Of a stretch of DNA of 47,111 bases, positions 1-47,111 are shown piece by piece; the stretch's first letter is position 1, and each line of letters begins with the position of its first letter. The translations under genes and the position numbers were made by a program. Source of the stretch: an uncultured Bacilli bacterium (lineage in GTDB: Bacteria; Bacillota_I; Bacilli_A; RF39; UBA660). The notes beneath the pieces are model-generated. The model searched no databases and was not told the origin of the DNA. It was given only the letters and a program-made list of their open reading frames with translations. The stretch spans positions 1 through 47,111 of the forward strand of contig CALVQY010000006.1 in the NCBI GenBank assembly GCA_944358355.1, given 5' to 3'.

Positions 1-273
1 AAATCTAATTGCATCCCATAACTTTGGAGCAAGTTGCCATTCATCAATTAACCTAGGAGTATCTCCAGTTAATAATAAAGCAGGATTAATGTCTGCAAGA
101 GTTAAATTTTGTTCTTGATTCGCTGGATCAGCCATATATAATACACTTTTTGAAATTTGCTCTGCTGTAGTTGTTTTCCCACACCATTTAGGTCCTTCTA
201 TCAAAACAGCACCTTTACCTTTTAATTTCCTTTCTAATATTTCATCAGCAATTCTTCTTTTATATTTTTCCAT
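1..273 (-). CDS. DUF4143-type AAA ATPase, N-terminal part only
   Basis: An open frame of 91 codons begins with ATG at 271-273, preceded by a GGAGA ribosome binding site, and runs off the left window edge. The translation starts MEKYKRRIADEIL and has a Walker A loop GPKWCGKT around residues 29-36, an acidic ADIN stretch, and a Walker B-like RLIDEWQ followed by APKLWDAIR. This order is the signature of the AAA_14/DUF4143 ATPase family, proteins of about 400 residues with a C-terminal nuclease-like domain of unclear role, often scattered by transfer. Only the ATPase half is visible, so the C-terminal domain is unconfirmed. It has its own promoter and does not belong to the whiA operon, whose last gene ends at 406. 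Confidence 0.8.
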   Translation of the reverse strand, partial: MEKYKRRIADEILERKLKGKGAVLIEGPKWCGKTTTAEQISKSVLYMADPANQEQNLTLADINPALLLTGDTPRLIDEWQLAPKLWDAIRF

Positions 274-294
274 TTTAAGGTCTCCTTTGAGATA

Positions 295-323
295 ATTTTA
301 ACATTAAATAATACCTTTTTCAA
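295..323 (-). promoter_or_regulatory. sigma-A-type promoter of the DUF4143 ATPase gene
   Basis: Reading the minus strand, TTGAAA (318-323) and TAAAAT (295-300) are separated by exactly 17 bases, and the gene start follows about 20 bases downstream. The -35 box is touched by the first, degenerate copy of the repeats at 323-385. Confidence 0.65.
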
Positions 324-385
324 TATTTTTCAGCAATTTGTAAACTTTTTATTCGGTAATTTATGAGTTTTTTATTCGGTAATTT
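323..385. repeat. Phased 17-bp direct repeats upstream of the ATPase gene
   Basis: Two identical 17-base copies of TTTTTATTCGGTAATTT sit at 346-362 and 369-385. A third degenerate copy (12 of 17 bases) fits at 323-339 in the same 23-bp register and touches the -35 box. Regular spacing of long copies across a promoter is what cooperative binding sites look like. The binding protein is unknown; the adjacent ATPase is one candidate. Confidence 0.65.
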
Positions 386-405
386 GTATTTTTAAAGGTT
401 GCTGT

Positions 406-1317
406 TTAATTATCTAAAAATTTAAGTGCTAACTCTTTAATCTTCCTAAATCTGTGATTAAGTCCTGACTTAGTAATTTTATTACCAGTCTCTAAACTAA
501 TAATCTCACTTAATTCTTTTAATGAAGCTTCTTGATATTTCTTACGATATTCTAAAGCTTCTTTAGTCTTATCATCAAGTAATTCTATTGCCATATTATC
601 TTCAAGTATTTTAATATAATTTAATTGATCCATCGCTGTTTGCAAAACTCTATCCATATTAGCTTGTTCACAGTTATTAATTCTATTAGTCTTATTCTTA
701 GTATCTCTATATACTCTTATTTCTTCATAATATAGTACTGCTTTACTACAACCAATTATCTTTAAAAAATCACTAATTTTATCCGCTTCTTTAATATATA
801 GCATGAATCCTTTATCACGGCTTAAAACCTTAACATTCAAAGAATAGTTATTAAGAAGCTTCTGAACAAATACAGCTTCCTCACTTTTTTCTATTAAAAA
901 CTCCAAATGATATCTACTAGTTTTAGGGTCATTAATACTACCACTACTTAAGAAAACACCTCTTAAATAACCCCTAACTTCATCATCAGACTCTACTAAA
1001 TAACTAGGAACAACTTCACTATCTAAAGAGAAAGTCTCTTTAATAAAGTTATCTCCATCTACAATAACTAAGGCTTTAAGTTTATTTTTACTAAAATTAT
1101 TATTATCTAAAAGCTCTTCACTATAAGATACCTCTTCATAACTATCAAGTAATTCTTTTAAATATGTTATAACAGCATCATTCTCACTACTAATAGTAAT
1201 AGAATCTTTAATTATTTGATAATTATTACGAAAAAAGCCTGAGATTAAAGCTATTTTAGCAGTCTCAGTTATTTTTAATGTAGTTATTTCATTTTTTACT
1301 GTACCAGTAAAAGACAT
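406..1317 (-). CDS. whiA: DNA-binding protein WhiA
   Basis: 303 residues, the usual WhiA length. The N-terminal two-thirds resembles the LAGLIDADG-endonuclease-derived domain (VRGYLRGVFLSSGSINDP is the typical core), followed by TNRINNCEQANMDR and a C-terminal helix-turn-helix (LSEIISLETGNKITKSGLNHRFRKI). WhiA is a conserved Gram-positive regulator linked to sporulation in actinomycetes and to cell division in Bacillus. The gene is the last of a trxB-yvcK-whiA operon, 12 bases after yvcK. No HPr-like crh gene follows, and I see no clear terminator after the stop. Confidence 0.95.
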   Translation of the reverse strand: MSFTGTVKNEITTLKITETAKIALISGFFRNNYQIIKDSITISSENDAVITYLKELLDSYEEVSYSEELLDNNNFSKNKLKALVIVDGDNFIKETFSLDSEVVPSYLVESDDEVRGYLRGVFLSSGSINDPKTSRYHLEFLIEKSEEAVFVQKLLNNYSLNVKVLSRDKGFMLYIKEADKISDFLKIIGCSKAVLYYEEIRVYRDTKNKTNRINNCEQANMDRVLQTAMDQLNYIKILEDNMAIELLDDKTKEALEYRKKYQEASLKELSEIISLETGNKITKSGLNHRFRKIKELALKFLDN

Positions 1318-1329
1318 AAGACATTCCCC

Positions 1330-2283
1330 CTATTTCATTAAGTAAGAAAATATTAAAGAACTAAGCTTCTGGCTATGATGCTTAAGAGTCCCATCAGCAA
1401 TAGTAAGTAAATCTGCTTCAATAAATTCTGCATCTAAAGTAGATAAAACAGGATAATCTATTTTAACTGGATCTTTTCTTTCTTCAGTAGCATACCTTAA
1501 AGCCATCTCTTCACTTATTTTAGAGTTTGATGCAATAACAGCATCAAGCTTATGTTTACCTAAATAACTATTAATAAGTTTAGCATGGTCACTTACAGTA
1601 AAGTCATCTGTCTCTCCAGGTTGTGTTACGATATTACATAAATACATAATAGGAGCTTTCGTGTTATCAAGACACTCTATAACTTCTGTAGAAATAAGAT
1701 GAGGAAATATACTAGTATAAAGGCTTCCCATACTGAAAATGATTAAGTCTGCTTCTCTAATAGCAGTTTTAACTTCGTCTAAAATTTTTGGTTGTTCTTT
1801 ATAAAAAAGCTTTTTTATTTTTTTCTCACTCTTAGTAATAGAAGCTTCTCCTTCTACAATACTACCATCCATCATCTCTGCCATAAGAGTAATATTAGCA
1901 TCTTCTGTTAGCGGTAATACTTTATTTTTAATATCTAAAAGCGTACAAAGTTCATTAATAGATTCTTTTAAACTTCCTGTAATATTTAAAAGAGAAATAA
2001 GTATTAAATTACCTAAAGCATGACCATCTAAGTCACTTGTTGTATTAAAACGGTATTCTAACATTTCTTTAATATTATCACTAGTAGAAGATAAACTACT
2101 AAGTACTTTTCTAACATCACCAACAGCAGGAGCGTGGAACTCTTCTCTTAATTTACCTGTACTTCTTCCATTATCAGACACCGTAATAACAGCTGTTATA
2201 TCAAGAGGAAAATCTTTAAGTCCTTTAAGTAAATAAGAAAGACCTGTTCCACCACCAAATACTACTATTTTCTTATTATTCAC
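1330..2283 (-). CDS. yvcK: YvcK/GlmR family UDP-GlcNAc-binding regulator
   Basis: 317 residues of the UPF0052 (CofD-like) family. The N-terminal VVFGGGTGLSYLLKGLK loop and TVSDNGRSTGKLR are the diagnostic nucleotide-sugar-binding motifs, with GDVRKVLSSLS and the later FSMGSLYTSIFPHLI also conserved. In Bacillus the protein is needed for growth on gluconeogenic carbon and stimulates cell-wall precursor synthesis through GlmS. It lies 6 bases after trxB and 12 bases before whiA. In Bacillus rapZ (yvcJ) sits immediately upstream; here it is absent. Confidence 0.93.
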   Translation of the reverse strand: MNNKKIVVFGGGTGLSYLLKGLKDFPLDITAVITVSDNGRSTGKLREEFHAPAVGDVRKVLSSLSSTSDNIKEMLEYRFNTTSDLDGHALGNLILISLLNITGSLKESINELCTLLDIKNKVLPLTEDANITLMAEMMDGSIVEGEASITKSEKKIKKLFYKEQPKILDEVKTAIREADLIIFSMGSLYTSIFPHLISTEVIECLDNTKAPIMYLCNIVTQPGETDDFTVSDHAKLINSYLGKHKLDAVIASNSKISEEMALRYATEERKDPVKIDYPVLSTLDAEFIEADLLTIADGTLKHHSQKLSSLIFSYLMK

Positions 2284-2289
2284 ACCAAC

Positions 2290-3168
2290 TCATCTCCTTG
2301 AAATCTCTAAAGCAACTTTAGCAGCTTCTCCCATGGCAATAACTATTTGATAGTCAAACTTATTTAAAGCATCCCCTACAGCATAAACTCCATCTATAGA
2401 AGTCATTAAATTATCATCTGTCTTAACATAACCTTTATCATCTAAAATACCTAAAGATTCTAAAAAGTTAGCATTAGGAATTTGCCCAATATATATGAAG
2501 ACACCATCAGTAATTATATTATTACCATCTTTTGTCTTAATAGTTATTCTTTCATTTTTGGAAAAACTATCTACTTCTCCCCTAACAAAAGAAATATTAT
2601 CTACTTTTTTAATCATATCTTGTAAATAAGCTTTCGCTCTAAATTCATTACGATATAAAACAGTAACAGTTGATGCAAGTTTACTCAAGTATATTGCCCC
2701 TTCAAAGGCTGCATCACTTGCTCCCACAACAACTACATCTTTATTCTTATATAAAGCTCCATCACAAACAGCACAGTAACTTATTCCTTTAGTTCTTAAT
2801 TCATCTTCACCTTTAACACCAAGTAGTTTAGGCTTACGACCAGTTGCAATTATCACGTAATCACAGATATACTCATCTTTACTAGTAATAACCCTTTTCT
2901 CTTTATCTATCTTAATCTCTTTAACTTCTTCATATTTAACAGGAACACCCAAATCAGTAATCTGTTTTAACATCTTTAAAGCTAAGTCACTTCCACTAAT
3001 AGACTCATATGACGGAAAATTCATAATATTACCATTATCAACTATCTGTCCACCTGGCATAGACTTCTCTAAAATGATACAGTCTATTCCTGCTCTATTT
3101 AAGTAAAGCCCAGCAGTCATCCCTGCCACACCACAGCCTATTATAACCACTTTATATTTATTATTCAT
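2290..3168 (-). CDS. trxB: Thioredoxin reductase-like flavoprotein
   Basis: 292 residues with an N-terminal FAD loop (IIGCGVAGMTAGLYL), the redox-active CAVC of ISYCAVCDGALY, and a C-terminal FAD motif DGVYAVGDAL. These place it among low-molecular-weight thioredoxin reductases, which pass electrons to thioredoxin. The pyridine-nucleotide domain is unusual: the normal GGGDSA is VGASDAAFEG, and the NADPH-phosphate motif HRRxxxR reads LYRNEFR. It may use NADH or another donor such as ferredoxin. It is the first gene of the trxB-yvcK-whiA group, with a GGAG site upstream of the ATG. Confidence 0.88.
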   Translation of the reverse strand: MNNKYKVVIIGCGVAGMTAGLYLNRAGIDCIILEKSMPGGQIVDNGNIMNFPSYESISGSDLALKMLKQITDLGVPVKYEEVKEIKIDKEKRVITSKDEYICDYVIIATGRKPKLLGVKGEDELRTKGISYCAVCDGALYKNKDVVVVGASDAAFEGAIYLSKLASTVTVLYRNEFRAKAYLQDMIKKVDNISFVRGEVDSFSKNERITIKTKDGNNIITDGVFIYIGQIPNANFLESLGILDDKGYVKTDDNLMTSIDGVYAVGDALNKFDYQIVIAMGEAAKVALEISRR

Positions 3169-3186
3169 AAAGACTCTCCTTAATCA

Positions 3187-4338
3187 TCAAATTCTCCTAC
3201 CAGAATATTTTTCTTTCTCTTCATCTAATTCTTCCCTAGCTTTTAAAATATTAGGATTCAAACTAGTTTCTGAAACACTTTCAAGTCTTTCATTAAATTC
3301 TTTATTTACTATATCTTCTAAATATTGTTCCCTAGCACGTTCAAAATCCCATTCATCATCAAAAGCTGATGGATCATTTATTGGATTAGCACTATGATAC
3401 TTCCATGCTGCTTGCAATCCCATCATATCTAAAGCAATTCTTATTTCATTAGCCCTAATCTGCCAAAACTCATTTTTACCTGTAGCAATTTTTTCTAAAC
3501 AATCATTAACTATTTGTTCAATATAGTTATCAAACTCTCTACACTCATCCTCATTCAATGTAAGATTTCCTACAATAGTGCCATTATTTTCAAAGAAATC
3601 TAAAACATCATCAGAATAAGTTCTTAAAACCCATCTCCTAAATCTAGAAAAATTAGGAACAACTTTCTCCATAGCTCTAAAAGTTTTCTGTTTCATTTTA
3701 TAATACAATACTGTAGATTCCTCTTTCTGCTCTTCAGTAGCTGTTCGATTGTATTTTCCAACTCTAGGTATGTTATAAATAAAACTTGCCATCTTGTCCA
3801 AACGAATAACATCACTTATAGAATCAGAATTAAGCGGAGTAGTATCATACCCTAGTAAATCAATAAAAGTAAAACCTGCACCATCTTTTGAATTATCATA
3901 AAATATATTTTTCTCCTTTAGTTCTAAGCCCATATTAAAAAGTTCACACAAATCACTTACACATTTTTCATAAACAGTATCTGGTGCTTCAAGTAACAAT
4001 TCCTGTACTTTCAATTGTTTAGATGGTTCATTATAATATTTATTACTTATATTAAAACTTGCTCCCTTAGCCTTTTCCTGAAGTACATAACATATATTAT
4101 CTTTTTCATCAATTACTCTTTTAATTGCCAAATGATATGGAGTATTAACACCCATATCTCTTTTCTTATTAGCAGCTTCTGCTATTAATTCTTCATTTTT
4201 TCTAGCAATAGCATTATATTTAACTGGTATTTTATATTTAACTAATACTACATTACCAAAATCAAAGCATTCACTGCCACCATCGCTAACATTTTTCATC
4301 TTAAAAGATGCTTTAATATATTCATCTATATTATTCAT
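3187..4338 (-). CDS. Uncharacterised protein with a protein-kinase-like fold signature
   Basis: 383 residues from the ATG at 4336-4338, chosen because an AGAGG site lies 9 bases upstream; an earlier ATG at 4347 directly abuts that site. No family is recognised with certainty. The beginning (FDFGNVVLVKYKIPV, then RKNEELIAEAANKKRDMG and YVLQEKAKGASF) reads like the N-lobe of a kinase-like enzyme with a hinge. LKEKNIFYDN followed by FTFIDLLGYD resembles a reduced catalytic loop and metal-binding Asp. The C-terminal 150 residues are highly charged and helical. It overlaps the end of lgt by 8 bases, so it is co-transcribed with it. A degenerate kinase or phosphotransferase is an inference. Confidence 0.55.
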   Translation of the reverse strand: MNNIDEYIKASFKMKNVSDGGSECFDFGNVVLVKYKIPVKYNAIARKNEELIAEAANKKRDMGVNTPYHLAIKRVIDEKDNICYVLQEKAKGASFNISNKYYNEPSKQLKVQELLLEAPDTVYEKCVSDLCELFNMGLELKEKNIFYDNSKDGAGFTFIDLLGYDTTPLNSDSISDVIRLDKMASFIYNIPRVGKYNRTATEEQKEESTVLYYKMKQKTFRAMEKVVPNFSRFRRWVLRTYSDDVLDFFENNGTIVGNLTLNEDECREFDNYIEQIVNDCLEKIATGKNEFWQIRANEIRIALDMMGLQAAWKYHSANPINDPSAFDDEWDFERAREQYLEDIVNKEFNERLESVSETSLNPNILKAREELDEEKEKYSGRRI

Positions 4339-5125
4339 AAAACACATCCTCTCTATACAATTTCTTATTTTTTCTCAAGAATACAAAATAAATACCTACA
4401 ATAAACAAGACTACAGATACAAGCTGGGCAACTCTAATAGAACCTAACATTAAACTATCAAGTCTCATACCTTCTATTATAAACCTAATAAAAGAATACC
4501 ACATCATATAAAATCCCATAAGTTGTCCTGTTTTAAGATTCTTATAAAACTTTCTAATTACTAAAAGAATTATAAAGCCAATTACATTCCAAACTGACTC
4601 AAAGAAAAATGTTGGCATATAGTAATCTCCATTAATATACATACCTCTAATAATAAACTCTGGTATATATAAACTCTTTAAATAACCATAAGATGTCACA
4701 TATCCATATGCTTCACTATTAAAGAAGTTACCCCATCTACCTATCGCTTGTCCTATAATAAGACCTACTACTAATATATCTAAAAGTTTTAAAAGATTTA
4801 ATTTATGCTTCTTACTATAATACAAAAGATATAAAAGCCCTCCAAGTATTCCTCCATGAATAGCAAGTCCTCCATGCCATATATAAAGTATTTCTATAGG
4901 ATTAGACAAGTAATATGGTAGATTAAATAAAACATAATAAAGTCTCGCTCCTAAAAAAGCAAAGATAATAGTATAGAAAAACATATCAAAAAGCTCTTCT
5001 TTATTAATCTTTTCTTTTCTAAGTTCTAAAAAAACACAAACTCCCCCTACAATTACTCCTAAAAGAATAAAAATAGAATAGTAATATATTTTTATAAAGC
5101 CTAAGTCTAAAAGCACTCTATCCAT
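4331..5125 (-). CDS. lgt: Prolipoprotein diacylglyceryl transferase
   Basis: 264 residues starting at ATG 5123-5125 (MDRVLLDLGFIKIYYYSI), which has an AAAGG site 9 bases upstream; the longer frame adds 12 residues with no homology. It is a seven-helix membrane enzyme that moves diacylglycerol from phosphatidylglycerol to the lipobox cysteine of prelipoproteins. The diagnostic segments are HGGLAIHGGILGG and the conserved Lgt signature IIGQAIGRWGNFFNSEAYG. The first codons overlap the stop of the upstream membrane-protein gene by 8 bases (ATGGATAG). Bacillus has hprK directly before lgt; here it is missing. Confidence 0.94.
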   Translation of the reverse strand: MDRVLLDLGFIKIYYYSIFILLGVIVGGVCVFLELRKEKINKEELFDMFFYTIIFAFLGARLYYVLFNLPYYLSNPIEILYIWHGGLAIHGGILGGLLYLLYYSKKHKLNLLKLLDILVVGLIIGQAIGRWGNFFNSEAYGYVTSYGYLKSLYIPEFIIRGMYINGDYYMPTFFFESVWNVIGFIILLVIRKFYKNLKTGQLMGFYMMWYSFIRFIIEGMRLDSLMLGSIRVAQLVSVVLFIVGIYFVFLRKNKKLYREDVFYE

Positions 5126-5546
5126 GATGTTTAACCTTTCTAATAATTGGCTTAATAACAAATTCTTCTATTAAAACATTAACTACAGAAATTAATATTG
5201 AAATAGCAAGAGCCACCCAAAAGTCCATTAGATTAAAGTATTTACCAAGTATCCAATCTGCAAGTTTTAAAATAAATAAGTTTATAAATGGATAAAAAAG
5301 CCCAAGAGTTAAACCTGTTACTGGTATTGTTAATCTAACTAACAAAGGTTTAATTGTCTGATTTAGAATATAAATTATAAATGATGCAAGTATTGAAAAA
5401 AGAACAGGATGATTAGGATCTATATAAAAGGATTTAAAAAATCTCGAAACTAAAAAGAAGACTATAGAGTAACTTGCAAAATACAAAAGCCATTCTAAAA
5501 ATCTATTTAATCTGATTTTTTCTTTTGTCTTTACAATTATCTTCAT
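5118..5546 (-). CDS. YvlD/phage-holin-4 superfamily membrane protein
   Basis: 142 residues with four predicted membrane helices (around residues 18-37, 50-65, 75-95 and 107-128). NQTIKPLLVRLTIPVTGLTLGLFYPFINLFIL is split over helices two and three and matches the pattern of the PF04020/YvlD family, small membrane proteins without a defined biochemical role. In Bacillus yvlD also lies between uvrA and lgt, so position supports the assignment. An excellent GGAGGAG site lies upstream. Function unknown. Confidence 0.75.
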   Translation of the reverse strand: MKIIVKTKEKIRLNRFLEWLLYFASYSIVFFLVSRFFKSFYIDPNHPVLFSILASFIIYILNQTIKPLLVRLTIPVTGLTLGLFYPFINLFILKLADWILGKYFNLMDFWVALAISILISVVNVLIEEFVIKPIIRKVKHHG

Positions 5547-5562
5547 AGTCTCCTCCTATAAT

Positions 5563-8370
5563 TTATAACATTTTCTTTAAGAATAGTCCTGTATAAGATT
5601 CTTTAACTTTACTAACTTCTTCTGGAGTACCAGTAGCAACTACACTACCTCCTCCATCTCCTCCTTCAGGACCTAAATCAATAATATAGTCAGCGCTGGC
5701 TATAACATCAAGATTATGCTCTATAACAAGTACTGTATCTTTATTATCGACTATTTTCTGTAAAATTGCAAGTAGCTTCTTAATATCAGCAGAATGTAAT
5801 CCCGTTGTTGGTTCATCTAAAACATATAAAGTTTTACCAGTTGGCTTTTTCTGTAATTCTTTAGCAAGTTTAACTCTCTCTGCTTCCCCACCAGAAAGTG
5901 TTGGAGCACTTTGTCCTAGTTTAATGTAACCTAATCCTACATCTTCCAATACTTGAAGTTTATTTTTAATCTTTGGAACATTACTAAAGAATTCCAAAGC
6001 TTCACTAACTCTCATATCTAAGACATCTGCAATATTCTTCTCTTTATAGTAAATGTTTAAAGTCTCTCTATTATACCTTGTACCATGACAAACTTCACAA
6101 GGAACATAAACATCTGGTAAGAAATGCATCTCTATTTTCTTAACTCCATCTCCCCTGCAAGCTTCACATCTACCACCTTTTACATTAAAGGAAAATCTAT
6201 TCTTCTCAAACCCATACATCTTCGCTTCTTTAGTATTAGTGAAAAGCTCTCTAATATCATCAAATACCCCTGTATATGTTGCAGGGTTACTACGAGGAGT
6301 TCTTCCAATTGGTGACTGTGATATATCAACAAGTTTATCAATATTATTAAGTCCTAATATTTTATCATGCCTACCAGGCTTAACTTTGGATTTATATAAA
6401 GTACTAGAAGCCGCTTTAACAAGTATCTCATTAATTAAACTACTCTTACCACTACCACTAACACCAGTTACTAGGGTTAATGTTCCAAGAGGAATTTTAA
6501 CATCTATATTTTTTAAATTGTTCTCCTTAGCACCTTTAATAGTTATAAACTTGCCAGTACCTTTTCTTCTAGTTTTTGGTATTTCAATACACTCTTTTCC
6601 ACTTAAATAACGTCCCGTAATACTATCATCACACTTCATTACTTCTTCCGGTGTACCTGCTGCCACAATCCTACCACCATTTTCTCCTGCTTCTGGACCA
6701 ACATCTACTAAATAATCGGCAGCAAGCATTGTATCTGTATCATGTTCTACAACTATTAAAGTATTACCCAAGTCTCTCATCTCAAGTAATGAATGAATAA
6801 GTCTATCATTATCTCTTTGATGAAGTCCAATACTAGGTTCATCAAGAACATAAAGTACGCCTGTTAAGCGAGAACCTATCTGTGTAGCAAGTCTAATACG
6901 TTGTGCCTCTCCACCTGATAAAGTTCCTGCACTTCTTGCGAGAGTCAAATATTCAAGTCCTACATTTTTTAAGAAAGATAGTCGTGACTTTATTTCTTTT
7001 AGAATAAGGTCTGCAATTTGCATCTTCTCTTCACTAAGCTTTAATTTATCAAAGAAAGTAATAAGTTCTTTAACACTCATACATGTTACTTCATAAATAT
7101 TTTTCTTACCTACTTTAACAGATAAAACATTATCAGCAAGACGCGCTCCTCCACAAACTTCACAAGTCTGCTCTATCATAAACTTCTCTAACCAATCTCT
7201 AATCCAACCACTAGATGTTTCCATATAACGACGCTCTAGATTATTAATAATTCCTTCATAGTAATCTCTTTGATTAGTAGGATTACCACTCTTAGATTTA
7301 TAGTTAAAATGGATTAACTCATCACTTCCATATAAAATTAACTCTTTCTCTCTTTCCGTTAATTTCTTAAAAGGTTTACTAAGACTAATCTTATAATGTT
7401 TACACATACATTCTAATCTCTTAAAGTAAATACTATCAGTATCATCCCCAAGAGTAACAATTGCCCCTTCTTTTAAGGATTTATTCTTATCAGGAATAAC
7501 TAAATCAGGATCTATTTTTAATTTAATACCAAGTCCCTTACATTCAGGACATGCACCATATGGAGCATTAAAGCTAAATAGACGAGGTTCAAGTTCAGGT
7601 AGTGAAAAATCACAATATGGACAAGCAAAGTCTTCTGAGTAAACTACTTCGTTATCGCCAAGAAAATCTACCACTACTTTACCTTTACTAAGTTTAGTAG
7701 CAACCTCTAAAGACTCAAATAATCTACTTCTAATACCATCTTTTATAACAATTCTATCAACAATTACTTCGATATTAGACTTCTTATTTTTCTCTAAGTT
7801 AATCTCCTCAGTTAAATCATGCATCTCCCCATTTATTCTAACTCTAACAAATCCTTGCTTCCTTAAATCATCAAATAAATCTTTATGAGTACCTTTCTCC
7901 CCATGAACAACAGGAGCCATAATAACAAGCCTTGTTCCTTCTTCGCGTTCTAATATTTTATTAGTCATCTCTTCAATACTTTGACTAGTTATAGGAATAT
8001 TATGATTAGGACAATATGGAACACCTACTCTTGCAAATAAAAGACGCAAGTAATCATATATTTCTGTAACCGTACCAACAGTACTACGAGGATTCTTACT
8101 AGTAGTCTTCTGATCTATACTAATCGCAGGACTAAGCCCCTCTATAGAATCTACATCAGGCTTTTCTGTTCCCCCAAGAAATTGTCTAGCATAAGCAGAA
8201 AGACTCTCCACATATCTTCTTTGTCCTTCAGCATATATCGTATCAAAAGCAAGAGAAGATTTACCACTACCACTTACACCAGTCATTACAATTAATTTAT
8301 TTTTAGGTAATTCTATCGAAACATTCTTTAAATTATTTTCTCTAGCACCTTTAACTATTATTTTATCCAC
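5563..8370 (-). CDS. uvrA: UvrABC excinuclease subunit A
   Basis: 935 residues, normal for UvrA. The start is GTG at 8368-8370 giving [16 protein letters not shown]; an AAGGA site lies about 10 bases upstream, whereas an earlier GTG at 8379 lies on top of it. Two ABC-type ATPase halves are present, each with Walker [10 protein letters not shown], a signature ([24 protein letters not shown]) and DEP Walker B. Zinc modules with paired CxxC are seen near CPYCDF...CPEC and CEAC...CEVC. UvrA finds bulky DNA damage and loads UvrB. uvrB is not next to it here. It is the first gene after its own promoter at 8434-8462. Confidence 0.97.
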
Positions 8371-8433
8371 AAATACCACTTCCTTAAAACGTTATATATT
8401 ATAATACAAAATTACACTTTTTTCTACTACCAA

Positions 8434-8462
8434 AATATACCATAAGTATAGCATTTAGTCAA
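8434..8462 (-). promoter_or_regulatory. uvrA promoter
   Basis: Minus-strand TTGACT (8457-8462) and TATATT (8434-8439) with 17 bases between. It directs transcription into uvrA and the yvlD-like and lgt genes. I see no LexA-type (GAAC..GTTC) box. Confidence 0.65.
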
Positions 8463-8479
8463 ACAAATTTTCTATAGTA

Positions 8480-8519
8480 AAAAAATAATAAAAGTATAGA
8501 CTAAAATATAATCTATACT
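8480..8519 (-). terminator. Intrinsic terminator after the kinase-like membrane gene
   Basis: On the minus strand AGTATAGA (8493-8500 and its complement 8512-8519) forms an 8-bp stem with an 11-base loop, followed by TTTATTATTTTTTT. It ends the rel-downstream transcription unit ahead of uvrA. Confidence 0.7.
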
Positions 8520-8520
8520 C

Positions 8521-9213
8521 TTATTTAGATCCTAACAAGAAAGCTATTATAGGTATTAAAAGACTACTAGCAATTATAACAAAAGCTAAAGCATAATTAG
8601 TTACAAATGCAGCTATATTATCTTTATTATCTTCATTAGGTAATTTCATTGGTATAATCTTATCATCATCGTCATAATGTCCTGTACTCTTAACATAACT
8701 TCTACCTTTACTACTACCATCTTCTTCCAAACTTTTTGACAATTTATTAATTTCCTGACTATTTTTAGTATTTAAATAATCAGTCAAATAAAAATATCCT
8801 CTATTAACTAAAACTCTTTGATAATAATTAACTAAGTTCTCAGGTATAAATATTTTGAATTGTAAAAAATTTTCTTTTAAAAAATCAGGTCTTAAATAGT
8901 CCAAAGTACCAGATAGAAGTCCAACTTGAAGAAAAGCTAAATTATAAATATTATTGTTAATTTTATTAGTAACATCATTATCCATAACATCTAAACTATT
9001 AAAAATAACATAATCTTGATTTTTATTAGTGACACCAACAACTATATTCTTGGGATTAAAATTAGTAATATAATATCCTTTATTATGAATATTTTTCATT
9101 GTATAATCCATAACATAAAATAATCTCGAAAACTCATCATTATCATGATAAGATTCACAATACTTATAAAGAGTATCTTCATAAGGCATCCTAACTATCT
9201 CTCCCATAGGCAT
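8521..9213 (-). CDS. Tail-anchored, kinase-like protein of unknown function
   Basis: About 230 residues. The start is not settled: GTG at 9216, ATG at 9213 and ATG at 9207 are in frame and the site upstream is weak (GAAAG). LFYVMDYTMKNIHNKGYYITNFNPKNIVV imitates the kinase catalytic-loop region (LHxxGxxHGDLKPxNILV), but the essential His-x-Asp is replaced by NFN, so catalysis is unlikely. A charged linker (SSKGRSYVKSTGHYDDDD) leads to one strong membrane helix (about residues 207-226) at the very C-terminus. This resembles sporulation or stress-linked pseudokinases with membrane anchors, but I do not recognise the family. Confidence 0.5.
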   Translation of the reverse strand: MPMGEIVRMPYEDTLYKYCESYHDNDEFSRLFYVMDYTMKNIHNKGYYITNFNPKNIVVGVTNKNQDYVIFNSLDVMDNDVTNKINNNIYNLAFLQVGLLSGTLDYLRPDFLKENFLQFKIFIPENLVNYYQRVLVNRGYFYLTDYLNTKNSQEINKLSKSLEEDGSSKGRSYVKSTGHYDDDDKIIPMKLPNEDNKDNIAAFVTNYALAFVIIASSLLIPIIAFLLGSK

Positions 9214-9252
9214 CACTGCTTTCTATTCTTTATACTATAATTTTATAGCATT

Positions 9253-10731
9253 TTAAGAGTAATTACAAGTCCGTTTATATTTAAGTATCTTCTCTTTCGC
9301 TCTTGTTGTCTTAGCAGAATCTAACCAATAATCCTCTGGTCTTCCTCCCATTATAAAAGAGACTCTATCGTTATTTTTTAACTGATAATCAAGTGGCACC
9401 TCTATTCCATTAACAATAACTCTACCTAAATTATAACCTGTATTATCTCCTTCTAAAAAGGCTAAATCAATAGGAGTAGAACCTAAAGGGAGTTCAATAG
9501 TCTTATTATTTTTAGTCCTAACATAAACATTTTCTTTAGCAAACAATTCTTTTTTAACTTTTTCTACATATAAATCATTTCTCTCTACATATTCACTAAG
9601 AAAATTAAGATCTTTACAAAACTGTAAACTATTTCTTATTTCCTCTTGTACTTCATTAAATGGCTTCTTTTGTGAATATATATAATAAGGAAATCCATAA
9701 GTATCAATCATATCCATATAATTAGTTCTAATCTGTGCTTGTACCAAACAATTATTAACAGAAAAAACAGTATGTAGTGACTGATATAAATTTGTTTTAG
9801 GTAATGCTATAAAATCTTTAATTCTTGATGAATCAATAAGACCATACTCTCTATGAATAATCCCTAATGCTTTATAACAATCTAAATAATCATCAGTAAT
9901 AATTTTAATTGCAAATAAATCATGTATTGAATCTATTGGTACATTATTAGCATCTTGACTGTTATATTGTCTTTGCCTTTTATTTAAATTAAGTAATTTC
10001 TTATATGTACTATAGACTTCTTTAACTCGTAAAGTAACTTTACCATTAATACCATTATTTCTTAAAATATCATCTATCTTAACAGTTAAATCTTTTAAAA
10101 TATCATTATTTACATTTTTATAGTCTGTAATTTTTCTTTGAACATCATTATATTCTAAAGGATTTAGTACTTCAAAAGATAAATCTTCTAATCTCTTTTT
10201 TATCTCATAAAGCCCCATACGATATGCTAAAGGAACATATAAATCTATTGTCTCAAGAGCATTTTCTTTTTGTTTAAATTCACTCTTAAACCCTATGGTC
10301 TCCATATTATGAAGTCTATCTGCACACTTAATAAAAACATCTCTAATATCATCATTAACAGCCCTTAATATTTTAGCCGTATTAGCTTCCACTTTTTCAC
10401 TCTTACTAGAAAAGTTCATTCCTTTCAATTTACTAACACCATCAACAAGCTTTGCAACTGACTTACCAAACTGCAACTCTATCTCTCCTAAAGTAATATT
10501 AGTATCTTCAATAGTATCATGTAAAAGACCTGCTACTATTGTCTCAGTATCGTTATAAGTAGAAGCAAGAATATAAGCAACATGCAAAGGATGAGTAATA
10601 TAAGGCTCTCCACTTTGTCTAGACTGTCCTTCATGAAGTTTAGAAGCAAGATTATATGCTTTTATAATGACTTCTTCTCCTCCTATATTATTTTCTTTTA
10701 CTTTATCAAGTACATCATTAATAGTTATCAT
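9253..10731 (-). CDS. rel: RelA/SpoT-type protein, short, hydrolase motifs intact
   Basis: 492 residues starting at ATG 10729-10731 (GGAGG six bases upstream). The HD hydrolase domain keeps R38, H47, the HDxxED at 71-76, and D138/N142 in KCADRLHNM. The synthetase domain (about 235-350) keeps D271 and RIKDFIALPK, but the motif normally ExQIRT reads QAQIRT, giving Gln331 in place of the catalytic Glu; NGYQSLHT is TNLYQSLHT, and about 12 residues are inserted near 253-265. A TGS domain (about 415-475) ends the protein. The helical, zinc-finger and ACT domains of normal Rel proteins (about 730 residues) are missing. It probably hydrolyses (p)ppGpp; synthesis is doubtful. Transcription comes through a leader with a terminator. 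Confidence 0.88.
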   Translation of the reverse strand: MITINDVLDKVKENNIGGEEVIIKAYNLASKLHEGQSRQSGEPYITHPLHVAYILASTYNDTETIVAGLLHDTIEDTNITLGEIELQFGKSVAKLVDGVSKLKGMNFSSKSEKVEANTAKILRAVNDDIRDVFIKCADRLHNMETIGFKSEFKQKENALETIDLYVPLAYRMGLYEIKKRLEDLSFEVLNPLEYNDVQRKITDYKNVNNDILKDLTVKIDDILRNNGINGKVTLRVKEVYSTYKKLLNLNKRQRQYNSQDANNVPIDSIHDLFAIKIITDDYLDCYKALGIIHREYGLIDSSRIKDFIALPKTNLYQSLHTVFSVNNCLVQAQIRTNYMDMIDTYGFPYYIYSQKKPFNEVQEEIRNSLQFCKDLNFLSEYVERNDLYVEKVKKELFAKENVYVRTKNNKTIELPLGSTPIDLAFLEGDNTGYNLGRVIVNGIEVPLDYQLKNNDRVSFIMGGRPEDYWLDSAKTTRAKEKILKYKRTCNYS

Positions 10732-10748
10732 ATTACACCTCCATATAT

Positions 10749-10778
10749 ACAAAAAACAGCTTTCCAAACCAAAAAGCT
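10749..10778 (-). terminator. Intrinsic terminator in front of rel
   Basis: Minus-strand stem AGCTTT/AAAGCT (10773-10778 with 10758-10763), a 9-base loop, then GTTTTTTG. It could end the sigma-factor mRNA, but it lies inside the rel leader just upstream of the rel ribosome binding site, so it probably acts as an attenuator. Confidence 0.65.
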
Positions 10779-10781
10779 ATT

Positions 10782-10808
10782 TTATATTAAATATCTACAA
10801 CACTTCAT
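10782..10808 (-). CDS. Possible 8-residue leader peptide MKCCRYLI
   Basis: ATG at 10806-10808 with an AAGG-containing site about 10 bases upstream, reading MKCCRYLI then TAA four bases before the terminator stem. Tiny ORFs placed between promoter and attenuator often work as translated sensors. Chance occurrence cannot be excluded in such a short frame. Confidence 0.25.
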   Translation of the reverse strand: MKCCRYLI

Positions 10809-10836
10809 AACATCACTGCCTTTTAATTTTCTTAAA

Positions 10837-10865
10837 ATAATATCAATTAAAAATATAATTGTCAA
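10837..10865 (-). promoter_or_regulatory. rel promoter overlapping the end of the sigma-factor gene
   Basis: Minus-strand TTGACA (10860-10865, consensus) and TATTAT (10837-10842) with 17 bases between. The -35 box lies within the last codons of the sigma-factor gene. Confidence 0.65.
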
Positions 10866-11427
10866 TACCATTTAAGTATTTTCTCGCTTTATTCATAACT
10901 CTATTAATTCGTGTAGAATTAACTTCTAAAAGTTGTGATATTTCCCTATATTTAAAATTATTTAATCTAAGTTGTAATATTGCACTATCAATAAAATCTA
11001 TATTTACCAAATAATCTTTTAAACTATCAGAAAACCAAAGTGTATTAATATCATCATAAGGATCAATTTGACTAACATCATTTATCTCATAATCTAAATC
11101 TTCAAAATGTAATACAGGTCTATTTTTCAAAGCAAATAAACTACGTAACATAATGACATAGCAAGAATTAAGACAAGATAAAAGATAAGAATAAAACAAA
11201 TAACCTTTATCTTGGTCATAATTTTTTAAAGCTCTATCAAAAGCTAAGAATCCCTCATTTACAAAATCATCAAAAGAAACATCAGTATAATTTTTATAAC
11301 TAATGTACTTATAATATTTACTAGCTACAGTATAAATAAGAGGTTTATATTTATTAAGCATAATATCATAAGCTACTTCATCATTATCATAAATTAAGTC
11401 TAACAATTCATAATCATTATAGTTCAT
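10843..11427 (-). CDS. sigH: Sigma-70 family RNA polymerase sigma factor, SigH-like
   Basis: 194 residues. Region 2 is visible in MLNKYKPLIYTVASKYY, DDFVNEGFLAFDRALKNYD and FYSYLLSCLNSC; region 4 is LRLNNFKYREISQLLEVNSTRINRVMNKARKYL, a helix-turn-helix. The rlmB-sigH order is conserved in Bacillus and Clostridia, where SigH turns on early sporulation genes. Divergence is high, so the SigH name rests partly on context. The gene lies 5 bases after rlmB, with a weak AGG site. Confidence 0.75.
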   Translation of the reverse strand: MNYNDYELLDLIYDNDEVAYDIMLNKYKPLIYTVASKYYKYISYKNYTDVSFDDFVNEGFLAFDRALKNYDQDKGYLFYSYLLSCLNSCYVIMLRSLFALKNRPVLHFEDLDYEINDVSQIDPYDDINTLWFSDSLKDYLVNIDFIDSAILQLRLNNFKYREISQLLEVNSTRINRVMNKARKYLNGIDNYIFN

Positions 11428-11432
11428 AAATC

Positions 11433-12137
11433 CTACTTTCTACTTCGGACTACTTCATATATTAAAATACCGGCTGCAACAGATGCATTTAGACTATCTA
11501 TTTTAGAACTTATAGGAATAGTAACTAAAAAGTCACAATTTTCTTTAACTAATTTACTAATACCTTTCTCTTCATTTCCGATAACAAGACACACTTTTCC
11601 ATTATAATCTACTTCTATATAATCTTCTCCATTCATAATGGTACCATATATCCAAAAACCATTATCTTTAAGAGTTTTAATAGTATTATTAAGATTAGTA
11701 ACTGAGATGATATCAATATCAAATACAGCCCCAACACTAGTTTTAACAACTGTTGAATTCACCTCTACTTGTCTATCGTTAGGAATAATAATAGCATCAA
11801 AATTAGCAGCAACAGCAGTCCTAATAATAGCACCAAAGTTATGAGGATCAAGAATATGATCTAGAATTATAACAGAAGCATTTTCTTTATTTAAAATTTT
11901 ATTAAGTGAAGTATATTTGTAGTCCTCCATATCAAGAATTATACCTTGATGAACTCCTTTTGCCAAATTATCAAGTTCTCGATTTTGCTTAATTTTTACT
12001 TTAGATTTTAAATTTTCCGAAAATAAATACTTATTTTTTTGAAAAAAGACCTCATCAACATATATAGATTTTACATTTTTAACTAAATTTTCATCTTTTA
12101 AAATTCTTTCCGCTACATTTTTACCATATACTAACAT
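11433..12137 (-). CDS. rlmB: 23S rRNA 2'-O-ribose methyltransferase, RlmB/SpoU family
   Basis: 234 residues. An N-terminal substrate-binding domain (MLVYGKNVAERIL) is followed by a SPOUT domain with the three trefoil-knot motifs: DPHNFGAIIRTA, LVIGNEEKGIS and SLNASVAAGILIYE. The enzyme modifies the 23S rRNA peptidyl-transferase region (G2251 in E. coli numbering) using S-adenosylmethionine. It starts 2 bases after mrnC with a GGAGG site inside that gene. The mrnC-rlmB-sigH order is as in Bacillus. Confidence 0.92.
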   Translation of the reverse strand: MLVYGKNVAERILKDENLVKNVKSIYVDEVFFQKNKYLFSENLKSKVKIKQNRELDNLAKGVHQGIILDMEDYKYTSLNKILNKENASVIILDHILDPHNFGAIIRTAVAANFDAIIIPNDRQVEVNSTVVKTSVGAVFDIDIISVTNLNNTIKTLKDNGFWIYGTIMNGEDYIEVDYNGKVCLVIGNEEKGISKLVKENCDFLVTIPISSKIDSLNASVAAGILIYEVVRSRK

Positions 12138-12139
12138 AA

Positions 12140-12514
12140 CTATTCCTCCGTAATATATTTCATAATCTCAACAATTCTTATTTCTTTACCCTCAAGCCTT
12201 AAATATCCAATCAAAGCTTCAAGAGCCGTCGCTTTTTTATATTCTATCACACTACATCCTTTGGGATTGGGATGACTCTTAGCATTTCTAGCACGTTTAA
12301 TAACACTAATTTCATCCTCATTAAAGAAATCACTGTTTAGCATTTTATCTAGAAAATAAGCTTGTCTTTTTGCGCTAACATAATTAATAGACTCTTTTTG
12401 TAAATCATTAACTTTATTTATATTTTTCTCTATTAAATACATTCTAATATACTCTTCATAAACTGCATCACCTAAATAAGCAAGAACTAATGAATTAACA
12501 CATCTAATATCCAT
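12140..12514 (-). CDS. mrnC: Mini-ribonuclease III
   Basis: 124 residues, an RNase III catalytic domain without the double-stranded-RNA-binding domain, the hallmark of Mini-III, which matures 23S rRNA ends. YLGDAVYEEYIRMYL holds the catalytic Asp and ATALEALIGYL the second acidic motif; NAKSHPNPKGCSVIEYKKATALEA is the conserved C-terminal block (positions about 78-102). In Bacillus mrnC follows cysS directly; here yugP and an insertion sequence separate them, so its transcription must start within or just before the element. Confidence 0.93.
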   Translation of the reverse strand: MDIRCVNSLVLAYLGDAVYEEYIRMYLIEKNINKVNDLQKESINYVSAKRQAYFLDKMLNSDFFNEDEISVIKRARNAKSHPNPKGCSVIEYKKATALEALIGYLRLEGKEIRIVEIMKYITEE

Positions 12515-12598
12515 AAAACACCTTGTATAATATAATCAGTTCTTATTTAAAGGAACTGAATGTATTATATCCTTTCTTTTATATTTTTAAGTTTTTGA

Positions 12599-12795
12599 TA
12601 TAATATGTTCCGACACTGTGGACTTTTCTGTCACACCTTATAGCATAGACTATTCTATTAGAGACTAAAGCCACGGTTTTATTTTTAATTGGTTATAAGT
12701 TGGATAAGGCTTAGACTTTTTATCTCCAACAAGGTTACAAGAAATAGAACTATGTGGAACACAGTTGTCAAAAAATCATTTTAGATTGGAGTTGA
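12599..12795 (+). ncRNA. Candidate bridge RNA in the left end of the IS110 element
   Basis: IS110 elements encode a structured bridge RNA in a non-coding end that selects target and donor DNA. This left end begins with a TATAAT box and has stem-loops with wide loops: GTTGGATAA (about 12705-12713) against TTATCTCCAAC with a 13-base loop, and AACTATGTG against CACAGTT around 12750-12768, just before the transposase. This fits the two-loop design, but boundaries and guide bases are not determined. The right end (13979-14250) is an alternative location, as in the IS1111 subgroup. Confidence 0.4.
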
Positions 12796-12799
12796 TTTT

Positions 12800-13975
12800 A
12801 TGTATTATATTGGTTTTGATATAGCCAAAGAAAATCATTATGCATCTATTGCAAATTCAAATGGTGAAATAATCGAAGAAGCATTTTTGGTTAAAAATTC
12901 TATTAATGGTTTTAACTTCTTTATGGACAAAGTAAAAGCCAAACATATTAATATTTCAGACTGCTTAGTAGGTATGGAATCAACAGGCCATTATGGAGAA
13001 AATTTAATTCAATTTCTTCATAATAATGGTTTTAATATTGGTATCATTAATCCCATTCAAACTGATGCTTTGAGAAATAGTAATATTAGAAAGACAAAGA
13101 CCGATAAAATTGATACTTATTTAATTATTCAATCGCTAATGTTAAAACATTATACTCCATTTGTTGCCAAAGATATAAAAATTTTGGAACTTAGAAGTTT
13201 ATGTAGACATAGAGATGATGTTCTTAAATATCGTACTAAATTAAAAGTCCGTTTGGTTGGTTTCGTTGATCAACTTTTTCCAGAATTAAATTTAATTTTT
13301 AATTCTATTCATTTAAAAAGTTGTTATGCTTTACTTTCTAAATATCCTAGTCCAAAAGACATCGCTTCTACACGTGTTAATGCACTTTCTAGCCTTTTAT
13401 CTAAAGCTTCTAAAGGTCACTTTTCTTTAGAAAAAGCTCAAAAATTAAAAGAACTAGCGAAATCTTCTATTGGTGTCAACAACTCCTCACTTTCAATTCA
13501 AATCAAACATTCTCTAAAACAAATTGAATTACTTGATAGTCAAATTAAGGAAATTGATTTAAAAATCAAAGAAATAATGGATGAGTTAAACTCTGTCATT
13601 TTAACTATTCCAGGTATTTCCTATACCTTAGGTGCTATCATTTTAAGCGAGATTGGCAACATAGACAAATTTGCTAGTCCTACTAAATTACTTGCATTTG
13701 AAGGTTTAGATCCTTCTGTAAAACAATCTGGTAATTTTAATGCAACTATCATTAAAATGTCCAAACGTGGTTCTAAACTTCTTCGTTATGCAATGCTTAA
13801 AGCTTCTGGAATAATAATTTGGAATTCAGAAACTTACAATGCTTATTATAACAGAAAACTCTCTCAAGGTAAATCTCATAATAATGCTGTCTGTCACGTT
13901 GCTCATAAACTTACTAGAGTAATATTTCATATGCTTAAAGAAAATGTTGAATTCAAAGAACAATTAGAAAATTAA
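12800..13975 (+). CDS. IS110-family transposase (DEDD/RuvC-like recombinase)
   Basis: 391 residues, full length. The N-terminal RuvC-like domain shows D7 (IGFDIAKENH), E60 (VGMESTGHYG) and D102/D105 (TKTDKIDTYLI), the DEDD set of the family. The C-terminal Tnp domain has IPGISYTLGAIILSEIG and the catalytic Ser310 in DPSVKQSGN. IS110 enzymes act with a bridge RNA and leave no long target duplications. The frame is intact with a GGAG site 8 bases before the ATG, so the element may be active. Confidence 0.95.
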   Translation: MYYIGFDIAKENHYASIANSNGEIIEEAFLVKNSINGFNFFMDKVKAKHINISDCLVGMESTGHYGENLIQFLHNNGFNIGIINPIQTDALRNSNIRKTKTDKIDTYLIIQSLMLKHYTPFVAKDIKILELRSLCRHRDDVLKYRTKLKVRLVGFVDQLFPELNLIFNSIHLKSCYALLSKYPSPKDIASTRVNALSSLLSKASKGHFSLEKAQKLKELAKSSIGVNNSSLSIQIKHSLKQIELLDSQIKEIDLKIKEIMDELNSVILTIPGISYTLGAIILSEIGNIDKFASPTKLLAFEGLDPSVKQSGNFNATIIKMSKRGSKLLRYAMLKASGIIIWNSETYNAYYNRKLSQGKSHNNAVCHVAHKLTRVIFHMLKENVEFKEQLEN

Positions 13976-14254
13976 TTTTATGCCGAGAAAACTTTTTATA
14001 AGCAAAGAAATATTTTTTACCTTAATGGAGTTTAATGATTATTGTTTTCATTTTTTGAAAATAATAATTACTTAAACGACTATAATTATTAAAAATATTT
14101 CTGCTTGTCAAAAGGAAATTGGAATAAATTTAATTTTCGTAATATGACCGATTTTTTTAAAAAATTATCGACGTTCGGTCTTTTCGTCGTGCCAACTTTT
14201 ACTATTTCATATATATTTCAAAAATGTTCAATTTTCTATTGACACATTATAGTT
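13976..14254 (+). other. Non-coding right end of the IS110 element
   Basis: No ORF is supported here. It contains a 12-bp hairpin (about 14037-14068, ATTATTGTTTTC against GAAAATAATAAT) and a second one closed by GACCGA (14146-14151) and TCGGTC (14175-14180) followed by TTTT, a likely transcription stop for the transposase. TTGACA at 14239-14244 is a lone -35 box that would serve a joined left end. Confidence 0.45.
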
Positions 14255-14268
14255 GGTCTCTATCTAAA

Positions 14269-14289
14269 GAAAAAAGACTTATTAAGTCT
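14269..14289 (-). terminator. Terminator of the cysS-yugP unit
   Basis: On the minus strand AGACTT-AAT-AAGTCT (14275-14289) is followed by TTTTTTCTTT. The hairpin overlaps the yugP stop codon. It marks the flank beyond which the insertion sequence must end. Confidence 0.55.
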
Positions 14290-14977
14290 AATCTCTATCA
14301 TTACCCATAACAACTAAAATAAGTCTAAGTAAATCAAGTAATGTTGATATCAAAGAAGCCACATAAGTCATCGCTGCTGCCATTAACATAGAACTAGCCA
14401 TAGACTTCTCACTTGCCTCAACTACTTTTAATTTACTAAGAAACATTTTACCTCTTTTAGAAGCATTAAACTCAACAGGTAAAGTAATAAGTTGAAATAA
14501 AAGGATTGCCACTAACAAGAATATACCAACCCAAGCAAGGTTCATCGCTCCAAAGATAAGTCCAATTAAAACTGCTAAATAACCAAACTTAGTACTAAAA
14601 TTAACAATAGGAACTAAGAAAGATCTAAATTTCAAAAAGAAATATCCCTCTTTATCTTGAACAGCGTGTCCACATTCATGAGCAGCCACACTAACACTAG
14701 CAATAGAGTCTCCATTGTAGATATCAGTTGAAAGCCTAACTACTTTCGCCCTAGGATCATAATGATCAGTCAAATACCCTTTAGTCTCTACAACATAAAC
14801 ATTCTCAAGTCCATTACTTTTTAATATTTCACGAGCAACTTCTGCACCTGTCATTCCACTTTTAACTTTAACTTTCTTATATTTACTGTATCTTGTTCTT
14901 AAATAGATATCAGCTAGTAATGTTATAATAAAAGCAATTATAACAAGTCCATATCCAAAATACATATAATAAAACAT
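14288..14977 (-). CDS. YugP-type neutral zinc metallopeptidase (membrane)
   Basis: 229 residues of the Zn_peptidase_2 (PF04298) family. An N-terminal membrane helix (YGLVIIAFIITLLADIYL) and three more around residues 120-135, 143-165 and 205-225 flank the zinc site AAHECGHAVQ (residues about 98-107). The TGAEVAREIL and LTDHYDPRAKVVRLS segments are typical. Substrates are unknown; the family is usually listed with quality-control proteases. It sits 10 bases after cysS, an unusual place, since Bacillus has mrnC there. Confidence 0.85.
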   Translation of the reverse strand: MFYYMYFGYGLVIIAFIITLLADIYLRTRYSKYKKVKVKSGMTGAEVAREILKSNGLENVYVVETKGYLTDHYDPRAKVVRLSTDIYNGDSIASVSVAAHECGHAVQDKEGYFFLKFRSFLVPIVNFSTKFGYLAVLIGLIFGAMNLAWVGIFLLVAILLFQLITLPVEFNASKRGKMFLSKLKVVEASEKSMASSMLMAAAMTYVASLISTLLDLLRLILVVMGNDRD

Positions 14978-14987
14978 TTAAAACCTC

Positions 14988-16370
14988 CTATATTTTCTCT
15001 AAAACGGTACCATTTCTACCATCTATTAGTCTAAACCCAATGCTCTCTAAATAGTCACGAATCCTATCCGCTTCAGCATAATCTTTATTCGCTTTCGCTT
15101 CATTTCTTTTTTCTATTAAACTTTTTATCTCATCATCAATATCTATTATATCATCTTTTAACAAATCTAAACTTAAAACTTTATCAAATTCCATAATTAA
15201 ATGTTTTTTAGTCTTATCACTAGTATCAAGTTTTAATACTTCATAAAGAACTGTTAAAGCCATCGCTGTGTTCATATCATCAGATAAAGCTTCTTTAAAC
15301 TTATCTAAATAAGTATTAACTATCGTCTCATCAAGTTCTCCTTCATCTTTAAGTAAAGATACCCTATTCTTAAGTTTCTTATAAGCATTCTCTGCTTGTC
15401 CTAAAGCTTCATAAGTAAAAAGTAATGGTTTACGATAATGAGACTCTAAACACATATAACGATAACTTAAAGGATTAAAGCCAGCATCTTCTAAAGTACT
15501 AACAGTAAGTATATCCCCTTTAGATTTACTCATCTTCCCGCTTTTATCGTTTAAGTGTTCTCCATGTACCCAATAATTACACCATTTATGCCCTAAATAA
15601 GCTTCACTTTGGGCAATTTCATTAGTATGATGAGGAAAGATATTATCAACTCCTCCACAGTGAATATCAAGATATTCCCCAAGATTTTTAATAGCAATAC
15701 AAGAACACTCTATATGCCATCCAGGATAACCTACTCCAAAAGGACTATCCCATTTTAACTCTTGTGAATCAAACTTAGACTTAGTAAACCATAAAACAAA
15801 GTCCGCTTGATTTTTCTTATTACTATCAAACTCTACACCTTCACGTGCCCCCACTACCATATCATCTACTTTATGATTAGTTAGAATATAGTAATCACTA
15901 AGTTTAGAAGTATCAAAATAAACATTGCCACCAGCTTTATAAGCATAATCTTCATCAAGTAACTTCTCTATCATCTTTATATAAGAATCTATATTACTAG
16001 TAGCAGGGCTTACAATACTAGGCCATTTAATATTAAGTTTCTCTGTATCTTTTTTAAACTCATCAGTGTAAAACTTAGCGATATCTAGTACAGATTTATG
16101 TTCTCTCTTAGCACTTTTAAGCATTTTATCTTCACCACTATCAGAATCACTTGACAAATGTCCAACATCAGTAATATTCATACAACGTTTAACATTATAA
16201 CCTAACATATTTAAAGTTTTCTCTAACACGTCTTCCATTATATAAGTCCTTAAATTACCTATATGAGCATAATGATAAACAGTAGGTCCACAAGTATATA
16301 TCTTAACTTCGTTTTTATCTATTGGTACAAACTCTTCTACACTTCTTGTAAGAGTATTATATAACTTCAT
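14988..16370 (-). CDS. cysS: Cysteinyl-tRNA synthetase
   Basis: 460 residues. The class I signature is YAHIGNLRTYI (HIGH variant) with TCGPTVY, and KMSKSKGD follows around residue 268. Zinc ligands are Cys near residue 28, Cys in HIECSC and the His/Glu of HHTNEIAQSEA. The enzyme charges tRNA-Cys. No T-box is seen in the short upstream region, which carries a plain TATAAT. The cysE gene that precedes cysS in Bacillus is not present. Confidence 0.97.
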   Translation of the reverse strand: MKLYNTLTRSVEEFVPIDKNEVKIYTCGPTVYHYAHIGNLRTYIMEDVLEKTLNMLGYNVKRCMNITDVGHLSSDSDSGEDKMLKSAKREHKSVLDIAKFYTDEFKKDTEKLNIKWPSIVSPATSNIDSYIKMIEKLLDEDYAYKAGGNVYFDTSKLSDYYILTNHKVDDMVVGAREGVEFDSNKKNQADFVLWFTKSKFDSQELKWDSPFGVGYPGWHIECSCIAIKNLGEYLDIHCGGVDNIFPHHTNEIAQSEAYLGHKWCNYWVHGEHLNDKSGKMSKSKGDILTVSTLEDAGFNPLSYRYMCLESHYRKPLLFTYEALGQAENAYKKLKNRVSLLKDEGELDETIVNTYLDKFKEALSDDMNTAMALTVLYEVLKLDTSDKTKKHLIMEFDKVLSLDLLKDDIIDIDDEIKSLIEKRNEAKANKDYAEADRIRDYLESIGFRLIDGRNGTVLEKI

Positions 16371-16416
16371 AACATCGCCTCTTTCTAATTGTCTATATTA
16401 TATCATTAAACTATCT

Positions 16417-16449
16417 AAAAGAAAATAAGAGACTAATTAATAATCTCTT
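16417..16449 (-). terminator. Terminator after the 16472 gene
   Basis: Minus-strand AAGAGATTA (41-49 of the 16400s) pairs with TAGTCTCTT (16427-16435) with one T-G pair and a 5-base loop, followed by ATTTTCTTTT. Confidence 0.65.
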
Positions 16450-16471
16450 ACTATATTATATGATTATCTTC

Positions 16472-17185
16472 TTATTTTCTTTTCTTCTTTTGTAAAACAT
16501 ACATATCACTTTCCTCTATAATATCAAAATTACAACTAGTAGTTAAGCTTCGATTCATTACTACATCAACATTCTTATCACAATTACTATCATCTATTAA
16601 ATTTCTATGATAACTAGAAAATACACTTTTAGTCACCGTAGCTCCTAACATTCTATTAACATCACGTTCAGTTAAAATACCATTTTCTTTTTTAAAATAA
16701 ATTTCATCTGTTTCTGCATAATAATTCAAAACAATTGGTTTTTTCATCTTTAAAATATTTTCTAAACAAATATTAATACTTCCAGAATGAATATTTATTT
16801 TAACTACTTGATTTCTAAAAGCTAAATCGGTACCCATAGTAGATAACTCAATATTACTACAAAATTCATCATCTAAAATATCTCTTGCCACCTCATTAAA
16901 TTTATCACTATTAATAATCTCTAAAACTTTATCAGAAATAAAAACACCATTTTTCTTTTCTACATAAGATCCAAACAAAGCACTTAATTCTATTATATTA
17001 TGACTTATATAATTTTGTTTATAATCATAATTAATTTTTCCATTATTAAGTGAAAAATGCAAATTATCATATTTACTATCAAGTCTTGCATATTTACCTA
17101 ATTCTTGTAACTTATTCTCTATTCTTTGAAATTCACTTTGTAATCCTAAAACAACATTACTTATTTCATAAAAACTAGAATTCAT
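16472..17185 (-). CDS. Protein of unknown function (237 residues)
   Basis: Not recognised. The first 35 residues (SNVVLGLQSEFQRIENKLQEL) look like a coiled coil; the middle alternates short strands and loops (NQVVKINIHSGSINICLENILKMKKPIVLNY covers about 128-158), and the tail ends in KKKRK. No signal peptide or membrane segment. It lies 31 bases after the cupin gene and has its own terminator, so the two may share a transcript. Acidic residues dominate, suggesting a cytoplasmic protein. Confidence 0.6.
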   Translation of the reverse strand: MNSSFYEISNVVLGLQSEFQRIENKLQELGKYARLDSKYDNLHFSLNNGKINYDYKQNYISHNIIELSALFGSYVEKKNGVFISDKVLEIINSDKFNEVARDILDDEFCSNIELSTMGTDLAFRNQVVKINIHSGSINICLENILKMKKPIVLNYYAETDEIYFKKENGILTERDVNRMLGATVTKSVFSSYHRNLIDDSNCDKNVDVVMNRSLTTSCNFDIIEESDMYVLQKKKRK

Positions 17186-17215
17186 TTTTTACCTCCCTAA
17201 ATATAATTTTATATG

Positions 17216-17560
17216 CTAATCAACATATTTATGTTGCTCACTAGTCCAAGCAGGTGTACAAGGAACAAGGGCCTCAAACTTACCTTCAAAAGCATAGCAT
17301 TCATTTTTATCAAGTAAAATAACATCACTTTTTTTAAACTCTATTATCTCTTCCTTACCTTTAACTTCTAAAGTACCACTACCAGACATAATATAAAGTA
17401 ATTCTTTACATGCAGTATTAGTTTGATAACCTACTTTAGGACTTCTTCCATTTATCTTAATAACAGATAAATCTAAATCTTTATCAAATATAGGATATTG
17501 AAATCCAGACTTATCATCATCGCCAAAAAACTCTGCTTTTTCTTTACTTACATAAATCAT
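17216..17560 (-). CDS. Small cupin-domain protein
   Basis: 114 residues. A single beta-barrel is suggested by KELLYIMSGSGTLEVKGKEEIIEF followed by KSDVILLDKNECYAFEGKFEALVPCTPAW (read as two halves, residues about 52-105). This is the cupin pattern G-x-G...P/D...N-x-x-H, but the metal-binding histidines are largely absent, so it may bind a small molecule rather than catalyse. Function unknown. AGGAGAT precedes the ATG. Confidence 0.7.
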   Translation of the reverse strand: MIYVSKEKAEFFGDDDKSGFQYPIFDKDLDLSVIKINGRSPKVGYQTNTACKELLYIMSGSGTLEVKGKEEIIEFKKSDVILLDKNECYAFEGKFEALVPCTPAWTSEQHKYVD

Positions 17561-17635
17561 AATAAATATCTCCTTTTTTTATTTACCCATATTATATCTT
17601 ATAAATATTATTTTTTCTATAACATAATAAATTAT

Positions 17636-18934
17636 TTATTTCAATACACTCCAATGACCATTTTTATTAGCACCTTCACGTTTTATATACTTCTTATCTT
17701 TTAACAAACGCAAAATACTGTTAACGTACGTCCTACTATAATTAGTTAATTTCATTAAAGTTTCAATATTATAACTATTATTACTTTTAATTAATGATAA
17801 GATTTTAGTCTCCGCTTCATTTAAATCAGAATATTCATCTATAGATGTAACATCATTTAATAATTCTTTATTAAGTGGTATAGTTACAATAATAGTATGT
17901 TCACTTATATAAAAAGCATCTTTTCCATAATTTTTAACAATTAAAGGAATACCATGACCAGTTTGATCAATATAATCTAAATCACAAAATATCTTTAAAA
18001 GCTTTTTATTAATAGGTTTAGATACTCCTGCAAAAAAATCTTCCTTAGTTAATGATGAAGGTAATCCCCCATTAGATACTATTTCAATTCTGTCATCATA
18101 AATATAAACTGCAGGAGGAATCTCTTCAGACCATTTAGTATGAACGCAAGCATTAAGCCATGCCTCTCTAAAAGAACTAAAATCAAAATATTTTTCTTCT
18201 ATTCTTTGTATGCCACCAAGTTTTACTTTAGTTTCATTAATACTTTCCATATATTCCAAAACATTATTAACAGAGAGTAACAAACACTTACCACCATAAT
18301 CAGTCCTTTTTAACATTACTGATTTATCACATCCCGCAAATGTAACAACTTTAATAGATAAATCATTAGAATCAGCCAATAACTCTGCCATTAAATTATA
18401 CTTACCATCATCTGTTTTTAACCCTAAATTTTCTTCAAATTTATTATTATTTATTTTAATATCATTAGATATATATAAAGCCTTTAACATTTTAAATGTC
18501 AAATCTTGATTAGATGCCACTTTTTTAATTATATAATCAGGTTCACCATCTCTATTTATTAATGCTTTAAGCATCTCTGGAGATAACTGTTTATCTTCAT
18601 CAAATGATCTACTGTAATATTTACCAAAAGCTGAATATGGAACATTATCTCCTTTAGCATATACTTTAATAACTTTTTTATCTTCTATTAACTCTAATGA
18701 TATATGAGGAATAATTTGAGGCTTTATACCCTCTGAAATTTTTCTTGAAACATCTCTTAATGTATTTTCATTTAAATCTTTCTGACCAATCACATCACCA
18801 TTATTTTTTACTCCAAAATACACAGTTCCTTCATTATGTTTATTTAACATAGCAGATAATGATATAACACCGTCAACAAGTTCACTTGTACTTTTTTTAA
18901 ATTCCATTTTTTCTGATTCAATTCCTAAATTCAT
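17636..18934 (-). CDS. AlbA_2/Schlafen-type ATP-binding regulator with C-terminal winged helix
   Basis: 432 residues from ATG 18932-18934, which has GGAGG 6 bases upstream; the longer frame to 18994 only translates tandem repeats (NYKV units). The N-terminal AlbA_2 (PF04326) domain is visible in ESEKMEFKKSTSELVDGVISLSAMLNKHNEGTVYFGVKNNGDVIGQ (residues about 5-52). A middle part with REAWLNACVHTKWSE and GGLPSSLTKEDFFAGVS is the HATPase_c_4 region typical of such regulators, and the last 60 residues form a helix-turn-helix (IETLMKLTNYSRTYVNSILRLLK). Overlap of repeats with its promoter suggests self-repression. Members are often accessory genes. Confidence 0.8.
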   Translation of the reverse strand: MNLGIESEKMEFKKSTSELVDGVISLSAMLNKHNEGTVYFGVKNNGDVIGQKDLNENTLRDVSRKISEGIKPQIIPHISLELIEDKKVIKVYAKGDNVPYSAFGKYYSRSFDEDKQLSPEMLKALINRDGEPDYIIKKVASNQDLTFKMLKALYISNDIKINNNKFEENLGLKTDDGKYNLMAELLADSNDLSIKVVTFAGCDKSVMLKRTDYGGKCLLLSVNNVLEYMESINETKVKLGGIQRIEEKYFDFSSFREAWLNACVHTKWSEEIPPAVYIYDDRIEIVSNGGLPSSLTKEDFFAGVSKPINKKLLKIFCDLDYIDQTGHGIPLIVKNYGKDAFYISEHTIIVTIPLNKELLNDVTSIDEYSDLNEAETKILSLIKSNNSYNIETLMKLTNYSRTYVNSILRLLKDKKYIKREGANKNGHWSVLK

Positions 18935-18946
18935 GTTTCCCTCCAA

Positions 18947-19006
18947 TTTATAGTTCACTTTATAGTTCACTTTATAGTTCACTTTATTGTACACTTTATT
19001 CTCTAC
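18947..19006. repeat. 12-bp tandem repeats across the regulator's promoter
   Basis: Three perfect copies of TTTATAGTTCAC lie at 18947-18982, a fourth (TTTATTGTACAC) at 18983-18994 covers the -10 box, and a fifth degenerate copy at 18995-19006 fills the spacer up to the -35. Each copy contains AGTTCACT-like near-palindromic half-sites. The array lies exactly from the -35 spacer to the ribosome binding site, an operator-like position. Confidence 0.75.
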
Positions 19007-19014
19007 TTTGTCAA
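18986..19014 (-). promoter_or_regulatory. Promoter of the AlbA_2 regulator gene
   Basis: Minus-strand TTGACA (19009-19014) and TACAAT (18986-18991) with a 17-base spacer, close to consensus. Its -10 box and start region lie inside the 12-bp repeat array. Confidence 0.75.
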
Positions 19015-19027
19015 TTGACTGCTTTAT

Positions 19028-19060
19028 TCAAAAACAAAAGATTAGATAAAAACCTAACCT
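19028..19060 (-). terminator. clpC terminator
   Basis: Minus-strand AGGTTAG (19054-19060) pairs with CTAATCT (19039-19045) with one G-T pair and an 8-base loop, followed by TTTGTTTTT. Confidence 0.6.
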
Positions 19061-19097
19061 TTTTTAATGCAATGTTACAAAAGTCAATACCCTTATG

Positions 19098-19154
19098 TTA
19101 AATTAGTCAATATAGTCATGTTAAAATAGTCGCTACTATAATATTAAATTAGTC
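19098..19154. repeat. TTAAATTAGTC motif repeated three times after clpC
   Basis: TTAAATTAGTC at 19098-19108 and 19144-19154 and TTAAAATAGTC at 19121-19131 occur at 23-bp intervals, the last copy running into the clpC stop codon. No function is known; the regular 23-bp step resembles that at 323-385. Confidence 0.5.
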
Positions 19155-21441
19155 AGACTGTTATCTCCTTCTTACCATTATACCAAGCATCTACAATAAT
19201 AGGAGTAACCACTTCATCTATAACTTTATCAACCCTTCTTGCACCAAACTTCTCATAATTACTCTCTTTAATAACTTTATCCACAATTTTTGAGGATATC
19301 TTTATCTTTAAATCTTTCTTTTTAAATCCCTCTATCAACACATCTAATCTTTTTTCCACAATATTGTGAATAACATCACTACTTATATCATTAAAATAAT
19401 AAATCTTACCTATTCTATTAACAAATTCTACACCTAAAAACGCTTCTATATCTATATTGTTCTTACTTTCTGTAAAACCAATAGAATCTTTAGTATATCC
19501 TAAATTAGTAGTCATAAAAAGAAACACATTATCAAATCTCACCTTTCTACCACGAGAATCAGTCAAAACTCCTTCATCAAGTACTTGTAAAAATAGTTTC
19601 ATTACTTCACTACTAGCTTTTTCAATCTCATCTAACAAAATAACACAATGTGGATGCATTCTAATTGTATCTAAAACAGTTAAATGATTATCAAAGCCAA
19701 CATAACCAGGAGGAGAACCAATAATTTTACTAACTGTATGAGCCTCTTTATATTCGCTCATATCAAGTCTAATAAAGTTATCATCCCCATAAAGTAACCT
19801 CGAAAATTCTTTAACTAATAAAGTTTTCCCAACTCCAGTTCTCCCACAGAATAAAAAAGATTCTATATGAGGTTTATCTTGAAAACCAAGTCTAACTTTC
19901 TTAACTCTTTTCACTAAATCTGTAATAATATCATCTTGTCCCAAAACTACTTTTTTTAACTCTTTTTCTAAGTTATTTATAATCTTTCTACTACTCTTAT
20001 TAATCTCATAAACAGGTATTTTAGTCTTTAGATATATAACATCTGCTACCATCTCTTTCGTAATTTTCTTAGGTTTCTTTTTAGAAATAATTTTAAGTTC
20101 TAAGTCATTTTTCTTACTAAGTAACTGTTTCTCTTTTTCTTTATAAGTAGAAGCTAAATCAAAATCTTGCTTTATAATTGCTTTTTTCTTATTACTAATT
20201 ACCTCCTGAAGTTCTGTATTTATCTCTAACAATACTGTATCATTCTTATTTTCTAATAATGATGCTTTTGTACAAACTTCATCCAAGATATCTATAGATT
20301 TATCAGGTTGATAATACTCATATATATAGGTATCACTAAGTTCAACTATTAAATCTATAATATCATCACTAATACTAACAAAATGATATGCTTCATATAA
20401 AGGCTTTAATTTCTTCAAAATTTCTTTAGTCTTAGCTTTAGTAGGTTCTTCTATCATAATAATCTGAAACCTTCTATTAAGAGCCTTATCTTTTTCTATA
20501 AAAGTATGATATTCATATGTAGTAGTAGCACCTATTAATTGTATTTTTCCTCTTGCTAAAGCCGGTTTAACTATATTAGAAGCATCAATAGCCCCTTCTG
20601 CACCTCCTGCTCCTACAATAGTATGTATTTCATCTATAAAGATAATAATATCATCATTATCTTCAAGTTCTTTTAATATCTTAGAAACTCTTTCTTCAAA
20701 CTCACCACGATATTTAGTACCTGCTACTAAATTAGCCATAGGTAAAGAAATAATAGTCTTACCCTTAAGAACTTTAGGAACATTATCATTAACTATTCTT
20801 CTAGCTAACTCTTCAACAATAGCAGTCTTACCTACTCCTGCTTCTCCTATTAATAAAGGATTATTCTTTCCTCTCCTACATAATATTTCAATCAAGCTCT
20901 TTATTTCTTCATCTCTTCCAATAACAGGATCTATCTCATTAGAAGTAACTCTTTTATTTAAATTAACCCCAAATTCTTCTACTGATAATTTTCTATGTAA
21001 TATCTTTTTATTACTCTTAATATCTCCATATATAGCATTATATATTTCATCAACATCTATATTAAGGCCAATTAAAAGTCTAATAGCAACACCTTCTCCT
21101 TCTTCTAATATAGCAAGAAAAAGTTCATTGACGCTAACTTCTACCTCTCCCTTTTCTTTACTATTTAATGAGGCTGTTTCTATCACTCTTTTTAAAAGGG
21201 GAGTATATAAAAACCATTCATTCGCTTCTTTACCAACTCCTACTATTTTTATTAGTTCTTTTTTAAATATTTCATAAGTTATATTATAACTTGCTAAAGT
21301 CTTTGTAATATCTAAGTCTTTCATCGAAAGTATTGCTAAAAACAAATGTTCACTCCCCACATATGGATGTCTTAAATTATTCATCTCTTTCTTTGCATAT
21401 ATTAAAGCCTTCTGAGCTTCTTCACTAAATCTTGAAAACAT
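19153..21441 (-). CDS. clpC: Clp ATPase, ClpC type
   Basis: 762 residues. Residues 1-140 are the double Clp_N repeat (FSEEAQKALIYAKKEM, HPYVGSEHLFLAIL). The first AAA module has GEAGVGKT and IIIFIDEIHT. A UVR motif (NKKKAIIKQDFDLASTYKEKE) lies near residue 415, and the second module has GRTGVGKT and CVILLDEIEKAS. This order is ClpC, the hexameric unfoldase that feeds ClpP and in Bacillus handles arginine-phosphorylated proteins. The ctsR-mcsA-mcsB genes normally upstream are absent, and I see no CtsR heptad repeats, so regulation must differ. The stop is TGA. Confidence 0.93.
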   Translation of the reverse strand: MFSRFSEEAQKALIYAKKEMNNLRHPYVGSEHLFLAILSMKDLDITKTLASYNITYEIFKKELIKIVGVGKEANEWFLYTPLLKRVIETASLNSKEKGEVEVSVNELFLAILEEGEGVAIRLLIGLNIDVDEIYNAIYGDIKSNKKILHRKLSVEEFGVNLNKRVTSNEIDPVIGRDEEIKSLIEILCRRGKNNPLLIGEAGVGKTAIVEELARRIVNDNVPKVLKGKTIISLPMANLVAGTKYRGEFEERVSKILKELEDNDDIIIFIDEIHTIVGAGGAEGAIDASNIVKPALARGKIQLIGATTTYEYHTFIEKDKALNRRFQIIMIEEPTKAKTKEILKKLKPLYEAYHFVSISDDIIDLIVELSDTYIYEYYQPDKSIDILDEVCTKASLLENKNDTVLLEINTELQEVISNKKKAIIKQDFDLASTYKEKEKQLLSKKNDLELKIISKKKPKKITKEMVADVIYLKTKIPVYEINKSSRKIINNLEKELKKVVLGQDDIITDLVKRVKKVRLGFQDKPHIESFLFCGRTGVGKTLLVKEFSRLLYGDDNFIRLDMSEYKEAHTVSKIIGSPPGYVGFDNHLTVLDTIRMHPHCVILLDEIEKASSEVMKLFLQVLDEGVLTDSRGRKVRFDNVFLFMTTNLGYTKDSIGFTESKNNIDIEAFLGVEFVNRIGKIYYFNDISSDVIHNIVEKRLDVLIEGFKKKDLKIKISSKIVDKVIKESNYEKFGARRVDKVIDEVVTPIIVDAWYNGKKEITV

Positions 21442-21518
21442 ATAATTCCTCCAATCTAATTATATTTTAAAGATAAGTAGATATATTAATCAAGAAATAC
21501 AATGCCCAAAAAAATGAC

Positions 21519-21545
21519 AAAAAAAAGTCCTCCGAAGAGAACCTT
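21519..21545 (-). terminator. Strong terminator with a TTCG loop after the transporter gene
   Basis: Minus-strand AAGGTTCTC and GAGGACTTT form a 9-bp stem around a TTCG tetraloop (21524-21545), followed by TTTTTTTTG. Confidence 0.85.
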
Positions 21546-21551
21546 ACACTA

Positions 21552-22949
21552 CTAAATTAGTAGTATCACTGTAAATATAATAAAGGCTACTACTAATAAA
21601 GCAACTAATAACTTCCAAATATACTTTAACCAACTTCCATATGGAACTTTAGTATAAGCTAAAGTTAACATAAGTGGAATACTAGTAGGAGCAACAAGTG
21701 TAACAATACCATAAATTGCTTGGAAAATTAATGCTACTAATTGATAATTGTTAGTATCAGTAACAACACTTACAAAGTATGGTAATACACTATAAAATGC
21801 ATAAAGAGGATCTCCATTAAAGATACTAGAAATTAAAATTACTAATCCAGTAGTAAAGATATTAAATCCTTTAGTTAATCCTAAAATAAATTTATAAATT
21901 ACTAATTGATAAGGATCATAAGTAGTAAGAACTAAACATGTATAAATTAATACTACTAATAATGCTGGTAATAATGCTTTCTTAGCACCTTTTGCAAAAC
22001 CATCAAATACCTCATCCCATTTAATCTTATAAACAAATTTAAGAATTACAATAGCTATTAACATTAAAGTTATTAAATCTACTAAAGTCCAATATCCAAA
22101 AGCTTGAACAGCTCCTAGTAATTTACCAAAAATAGGAAAACCAAACAATTCAAACTCAGTAACGGCAGTAGTTACATCGTCAAATAAAGTAATTTCAAAA
22201 GCACCATTCCAAGAAATAAATCCTAAAATTGTAACTAAAAGTATTAAATCTAAAATTACAACTAAAGGCCATACTCTTTTCCTCTCTTTTGATTTTACTT
22301 CTTCTGGAATAAAATCTTCTTTATCTTCACATTTTTTAGTACTTTCTTTCTTACCAAATTTAAAAACAAATAAAGATAGTAAAACTATACCTAAAACTAA
22401 TAAAATAATTTTAGCCCAGATTAAATCTATAAGTTCTACTGATAAATATTGTTGCAAAATTTGTGTAGTATTATAAGCAAAAGTTGTACCCATTAAACCA
22501 ACAGCCACACTACCAGCAGTAATAGCAACCGCTGCACTTTTATTATATCCCATCATTAGTACTAATGAAATAACAAATGGGAATAACATTAGTAAAGCTA
22601 ATTGTAGTCCTGCAAATGAAGTTAAAATAGCAAACAAAGCCATTATAATGATTAAACAAATAACTTCTTTACCTTTAAACTTTTTGCATAAACTATCAAG
22701 TAATTTTCTATAAGCTCCAGTTTTATAAAGAACTCCATAGAAACCACCTACTACTAAAACAAATAAAGCAACGTAACCAAAATATCCAAATACTGTTGAT
22801 TGATATGATAAAAGATCAAATAATCCAACTTGATATCTTCCTATTTCAGTATATTCTGTCTGATATGTAGCACAAGGTAAAATCCATGTTAATAAAACGA
22901 ATAATAACAATGTTATAACTACAATCTTTAATGCATTATGTTTTTTCAT
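21552..22949 (-). CDS. DcuC/YfcC-like multi-helix transporter
   Basis: 465 residues, 10-12 membrane helices. The N-terminus (LTWILPCATYQTEYTEIGR) has the typical ILPxGxY...GR pattern of YfcC-type proteins (PF03606, C4-dicarboxylate anaerobic carrier superfamily), where substrates are often amino acids or carboxylates. A long cytoplasmic loop of charged residues (KKESTKKCEDKEDFIPEEV) divides two halves. The C-terminal half has SIFNGDPLYAFYSVLPYF and APTSIPLMLTL, reminiscent of re-entrant loops. Expressed from its own promoter (22974-23002); the neighbouring hydrolase suggests a peptide or amine substrate, which is a guess. Confidence 0.65.
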   Translation of the reverse strand: MKKHNALKIVVITLLLFVLLTWILPCATYQTEYTEIGRYQVGLFDLLSYQSTVFGYFGYVALFVLVVGGFYGVLYKTGAYRKLLDSLCKKFKGKEVICLIIIMALFAILTSFAGLQLALLMLFPFVISLVLMMGYNKSAAVAITAGSVAVGLMGTTFAYNTTQILQQYLSVELIDLIWAKIILLVLGIVLLSLFVFKFGKKESTKKCEDKEDFIPEEVKSKERKRVWPLVVILDLILLVTILGFISWNGAFEITLFDDVTTAVTEFELFGFPIFGKLLGAVQAFGYWTLVDLITLMLIAIVILKFVYKIKWDEVFDGFAKGAKKALLPALLVVLIYTCLVLTTYDPYQLVIYKFILGLTKGFNIFTTGLVILISSIFNGDPLYAFYSVLPYFVSVVTDTNNYQLVALIFQAIYGIVTLVAPTSIPLMLTLAYTKVPYGSWLKYIWKLLVALLVVAFIIFTVILLI

Positions 22950-22973
22950 TCTTTCTCTCTCCTTCCACTTATA

Positions 22974-23002
22974 ATTATACGAGTAAATTCTTTTGTTTAC
23001 AA
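22974..23002 (-). promoter_or_regulatory. Promoter of the transporter gene
   Basis: Minus-strand TTGTAA (22997-23002) and TATAAT (22974-22979) with 17 bases between; a GGAGAG site follows before the ATG at 22949. Confidence 0.7.
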
Positions 23003-23018
23003 GCTTTTACATAATTTT

Positions 23019-23714
23019 TTAATGAAATTTTTGTGAAGAAGAAATAAATTTTGAAAATATTTTTCTTGAAGGGTCATCTGTATCAATTAAAGATTCTGGA
23101 TGCCACTGTACTCCTATTATAAATTTTCTATCTTTAAGCTCAACTCCTTCTATTAATCCATCACTACTTCGAGCATTAACTAAATTATTATTTATCAAAG
23201 GTACATGATAACTATGTCTAGAATTAACCCATAGTTCCTGCTCACCTATAATATTATAAAGTTTACTATTCTTATCGATAATAACTGAATGAACATAAGT
23301 CTTATTAGGTTCTAAATGATTGATAGAAGTATTATTCTTAATAGTATTATCATAACCTATTCTCTCATCCCCACTTAATACTTTACTTAAAGCTTGCATC
23401 CCTAAACATATAGCAAGTAAAGGTTTATTCCACTTAATAGCATAATCTATAACAACTTCATCAAGTCTGTACCAATTATCCCCTCCAGGTAAAATAAAAC
23501 CTTCACACAAACTAAGAACCATCTCTAAATCTTTTATTTCTTCTTCACTATAATTTTTTTCACAAGACAAGCCATCTTTCTCAATAGGTAATATTAATAA
23601 TGGAATACCACCAAATTTAGTAACGGCAAGTCTAACTTCTTCTACACAAATAATATTAGATTCTCCACAATATAATCTTCCAACTATTCCGATAATAGGT
23701 TTAATATTAATCAC
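23019..23714 (-). CDS. Class I glutamine-amidotransferase-like hydrolase (PuuD/peptidase C26)
   Basis: About 231 residues. KPIIGIVGRLYCGESN at the start, GFILPGGDNWY, the nucleophile Cys in LLAICLGMQALS and His-Glu in GVQWHPESL make the triad of the gamma-glutamyl-GABA hydrolase family. Such enzymes split gamma-glutamyl amides, for example in putrescine breakdown. The start is odd: the GTG at 23712-23714 is part of the GAGGTG ribosome site itself, and an ATT codon 9 bases further (just before KPIIG) would be the right distance away. The gene sits between lysS and a transporter. Confidence 0.85.
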   Translation of the reverse strand: MINIKPIIGIVGRLYCGESNIICVEEVRLAVTKFGGIPLLILPIEKDGLSCEKNYSEEEIKDLEMVLSLCEGFILPGGDNWYRLDEVVIDYAIKWNKPLLAICLGMQALSKVLSGDERIGYDNTIKNNTSINHLEPNKTYVHSVIIDKNSKLYNIIGEQELWVNSRHSYHVPLINNNLVNARSSDGLIEGVELKDRKFIIGVQWHPESLIDTDDPSRKIFSKFISSSQKFH

Positions 23715-23728
23715 CTCAAAATAAGATA

Positions 23729-23761
23729 TGAAAAAAGATAAGAATATTTAACTCTTATCTT
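23729..23761 (-). terminator. lysS terminator
   Basis: Minus-strand AAGATAAGA (23753-23761) with TCTTATCTT (23735-23743), a 9-base loop and TTTTC after it. Confidence 0.7.
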
Positions 23762-23782
23762 ATTGTTCTTTTATATTAATTA

Positions 23783-25276
23783 TTACTTATCAATAGGCTT
23801 CATTGTAGGGAATAATATAACATCACGAATACTATCTTGTTCTGTAAAGAACATTATAAGTCTATCTATTCCATAACCTACACCACCAGCAGGAGGCATA
23901 CCATATTCTAAGGCTTCAATAAAGTCCATATCTATATCATTCGCCTCTACATTACCCAAATCTTTTTCTTTTAATTGTTCACAAAATCTATCTAACTGAT
24001 CATCTGGATCATTTAACTCAGTATAAGCATTAGCCATTTCTCTACCTGCAATAAATAATTCAAATCTATCAACAAATCTAGGATCATCTTTATTTTTCTT
24101 AGTAAGTGGAGAAATCTCTACTGGATGTCCATATAAGAAAGTTGGTTGAATTAAAGTTTCTTCTACATACTTTTCAAAGAAAAGATTAATGATATGACCA
24201 ACTGTCTTTTCATGTTCTTGAACTTCAATATTATGTTCTAAAGCAAGTTTTAATGCTTCATCAACAGTCATTTCTTTTTTAAAATCAATACCAGTTACTT
24301 CTTTAATAGCATCAACCATACTAATTCTCTTCCATGGTCCTTTTAAGTTTATATCTTGATTATTCCAATGATAATCCATCTTACCAATAACATTCTCAGC
24401 AATATTAACAAACATCTTTTCTGTTAAATCCATCATTCCCTCTAAATCAGAATAAGCTTCATAAACTTCCATAAGAGTAAACTCTGGATTATGTCTAGTA
24501 TCCATTCCTTCATTTCTAAAAGTACGCCCTATTTCATAAACCTTTTCCATACCTCCAACTAAAAGTCTTTTTAAAGGTAATTCTAAGGCAATTCTAAGGT
24601 ACATATCAAGATCTTGACTATTATGATGAGTAACAAAAGGACGGGCTGAAGCACCAGTTAATAATGTTGATAAAACAGGTGTTTCAACTTCAACAAAATC
24701 TCTGTTATCAAAAAAGTTCTGAATAGAACGAATAATCTTTGGTCTTAAGAAAGCAACACGTCTAGATTCATCATTCATCATCAAATCAACATAACGTCTT
24801 CTATATCTTTCTTCAACATCAGTAAGTCCATGAAACTTCTCAGGAAGTGGTCTTAAAGCCTTAACTAAAGGAGTATATTCTAAACATTTAATAGTAACTT
24901 CCCCAGTTCTTGTCTTCATAACCTTACCATAAACACCAACAATATCCCCAATATCAGCACTCTTAAATAATGTATAGATATCTTCTCCTACATCATTAAT
25001 TGATATATATACTTGAATAGAACCAGTCTTATCTTTAATAGAGAAAAATGAAGCTTTACCCATCTTTCTAATAAACATAATTCTACCTGCTACTTTAACA
25101 GTATCAGTCATAGATTCAAAAGCATCATGATCTACACTTTCATACTTTTCTTTTATATCATTAGCATAATCTTCTCTATCATACCTACTACCAAATGGAT
25201 CATATCCTAGTTCTCTTAATTTAAGAGCTTTATCTCTTCTAACTAATTCTTGTTCTGTTAATTTCCGCTCGTGCAT
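23783..25276 (-). CDS. lysS: Lysyl-tRNA synthetase, class II
   Basis: 497 residues. An OB-fold anticodon-binding domain (residues about 55-160: VKVAGRIMFIRKMGKASFF) precedes the class II core with motif 2 FRNEGMDTRHNPEFTLMEVYEAY and motif 3 PPAGGVGYGIDRLIMFFT. It charges tRNA-Lys. The ATG overlaps the RDD gene by 19 bases and has a GGAGG site seven bases before it. dusB-lysS is an ancestral order in Bacillus (where dusB is yacF); here an RDD gene lies between them. Confidence 0.97.
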   Translation of the reverse strand: MHERKLTEQELVRRDKALKLRELGYDPFGSRYDREDYANDIKEKYESVDHDAFESMTDTVKVAGRIMFIRKMGKASFFSIKDKTGSIQVYISINDVGEDIYTLFKSADIGDIVGVYGKVMKTRTGEVTIKCLEYTPLVKALRPLPEKFHGLTDVEERYRRRYVDLMMNDESRRVAFLRPKIIRSIQNFFDNRDFVEVETPVLSTLLTGASARPFVTHHNSQDLDMYLRIALELPLKRLLVGGMEKVYEIGRTFRNEGMDTRHNPEFTLMEVYEAYSDLEGMMDLTEKMFVNIAENVIGKMDYHWNNQDINLKGPWKRISMVDAIKEVTGIDFKKEMTVDEALKLALEHNIEVQEHEKTVGHIINLFFEKYVEETLIQPTFLYGHPVEISPLTKKNKDDPRFVDRFELFIAGREMANAYTELNDPDDQLDRFCEQLKEKDLGNVEANDIDMDFIEALEYGMPPAGGVGYGIDRLIMFFTEQDSIRDVILFPTMKPIDK

Positions 25277-25968
25277 AAAACATCCTCCTTCACTGTATCA
25301 GCTTGAACTACCTCAGTCTTACAAACTTTATCATGTAACCCTTGTGCATTTTTAGTAAATGCTATCATTATTAAACTAATAATAAGCACTAAATATTGAA
25401 TAGTACTAAATAAACTACTAGTACTTAAATATAAATTTTTACTCAAGAAAAGTACTAAAACAATATTAATAATATTAACTAAAATACTATTATTAATCAT
25501 ACTTCTAATAAGCAAATCATTCATAGAAAGCTCTGTATCATTAGTTTTCTTTATTTTTATTTTCATTAACTTCTTACCAAAAGTCTGCCCATTATTATAA
25601 CATGGATATACAACATAGTAAAGTAAGCTTATAACTATAGTAACAATAGAAGCAATAACGGTTTGTTTAGATATATCATAACCTAAATCTACCATTTGAT
25701 TAACATACTCTTCCATAGTAACTGTTCCTTCAACATAACCTTCTAAAACTCTATTTTGTTCTTCATAAAGTTTAGTAGCAGTATCATTAACGGGAACGAA
25801 CATAGTAATAAGTGATGTAATAAGACTAAGAATTACTAAATCCATTAGAAAAGCAAGTACTCTTTGACTAAACATTGCTTTAATATCAAGATTCTTCTTA
25901 GGTTTATTCTCTTCTTTTACTTTCTCTTCTTCATCTTTAATTTTATCATAAACACTTTTCTTCTTCAT
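25258..25968 (-). CDS. RDD-family membrane protein
   Basis: 236 residues. The domain has its Arg in FSQRVLAFLMDLVILSLI (residues about 33-50) and two later membrane spans, with YPCYNNGQTFGKKLMKIKI and RSMINNSI characteristic. The first 30 residues are charged (KIKDEEEKVKEEN) and probably cytoplasmic. RDD proteins occur in stress and Na+/H+ transport settings, but no activity is certain. It overlaps dusB by 23 bases and lysS by 19, indicating coupled translation. AAGGAGG precedes the ATG. Confidence 0.82.
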   Translation of the reverse strand: MKKKSVYDKIKDEEEKVKEENKPKKNLDIKAMFSQRVLAFLMDLVILSLITSLITMFVPVNDTATKLYEEQNRVLEGYVEGTVTMEEYVNQMVDLGYDISKQTVIASIVTIVISLLYYVVYPCYNNGQTFGKKLMKIKIKKTNDTELSMNDLLIRSMINNSILVNIINIVLVLFLSKNLYLSTSSLFSTIQYLVLIISLIMIAFTKNAQGLHDKVCKTEVVQADTVKEDVLCTSGN

Positions 25969-26935
25969 AAACTTCCTCCTTAAACTCTTCTAATACTTGT
26001 AGTATATCACATATTTTAGTCATTTTATAAATTTTATTTTTAATATCATTGCTTCCTTTAACACCCTTTAGATACCATCCTACATGACTTCTTATTTCAA
26101 GTACTGCCTGCTTCTCACTTTTTAAGTCATTTAACATCTTTAAATGTTTAATACACATATCTATTTTATCAATAGTTGTAGGTAGTGTATAAGGTTTTCC
26201 TTCAAGATATAATACAGTATTTCTAATAAGCCAAGGATTACCTAAAGCAGCTCTTCCAATCATAACTGCATCACATCCAGTAAAGTCTAGCATCTCCTTA
26301 GCTTTTTCTGGACTAGTAACATCACCATTACCAATTACTGGAATTTTAACACTATTTTTGACATCTCTGATTATATTCCAGTCAGCTTTACCAGAGTATC
26401 CCTGACTTCTAGTTCTCCCATGGATACAGATAGCACTAGCACCTGCTTCTTCACAGATTTTAGCTATCTCTACTGCATTTATATGATTAGCATCCCATCC
26501 ACTACGTATTTTAACAGTAACAGGACATTTAACAGCATTTACCACTGCCATAACTATCTCTTTTACTTTACTAGGATCTTTAAGTAAAGCACTACCTGCT
26601 TGTGCTCTTAAAGCCACTTTAGGAACAGGACACCCCATATTAATATCAATGATATCAGGCTTCATGTTTTTCTCTATATATTTAGCCGCCTCTACAAAAC
26701 TATCTACATCACTACCAAATATCTGTTGAGCAATAGGACGTTCAACATCTTCCATATAAAGCATATCAATAGTCTTCTTATTATCATAACATATTGCCTT
26801 ATCACTAACCATCTCTGCATAGATAAGTCCACAGCCCATTTCTTTAACTATCTTACGATATGCACTATTACAAATACCTGCCATAGGAGCAAGAACAACT
26901 CTATTTTCTATTTCAACATTACCTATTTTCCACAT
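25946..26935 (-). CDS. dusB: tRNA-dihydrouridine synthase (DusB-like)
   Basis: 329 residues from ATG 26933-26935 (MWKIGNVEIENRVVLAPMAG), which has a GGGTGA site 5 bases upstream; the longer frame adds seven residues that fall in the promoter region. A TIM barrel with FMN: LAPMAGICN, the catalytic Cys of DINMGCPVPKV, VKIRSGWD, IHGRTRSQGYSG and VIGNGDV. It reduces uridine to dihydrouridine in tRNA. Its start region faces the antisense-RNA promoter at 26951-26979, so the two transcripts diverge. Confidence 0.93.
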   Translation of the reverse strand: MWKIGNVEIENRVVLAPMAGICNSAYRKIVKEMGCGLIYAEMVSDKAICYDNKKTIDMLYMEDVERPIAQQIFGSDVDSFVEAAKYIEKNMKPDIIDINMGCPVPKVALRAQAGSALLKDPSKVKEIVMAVVNAVKCPVTVKIRSGWDANHINAVEIAKICEEAGASAICIHGRTRSQGYSGKADWNIIRDVKNSVKIPVIGNGDVTSPEKAKEMLDFTGCDAVMIGRAALGNPWLIRNTVLYLEGKPYTLPTTIDKIDMCIKHLKMLNDLKSEKQAVLEIRSHVGWYLKGVKGSNDIKNKIYKMTKICDILQVLEEFKEEVYEEEKCL

Positions 26936-26950
26936 AAAATCACCCAACAC

Positions 26951-26979
26951 TTGCAAAATATAAACTTTTGTGTTACTAT
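26951..26979 (+). promoter_or_regulatory. Promoter of the antisense RNA
   Basis: Plus-strand TTGCAA (26951-26956) and TACTAT (26974-26979) with a 17-base spacer. No plus-strand gene follows, so it must drive a non-coding transcript ending at 27108. Confidence 0.65.
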
Positions 26980-26985
26980 GAATAT

Positions 26986-27108
26986 GTAAAAGAAATTTAC
27001 ATAAACTATTAAGGGAACATTCAACTTTGCCTTGTTGAATGCCTACCCCATTATTTATTTTTTTGTGATAGACATTTGGTCTTTAAAAAGATCAAGTGTC
27101 ATTTTTTT
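26986..27108 (+). ncRNA. Candidate antisense RNA antitoxin, about 120 nt
   Basis: Begins just after the promoter at 26951-26979 and stops at the terminator at 27071-27108. A stem-loop with stem CATTCAAC/GTTGAATG (27018-27025 with 27034-27041) and loop TTTGCCTT sits in its middle. The 3' end covers the stop codon and 3' side of the small toxin ORF on the other strand, so it can pair with that mRNA's 3' part, as RatA does with txpA. No ORF of useful length is present in it. Confidence 0.55.
27071..27108 (+). terminator. Terminator of the antisense RNA
   Basis: Plus-strand GACATTTGGTCTTT (27071-27084) pairs with AAAGATCAAGTGTC (27087-27100) with two G-T pairs, then ATTTTTTT. On the minus strand the same stem has two C-A mismatches and no T-run, so it works on the plus strand only. 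Confidence 0.75.
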
Positions 27109-27191
27109 ATTACTATTATCAATATAATAACTAGAGATAAAATGATAGAAATATGCTTAAGTACTTTTAATACAAAGATGTGTCTATTCAT
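27099..27191 (-). CDS. Candidate type I toxin, 30-residue membrane peptide
   Basis: ATG at 27189-27191, TGA at 27099-27101. The peptide starts MNRHIFVLKVLKH, continues with the strongly hydrophobic ISIILSLVIILIIVI (one membrane helix, about residues 14-28) and ends in KK. An AAAGGAGG site lies 10 bases upstream and is buried in a hairpin. It has its own promoter (27259-27287), a leader of about 60 bases, and a convergent antisense RNA. Small basic hydrophobic peptides in this arrangement are typical of Gram-positive type I toxins (TxpA/BsrG/Fst types), though the sequence does not match any I recall. Confidence 0.6.
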   Translation of the reverse strand: MNRHIFVLKVLKHISIILSLVIILIIVIKK

Positions 27192-27200
27192 ATCTAGCAA

Positions 27201-27217
27201 ACCTCCTTTCCGGAGGT
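27201..27217 (-). promoter_or_regulatory. Hairpin that hides the toxin ribosome binding site
   Basis: Minus-strand ACCTCC (27212-27217) and GGAGGT (27201-27206) are perfect complements around the loop GGAAA. The second arm is the Shine-Dalgarno itself. A 4-G/C stem in this AT-rich DNA is unlikely by chance, and it would repress translation until opened. Confidence 0.65.
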
Positions 27218-27258
27218 AGCGGTTAGACTCCTTAATCCCCTAAAATTCCCTTAGACAT

Positions 27259-27287
27259 ATTATATACTAAAAGCATTTTTGATACAA
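27259..27287 (-). promoter_or_regulatory. Toxin promoter
   Basis: Minus-strand TTGTAT (27282-27287) and TATAAT (27259-27264) with a 17-base spacer, about 68 bases before the ATG. The sequence from the start site to the ribosome binding site holds G-rich stretches (GGGGATTAAGGAG) that may add structure. Confidence 0.7.
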
Positions 27288-27310
27288 GTTTTTTTTCACA
27301 AATTAGATAC

Positions 27311-27991
27311 TTATTTTTTTAAACTATTACGATATAAAGTTAGCACCTTTGAACTATACTCTATATTTTCTTTTGCTTCCTTCATTACAGGTAAATCCAA
27401 AACTTCCATAGAACAGTTATATTTATCTTTTAATGTTAAATCAAAAAGATAAAATGGTGTTTCTTTACTAAGTATATTATCTAAAATAATCTCTTTATAA
27501 TTACCTTGTTCTAACAAATGTAAACCTACCAAATCTTTATTATGCAAAACTAATAAGTTAGGAAATCTATACCAGGTAATATCATCAGTATGAGAATAAA
27601 CTCTTTCATAATTATCAAGTGGTAACAATGCATATGGACTATATACATCTAATTTATCATTAGTCGTATTTACCTGTGTTATATTAAAATCTAAACATTC
27701 ACTATTATAATATTTTCTTAACAAACTATTTCTAACTACCTTTTGATATTCAGTTTCACTACTACTAGTTATTAAATTAGCATGTAAATCTTTATTTTTA
27801 CTTCTTAGTCTCCACTCATATATTGCTCCGCCGTTTAACAAACATTCAATTAAATCTTTATTAACAGTTTCCAAATCATAAAATCTTCTTCTTAAATGCT
27901 CTTCTTTATATTTCTTTATCGCTTCTTTAATTCCTTGTAATTCATAAACTAATAATTTAGTTCTCTCATCATTAAATTCATACAATTCCAT
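27311..27991 (-). CDS. Protein of unknown function (226 residues)
   Basis: Not recognised. A helical, charged start (ELYEFNDERTKLLVYELQGIKEAIKKYKEEHLRRRFYDL, about residues 2-40) precedes a mixed region with several Trp/Tyr-rich segments (YEWRLRSKNK, ITWYRFPNLLVLHNK). No signal peptide, membrane helix or known motif. The ATG overlaps the mscL stop (TAATG), so it is translated with mscL. It may be a partner or a lineage-specific gene; I cannot assign a function. Confidence 0.6.
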   Translation of the reverse strand: MELYEFNDERTKLLVYELQGIKEAIKKYKEEHLRRRFYDLETVNKDLIECLLNGGAIYEWRLRSKNKDLHANLITSSSETEYQKVVRNSLLRKYYNSECLDFNITQVNTTNDKLDVYSPYALLPLDNYERVYSHTDDITWYRFPNLLVLHNKDLVGLHLLEQGNYKEIILDNILSKETPFYLFDLTLKDKYNCSMEVLDLPVMKEAKENIEYSSKVLTLYRNSLKK

Positions 27992-28428
27992 TATCTATTA
28001 CCTCCAACTTTTTTATTATCTTTTAACAAATCTCTAATCTCTTCAAGCAACACTACTTGTTCATCTTTTTTCTTCTCTTCCTTTTTATGCTCTATTCCTA
28101 ACTTCTTATCTGCTCTATCTCTAATATTAGTAACTATCTTAACCATTACAAAGATACAAACAGCAATGATTAAAAAGTCAACAACACTCTGTATAAAAGA
28201 ACCATACATAATAGAAGCATCACCTATTTTAATAGATAACCCACTAAAGTCAAGTCCTCCTAATATCACACCCAGTAAAGGCATAAATATATCATCTACT
28301 AAACTACTAACTATTTTAGAAAAAGCACTACCAATAATAACGCCAATAGCCATATCTAAAACAGCACCTCTACTTATAAACTTTCTAAATTCTCCTATTT
28401 CTTTTTCCACTGACATCTTCGCTTTCAT
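27991..28428 (-). CDS. mscL: Large-conductance mechanosensitive channel
   Basis: 145 residues, typical length. FRKFISRGAVLDMAIGVIIGSAFSKIVSSLVDDIFMP (about 13-49) is the N-terminal helix and first membrane span with the Gly/Ala gate, and QSVVDFLIIAVCIFVMVKIV is the second span. The C-terminal bundle is charged (KKEEKKKDEQVVLLEEIRDLL). It opens under membrane tension to release solutes on osmotic downshock. It shares a transcript with the gene at 27311. Confidence 0.95.
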   Translation of the reverse strand: MKAKMSVEKEIGEFRKFISRGAVLDMAIGVIIGSAFSKIVSSLVDDIFMPLLGVILGGLDFSGLSIKIGDASIMYGSFIQSVVDFLIIAVCIFVMVKIVTNIRDRADKKLGIEHKKEEKKKDEQVVLLEEIRDLLKDNKKVGGNR

Positions 28429-28501
28429 AACTACTTCCTCCGACTATACTCATTTTATATTCTTTTTCCACTGACTTTGTGAATAACCGCCTTTATAATA
28501 C

Positions 28502-28531
28502 TAAAAAAAGAACTATTTTTCAAGTTCTTTT
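28502..28531 (-). terminator. ftsH terminator
   Basis: Minus-strand AAAGAACT (28523-28530) with AGTTCTTT (28507-28514) and an 8-base loop, followed by TTTT. It overlaps the ftsH stop codon and its last codons. Confidence 0.7.
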
Positions 28532-30480
28532 ATTAATTCAGCTTTATTCATCTTAGAGTATCCTTTAACACCTTTTTCTTTAGCAAGTTCCTTTAACCTA
28601 GTTAAACTCATACTTTCGTAATTTGTCTCCTCCTCTTCTGGAGGCATCTCTCCATATTCAACTAAGTAATCAATTTGTTCTTTAGTTAATGTCTCATACT
28701 CTAATAATGTTTTAGCAAGTAAATCAAGTAAATCTCTATTTTCTTTAATTATCTTAGTAGCTTCATCATAGCACTTATCGATAATCTTTCTCATTTCTTG
28801 ATCTATTTCATGAGCTACTTCATTAGAAAAGTTCCTACTCTTAGCATAATCTCTTCCTAAGAAAGCACTACCTTCTCTTTCTTCTAATTGCATAGGTCCT
28901 AAATCACTCATACCATATTCAGTAACCATTGCTCTTGCTATCTTAGTAGCTTTCTCAAAGTCATTTTGAGCACCAGTTGTAACTTCACCAAATACAACTT
29001 CTTCACTAACACGTCCCGCAAGTAAACCTGTAATTTCTTCTAGTAAATCAGTTTTAGTCTTACAAATCTTTTCTTCACTAGGAATCATCATATTATATCC
29101 ACCAGCAGAACCACGTGGAATAATTGTAACTTTTTGAACATCACTAGCTCCGTTTAATTTAATACCTACAACGGCATGACCTGATTCATGATATGCAACT
29201 AACTTACGATCAGCTTCGCTTCTTTTAGTACTAGTCTTAGCTGGTCCCATTAGTACTCTATCACTTGCTTCATCTATCTCACTCATAGTAATAGCATCTT
29301 TATTACGCCTAACTGCTAGTAGTGCTGCTTCATTAAGTAAGTTTTCAAGATCAGCACCAGAATATCCTGGAGTTCTCTTAGCTAAAGCTGGAATATTAAC
29401 ACCAGGTGCTAACACTTTATTTCTAGCATGTACTTTAAGTATTTCTTCACGTCCCTTTACATCAGGTAAATTAACAGTAACTTGTCTATCAAATCTACCT
29501 GGACGAAGTAAGGCTGGATCTAATACATCGGGTCTATTAGTAGCAGCGATTATAATGATACCTTCATTTTCACCAAATCCATCCATCTCAGTAAGTAATT
29601 GATTTAGTGTTTGTTCTCTCTCATCATGTCCTCCACCAATTCCAGTACCTCTTTGACGTCCTACTGCATCAATTTCATCTATAAAGATAAGACAAGGAGC
29701 AGTTCTCTTAGCTTGTTGGAACATATCACGAACACGACTAGCACCAACACCTACGAATAATTCAACAAAATCAGATCCACTAATATAATAGAATGGAACA
29801 TTCGCTTCACCTGCTACTGCACGAGCAAGTAATGTTTTACCAGTTCCTGGAGGACCATATAAAAGTACACCTTTAGGAATTCTTGCTCCTAACTTTTGGA
29901 ACTTCTTAGGATTCTTTAAGAAATCAATTAATTCTTTAACTTCTTCTTTCTCTTCATTAAGTCCAGCTACATCTTTAAAAGTAACTTTATTTTTATCACT
30001 ACTTAACTTAGCTTTACTTTTACCAAAATCAAATGAATTCTTACCTCCACCCATCTGTTTACTCAAAAACCAAAAACAAATGATTGCAAGTAATACAATA
30101 GGTAAAAGATTAACTATAACTAATAAAACAGTACTTGACTCTGGATCAGCAACACTATTAAATTCAAAGTCATCCATTTCACTAGCTTCCACTAATTTTT
30201 TCATTACTTGATCAGATAGAGGAACTCTAACAAAGAAACTTTCATTTTCCTTATAGCCATCTAATTTACCAGTAATCTCATAAACCTTCGCTCTATCACG
30301 AGGAGTTACTGTTATTTCTTCTACTTCCTTTTCTTCTAAATTAGTCATAAACTCATCATAAGTCAAAACATTAACTTTCTGATTAGCAACACTAACAAAG
30401 TAAACTACTCCAAGCATTACTAGAAGTAAAAAGACATATGGAAGTAAACCTTTTTTTACAACTTTTTTATTTACATTCAC
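28513..30480 (-). CDS. ftsH: FtsH ATP-dependent membrane metalloprotease with an extra C-terminal domain
   Basis: 655 residues. Two membrane spans (13-31 and 117-139) enclose the outer loop. The AAA module has GPPGTGKT (209-216), LIFIDEIDA and the second region of homology RPGRFDRQV; the zinc site is [10 protein letters not shown]. FtsH degrades membrane and short-lived proteins. After the normal end ([13 protein letters not shown]) come about 35 residues [18 protein letters not shown] and [14 protein letters not shown] that match the helix-extended-loop-helix of Rho_N/SAP-type nucleic acid-binding domains. Bacillus hprT, normally between tilS and ftsH, is missing; the gap to tilS is 17 bases. 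Confidence 0.97.
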
Positions 30481-30497
30481 AAAAATCTCTCCTTTTT

Positions 30498-31814
30498 CTA
30501 TTCATATCTCAGTATTATATCATAAAATTCATTATTAGTCTTATCAAATTTAGATTTTTTTAATCCTGGAACAAAAACTATTCTTCCATGGCTATCAACT
30601 ACTATAGGCCATAAGTCTCTATCAGCATAAGGAATCTTACTATCTATAAAAATATCTTTTATTTTTTTATGACCGCCACCTTTTATAGCCATAACATCTC
30701 CAAGTTTTCTAGTTCTAACAATTAAAGGCAAAGAAATATCTTTACTAGAAAGTTTAATAATATTATTACTATTTCCTTTAACAGAATCTAACTTTACCAA
30801 TTTATGACCATTAGGAAGTATTACTTCATCACTAACTTCAATCTCATAACTACTAAGTAAATTAGGATTTCTTCTAATAGATAAAATATTATAACTCTTT
30901 ACTACTTCTACATCATTAGGAAGATTAACTTTAGCATTACTTCTCTTACTATTAATAAGACTTTCTACTAAATCCAAATGTCTATCATTTATTAAAATTA
31001 AATCATCTTGATAAAAACTAGATATAAATCTCTCTAAAATAATTCTCTTTAAAAATTTATTAATCTCTAAGTATTTATCTATATATAGTTTATTATCTTT
31101 AATAACTTTACTAATCGCCTTACTAGCTTCCTCTTCAATAAATAGATCCGCATCACTAAGTACATTACTAAACTTTAAATATTTCTTATGAATATCTTTA
31201 TCTTCACTCTTTAAAAAAGGTAACACTTCCTTACGATATCTATTTCTTGTATAAACATCACTAAAATTACTTTTATCAATAGCATAAGGAACTCTATTCT
31301 TATGACAATAATCTAACAACTCATCTTTAGTTAATCCTATAAAAGGACGATAAATGTAATAGCCATCCATTTTTACTAATTTTCTAAAGGCACTATAACC
31401 TCTTAAAGTAGAGCCTCTAGCAATTCTCATAAGAATTGTTTCCATCAAATCATCTCCATGATGAGCAGTTAATAGGTATTTAGCATTATATTTCTTAACT
31501 ACTTCATCAAAGAATTGATATCTAATATTTCTCGCTTCATTATGAAAATTATCATCACCATATCTATCTATTTTCATATATTCAAAGATTACATTATTTT
31601 CTTTACAAAATGCCTCTAAATCTTCTTTTTCTTTAGCACTCTCACGTCTTTTATCATGATTAACATGAGCACAGACTAAAACTATATCATATTTTTTTCT
31701 AAGTTCTAACAAACTCTTAAATAAAGCCATCGAATCAGGACCATAACTACAAGCAAATACTAAGAAGTCCCCATCTTTAATCTTAATATCTTTATATAAA
31801 CTTTCAACATTCAT
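30498..31814 (-). CDS. tilS: tRNA(Ile)-lysidine synthase
   Basis: 438 residues. PP-loop ATPase of the N-type: the normal SGGxDS reads CSYGPDSMALFKSLLEL here, with Tyr in place of the first Gly. HVNHDKRRESAKEKEDLE and LTAHHGDDLMETILMRIARG are TilS-specific, and the C-terminal domain has LPLIVRTRKLGDVMAIKGG and KIKDIFIDSKIP. It converts the anticodon C34 of an isoleucine tRNA to lysidine so that it reads AUA, a codon this AT-rich organism uses often. Its ATG overlaps the divIC stop (TAATG). Confidence 0.93.
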   Translation of the reverse strand: MNVESLYKDIKIKDGDFLVFACSYGPDSMALFKSLLELRKKYDIVLVCAHVNHDKRRESAKEKEDLEAFCKENNVIFEYMKIDRYGDDNFHNEARNIRYQFFDEVVKKYNAKYLLTAHHGDDLMETILMRIARGSTLRGYSAFRKLVKMDGYYIYRPFIGLTKDELLDYCHKNRVPYAIDKSNFSDVYTRNRYRKEVLPFLKSEDKDIHKKYLKFSNVLSDADLFIEEEASKAISKVIKDNKLYIDKYLEINKFLKRIILERFISSFYQDDLILINDRHLDLVESLINSKRSNAKVNLPNDVEVVKSYNILSIRRNPNLLSSYEIEVSDEVILPNGHKLVKLDSVKGNSNNIIKLSSKDISLPLIVRTRKLGDVMAIKGGGHKKIKDIFIDSKIPYADRDLWPIVVDSHGRIVFVPGLKKSKFDKTNNEFYDIILRYE

Positions 31815-32134
31815 TACTTACTATCACTTTCCTCTTCATCATCTTCAGGTATTTTTAAAATTAACTCTCCATCTTTAGAATAATAATATTTTTCTCTAGC
31901 ATAACGTGCTATATAATCAGAATCTTGCAATTTATTAACATCTACTTTAAGTTCTTCTTCTTTATCTTTTAATGAAGCTAATTCTTTTTTTAATTCTCCT
32001 TTTTCTTGATATTTATTATAAATTTCTGTCCAATATTTAAAAATAGTAAAAGTGGTAAATACAATAATAACAAATGAAAGACTAAGTAATAAAAAAGGGC
32101 CTAACTTTTTCTTTTTCTTTCTTTTTTTACTCAT
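31814..32134 (-). CDS. divIC: DivIC/FtsB-like septum protein
   Basis: 106 residues from ATG 32132-32134, with GGGTG 5 bases upstream; the longer frame adds 13 residues. A basic start (MSKKRKKKKKLGP), one membrane helix (LLLSLSFVIIVFTTFTIFKYW) and a coiled coil (YNKYQEKGELKKELASLKDKEEEL) give the DivIC pattern: a bitopic protein that joins FtsL and DivIB in the division complex. In Bacillus yabP-yabQ-divIC is the conserved order, as here. Confidence 0.85.
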   Translation of the reverse strand: MSKKRKKKKKLGPFLLLSLSFVIIVFTTFTIFKYWTEIYNKYQEKGELKKELASLKDKEEELKVDVNKLQDSDYIARYAREKYYYSKDGELILKIPEDDEEESDSK

Positions 32135-32194
32135 ATTAACACCCACTTTCCTAACATATATTATAGTCTTCAAAAAAGACTAGTGCAATGCAAT

Positions 32195-32515
32195 CTAGTC
32201 CTTTTTTACACTTTTAGTCACAGTTTTATCTTTAATTTTAAAAAACTTGCGTAATCTTTTACTAAAATTAAAATTAAAAATGAACCCTATAACCATTAAA
32301 ATATAGAAATATGGATGAATAATACCCCCATTTATCTTTTTTATCAAAAGGAAATAAATTAATACTAAATCAAGAACTAAAAGAATATTTAAAAAAACTT
32401 TAAAAAATTTCGTTTTATTAAATAGTAAATTATAATTAAAATTATAGACGAAAGCCAAAAAAATGCCATAAACGAAGGAAAAAACTAAAGATATTATTTG
32501 TTCATTTAAACTCAT
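32195..32515 (-). CDS. yabQ: YabQ-like sporulation membrane protein
   Basis: 106 residues, three to four membrane helices. MSLNEQIISLVFSFVYGIFLAFVYN resembles YabQ starts (typically with a GMxxG...Y segment), and the basic tail FSKRLRKFFKIKD is typical. Bacillus YabQ is made in the mother cell and needed for the spore cortex. Sequence identity is weak, but its place between yabP and divIC supports the call. Its ATG overlaps the yabP stop (TAATG). Confidence 0.7.
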   Translation of the reverse strand: MSLNEQIISLVFSFVYGIFLAFVYNFNYNLLFNKTKFFKVFLNILLVLDLVLIYFLLIKKINGGIIHPYFYILMVIGFIFNFNFSKRLRKFFKIKDKTVTKSVKKD

Positions 32516-32808
32516 TATTTAAACAAACGATTAAAAACACTATTATTGTCTTTAGTTTTTTTATTATCATCCATATAAGAAAAGCCTTTAATTAACCCTT
32601 TAATAGAAACATTACCTGCTAAAGTATCTAATTTAACAAGTTCCAAATCTTCTCCTTTAACTACTAAAAAGCCCATAACAGTCTCTAGTAAAAATTCTTC
32701 ACTATCAAAATTTTCTATTTTTTTAACTCCCGTAATAAGTAAATTCTTTCTTTCTGTTATAGTAATACTATGATTATAATTACTAATAATTGCTTCCTTT
32801 GTTTCCAT
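32515..32808 (-). CDS. yabP: YabP-type sporulation protein
   Basis: 97 residues from ATG 32806-32808, with GGGTG upstream; the TTG further up is not used. The NYNHSITITERKNLLITGVKKIENFDSEEFLLET segment (about residues 9-43) and GFLVVKGEDLELVKLDTLAGNVSIKG are the PF07873 YabP/YqfC signature. In Bacillus YabP is a SigE-dependent mother-cell protein. With yabQ it argues for sporulation in this lineage. Overlaps yabQ by one base. Confidence 0.88.
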   Translation of the reverse strand: METKEAIISNYNHSITITERKNLLITGVKKIENFDSEEFLLETVMGFLVVKGEDLELVKLDTLAGNVSIKGLIKGFSYMDDNKKTKDNNSVFNRLFK

Positions 32809-32844
32809 ATTATCACCCAATAAATAATATGCAAAAAAAAAGAA

Positions 32845-32875
32845 TTTATGAAAAAAAGAAGAGTTATCTTCTTTT
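32845..32875 (-). terminator. spoVG terminator
   Basis: Minus-strand AAAAGAAGA (32867-32875) with TCTTCTTTT (32854-32862) around TAAC, followed by TTTC. Confidence 0.7.
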
Positions 32876-32879
32876 AAGA

Positions 32880-33161
32880 CTACTCTTCATCTTTTTTTTC
32901 TTCATCATCAAGCTTATTATATGCATCAATTATCTCTCTTTCAAACATTGCTCTAACTTCTTGATTGATAGGATGAGCTATATCGCGATAACCACCAGAT
33001 TGTTTCTTCTTACTAGGCATAGCAATAAACAATCCTTTATCTCCTTCAATAATTCTAATATCACGTACAACAAAAGCATCATCAAGTAAAACAGATGCTT
33101 TACCTTTCATACGACTTCCTTCTTTTTCTACTTTTTGTACATTTACAGATGTAATTTTCAT
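32880..33161 (-). CDS. spoVG: SpoVG septation/RNA-binding regulator
   Basis: 93 residues from ATG 33159-33161, with GGAGG 6 bases upstream; the longer frame runs into the leader. MKITSVNVQKVEKEGSRMKGKASVLLDDAFVVRDIRI and FIAMPSKKKQSGGYRDIAHPI are nearly diagnostic for SpoVG (residues about 1-72). In Bacillus it inhibits polar septum formation and in pathogens binds nucleic acids. Its promoter at 33200-33228 looks sigma-A-like; the -10 region also includes AGAAT, which is compatible with, but does not prove, a SigH-type site. Confidence 0.96.
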   Translation of the reverse strand: MKITSVNVQKVEKEGSRMKGKASVLLDDAFVVRDIRIIEGDKGLFIAMPSKKKQSGGYRDIAHPINQEVRAMFEREIIDAYNKLDDEEKKDEE

Positions 33162-33199
33162 ATGTTTCCTCCTTTTAAAGCTTAACACTTTATAATATA

Positions 33200-33228
33200 A
33201 TTCTATAATAAGTAGAAAACTTTTGCAA
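33200..33228 (-). promoter_or_regulatory. spoVG promoter
   Basis: Minus-strand TTGCAA (33223-33228) and TAGAAT (33200-33205) with a 17-base spacer. An ATAGAAT lies in the same place, which fits the -10 of a SigH promoter, but no AGGA -35 partner is seen. Confidence 0.6.
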
Positions 33229-33235
33229 GTGCTTT

Positions 33236-33451
33236 TTATTTAATTATTTCTAAACTAGAAGTAACTAAATCACTATAAGAAAAAGATTTAATATTATTAT
33301 CTTTAAGAGTTCTAACAACAAAAATAGCAGGATAAGTACCAACAATTTTACCATCAAATTCTACGATTTGATTTCTACTACCATTAAATTTAAAATGTAA
33401 TACCTCTCCCTCTTTAAGTTTAACTTCTTCTCTAACTTTATCTATATTCAT
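33236..33451 (-). CDS. veg: Veg protein (DUF1021)
   Basis: 71 residues. KEGEVLHFKFNGSRNQIVEFDGKIVGTYPAIFVVRT is the Veg signature (about 13-48). Veg stimulates biofilm formation in Bacillus through the SinR route, and biofilm there depends on TasA, so its presence with TasA-like proteins upstream is worth noting, though no link is shown. Its ATG overlaps the yabG stop (ATGA), so it is co-translated. The yabG-veg order is as in Bacillus. Confidence 0.9.
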   Translation of the reverse strand: MNIDKVREEVKLKEGEVLHFKFNGSRNQIVEFDGKIVGTYPAIFVVRTLKDNNIKSFSYSDLVTSSLEIIK

Positions 33452-34236
33452 CTTGGATACCCCACATACATAATTCCATTAGTAATGATACCACCAATAC
33501 CATCACTACCATAATGAGTTTTAGATAACAAAGATATTAAATCAATTTCTTTATTTTTAGGAGAAAATGCCACAGTACTTGCAATAATAGCAGGATCTAA
33601 AGCATGAATATTAATTCTCTTAGGACTTGAAGCAAAATTAGCACCAGCCTTAATTAAATCCTCATAAAAAGATTGACAAGCTCCAGCAATTATAATTAGT
33701 TTATCTTGATTTCTTTCATATTCTCTAGCTTTTATAACTGCATTTACAAAATTTGAAGAATTTTGATAATTTTCTATTTTATTCTTATCCTTATCTTTTT
33801 TCAAAGAATCATGTCCCGTTATTACCAGAATATCAGGTTTATACTCTTCAAGACAATCTATTATCTTTTTATCAAACTGAGCCTCATCAAGACTAACACC
33901 ATATGCTTCAAGATGTAATTCTTTATAAAAATCTATACACCGTTTCAAATAATCTCTATCTCCATCAATCTGTAATATCTTACCAGGTAAATAAAAATAC
34001 TCATTTCTATTTAAAGTGACCATATCTTTAATCTTTAAAGCTTCTTTTCTATCAGCAACAGAAAAACTATCATCAACTACATCATCAACTAACACCAAAT
34101 CATCTAAATGACTATCAGCATAAAGTCTAACATTAATTCCTTTTAAATATGCAACATCAGAAACTATATCTACAATAACAAATAAAAGATCATTGTTATA
34201 AGATTTCCTAGTAACAAAATCGCCTATTTTTAACAT
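33448..34236 (-). CDS. yabG: Sporulation protease YabG
   Basis: 262 residues from ATG 34234-34236, with GGGTG upstream; a GTG 9 bases earlier is in frame but lies in the site. MLKIGDFVTRKSYNNDLLFVI, DILVITGHDSLKK, IIAGACQSFYEDLIKAGANFASSPKRINIHALDP and THYGSDGIGGIITNGIMYVGYPR are the blocks of peptidase family U57 (residues about 1-258). In Bacillus it processes spore-coat proteins. It is a strong sporulation marker. ksgA lies 45 bases upstream. Confidence 0.95.
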   Translation of the reverse strand: MLKIGDFVTRKSYNNDLLFVIVDIVSDVAYLKGINVRLYADSHLDDLVLVDDVVDDSFSVADRKEALKIKDMVTLNRNEYFYLPGKILQIDGDRDYLKRCIDFYKELHLEAYGVSLDEAQFDKKIIDCLEEYKPDILVITGHDSLKKDKDKNKIENYQNSSNFVNAVIKAREYERNQDKLIIIAGACQSFYEDLIKAGANFASSPKRINIHALDPAIIASTVAFSPKNKEIDLISLLSKTHYGSDGIGGIITNGIMYVGYPR

Positions 34237-34280
34237 ACAATTCACCCATTAAATTATATGTTTAAATTAAGTAATTATGT

Positions 34281-35078
34281 TTACAACAAAACATTAGAAA
34301 TTTCTACAAAGATTTTATAATCCAAAGCTTCCGCTCTAACGTTTAAATCAAATTCATATTTTTTTAAAACCTGCTCTATCTTATCTAAATCATAATTTTT
34401 TAAATTATTTCGTAACGTCTTTCTTTTAAATTTAAAACTATCATGAACTAATCTAATAAAGAAGTCTCTATCATTCAAGTACTCTTTTTTTTCTTTTTTT
34501 TCGAAAGATACAACAACACTATCAACATTAGGACGAGGATAAAATTGATTTTTAGAAACTATAAATTCTTTTTTAATCTTAAAATAATAATTCAAAATCA
34601 CTGTAAGAGCATTATATTCTCTATTAGAAGGTAAACTACAAAACCTGTCACCTACTTCTTTTTGAACCATCATAACTATTTTTTCAAAAGACAAACCACT
34701 ATTAATTAATTTAAATAAAATTGGCGTTGTTATATAGTATGGTACATTACTAATAAAATAAAGTTTATTATAATTATAATTACTAACATCACTAACAATA
34801 TCAGAATTTAAAAAGTCACAAAATAAAACCCTTACATTTGTATAGTCCTTAAGTCTAATACTAAGAGAATCCTCTAAACTATTATCTATTTCATAACACA
34901 ATATATTACTACGCTTATATAAATCAGCAAGCGCAACAGTCAAATTACCACTACCTGGACCTACTTCTATAATTAATGAATTATCAACAACATCACCTAA
35001 ACCAGCAATTCTTTTAATAGTATCCTTATTCTGTAAAAAGTTCTGACCATATTTTTTCTTAAATTTAAAATCATCCAT
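34281..35078 (-). CDS. ksgA: 16S rRNA dimethyladenosine transferase
   Basis: 265 residues. KKKYGQNFLQNKDTIKRIAG, IIEVGPGSGNLTVAL (SAM-binding), FISNVPYYITTPILFKL (NLPY-type motif written as NVPY) and MVQKEVGDRFCSLP identify KsgA/RsmA, which methylates A1518/A1519 of 16S rRNA late in 30S assembly. In Bacillus the order is rnmV-ksgA-yabG; rnmV is absent here. The promoter-like site at 35108-35136 and a terminator just upstream make it the first gene of the ksgA-yabG-veg group. Confidence 0.96.
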   Translation of the reverse strand: MDDFKFKKKYGQNFLQNKDTIKRIAGLGDVVDNSLIIEVGPGSGNLTVALADLYKRSNILCYEIDNSLEDSLSIRLKDYTNVRVLFCDFLNSDIVSDVSNYNYNKLYFISNVPYYITTPILFKLINSGLSFEKIVMMVQKEVGDRFCSLPSNREYNALTVILNYYFKIKKEFIVSKNQFYPRPNVDSVVVSFEKKEKKEYLNDRDFFIRLVHDSFKFKRKTLRNNLKNYDLDKIEQVLKKYEFDLNVRAEALDYKIFVEISNVLL

Positions 35079-35107
35079 ATTACCAACTCATTTCAAAACA
35101 CATATAT

Positions 35108-35136
35108 ATTATATCAGAAGAAAAGAAAAAGTCTAA
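35108..35136 (-). promoter_or_regulatory. Candidate ksgA promoter
   Basis: Minus-strand TTAGAC (35131-35136) and TATAAT (35108-35113) with 17 bases between. It overlaps the terminator of the preceding membrane-protein gene. Confidence 0.45.
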
Positions 35137-35155
35137 ACTTTCTTTTGTTTAGACT
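35120..35155 (-). terminator. Terminator of the SipW/TasA-like operon
   Basis: Minus-strand AGTCTAAAC (35147-35155) with GTTTAGACT (35130-35138), loop of 8, then TTTTCTTTTC. It covers the stop codon of the 35133 gene and separates the surface cluster from ksgA. Confidence 0.8.
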
Positions 35156-35573
35156 CATCTCTTTCCTTAAACATAAAAAATATATTACCAACAATTAAAC
35201 CATATAACATAATTTTAATATATGAAATAAAATTATCAAAAAAGTTAAAATCAATGCCATAACCATATTTTTCATTCAAAACCATATTTTTATCAAAAAT
35301 AGCTCTATATCCTACAAATAAGATTGTAGATAATACTAAACAACAGGTAATATTATAAAATAAATTATTAGTAACTTGTTTTTGATTTAAAATAATATTA
35401 ATAACAAATATTATCAAAAGAAGTAAAAAAGGTATCAACTCAGGAATAATAGAAGTAAAGCTCTTTTCTAATCTAATATTCATTCTCATCATAACAAATA
35501 AACTGATAGCAAAAGATGCTATTAAAAGTAAGTATTTCAAACCATAAAATAAATAATTAAATATTTTCTTCAT
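35133..35573 (-). CDS. Unknown four-helix membrane protein in the SipW/TasA cluster
   Basis: 146 residues. Helices at about 8-27, 45-63, 72-92 and 115-137, basic tail KERDESKQKKV. No family recognised. It starts 2 bases after the 35576 gene, so it belongs to the sipW operon and may form part of a membrane complex serving the surface proteins. The ATG has a GGCT-type weak ribosome site, consistent with coupled translation. Confidence 0.6.
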   Translation of the reverse strand: MKKIFNYLFYGLKYLLLIASFAISLFVMMRMNIRLEKSFTSIIPELIPFLLLLIIFVINIILNQKQVTNNLFYNITCCLVLSTILFVGYRAIFDKNMVLNEKYGYGIDFNFFDNFISYIKIMLYGLIVGNIFFMFKERDESKQKKV

Positions 35574-35575
35574 TT

Positions 35576-36265
35576 CTAGCCTCCTACCACAACAGTTCTA
35601 TACCAATTAGAAACTTCAACTAACAAGTCAAGAGTCTGCTGATATTTATTTACTATTTCAAAATAACTATCATTAGTCAAATCAAAGAAATTAGATTTAT
35701 TAACATCAGTACTATAATAATAATGATCAGAATTTTCTATATTAGATTGTATATAGCCAACAGATTGTACTAAACTATTAACATTAAGATCTACATATGG
35801 CTTTATAATATTATAGTTTGGAAGAGTAGCTATAGTATCAGTATTAAACATTGACTTTATTTGCATAACAAGACAATCATTTAATACATTATTTCTAAAA
35901 TCACCCGTAAAATTATAAACATCTCTAATATCTATATTACTTTTAGAAAAGTAATTCATCATCTCATCACTTTCTACAATATTTACACATTCTTGTATTT
36001 TTATTTGCGAAGTATTTAAGCCATATATATTAAGATTACCTGTGTAACTGTTTTGACTATAAACAGAAATATTATTTTTAATAGTATTAATTTTCTGTTC
36101 TATAAGTTGTCTATTATCATTATTATAAGTTTCAACAGAAATAGTTTCTGATAACTCCTGCATATGATAAAAGTTAATAATTAATAAGAAAAAAGAAAGG
36201 CCAAATATTAAACCAGTAACAGTATAACCAATAATATTAGCATATTCTAATAGTATTTTCTTCAT
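35576..36265 (-). CDS. Unknown membrane-anchored protein in the SipW/TasA cluster
   Basis: 229 residues from ATG 36263-36265, with GGAGG 9 bases upstream; the longer frame adds 28 residues of the previous gene's tail. One N-terminal helix (VTGLIFGLSFFLLIINFYHM) follows KKILLEYANIIGYT, then an outside domain rich in Asn/Ser/Tyr and helices. A tail VVVGG. It resembles pilus-assembly or minor-pilin-like anchors, but no motif proves this. It lies 1 base after the 36267 stop, so it is translated with it. Confidence 0.6.
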   Translation of the reverse strand: MKKILLEYANIIGYTVTGLIFGLSFFLLIINFYHMQELSETISVETYNNDNRQLIEQKINTIKNNISVYSQNSYTGNLNIYGLNTSQIKIQECVNIVESDEMMNYFSKSNIDIRDVYNFTGDFRNNVLNDCLVMQIKSMFNTDTIATLPNYNIIKPYVDLNVNSLVQSVGYIQSNIENSDHYYYSTDVNKSNFFDLTNDSYFEIVNKYQQTLDLLVEVSNWYRTVVVGG

Positions 36266-36266
36266 A

Positions 36267-36806
36267 TCATATATCCTCCGTCTGTATTTTAACATTAAAA
36301 TGGTAATACTTATTTTGCCATTCTGTAATTTGAGCACTTTCACTAACATAAATTCTTAATTTATAGTTATTAACTTTATCAGGATTTATAACTCTAGTAT
36401 CTAAGATATTATTCTTAATATCTGTAAGCATTCCTTGTTTAATTACTTCTCCATTTAGTGATAACTGATACTCTAACTGACTTCTTGAAAGCAATTCTTT
36501 ATTAGAATAATTTGTATCATCACTTATAATACTATCCTCTAATAAAACATTATAAGTAGTATCACTATCACTAGTATTAGTAACTTTAAACTCATAAGGT
36601 GTTAAACTCTTAGCCGTATTAGCATCTAAAGGAATTAAACCACTCTCATCTATAGTATTATTTTCATCATCTAAATAAATATCTATAGAACTAACTGAAG
36701 TAATAGCAGAATCATTATAAAACAATCTATACCACATCAAAGAAGTAATTAAAATAAAAGCAAATAAAGCTATACCAGCAAGTACTAAAAGTAAAAAACG
36801 TTTCAT
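36267..36806 (-). CDS. Divergent TasA/camelysin-like surface protein
   Basis: 179 residues. A leader helix (RFLLLVLAGIALFAFILITS) is followed by a beta-rich part with DIYLDDENNTIDESGLIPLDANTAKSLTPYEF and the end NYKLRIYVSESAQITEWQNKYYHFNVKI. The pattern N...P.....K.L...F...V, then Y.LRMW-like, is shared with the three proteins at 37508, 38218 and 38940. It overlaps sipW by 4 bases (ATGA), so its export may depend on that peptidase. Family assignment is by pattern only. Confidence 0.55.
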   Translation of the reverse strand: MKRFLLLVLAGIALFAFILITSLMWYRLFYNDSAITSVSSIDIYLDDENNTIDESGLIPLDANTAKSLTPYEFKVTNTSDSDTTYNVLLEDSIISDDTNYSNKELLSRSQLEYQLSLNGEVIKQGMLTDIKNNILDTRVINPDKVNNYKLRIYVSESAQITEWQNKYYHFNVKIQTEDI

Positions 36807-37465
36807 TTTCTAAACCTCCTTTTTTTAGGTTCTTTTTTTATTTTTTCACTATACTCTCCTTCATTATCATTATTTTTTAAAGTTTTAACTAATTTAAATA
36901 TATCATAACCAATAATCATAATCGCTGGAACAACAATAATAGCAATCCAACCTAAAACAGAACTAAGATAATATTGAATATAACCAATTTTAGGAATTCT
37001 AAACAAAACTCTACCATAAATCTTATCAAAACTTATTCTAGAAGAATCCTGAGTATTATTATTATCACCTTTAGTAGTAAACAAATATTCACCACTACTT
37101 GTCTCTTCAATATCTACAATTCTATGTGTAACCAATACACCAGAATATCTATAATCAGTAGAGTTAAAAGTGATGATATCACCTTTCTTTAAATCTGTAG
37201 GTTCATCAACTCTCATTGTAACGACGACATCTAAAACATTGATTGCTGGAACCATACTAGGACTTACTATTGTATAAGCTGAAAATAAATCTTTTTTACT
37301 ATTATTGGCTTTAATATTATGCTGTTTATCTATAAAATTAATAATGAAAATTAAAAATACAATAATCATTATTAAACTTATAGAGTACATTAAAACAGTA
37401 GCAATAAAATGAACAACTTTTTTTGCTGTAGTTAACAACTCTTTGTAATTATCTTTTTTTATCAA
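36803..37465 (-). CDS. sipW: SipW-type (ER-like) signal peptidase I
   Basis: 220 residues. A membrane helix (about 19-42) precedes the catalytic Ser in TIVSPSMVPAINVLDVVV, then the His of LVTHRIVDI, where bacterial-type peptidases have Lys; the Ser-His pair is the SipW mark. KGDNNNTQDSSRI and GRVLFRIPKIGYIQYYL follow, and a second helix (WIAIIVVPAIMIIGYDI) anchors the C-terminus. In Bacillus SipW frees TasA and TapA for the biofilm fibre. Here it lies between paralogous TasA-like genes, so its clients are clear. Stop is TGA. Confidence 0.92.
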   Translation of the reverse strand: MIKKDNYKELLTTAKKVVHFIATVLMYSISLIMIIVFLIFIINFIDKQHNIKANNSKKDLFSAYTIVSPSMVPAINVLDVVVTMRVDEPTDLKKGDIITFNSTDYRYSGVLVTHRIVDIEETSSGEYLFTTKGDNNNTQDSSRISFDKIYGRVLFRIPKIGYIQYYLSSVLGWIAIIVVPAIMIIGYDIFKLVKTLKNNDNEGEYSEKIKKEPKKRRFRK

Positions 37466-37507
37466 GTTATCACCCTCTTTTTATCCATTGAATACAAAAA
37501 AGAATCT

Positions 37508-38137
37508 TTAAGATAAATCTATTTTAGCCTTTATAGATACCCTTACAGCAAAAGTTTTTTGAATATTATCTAATATTGCATCATCAGCTACCCACATTCT
37601 TAATCGATAATTAACAGTATCACTCTTAGAAAAAGAATCGCTATATAATAACATAGAACCAGCTTCAGTTCCTATATCAGTACTTTCTTTAAGAGGAATA
37701 AAATGTTTAGGCTCCATAACTTCCTCATAAGAATTATCTATCATTCTCTCTAAATATAATTTAACTTCATCATTAGAAAGTGTCGAACTAATATCTTTTT
37801 CTGCTGCTATCTCATAATTAGCAACAACATTACCTGAAATCTCAGCTTTAATAGAAAAATCAAAATAATAATTAGTATCTGTCAAAGCCTTACCTACTTC
37901 ATCATTAATAGGATAAGCATTCGTTATATTAATACCATTTGTATCTTCAGTATAATTCATATAAACATTGCCAGTACTAATAGTATTAATACTATCCTTT
38001 TCCTTAGTATAAGTAAAAGTAGCAACAGATACTCCAATAACAGCAACAATAAAAATAATAGATACTATAACAATGACAAACAATTTTCCGCTAGATTCTC
38101 TTTTTATTTTCTCCTCACTATAATTTCTATCGTCCAT
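37508..38137 (-). CDS. TasA/camelysin-like SipW-dependent surface protein 3
   Basis: 209 residues from ATG 38135-38137 (GGAGG 8 bases upstream). A helix ending VIGVSVATFTYTK is the SipW-type signal. Then ISTGNVYMNYTEDTNGINITNAYPINDEVGKALTD and the C-terminal YRLRMWVADDAI...VRVSIKAK form the repeat-free core. It is 42 bases before sipW and thus opens the operon, with its own promoter (38165-38193). Whether it forms fibres or is a camelysin-type protease is unknown. Confidence 0.75.
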   Translation of the reverse strand: MDDRNYSEEKIKRESSGKLFVIVIVSIIFIVAVIGVSVATFTYTKEKDSINTISTGNVYMNYTEDTNGINITNAYPINDEVGKALTDTNYYFDFSIKAEISGNVVANYEIAAEKDISSTLSNDEVKLYLERMIDNSYEEVMEPKHFIPLKESTDIGTEAGSMLLYSDSFSKSDTVNYRLRMWVADDAILDNIQKTFAVRVSIKAKIDLS

Positions 38138-38164
38138 ATAGCACTCCTCCAATATCTTAAAATA

Positions 38165-38193
38165 ATTGTAACACAGTAATTTTTTCAGGTAAA
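38165..38193 (-). promoter_or_regulatory. Promoter of TasA-like gene 3 and the sipW operon
   Basis: Minus-strand TTTACC (38188-38193) and TACAAT (38165-38170), 17 bases apart. Confidence 0.5.
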
Positions 38194-38219
38194 GAAAAAA
38201 GTGTAGAAAACTACACTTT
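38190..38219 (-). terminator. Terminator of TasA-like gene 2
   Basis: Minus-strand AAAGTGTAG (38211-38219) with CTACACTTT (38198-38206) around TTTT, then TTTCTTT. A perfect 9-bp stem. Confidence 0.85.
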
Positions 38220-38838
38220 AAGCAGCAACAGCACCATATACATTAACTCTTAATTTATAAGCCATTATTTCATCTTGTACAACATAGTCATCAGAAATCC
38301 ACATTCTTAAACGATAATTATGAGAAACAGTTTGATTAAAATTACCTGAAGCTAATAAATATTGACCATTAGGAGCAGAAGATACATGATTATTAGTAAT
38401 AGTTAAATCAGATATTTTCGTAGGTGCTAAAACTTGACGTTCGTTATTATCCATATCAGTCAAATAAACTTTAATAGATGAATCAGGTAAAGTACTATCA
38501 GATTCCTTAGTTGCGGTTATAGCATAATTAATTATTACATTACCTCCTAAAGTAGCACTAACTGTAAAATCAAAATATTGATCCTCATTATTTAATGTTT
38601 TTCCAATATCATCACTCATAGGATAAGCATTCTCTAAATTAATACCATTAGTATTTTCACTATAACTCATTGTCATAGTACCAGTAGTAACTTTATTAAT
38701 CTCTTCTCCAGTTTTACTATAAAATATTGCAGCAAAAGAAATTCCTAAAATAAGTACTATCAAAACAATCACTAACATTATTAAAATAATAATAGTTTTT
38801 AAATTATGATTAGTACTATTTTCATTATTTGTTTTCAT
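38218..38838 (-). CDS. TasA/camelysin-like SipW-dependent surface protein 2
   Basis: 206 residues. A long N-terminal helix ends ILGISFAAIFYSKTG; the mature core begins TTGTMTMSYSENTNGINLENAYPMSDDIGKTLNNEDQYF and ends SHNYRLRMWISDDYVV...LRVNVYGAVAA. Closely related to the proteins at 37508 and 38940 in spacing and motif. It has a promoter (38860-38888), a GAGGAGG site and its own strong terminator, so it is a single-gene unit whose level can be set apart from sipW. A fibre-subunit role is inferred. Confidence 0.75.
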   Translation of the reverse strand: MKTNNENSTNHNLKTIIILIMLVIVLIVLILGISFAAIFYSKTGEEINKVTTGTMTMSYSENTNGINLENAYPMSDDIGKTLNNEDQYFDFTVSATLGGNVIINYAITATKESDSTLPDSSIKVYLTDMDNNERQVLAPTKISDLTITNNHVSSAPNGQYLLASGNFNQTVSHNYRLRMWISDDYVVQDEIMAYKLRVNVYGAVAA

Positions 38839-38859
38839 AAGTTCCTCCTCTATAATAGA

Positions 38860-38888
38860 AATATATCATATCTAAAAAAGATAATCAA
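38860..38888 (-). promoter_or_regulatory. Promoter of TasA-like gene 2
   Basis: Minus-strand TTGATT (38883-38888) and TATATT (38860-38865), 17 bases apart. Confidence 0.55.
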
Positions 38889-38892
38889 GAAG

Positions 38893-38926
38893 GCAAAAGA
38901 AAAAGTGTCTGAGATTAGACACTTTT
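38893..38926 (-). terminator. Terminator of TasA-like gene 1
   Basis: Minus-strand AAAAGTGTCT (38917-38926) with AGACACTTTT (38901-38910), 6-base loop, then TCTTTTG. A 10-bp perfect stem. Confidence 0.8.
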
Positions 38927-38939
38927 AATTACCATAATT

Positions 38940-39554
38940 CTATTGAGCATCAGCAGCACCATATACATTAACTTTTAATGTATAAGTCTCAGATGACTGA
39001 CCTACTGAAAAATTATCAGCTACCCACATTCTTAAACGATAACTATTAGTAGTAGTAGCATCAAAAGTACCAGATTCTAATATATATTGACCGTCTGTAG
39101 CTCCAGAATCATCACTTGAAGTTTTAGGTAAACTACTTACAACAGTAGGTTCTAATATTTCAGTATCAGCAGACCCATTCATATTTGTTAAATAAACTTT
39201 AACATAATCATCAGTCAAACTAGTACCTGGTGTTGTAACAGCAGTAATAGCATAATTAATTGTAGTATCACCTGAACCACTAATAGTAGCAGTCACAGTA
39301 AAATCAAAAGTATTATTTTCTCCTTCCAAAGCCTTACCAGTTTCGTCATTCATAGGTAAAGCATTAGTTAAAGTAATACCATTTTGAGGCTCACTATAAC
39401 TCATGCTAATAGTACCAGTAGTAATTGTATTTGTCACTTGACCAGTTTTAGAAAATGAAAACGCTGCAAATGAAACACCTACCACAGCAACAACTAATAT
39501 TGCTACACCCAACACAGACAAAAGGACCTGTTTTGAATTATCTTCATTTTTCAT
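38940..39554 (-). CDS. TasA/camelysin-like SipW-dependent surface protein 1
   Basis: 204 residues. The signal helix ends VVGVSFAAFSFSKTG. The core has TTGTISMSYSEPQNGITLTNALPMNDETGKALEGE, Thr/Ser-rich strands, and NSYRLRMWVADNFS...YTLKVNVYGAADAQ at the end. It is the first of three paralogues. An AAGGAGG site precedes the ATG; two alternative -35/-10 pairs (TTGATG or TTGCTA with TATTAT or TATATT) lie at 39570-39605. The absence of introns of low-identity repeats within it suggests a globular fibre subunit rather than a repetitive adhesin. Confidence 0.75.
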   Translation of the reverse strand: MKNEDNSKQVLLSVLGVAILVVAVVGVSFAAFSFSKTGQVTNTITTGTISMSYSEPQNGITLTNALPMNDETGKALEGENNTFDFTVTATISGSGDTTINYAITAVTTPGTSLTDDYVKVYLTNMNGSADTEILEPTVVSSLPKTSSDDSGATDGQYILESGTFDATTTNSYRLRMWVADNFSVGQSSETYTLKVNVYGAADAQ

Positions 39555-39649
39555 CTTTGTCTAACCTCCTTCTATAATAAAAATATAACACATACAACAT
39601 CAAAATAGCAACATTTTTTAAAAAAAAACAAAACTAAATTTAGACAAAA

Positions 39650-40234
39650 TTACCATCCATATCTAATAATTTCAAATTTAACATTACTTGTAGTAAAACC
39701 TTCTAAATTAGATTGACTAGTAAAAAGCAAATCCATATGACTTCCATTAACCGCTCCTCCTCTATCCATTACAATAGCAAGAATAGGTTCACTATAAATA
39801 TTAATACCACTTATTCTTACAATACTACCACATGGAATATCTCTATCAGCAGCAACCACTCTAACTTTCCCATAAATTTGATCATCAAAATAAATATTAC
39901 CATTTTTAAAATTCTGCCTTGGAGGACAAGCACTATTTCCCGTACAACCTGGACAATCAGGACCATATGCTGTAAGACGACCATTAAATGCAACAGGACT
40001 ACTACTGGCAACACTAATCGCTTCATTAAATGACGTAAAGAATGGAGTTTCTTTTTTCTTTTCATATTCTTTAATTGAATTATATTTATTAACTATATGA
40101 ACTGCTTGCAAAGATTTAACACTATTTATATTAGAAGTTGTAATTACCTCTTTTGAATTACCAGACAATATAATAAAAACTAAACTAAATAAAATAACAA
40201 TCAATCCTAAATATTTTAAAAATTTAAATCCCAC
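39650..40234 (-). CDS. 3D-domain cell-wall protein (YabE/Rpf-like remnant)
   Basis: 194 residues starting with GTG 40232-40234 (GAGGT nine bases upstream). One N-terminal helix, a 60-residue linker, then the 3D domain (about 83-194): GRLTAYGPDC, the three key Asp in AADRDIP, AIVMDRGGAV and HMDLLF. These domains act as lytic transglycosylases, as in MltA and Bacillus YabE/YocH. Four Cys (CPGC...CPP) are unusual and may bind a metal or form disulfides. As in Bacillus it follows tatD (yabD). The DUF348 and G5 domains of YabE are missing. Confidence 0.88.
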   Translation of the reverse strand: MGFKFLKYLGLIVILFSLVFIILSGNSKEVITTSNINSVKSLQAVHIVNKYNSIKEYEKKKETPFFTSFNEAISVASSSPVAFNGRLTAYGPDCPGCTGNSACPPRQNFKNGNIYFDDQIYGKVRVVAADRDIPCGSIVRISGINIYSEPILAIVMDRGGAVNGSHMDLLFTSQSNLEGFTTSNVKFEIIRYGW

Positions 40235-40264
40235 AAATATCTTACCTCATTTTCTATTAAAACA

Positions 40265-40293
40265 ATAGTAGCATTATCTTTACTTAAAGTCAA
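40265..40293 (-). promoter_or_regulatory. Promoter of the 3D-domain gene
   Basis: Minus-strand TTGACT (40288-40293) and TACTAT (40265-40270), 17 bases apart, with the -35 in the last codons of tatD. Confidence 0.6.
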
Positions 40294-41032
40294 ATAAACT
40301 TAAGGCAGTTTTACTGGTAATTTCTGCCACTATAGAAACATCAACACCCTTAAGACTAGCAATTTCTTGAGCTATATAACTTAAATATTTAGAAGAATTA
40401 ACCTTTCCTCTAAAAGGAACAGGCGTAAGATAAGGACTATCAGTCTCAAGTACAATAGATTCTATACTTATTTCTTTAACAACATCTTTAAGTTTAGAGT
40501 TTTTAAAAGTAACCACACCACCTATTCCTAATAAAAATCCCATATTTATATAAATATTAGCAGTCTCTAAACTACCATTAAAACAGTGAATTATTCCTTT
40601 AACATTATATTTCTTTAAAGTATTAATAGTATCCTGTGTCGCATCTCTAGAATGTATAACTACAGGTAAATTAAACTCTTCAGCAATTTTTAATTGTTCT
40701 TCAAATAACCATATCTGCTTATCTTTATTATCTTTAGTATAGTGATAATCAAGTCCAATCTCTCCAATACCAACTATCTTTTTCTCACTTAATAAGTTTT
40801 CTAAAAAATCTAAATCATTCTCTCTTACATTATCAGCATATTCAGGATGATATCCTATCGTAACATAAACCATGTCATACTTATCTTTGAAACTCATTAC
40901 TTCATCTATACTTTCTCTACTACAACCAGATACAACTATTTTATCAACTCCCGCTTCTTTATCTTCTTTTATAACTTTATCTATATCATCATAGTCTTCC
41001 CTGCTTAAATGACAATGTGTATCTATAAACAT
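40280..41032 (-). CDS. tatD: TatD-family metal-dependent hydrolase
   Basis: 250 residues. FIDTHCHLSREDYDD, GIGEIGLDYHY, VIHSRDA, IIHCFNGS and LETDSPYLTPVPFRGK carry the metal ligands of the TIM-barrel amidohydrolase fold. TatD proteins are 3'-5' exonucleases/DNases involved in repair. In Bacillus metS-yabD-yabE is the order; here a 59-residue membrane-protein gene lies between metG and tatD. Site GGTGA precedes the ATG. Note: the assignment to TatD rather than a deacetylase is by family. Confidence 0.92.
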   Translation of the reverse strand: MFIDTHCHLSREDYDDIDKVIKEDKEAGVDKIVVSGCSRESIDEVMSFKDKYDMVYVTIGYHPEYADNVRENDLDFLENLLSEKKIVGIGEIGLDYHYTKDNKDKQIWLFEEQLKIAEEFNLPVVIHSRDATQDTINTLKKYNVKGIIHCFNGSLETANIYINMGFLLGIGGVVTFKNSKLKDVVKEISIESIVLETDSPYLTPVPFRGKVNSSKYLSYIAQEIASLKGVDVSIVAEITSKTALSLFDFK

Positions 41033-41059
41033 AAAATCACCGCTTTCTAAAAAGATTAT

Positions 41060-41103
41060 ATCAAAAAAAGAATCTTGTAAACAGTATTTTACTATTTACA
41101 AGA
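41060..41103 (-). terminator. Strong terminator after the 59-residue ORF
   Basis: Minus-strand TCTTGTAAATAGT (41091-41103) with ACTGTTTACAAGA (41073-41085), a 13-bp stem with one T-G pair, followed by TTCTTTTTTT. The ORF stop codon lies in the stem. Confidence 0.85.
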
Positions 41104-41271
41104 CTTATTCTTTCTTCTTTGACATAAAAACAATCTTATTAAATAAAAAGTTAATACAATTAAATAACCGATATCTAATATATTATGCCCTAAAAAAACC
41201 ATTACTACTAAGACTACATAAAGAATTATACATGACACTGCTTCAATTCCTAACTTTCGTTTTTTAGTCAT
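41092..41271 (-). CDS. Small membrane protein, 59 residues
   Basis: ATG 41269-41271, TAG 41092-41094; AAAGGA lies seven bases before the ATG. The start MTKKRKLGIEAVSC is basic, followed by two hydrophobic stretches (IILYVVLVVMVFLGH, then IGYLIVLTFYLIRLFLC) and a basic end CQRRKNKSCK. No family recognised. It is followed by a strong terminator, which supports a real gene rather than a chance frame. It lies alone in the 366-base gap between metG and tatD. Confidence 0.6.
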   Translation of the reverse strand: MTKKRKLGIEAVSCIILYVVLVVMVFLGHNILDIGYLIVLTFYLIRLFLCQRRKNKSCK

Positions 41272-41341
41272 AACTCTATCCTTTCTTACGACTTCAAATA
41301 CTACTTGTTACTACGAAAACACTACCCTTAAACTATAACAT

Positions 41342-41370
41342 AAAAAATAGGATAATTTTCAAAATCATCC
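41342..41370 (-). terminator. metG terminator
   Basis: Minus-strand GGATGATT (41363-41370) with AATTATCC (41350-41357) with one G-T pair, then TATTTTTT. Confidence 0.7.
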
Positions 41371-41398
41371 CATTTATTTTTCAGTTTACACTAAAATT

Positions 41399-42934
41399 TT
41401 ACAAATCATGCTCTTTTAAGAAATTCTCTTTATCTATTCTTTGGAACAATACTTTAGGAGTTCCTACTTCATATTTATTATCTTTTAAATACTGATTTTC
41501 ACAATTTTCATTATTAATCTGTCTTAATATTTCTTTAGAAGTTGAAGGTATTGCAAAAGAAAGATTAATAGAACATACTCTAATAGATTCAAGTAAATTA
41601 TATAAAACAGTCTCTAATCTATCTTTAGAAGCTTCATCTTTAGCAAGTATCCATGGAGTAGTTTCATCTATATACTTATTACTAGCTCTTAATACTTCAA
41701 ATATCTTATTTAAAGCATTAGATATCTCAAGACTATCTATATCCTTACTAATCTCTTCATCTAAACTATTTATTTTTTCTATAAGAGAAGCATCTATATC
41801 TTCATAAACTTCTTTATTAGTAACAACACCATCAAAATACTTATTAGCCATACTTATAGTACGTTGTACTAAATTACCTAAAGTATTTGCAAGGTCAGCA
41901 TTAGTTCTATCTATTAGAGCCTCAACTGAAAAGTTACCATCACTTCCAAAAGGAACTTCTCTTAAAACAAAATATCTAACTACATCAACACCAAAATATT
42001 CAATATACTCTCTAGGATCTCTATAATTACCCAAAGATTTAGAAATCTTTGCTCCTTCTATAACAAGCCAACCATGTCCATAAACTTTCTTAGGAAGTGG
42101 TAAATCTAAAGCCATTAGAATAATAGGCCACACTATAGTATGAAATCTAATTATTTCTTTACCAACTAAATGTAAATCAGCAGGCCAATATTTTTTAAAC
42201 TTACTATCATCATCACTCATATATCCTAAGGATGTAATATAGTTAGTCAAAGCATCTAACCACACATAAACAACATGTTTCTCATCAAAAGGAACAGGAA
42301 TTCCCCACTTAAAGCTAGTACGAGAAACACATAAATCTTCAAGCCCTGGTTTAATAAAATTATTAATCATCTCATTTTTACGAGACTCTGGCTCTATAAA
42401 ATCAGGATGTTCATCTAGATATTTAACTAATCTATCTTGATATTTAGAAAGTTTTAAAAAGTAAGCTTCTTCTTCTACTTCTTTAACCTCTCTACCACAA
42501 TCAGGACATTTACCATCTACAAGTTGTGTCTTAGTCCAAAAAGACTCACATGGAACACAGTAAAGCCCTTTATAAGTTCCTTTATAAATATCTCCTTGTT
42601 CATAAAGTTTAGTAAATATTTTTTGAACAGTTTTAACATGATTTTCATCAGTAGTTCTAATAAAATAATCATAAGAAATATCTAAAGCTTTCCATAAATC
42701 TTTAGCATTTTCTACCACTTCATCAACATATTGTTTAGGAGCAACCCCTGCTTCCCTCGCTTTAGTCTCTATTTTTAATCCATGTTCATCAGTACCAGTT
42801 TGAAAATAAACATCATACCCTTTACTTCTTTTATATCTAGCAATTGCATCTGCAACTATTGTTGTATAACAATGTCCTATATGAAAGTTTGCACTAGGGT
42901 AATAAATTGGTGTTGTAATATAATATTTATCCAT
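41399..42934 (-). CDS. metG: Methionyl-tRNA synthetase
   Basis: 511 residues from ATG 42932-42934 (GGAGG 8 bases upstream); the frame to 43030 runs through the T-box leader. Class I core: TTPIYYPSANFHIGHCYTT and KISKSLGNY, with a CxxC...CxxC zinc insert (VPCESFW, KCPDCGREV). The C-terminal dimer domain (tRNA-binding EMAP-like) of longer MetG proteins is missing; this 511-residue form ends after the anticodon domain. Controlled by a Met T-box. The order metG-tatD-3D gene is that of the Bacillus yabCDE region. Confidence 0.97.
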   Translation of the reverse strand: MDKYYITTPIYYPSANFHIGHCYTTIVADAIARYKRSKGYDVYFQTGTDEHGLKIETKAREAGVAPKQYVDEVVENAKDLWKALDISYDYFIRTTDENHVKTVQKIFTKLYEQGDIYKGTYKGLYCVPCESFWTKTQLVDGKCPDCGREVKEVEEEAYFLKLSKYQDRLVKYLDEHPDFIEPESRKNEMINNFIKPGLEDLCVSRTSFKWGIPVPFDEKHVVYVWLDALTNYITSLGYMSDDDSKFKKYWPADLHLVGKEIIRFHTIVWPIILMALDLPLPKKVYGHGWLVIEGAKISKSLGNYRDPREYIEYFGVDVVRYFVLREVPFGSDGNFSVEALIDRTNADLANTLGNLVQRTISMANKYFDGVVTNKEVYEDIDASLIEKINSLDEEISKDIDSLEISNALNKIFEVLRASNKYIDETTPWILAKDEASKDRLETVLYNLLESIRVCSINLSFAIPSTSKEILRQINNENCENQYLKDNKYEVGTPKVLFQRIDKENFLKEHDL

Positions 42935-42965
42935 TAATATCTCCTCCTTCAAAATAAAAAGATTT

Positions 42966-43174
42966 ATCATATCAAAAGGACGAGCTAACCCGTGGTACCA
43001 CCTTTCTTTACAATAAATCTTGTATCTCATTCTAATTAACGCTTAGCACGTTCATACTTACATATCAATATGAAAGTTCAGAAGCCATATCTTATAAAAT
43101 CATTCGTTTCTTTTCCACCTACCAAGAACTCTCTATAACTAGAAGTTATAAGACTCTTCATCACAACTTTTAAT
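42966..43174 (-). promoter_or_regulatory. T-box riboswitch, methionine type, upstream of metG
   Basis: The T-box AAAGGTGGTACCACG is at 42991-43005 (minus strand), whose bulge pairs with the tRNA CCA end. Stem I is closed by GAAG/CTTC (43081-43084) and TCTTATAA/TTATAAGA. The specifier loop on its 3' side reads TATGG with ATG at 43086-43088, the Met codon. A terminator candidate ACGGG/CTCGT (about 42978-42992) with TTTTG follows. Uncharged tRNA-Met should promote read-through into metG. Confidence 0.88.
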
Positions 43175-43180
43175 AACGAT

Positions 43181-43209
43181 ATTCTAACACAAGAGAAATT
43201 AATCTTCAA
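43181..43209 (-). promoter_or_regulatory. metG leader promoter
   Basis: Minus-strand TTGAAG (43204-43209) and TAGAAT (43181-43186) with 17 bases between; the -35 is in the last codons of spoVT. The start would be near 43174, at the beginning of the T-box. Confidence 0.6.
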
Positions 43210-43738
43210 GATATTTTGATAAGAAATTAGCAATTATTTGTATTATATGTTCATCTTCTTCAGTAAAACTCTTACCATCTTCATTAAGCATTAAAACAAG
43301 TCCAATAGTTTCCCCATCTGATAGTATAGGGCTAATAATATACTTATACTCTTCACCTGAGTTTTTACTATCTACTATTTCTTCTATCTGACAAGTTCCT
43401 TTAACTAGACTCTCTGTTTCAAATAAACACTCTTCTAATTTAGTAGAAATATTACAACCACAAAATTCTTTCTTATACTTACCAGTACCTGCTACAAACT
43501 TATCTCTATCTGTAACAAAGATATTCTTACTAATAGTCATATAAATAGTATCAAGTAAAGACTGTGCAATATCACTTAAAACATCACTAGTAGAAAACTT
43601 CTTTAAGCTTATAGTCTCTTTATCTACAAAAAATTCTAAACTCTCACCATCTCTAATTCTAAGAGATTTTCTAATATCTTTAGGAATTACAATTCTTCCC
43701 AAGTCATCAACTCTTCTAACTACACCTGTTGTCTTCAT
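43199..43738 (-). CDS. spoVT: SpoVT-like AbrB/GAF transcription regulator
   Basis: 179 residues. The first 50 form the AbrB swapped hairpin (MKTTGVVRRVDDLGRIVIPKDIRKSLRIRDGESLEFFVD, split over residues 1-40), with the full SpoVT core. Residues 55-178 are a GAF-like domain (SDVLSDIAQSLLD..., FTEEDEHIIQIIANFLSKYLED). In Bacillus it tunes sigma-G genes in the forespore. mfd-spoVT is the Bacillus order; here two extra genes intervene. The region before its ATG has no good sigma-A promoter; GGTATAA with GAATAATA could be a forespore-type site, but weakly. Confidence 0.93.
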   Translation of the reverse strand: MKTTGVVRRVDDLGRIVIPKDIRKSLRIRDGESLEFFVDKETISLKKFSTSDVLSDIAQSLLDTIYMTISKNIFVTDRDKFVAGTGKYKKEFCGCNISTKLEECLFETESLVKGTCQIEEIVDSKNSGEEYKYIISPILSDGETIGLVLMLNEDGKSFTEEDEHIIQIIANFLSKYLED

Positions 43739-43875
43739 AAGTTCTCCTTCCTTTTCAGTAGTATTATTCCAATATCAGCCCATTTTATACCATCAAAATT
43801 ATGCTATCTATTGATATTATATACGTAAGAAGGACTTTTTTTCTCTGGTAATTATTTCCAGTTGTTAAAAGTTAC

Positions 43876-43907
43876 AAAAAAAATACTCATTTAATCAAAT
43901 AAATGAG
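43876..43907 (-). terminator. Terminator of the 43891 gene
   Basis: Minus-strand CTCATTTA (43900-43907) with TAAATGAG (43886-43893), loop of 6, then TATTTTTTTT. It includes the stop codon region. Confidence 0.75.
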
Positions 43908-44529
43908 AATTTTCTTTAGTAAAAACAAACCTTTCTATCTGTTCTTTAAGACTATTAAGAAGTATCGTATCTTTAACTAAAATTTTCATATCAACAGTCT
44001 CTAATATCTGTTTAACATAAGTTGTTTGTAAAAACTTTGTAGCATCTTTTTTAAAATTAGGATTACTATCTTTAACTATCAAATCTAAATTACTTACAAG
44101 CTTCTCTTTAACAAGACTAGTAAGAACTTGCTTCTCTTCTTTTTTAGCATCTTTATTAAATTTAACTAATTCTTTCTTCAAGTTCTTAACCAACTCCAAT
44201 GGCTTATCATCATCCATCTTAGAATAATTATCTTTAATTATATCTATCCGTCTTTTAAAAATATTTCTAAACTCTTTCTTTAAATCACCTTTATAACTAG
44301 TTAAAACTTCATTAAATTTATCACTATTCAAGATTAAGTTGTTATGTTTAGCAATATTAAGAACCCTTTGTTTAACTGTATCCATCGCTTCAAGTGGTAC
44401 TTCAATAACTCCATTAATAATATCATCTTCTATTAAAGAATTAGTATTATTAGTAGCAAGTTCAACCCCTGCTGTCATTAAAATCTCTTTATGTTGCTTT
44501 AAAATATCCTCTTTAACCACAATATTCAT
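43891..44529 (-). CDS. Unknown helical protein (about 212 residues)
   Basis: Not recognised. Highly charged, Lys/Asp/Glu/Asn-rich, almost all helix (IKDNYSKMDDDKPLELVKNLKKELVKFNKDAKKEEKQ is a coiled coil, about residues 103-140). No membrane segment or signal. The start is unclear: ATG at 44527-44529 has GGAGG only 2 bases upstream, an unusually tight gap, so a later codon such as GTG at 44518-44520 may be used. It has its own promoter and terminator and lies between spoVT and another unknown gene where Bacillus has none. Confidence 0.55.
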   Translation of the reverse strand: MNIVVKEDILKQHKEILMTAGVELATNNTNSLIEDDIINGVIEVPLEAMDTVKQRVLNIAKHNNLILNSDKFNEVLTSYKGDLKKEFRNIFKRRIDIIKDNYSKMDDDKPLELVKNLKKELVKFNKDAKKEEKQVLTSLVKEKLVSNLDLIVKDSNPNFKKDATKFLQTTYVKQILETVDMKILVKDTILLNSLKEQIERFVFTKENSHLFD

Positions 44530-44549
44530 AGCCTCCAATTCTACTAATA

Positions 44550-44578
44550 AGTATAAGAAGATAAAAGGTTTTAGTCAA
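44550..44578 (-). promoter_or_regulatory. Promoter of the 43891 gene
   Basis: Minus-strand TTGACT (44573-44578) and TATACT (44550-44555), 17 bases apart. Confidence 0.6.
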
Positions 44579-44583
44579 GATAC

Positions 44584-44612
44584 AAAAAAACTCAAGTCAT
44601 AAAAAACTTGAG
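44584..44612 (-). terminator. Terminator of the 44687 gene
   Basis: Minus-strand CTCAAGT (44606-44612) with ACTTGAG (44591-44597), loop of 8, then TTTTTTTG. Confidence 0.8.
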
Positions 44613-44686
44613 CTATACATACTATTATAATTAATATCTAATTTATCTATAGTTTTATATAGTATCTATTTTATCAATAGCATAAA

Positions 44687-45094
44687 TTAAAAATTGTACT
44701 TTGTTGGTTCAGTAATTTGTTTTAAGGAATATATATCTTTTCTATGTCTTTTTTCTCTTGTAGATGTTTCAACAATTTCAAGAGCTGGAAGTTCATATAA
44801 GACAGTTCTTAACTCTACAAAAATTTCTTTTTCTGTCTTTTTTAACTCTCTTAAAGAAGAATATAAAGCATATAATTCATCAATAACTTTAGAATTAGAA
44901 CTCTGTAAAAAATGTTCACCAATATTATTAAGATTAATAATAAATCCTTCATAATATTTATCATAACGTTTTCCATAAGTATTTATAAAAGCTATTAACT
45001 CTGATAACTCATTTAAAGTTTGAACAGTCTTATTATATTTCTTTTCCCAATACCATTCTCTATCATCATCTTTATAATTAAATACATTACTCAC
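44687..45094 (-). CDS. Unknown small helical protein (135 residues)
   Basis: Not recognised. Starts with GTG 45092-45094 with AGAGG upstream. Acidic-aromatic opening (NYKDDDREWYWEKKYNKT), a helical middle (LNELSELIAFINTYGKRYDKYYEGFIINLNNIGEHFL, about residues 26-62) and a charged end. No membrane helix. It may be a coiled-coil or binding protein, unknown function; its own promoter (45123-45151) and terminator support a real gene. Confidence 0.55.
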   Translation of the reverse strand: MSNVFNYKDDDREWYWEKKYNKTVQTLNELSELIAFINTYGKRYDKYYEGFIINLNNIGEHFLQSSNSKVIDELYALYSSLRELKKTEKEIFVELRTVLYELPALEIVETSTREKRHRKDIYSLKQITEPTKYNF

Positions 45095-45122
45095 AAAACC
45101 TCTCTCCCTTCATTTGCCACAT

Positions 45123-45151
45123 ATTATACACTATTTTATTCAATTTGTAAA
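45123..45151 (-). promoter_or_regulatory. Promoter of the 44687 gene
   Basis: Minus-strand TTTACA (45146-45151) and TATAAT (45123-45128), 17 bases apart. Confidence 0.6.
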
Positions 45152-45158
45152 GAAAAAC

Positions 45159-47111
45159 TTAACCTACCATACTAGATAACAATGCAACTAAATAATAGAT
45201 AGGATGCTTTTCTAACTTAACAATATCTAAGATAATAGTTAAATCACTCTCTCTACTCTTAAATCTAAACATAGGTGTAATCTGATAAGCATTCATAAAT
45301 AAATCCTCTGTATTTAACTTACTAGTAGATTCTCTATTAAAGTAAAGTTCAATAGTGTTTTTAGTCTCATTAACTTTAGTAACACCCACTTGCTTAACAA
45401 GTTTTTCAAACCATTCTTCATACATATAAATGATAATATCTTCATTAAGTTTACCAAATCTATCCTCTAAATCACTTCTAACTTCTTCAAGTTTTTCCTT
45501 ACTATCTATCTCATTAATCATTCTATGAATCATAATCTTCAAGTCATCATCAGTTACATAATCATCACTAATATGAGTAGATACATTAAGTAATGTTTTA
45601 TTACTCTCTTCCTCTTGTTCTTCCTCTACAACATGACCTTTAAGACGTTCTACTTCTTCATTAAGCATCTTTAAATAAAGGTCAATACCAACACTATCAA
45701 TAAAGCCAGCTTGCCTACTTCCTAAAATATCTCCTGCTCCTCTAATAGATAAATCACGAGTTGCAATAGAAAAACCACTACCTAATTCAGTAAACTCTTT
45801 AATAACTTTTAAACGTTTCTCTGCAGTCTCAGTTAATACTTTATGCTCTTGATACATTAAGTAACAGTAAGCGATTTTATTACTACGACCAACTCTACCT
45901 CTTATCTGATATAACTGAGCAAGACCAAATCTATCAGCATCTAAAATAATTAATGTATTAACATTAGGAATATCAATACCAGTCTCTATTATGGTCGTAC
46001 ACACTAAAACATCTGCCTCATGGTCAATAAATGACTGCATTACATCTTCAATCTTAGTCTTATCCATCCTACCATGAGCATAAATTACTCTAGCACTAGG
46101 GACAAGATTCTCTATCTCCATTACTTCTTGTTCTATATTTTCGACATTATTAAATAATAGAAATACTTGTCCATCACGAGACATCTCTTTCATAATCGCT
46201 TCTTTAACAAGTTGTTTATTATAACCAATAACATAAGTCTGAATAGGATATCTATCACGTGGTGGTGTCTCTATTAAAGATAAACTTCTAATACCTGCAA
46301 TTGACATTTGTAAGGTTCTTGGAATAGGTGTTGCCGTTAAAGTTAAAACATCAACAGTACTCTTATATTGTTTTAACTTCTCTTTATGTTTAACTCCAAA
46401 CCTCTGCTCTTCATCAATAATTAATAATCCCAAATCTTTAGGTTTAATATCATCACTAAGTATTCTATGTGTACCAATAACAAAATCTATTGTTCCTTCT
46501 CTTAACTCTTCAATAATTCTATTACGTTCTCTTGGACTAGTAAATCTATTTAAAAGACCAATATTAACAGGAAAGTCTTTAAATCTTTCAAGAGCATTCT
46601 TATAATGTTGACTAGAAAGAATCGTTGTCGGACATAAAAGCAATACTTGCTTATTATCCATAATCGCTTTAAAGGCTGCTCTAAAAGCAATTTCTGTCTT
46701 ACCAAAGCCAACATCACCTACTAATAATCTATCCATAGGAGAAACTTTTTCCATATCTTCTTTTATCTGTTTAGTAGCAAGTAACTGATCATTAGTAGCG
46801 ATGTATGGAAATGCATCTTCAAACTCTTTTTGTAATTCATTATCATGAGAAAAAGCAAAACCCTTCTGTCTTTCACGCTCAGCTTGTACTCTTAATAAGT
46901 CATTAGCCATATCTTGAACTTTACTCTTAACACGTGTTTTTACTTTCTCCCACTCTTTACCACCAAGTTTATAAATAGTAGGACGAACACCCTCCTTACC
47001 AGTATATTTATAAAGCATATCAATCTTTTCAACTGGAATATAAAGCTTATCATTACCTTGATATAAAACTTCTATATAGTCTTTTAAAACACCTTGTTGA
47101 CTTAAAGTCTT
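45159..47111 (-). CDS. mfd: Transcription-repair coupling factor Mfd, C-terminal two-thirds
   Basis: 650 codons are visible and the frame stays open to the right edge (reading ...VLKDYIEVLYQGNDK just before the first internal Met), so the N-terminal UvrB-like modules lie outside. The visible part has the RNA-polymerase-interaction domain (YIPVEKIDMLYKYTGKEG), the RecG-like translocase with Walker A LVGDVGFGKTEIA, DEEQRFG, TATPIPRTLQMS and TRG-like RDLSIRGAGDILGSRQAGFI, and the C-terminal domain 7. Mfd removes stalled polymerase and recruits UvrA, which is also encoded in this window (5563-8370). Confidence 0.97.
   Translation of the reverse strand, partial: KTLSQQGVLKDYIEVLYQGNDKLYIPVEKIDMLYKYTGKEGVRPTIYKLGGKEWEKVKTRVKSKVQDMANDLLRVQAERERQKGFAFSHDNELQKEFEDAFPYIATNDQLLATKQIKEDMEKVSPMDRLLVGDVGFGKTEIAFRAAFKAIMDNKQVLLLCPTTILSSQHYKNALERFKDFPVNIGLLNRFTSPRERNRIIEELREGTIDFVIGTHRILSDDIKPKDLGLLIIDEEQRFGVKHKEKLKQYKSTVDVLTLTATPIPRTLQMSIAGIRSLSLIETPPRDRYPIQTYVIGYNKQLVKEAIMKEMSRDGQVFLLFNNVENIEQEVMEIENLVPSARVIYAHGRMDKTKIEDVMQSFIDHEADVLVCTTIIETGIDIPNVNTLIILDADRFGLAQLYQIRGRVGRSNKIAYCYLMYQEHKVLTETAEKRLKVIKEFTELGSGFSIATRDLSIRGAGDILGSRQAGFIDSVGIDLYLKMLNEEVERLKGHVVEEEQEEESNKTLLNVSTHISDDYVTDDDLKIMIHRMINEIDSKEKLEEVRSDLEDRFGKLNEDIIIYMYEEWFEKLVKQVGVTKVNETKNTIELYFNRESTSKLNTEDLFMNAYQITPMFRFKSRESDLTIILDIVKLEKHPIYYLVALLSSMVG

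Follow-up and report, generated by a model that had tools for sequence, protein, structure and literature searches.

Gene organization of the cluster

The window analyzed here, a 47,111-nucleotide stretch, belongs to contig C6 of a 1.50-Mb genome that is assembled in 93 contigs. By the M1 protein, the nearest named relatives are Candidatus Onthousia species, along with uncultured Bacilli. All seven genes claimed by the original prediction are present, and the minus strand carries every one of them. The genes and the terminators that punctuate them are as follows.

38940..39554, minus strand: T1, TasA-like subunit, 204 aa; N-terminal helix with an SFA↓AF site and one beta-domain
38901..38926, minus strand: intrinsic terminator after T1; the stretch folds at -10.7 kcal/mol
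38218..38838, minus strand: T2, TasA-like subunit, 206 aa; 49% identity to T1
38198..38219, minus strand: intrinsic terminator after T2, -9.8 kcal/mol
37508..38137, minus strand: T3, 209 aa, TasA-like subunit; the stretch between it and SipW showed no terminator-like site
36803..37465, minus strand: SipW/Sec11-type signal peptidase, 220 aa, TTG start; S70 and H114 invariant; TIGR02228
36267..36806, minus strand: T4, distant TasA-like homologue by hhalign to the T1-T3 profile, 179 aa; lacks the SxA site
35576..36265, minus strand: M1, one N-terminal membrane helix and an all-helical ectodomain, 229 aa; C93 and C131 invariant
35133..35573, minus strand: M2, 146 aa, predicted to span the membrane with four helices; no known family
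35129..35156, minus strand: intrinsic terminator closing the SipW-T4-M1-M2 operon and overlapping the end of M2, -12.5 kcal/mol

The listed M1 reading frame begins within T4, and the conserved M1 start is at 36265. The start of T3 is most likely at 38137. From SipW onwards the genes overlap or nearly touch. Four terminator-like sites were found against 0.8 expected, and three of them lie at the ends of T1, T2 and M2 with folding energies of -9.8 to -12.5 kcal/mol; a search of the T3-SipW-T4-M1-M2 stretch found none internally. The operon is closed by a terminator at the end of M2, as had been proposed. It had also been proposed that T1 and T2 each have a promoter and a strong terminator. The terminators are borne out. 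For the promoters, the count of 59 promoter-like sites does not exceed chance (50.9 +/- 8.0 in shuffled sequences), and a promoter of its own for each of T1 and T2 is plausible only.

The T proteins and their cleavage site

T1 shares 49% identity with T2, 38% with T3 and 22% with T4. The three T proteins are related as described in the original prediction, but the motifs ascribed to all of them are less strict than stated, since the internal signature is loose in T3 (NYTEDTNGINI) and T1 ends in YRLRMWVADN. T4 had been called a fourth, distant relative, and profile comparison shows it to be a true homologue over its whole length (hhalign probability 97.8%, E 9e-13 against the T1-T3 profile).

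In T1-T3, an N-terminal helix is followed by S-x-A-(A/T)-hydrophobic. Of 45 T1-type sequences, 42 have an SxA-[ATIV] site after the helix; the 24 T4 sequences all lack it and carry TS-x-LWY at this position. The same kind of site is cut by SipW in TasA, with a phenylalanine at P2' (PMC10269814). As T4 lacks the SxA site, it probably is an uncleaved, membrane-anchored base subunit.

The AlphaFold2 model of T1 has a pLDDT of 85.4. The beta-domain is confident, and residues 33-36, just after the helix, are weak; in the model, this is the region where a donor strand would begin. When the T1 model was re-aligned with 999 PDB chains, the TasA fiber 8aur came first (136 residues, rmsd 4.1) with a Z of 6.8, which lies below the level that excludes chance likeness, since values under 8 can reflect a common arrangement. 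Foldseek ranked the TasA fiber sixth (probability 0.96, E 9e-3), directly ahead of an archaeal bundling pilus in seventh place. The fold match is therefore supportive and not decisive, and the predicted structural likeness to TasA survives in this modest form. At the level of family models, PF12389 (TasA/camelysin, Peptidase_M73) found no match at E <= 0.001 in the whole genome, T1-T4 included; one fusion protein reached only a sub-cut-off E of 0.001-0.005. None of the Pfam and NCBIfam models places T1-T4 in the TasA/camelysin family, and when the T profiles were searched against solved structures, no relative emerged, TasA included. Because PF12389 is unmatched and the Z score is middling, the T proteins are called TasA-like and are not filed as members of the TasA family.

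The signal peptidase and the two membrane proteins

The cluster peptidase passes the cut-off of TIGR02228 (95.3 bits against 51.85) and scores 93.4 bits with the Bacillus SipW model NF046067, below its cut-off of 190. On its sequence, the enzyme is assigned to the ER/SipW type because the Ser-His dyad, S70 (SPSM) and H114 (THR), is invariant in 18 sequences and Sec11A/C are the best solved relatives. A second SipW-type peptidase gene is present on contig C34 of the same genome.

M1 has one hydrophobic segment and M2 has four. No Pfam or NCBIfam family reaches its cut-off with either protein, in agreement with their description as membrane proteins of no known family. A fold search with M1 returned only unrelated helical bundles, with Z of about 9-10.6, which is the chance range for helical models. 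T1-T4, M1 and M2 also gave sub-cut-off matches, to FliL, synaptobrevin, COX4, SirB and others, which we attribute to chance.

Conservation and linkage

The gene order (TatD)-T1..T3-SipW-T4-M1-M2-RsmA is kept in Candidatus Onthousia and its relatives. Among congeners, the order T2-T3-SipW-T4-M1-M2 recurs with few variations in 30 loci, and the synteny next to RsmA extends to congeners and sister genera. Public-genome loci were gathered with an M1 profile, down to 29% identity, and SipW, M1 and M2 occur together in all 38 that reach far enough. In these 38 loci, RsmA comes next after M2 wherever the contig is long enough, with one exception (L125); T4 was not recognized in two (L118 and L123), and the number of T1-type genes per cluster ranges from 0 to about 6. 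Two loci, L119 and L124, hold SipW-T4-M1-M2 without T1-T3. This suggests that these four genes probably are the core machinery and that the T1-type proteins are its cargo.

M1 is present in 35 of 100 relatives, across 5 genera, and SipW accompanies it in all but one genome (G005), where M1 starts 471 bases from the contig end. Five congeners lack SipW, probably through assembly gaps: in four of them M1 and the neighboring RsmA are gone as well, and in the fifth M1 sits at a contig end. The predicted linkage of the membrane genes to SipW thus holds in 38 of 38 far-reaching loci, and among the relatives searched M1 stands apart from SipW only in the case at the contig end.

T-domain proteins across the genome

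The cluster had been regarded as self-contained. This part of the prediction is not sustained, as about 17 further proteins with the same N-domain lie outside it, some of them targets of retroelements. A search of the genome with T1 hit 20 places, 3 in the cluster and 17 elsewhere. Most copies make up roughly the N-terminal 200 residues of larger open frames (450-690 aa), whose remaining parts include DUF285/BspA leucine-rich repeats, DUF6273 (two copies; PF19789) or a weak FGE-like match. Among the DUF6273 proteins other than those matched to a template, the C-termini differ strongly between paralogues. With a T profile built from 45 members, each of 35 congeners yields between 3 and 36 copies. 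A second N-domain subgroup, homologous to T1-T3 (E 4.6e-27), hardly occurs outside the family: it was present in 10 of 120 genomes drawn from the class, nine of the ten belonging to the family.

Compared with the T profile, the N-domains of the fusion proteins, those of the retroelement targets among them, reach 99.7% probability (E 4.6e-27) over 172 aligned columns. This bears on the proposal that the cluster is a plain TasA/camelysin matrix operon of the Bacillus/Clostridium kind, and that the retroelement targets are unrelated to it and merely have a signal-like N-terminus in common. SipW-linked fiber operons of that kind are known, namely sipW-bsaABC of Clostridium perfringens and CapP/TasA/CalY of B. 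cereus. However, the likeness covers a whole domain of ~170 residues, beyond the signal, M1 and M2 have no known family, and PF12389 does not match T1-T4. The proposal is weakened accordingly and we regard it as improbable.

Since the cleavage site and the domain are shared, the cluster SipW probably processes the scattered proteins as well, and the C34 peptidase could process some of them. A large C-terminal fusion may block polymerization, in which case the fusion proteins could act as single anchors at the surface. A stronger alternative treats the T-domain as a generic stalk, processed by SipW or tethered to the membrane, whose proteins stand singly; T1-T3 would then be short decoy or matrix proteins, and SipW-T4-M1-M2 a secretion-quality module. 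Most T-domains of the genome do head large single proteins, the number of T1-type genes varies down to their absence from L119 and L124, and the TasA fold match is modest. On the other hand, the separate terminators are strong and the short T1-type genes stand in tandem, which suits an abundant polymer subunit, and both fold and signal resemble a known polymer. We consider the stalk explanation a minority view, unlikely but deserving of weight.

Diversity-generating retroelements

Three reverse transcriptases exceed the cut-off, on contigs C46, C36 and C8 of the same genome. bAvd passes its Pfam cut-off at two of the retroelements, and at the third (C8) Avd falls below it. At least three T-domain fusion proteins are matched to retroelement templates. 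C46 holds the full set of reverse transcriptase, bAvd and a template/variable repeat pair. Between its non-coding template and the final ~114 bases of a T-type gene there are 18 substitutions, every one of them at a template A (hypergeometric P 2e-13). Four congener loci gave adenine/other changes of 11/1, 9/2, 14/2 and 15/1; pooled with C46, 67 of 73 substitutions in the five loci are at template A (P 6e-38). These counts were taken with an unbiased aligner. The aligner used for the C8 and C36 comparisons favors A changes, so the weight rests on the C46 and congener counts. Three tyrosine recombinases interrupt the C8 template. With this aligner, its downstream half has 7 changes relative to the first variable repeat, all of them at A, and its other half has A-rich but less clean changes. 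The C36 template pairs with a variable repeat on contig C30, in a T-type gene, with 16 changes at A and 8 of other kinds.

bAvd occurs in 18 of 34 congeners and in none of 24 genomes of other families. A T-type N-domain was found at all nine congener retroelement loci that have a target in view (L139, L140, L141, L143, L144, L145, L150, L151 and L154). The targets at L144 and L145, from two congeners, share the same sequence up to residue 500, beyond which most of their differences lie in the variable repeat. L139 and L140 have only a short exact repeat free of substitutions and were left out of the counts; L150 has a weak template and L151 no convincing one. Two other genera of the family differ in their N-domains: in the adjacent gene at L152 it begins like a type IV pilin, and at L153 a signal-like helix is matched by no T profile. 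Among the genomes compared, the pairing of T-domain and retroelement is therefore characteristic of this genus.

DUF6273 with a variable repeat is known as a phage retroelement target that models as a C-type lectin fold (PMC10743442, PMC11792537), and the retroelement-linked proteins could accordingly be captured receptor-binding proteins of phages or prophages instead of cell adhesins. Yet the targets begin with membrane helices that carry SxA sites, their T domain is specific to the host lineage, and the neighboring genes inspected look like ordinary chromosomal ones, with no phage structural genes recognized by eye. A phage origin of this kind is very improbable. According to a survey, most cellular retroelement targets carry an N-terminal membrane segment or signal peptide (PMC8144416); surface display of targets was thus already known, and the shared TasA-like domain is the new part. 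Among the open-access journal papers searched, none joined SipW/TasA with diversity-generating retroelements.

A model for the cluster

In summary, the cluster probably builds a TasA-like surface fiber. We moderately favor the reading that it is the hub of a TasA-like, SipW-processed fiber that serves a genome-wide set of adhesins, some of them hypermutated. The sequences themselves establish the gene content, the synteny, the homology of the domains and the retroelements with their A-specific variable repeats; what we infer is SipW cleavage of the scattered proteins, polymerization, incorporation of the fusion proteins into the fiber, ligand binding and the roles of T4, M1 and M2. In this model, SipW would cut the N-terminal helix of T1-T3 after SxA and set an N-terminal strand free, which would pass into the next subunit, as in TasA, to form the fiber. 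Without a cut site, T4 would remain in the membrane as a base or initiator, and M1 and M2 may form an assembly platform or chaperone. The ~17 scattered T-domain proteins would take the same route and join the fiber or the cell surface as minor subunits, each bearing a C-terminal adhesin such as a leucine-rich repeat, DUF6273 or another lectin-like fold. The retroelements would rewrite the variable repeat of some of these proteins, and the adhesins on display would change. With about 20 domain copies, often fused to lectin-like domains, and at least three matched to templates, the cell probably shows a changing adhesin set through one export system. A more specific version is tentative: the fiber may be a shared, sortase-independent chassis for family-specific lectin and leucine-rich-repeat adhesins, some rewritten by retroelements, with M1 and M2 as a new assembly pair.

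If true, the model joins SipW/TasA-type fibers with targeted hypermutation, two subjects that are unlinked in the literature searched. It would explain the large and changing set of surface binders in small-genome uncultured gut Bacilli, give a testable role to the two unnamed membrane-protein families of M1 and M2, and describe a way of displaying many adhesins on a single kind of anchor domain.

Comparison with known systems

The cluster had been put forward as a new surface-assembly system. The SipW-linked, TasA-like cluster is real, and it is better described as a variant of the SipW/TasA kind. In Bacillus subtilis, the TasA fiber forms by donor-strand exchange (PMC9674648) and TapA is a chaperone (PMC10151520). 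The present cluster resembles the TapA-SipW-TasA system in its dedicated ER-type SipW, in subunits with a cleavage site of the form A↓(A/T)-hydrophobic at the end of the N-terminal helix, and in a predicted beta-rich domain, for which the TasA fiber was the top PDB match after re-alignment. It differs in that PF12389 does not match, 0-6 cluster subunits are joined by about 17 scattered fusion proteins, T4 has no cut site, and no test run here identified T4, M1 or M2 as TapA.

The sipW-bsaABCRSD operon of C. perfringens similarly combines SipW, a small polymerizing subunit (~23 kDa) and accessory proteins, and the secretion and polymerization of BsaA depend on SipW (PMC7395162). The bsa operon includes two-component regulators, none of which was seen in the present cluster, and it is not reported to have the leucine-rich-repeat/lectin fusions and retroelements found here. 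CapP/TasA/CalY of B. cereus (PMC13082335) is likewise a sortase-independent filament system with a chaperone-like partner. M1, by comparison, is all-helical.

The retroelements resemble the surface retroelements of Legionella and Treponema (PMC8144416) in having a reverse transcriptase, Avd, an A-specific repeat pair and a target with an N-terminal membrane segment. The difference is that the targets here have their N-domain in common with the TasA-like subunits of a SipW-linked cluster.

Further SipW-type and T-domain genes

The genome of the window carries a second SipW-type locus on contig C34.

L055:160-6651 (locus cut from C34:1-9000): second SipW-type locus, three proteins of 672 aa, 189 aa and 407 aa

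The 672-aa protein has an S24/S26-like peptidase at its N-terminus, the 189-aa protein is the second SipW-type peptidase in the genome, and the 407-aa protein bears a SipW-like signal. Such a signal, followed by an N-domain of another kind, is also present in two additional proteins with the lectin-like C-terminal domain DUF6273 (L087:4417-6255 on C58 and L085:2003-3814 on C14), the C58 frame being split over two ORFs. A 147-aa ORF on C19 (L048:2382-2825) is a truncated T-domain, probably a decayed copy. In the window, a 3D-domain protein (39650-40234), placed before the TasA-like subunit gene T1 in many congeners, is a possible cell-wall enzyme of the T1 locus.

Surroundings of the diversity-generating retroelements

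On C8, three tyrosine recombinase genes forming a RIT-like element (L067:9458-12947) lie within the retroelement's template repeat and split it; a second trio lies at L067:6146-9120. On C46, TnpB-like, transposon-type fragments (L069:6574-7723) occur upstream of the retroelement target. In the congener G016 (L143:3846-6827), pieces of the retroelement reverse transcriptase (RT) gene flank a different RT, which may belong to a group II intron that inserted there. In a sister genus (G035, L152:528-2537), the gene ahead of Avd-RT encodes a protein that begins like a type IV pilin (GFTLIELL) and contains GVRP in its C-terminus, a possible pilin-linked retroelement target.
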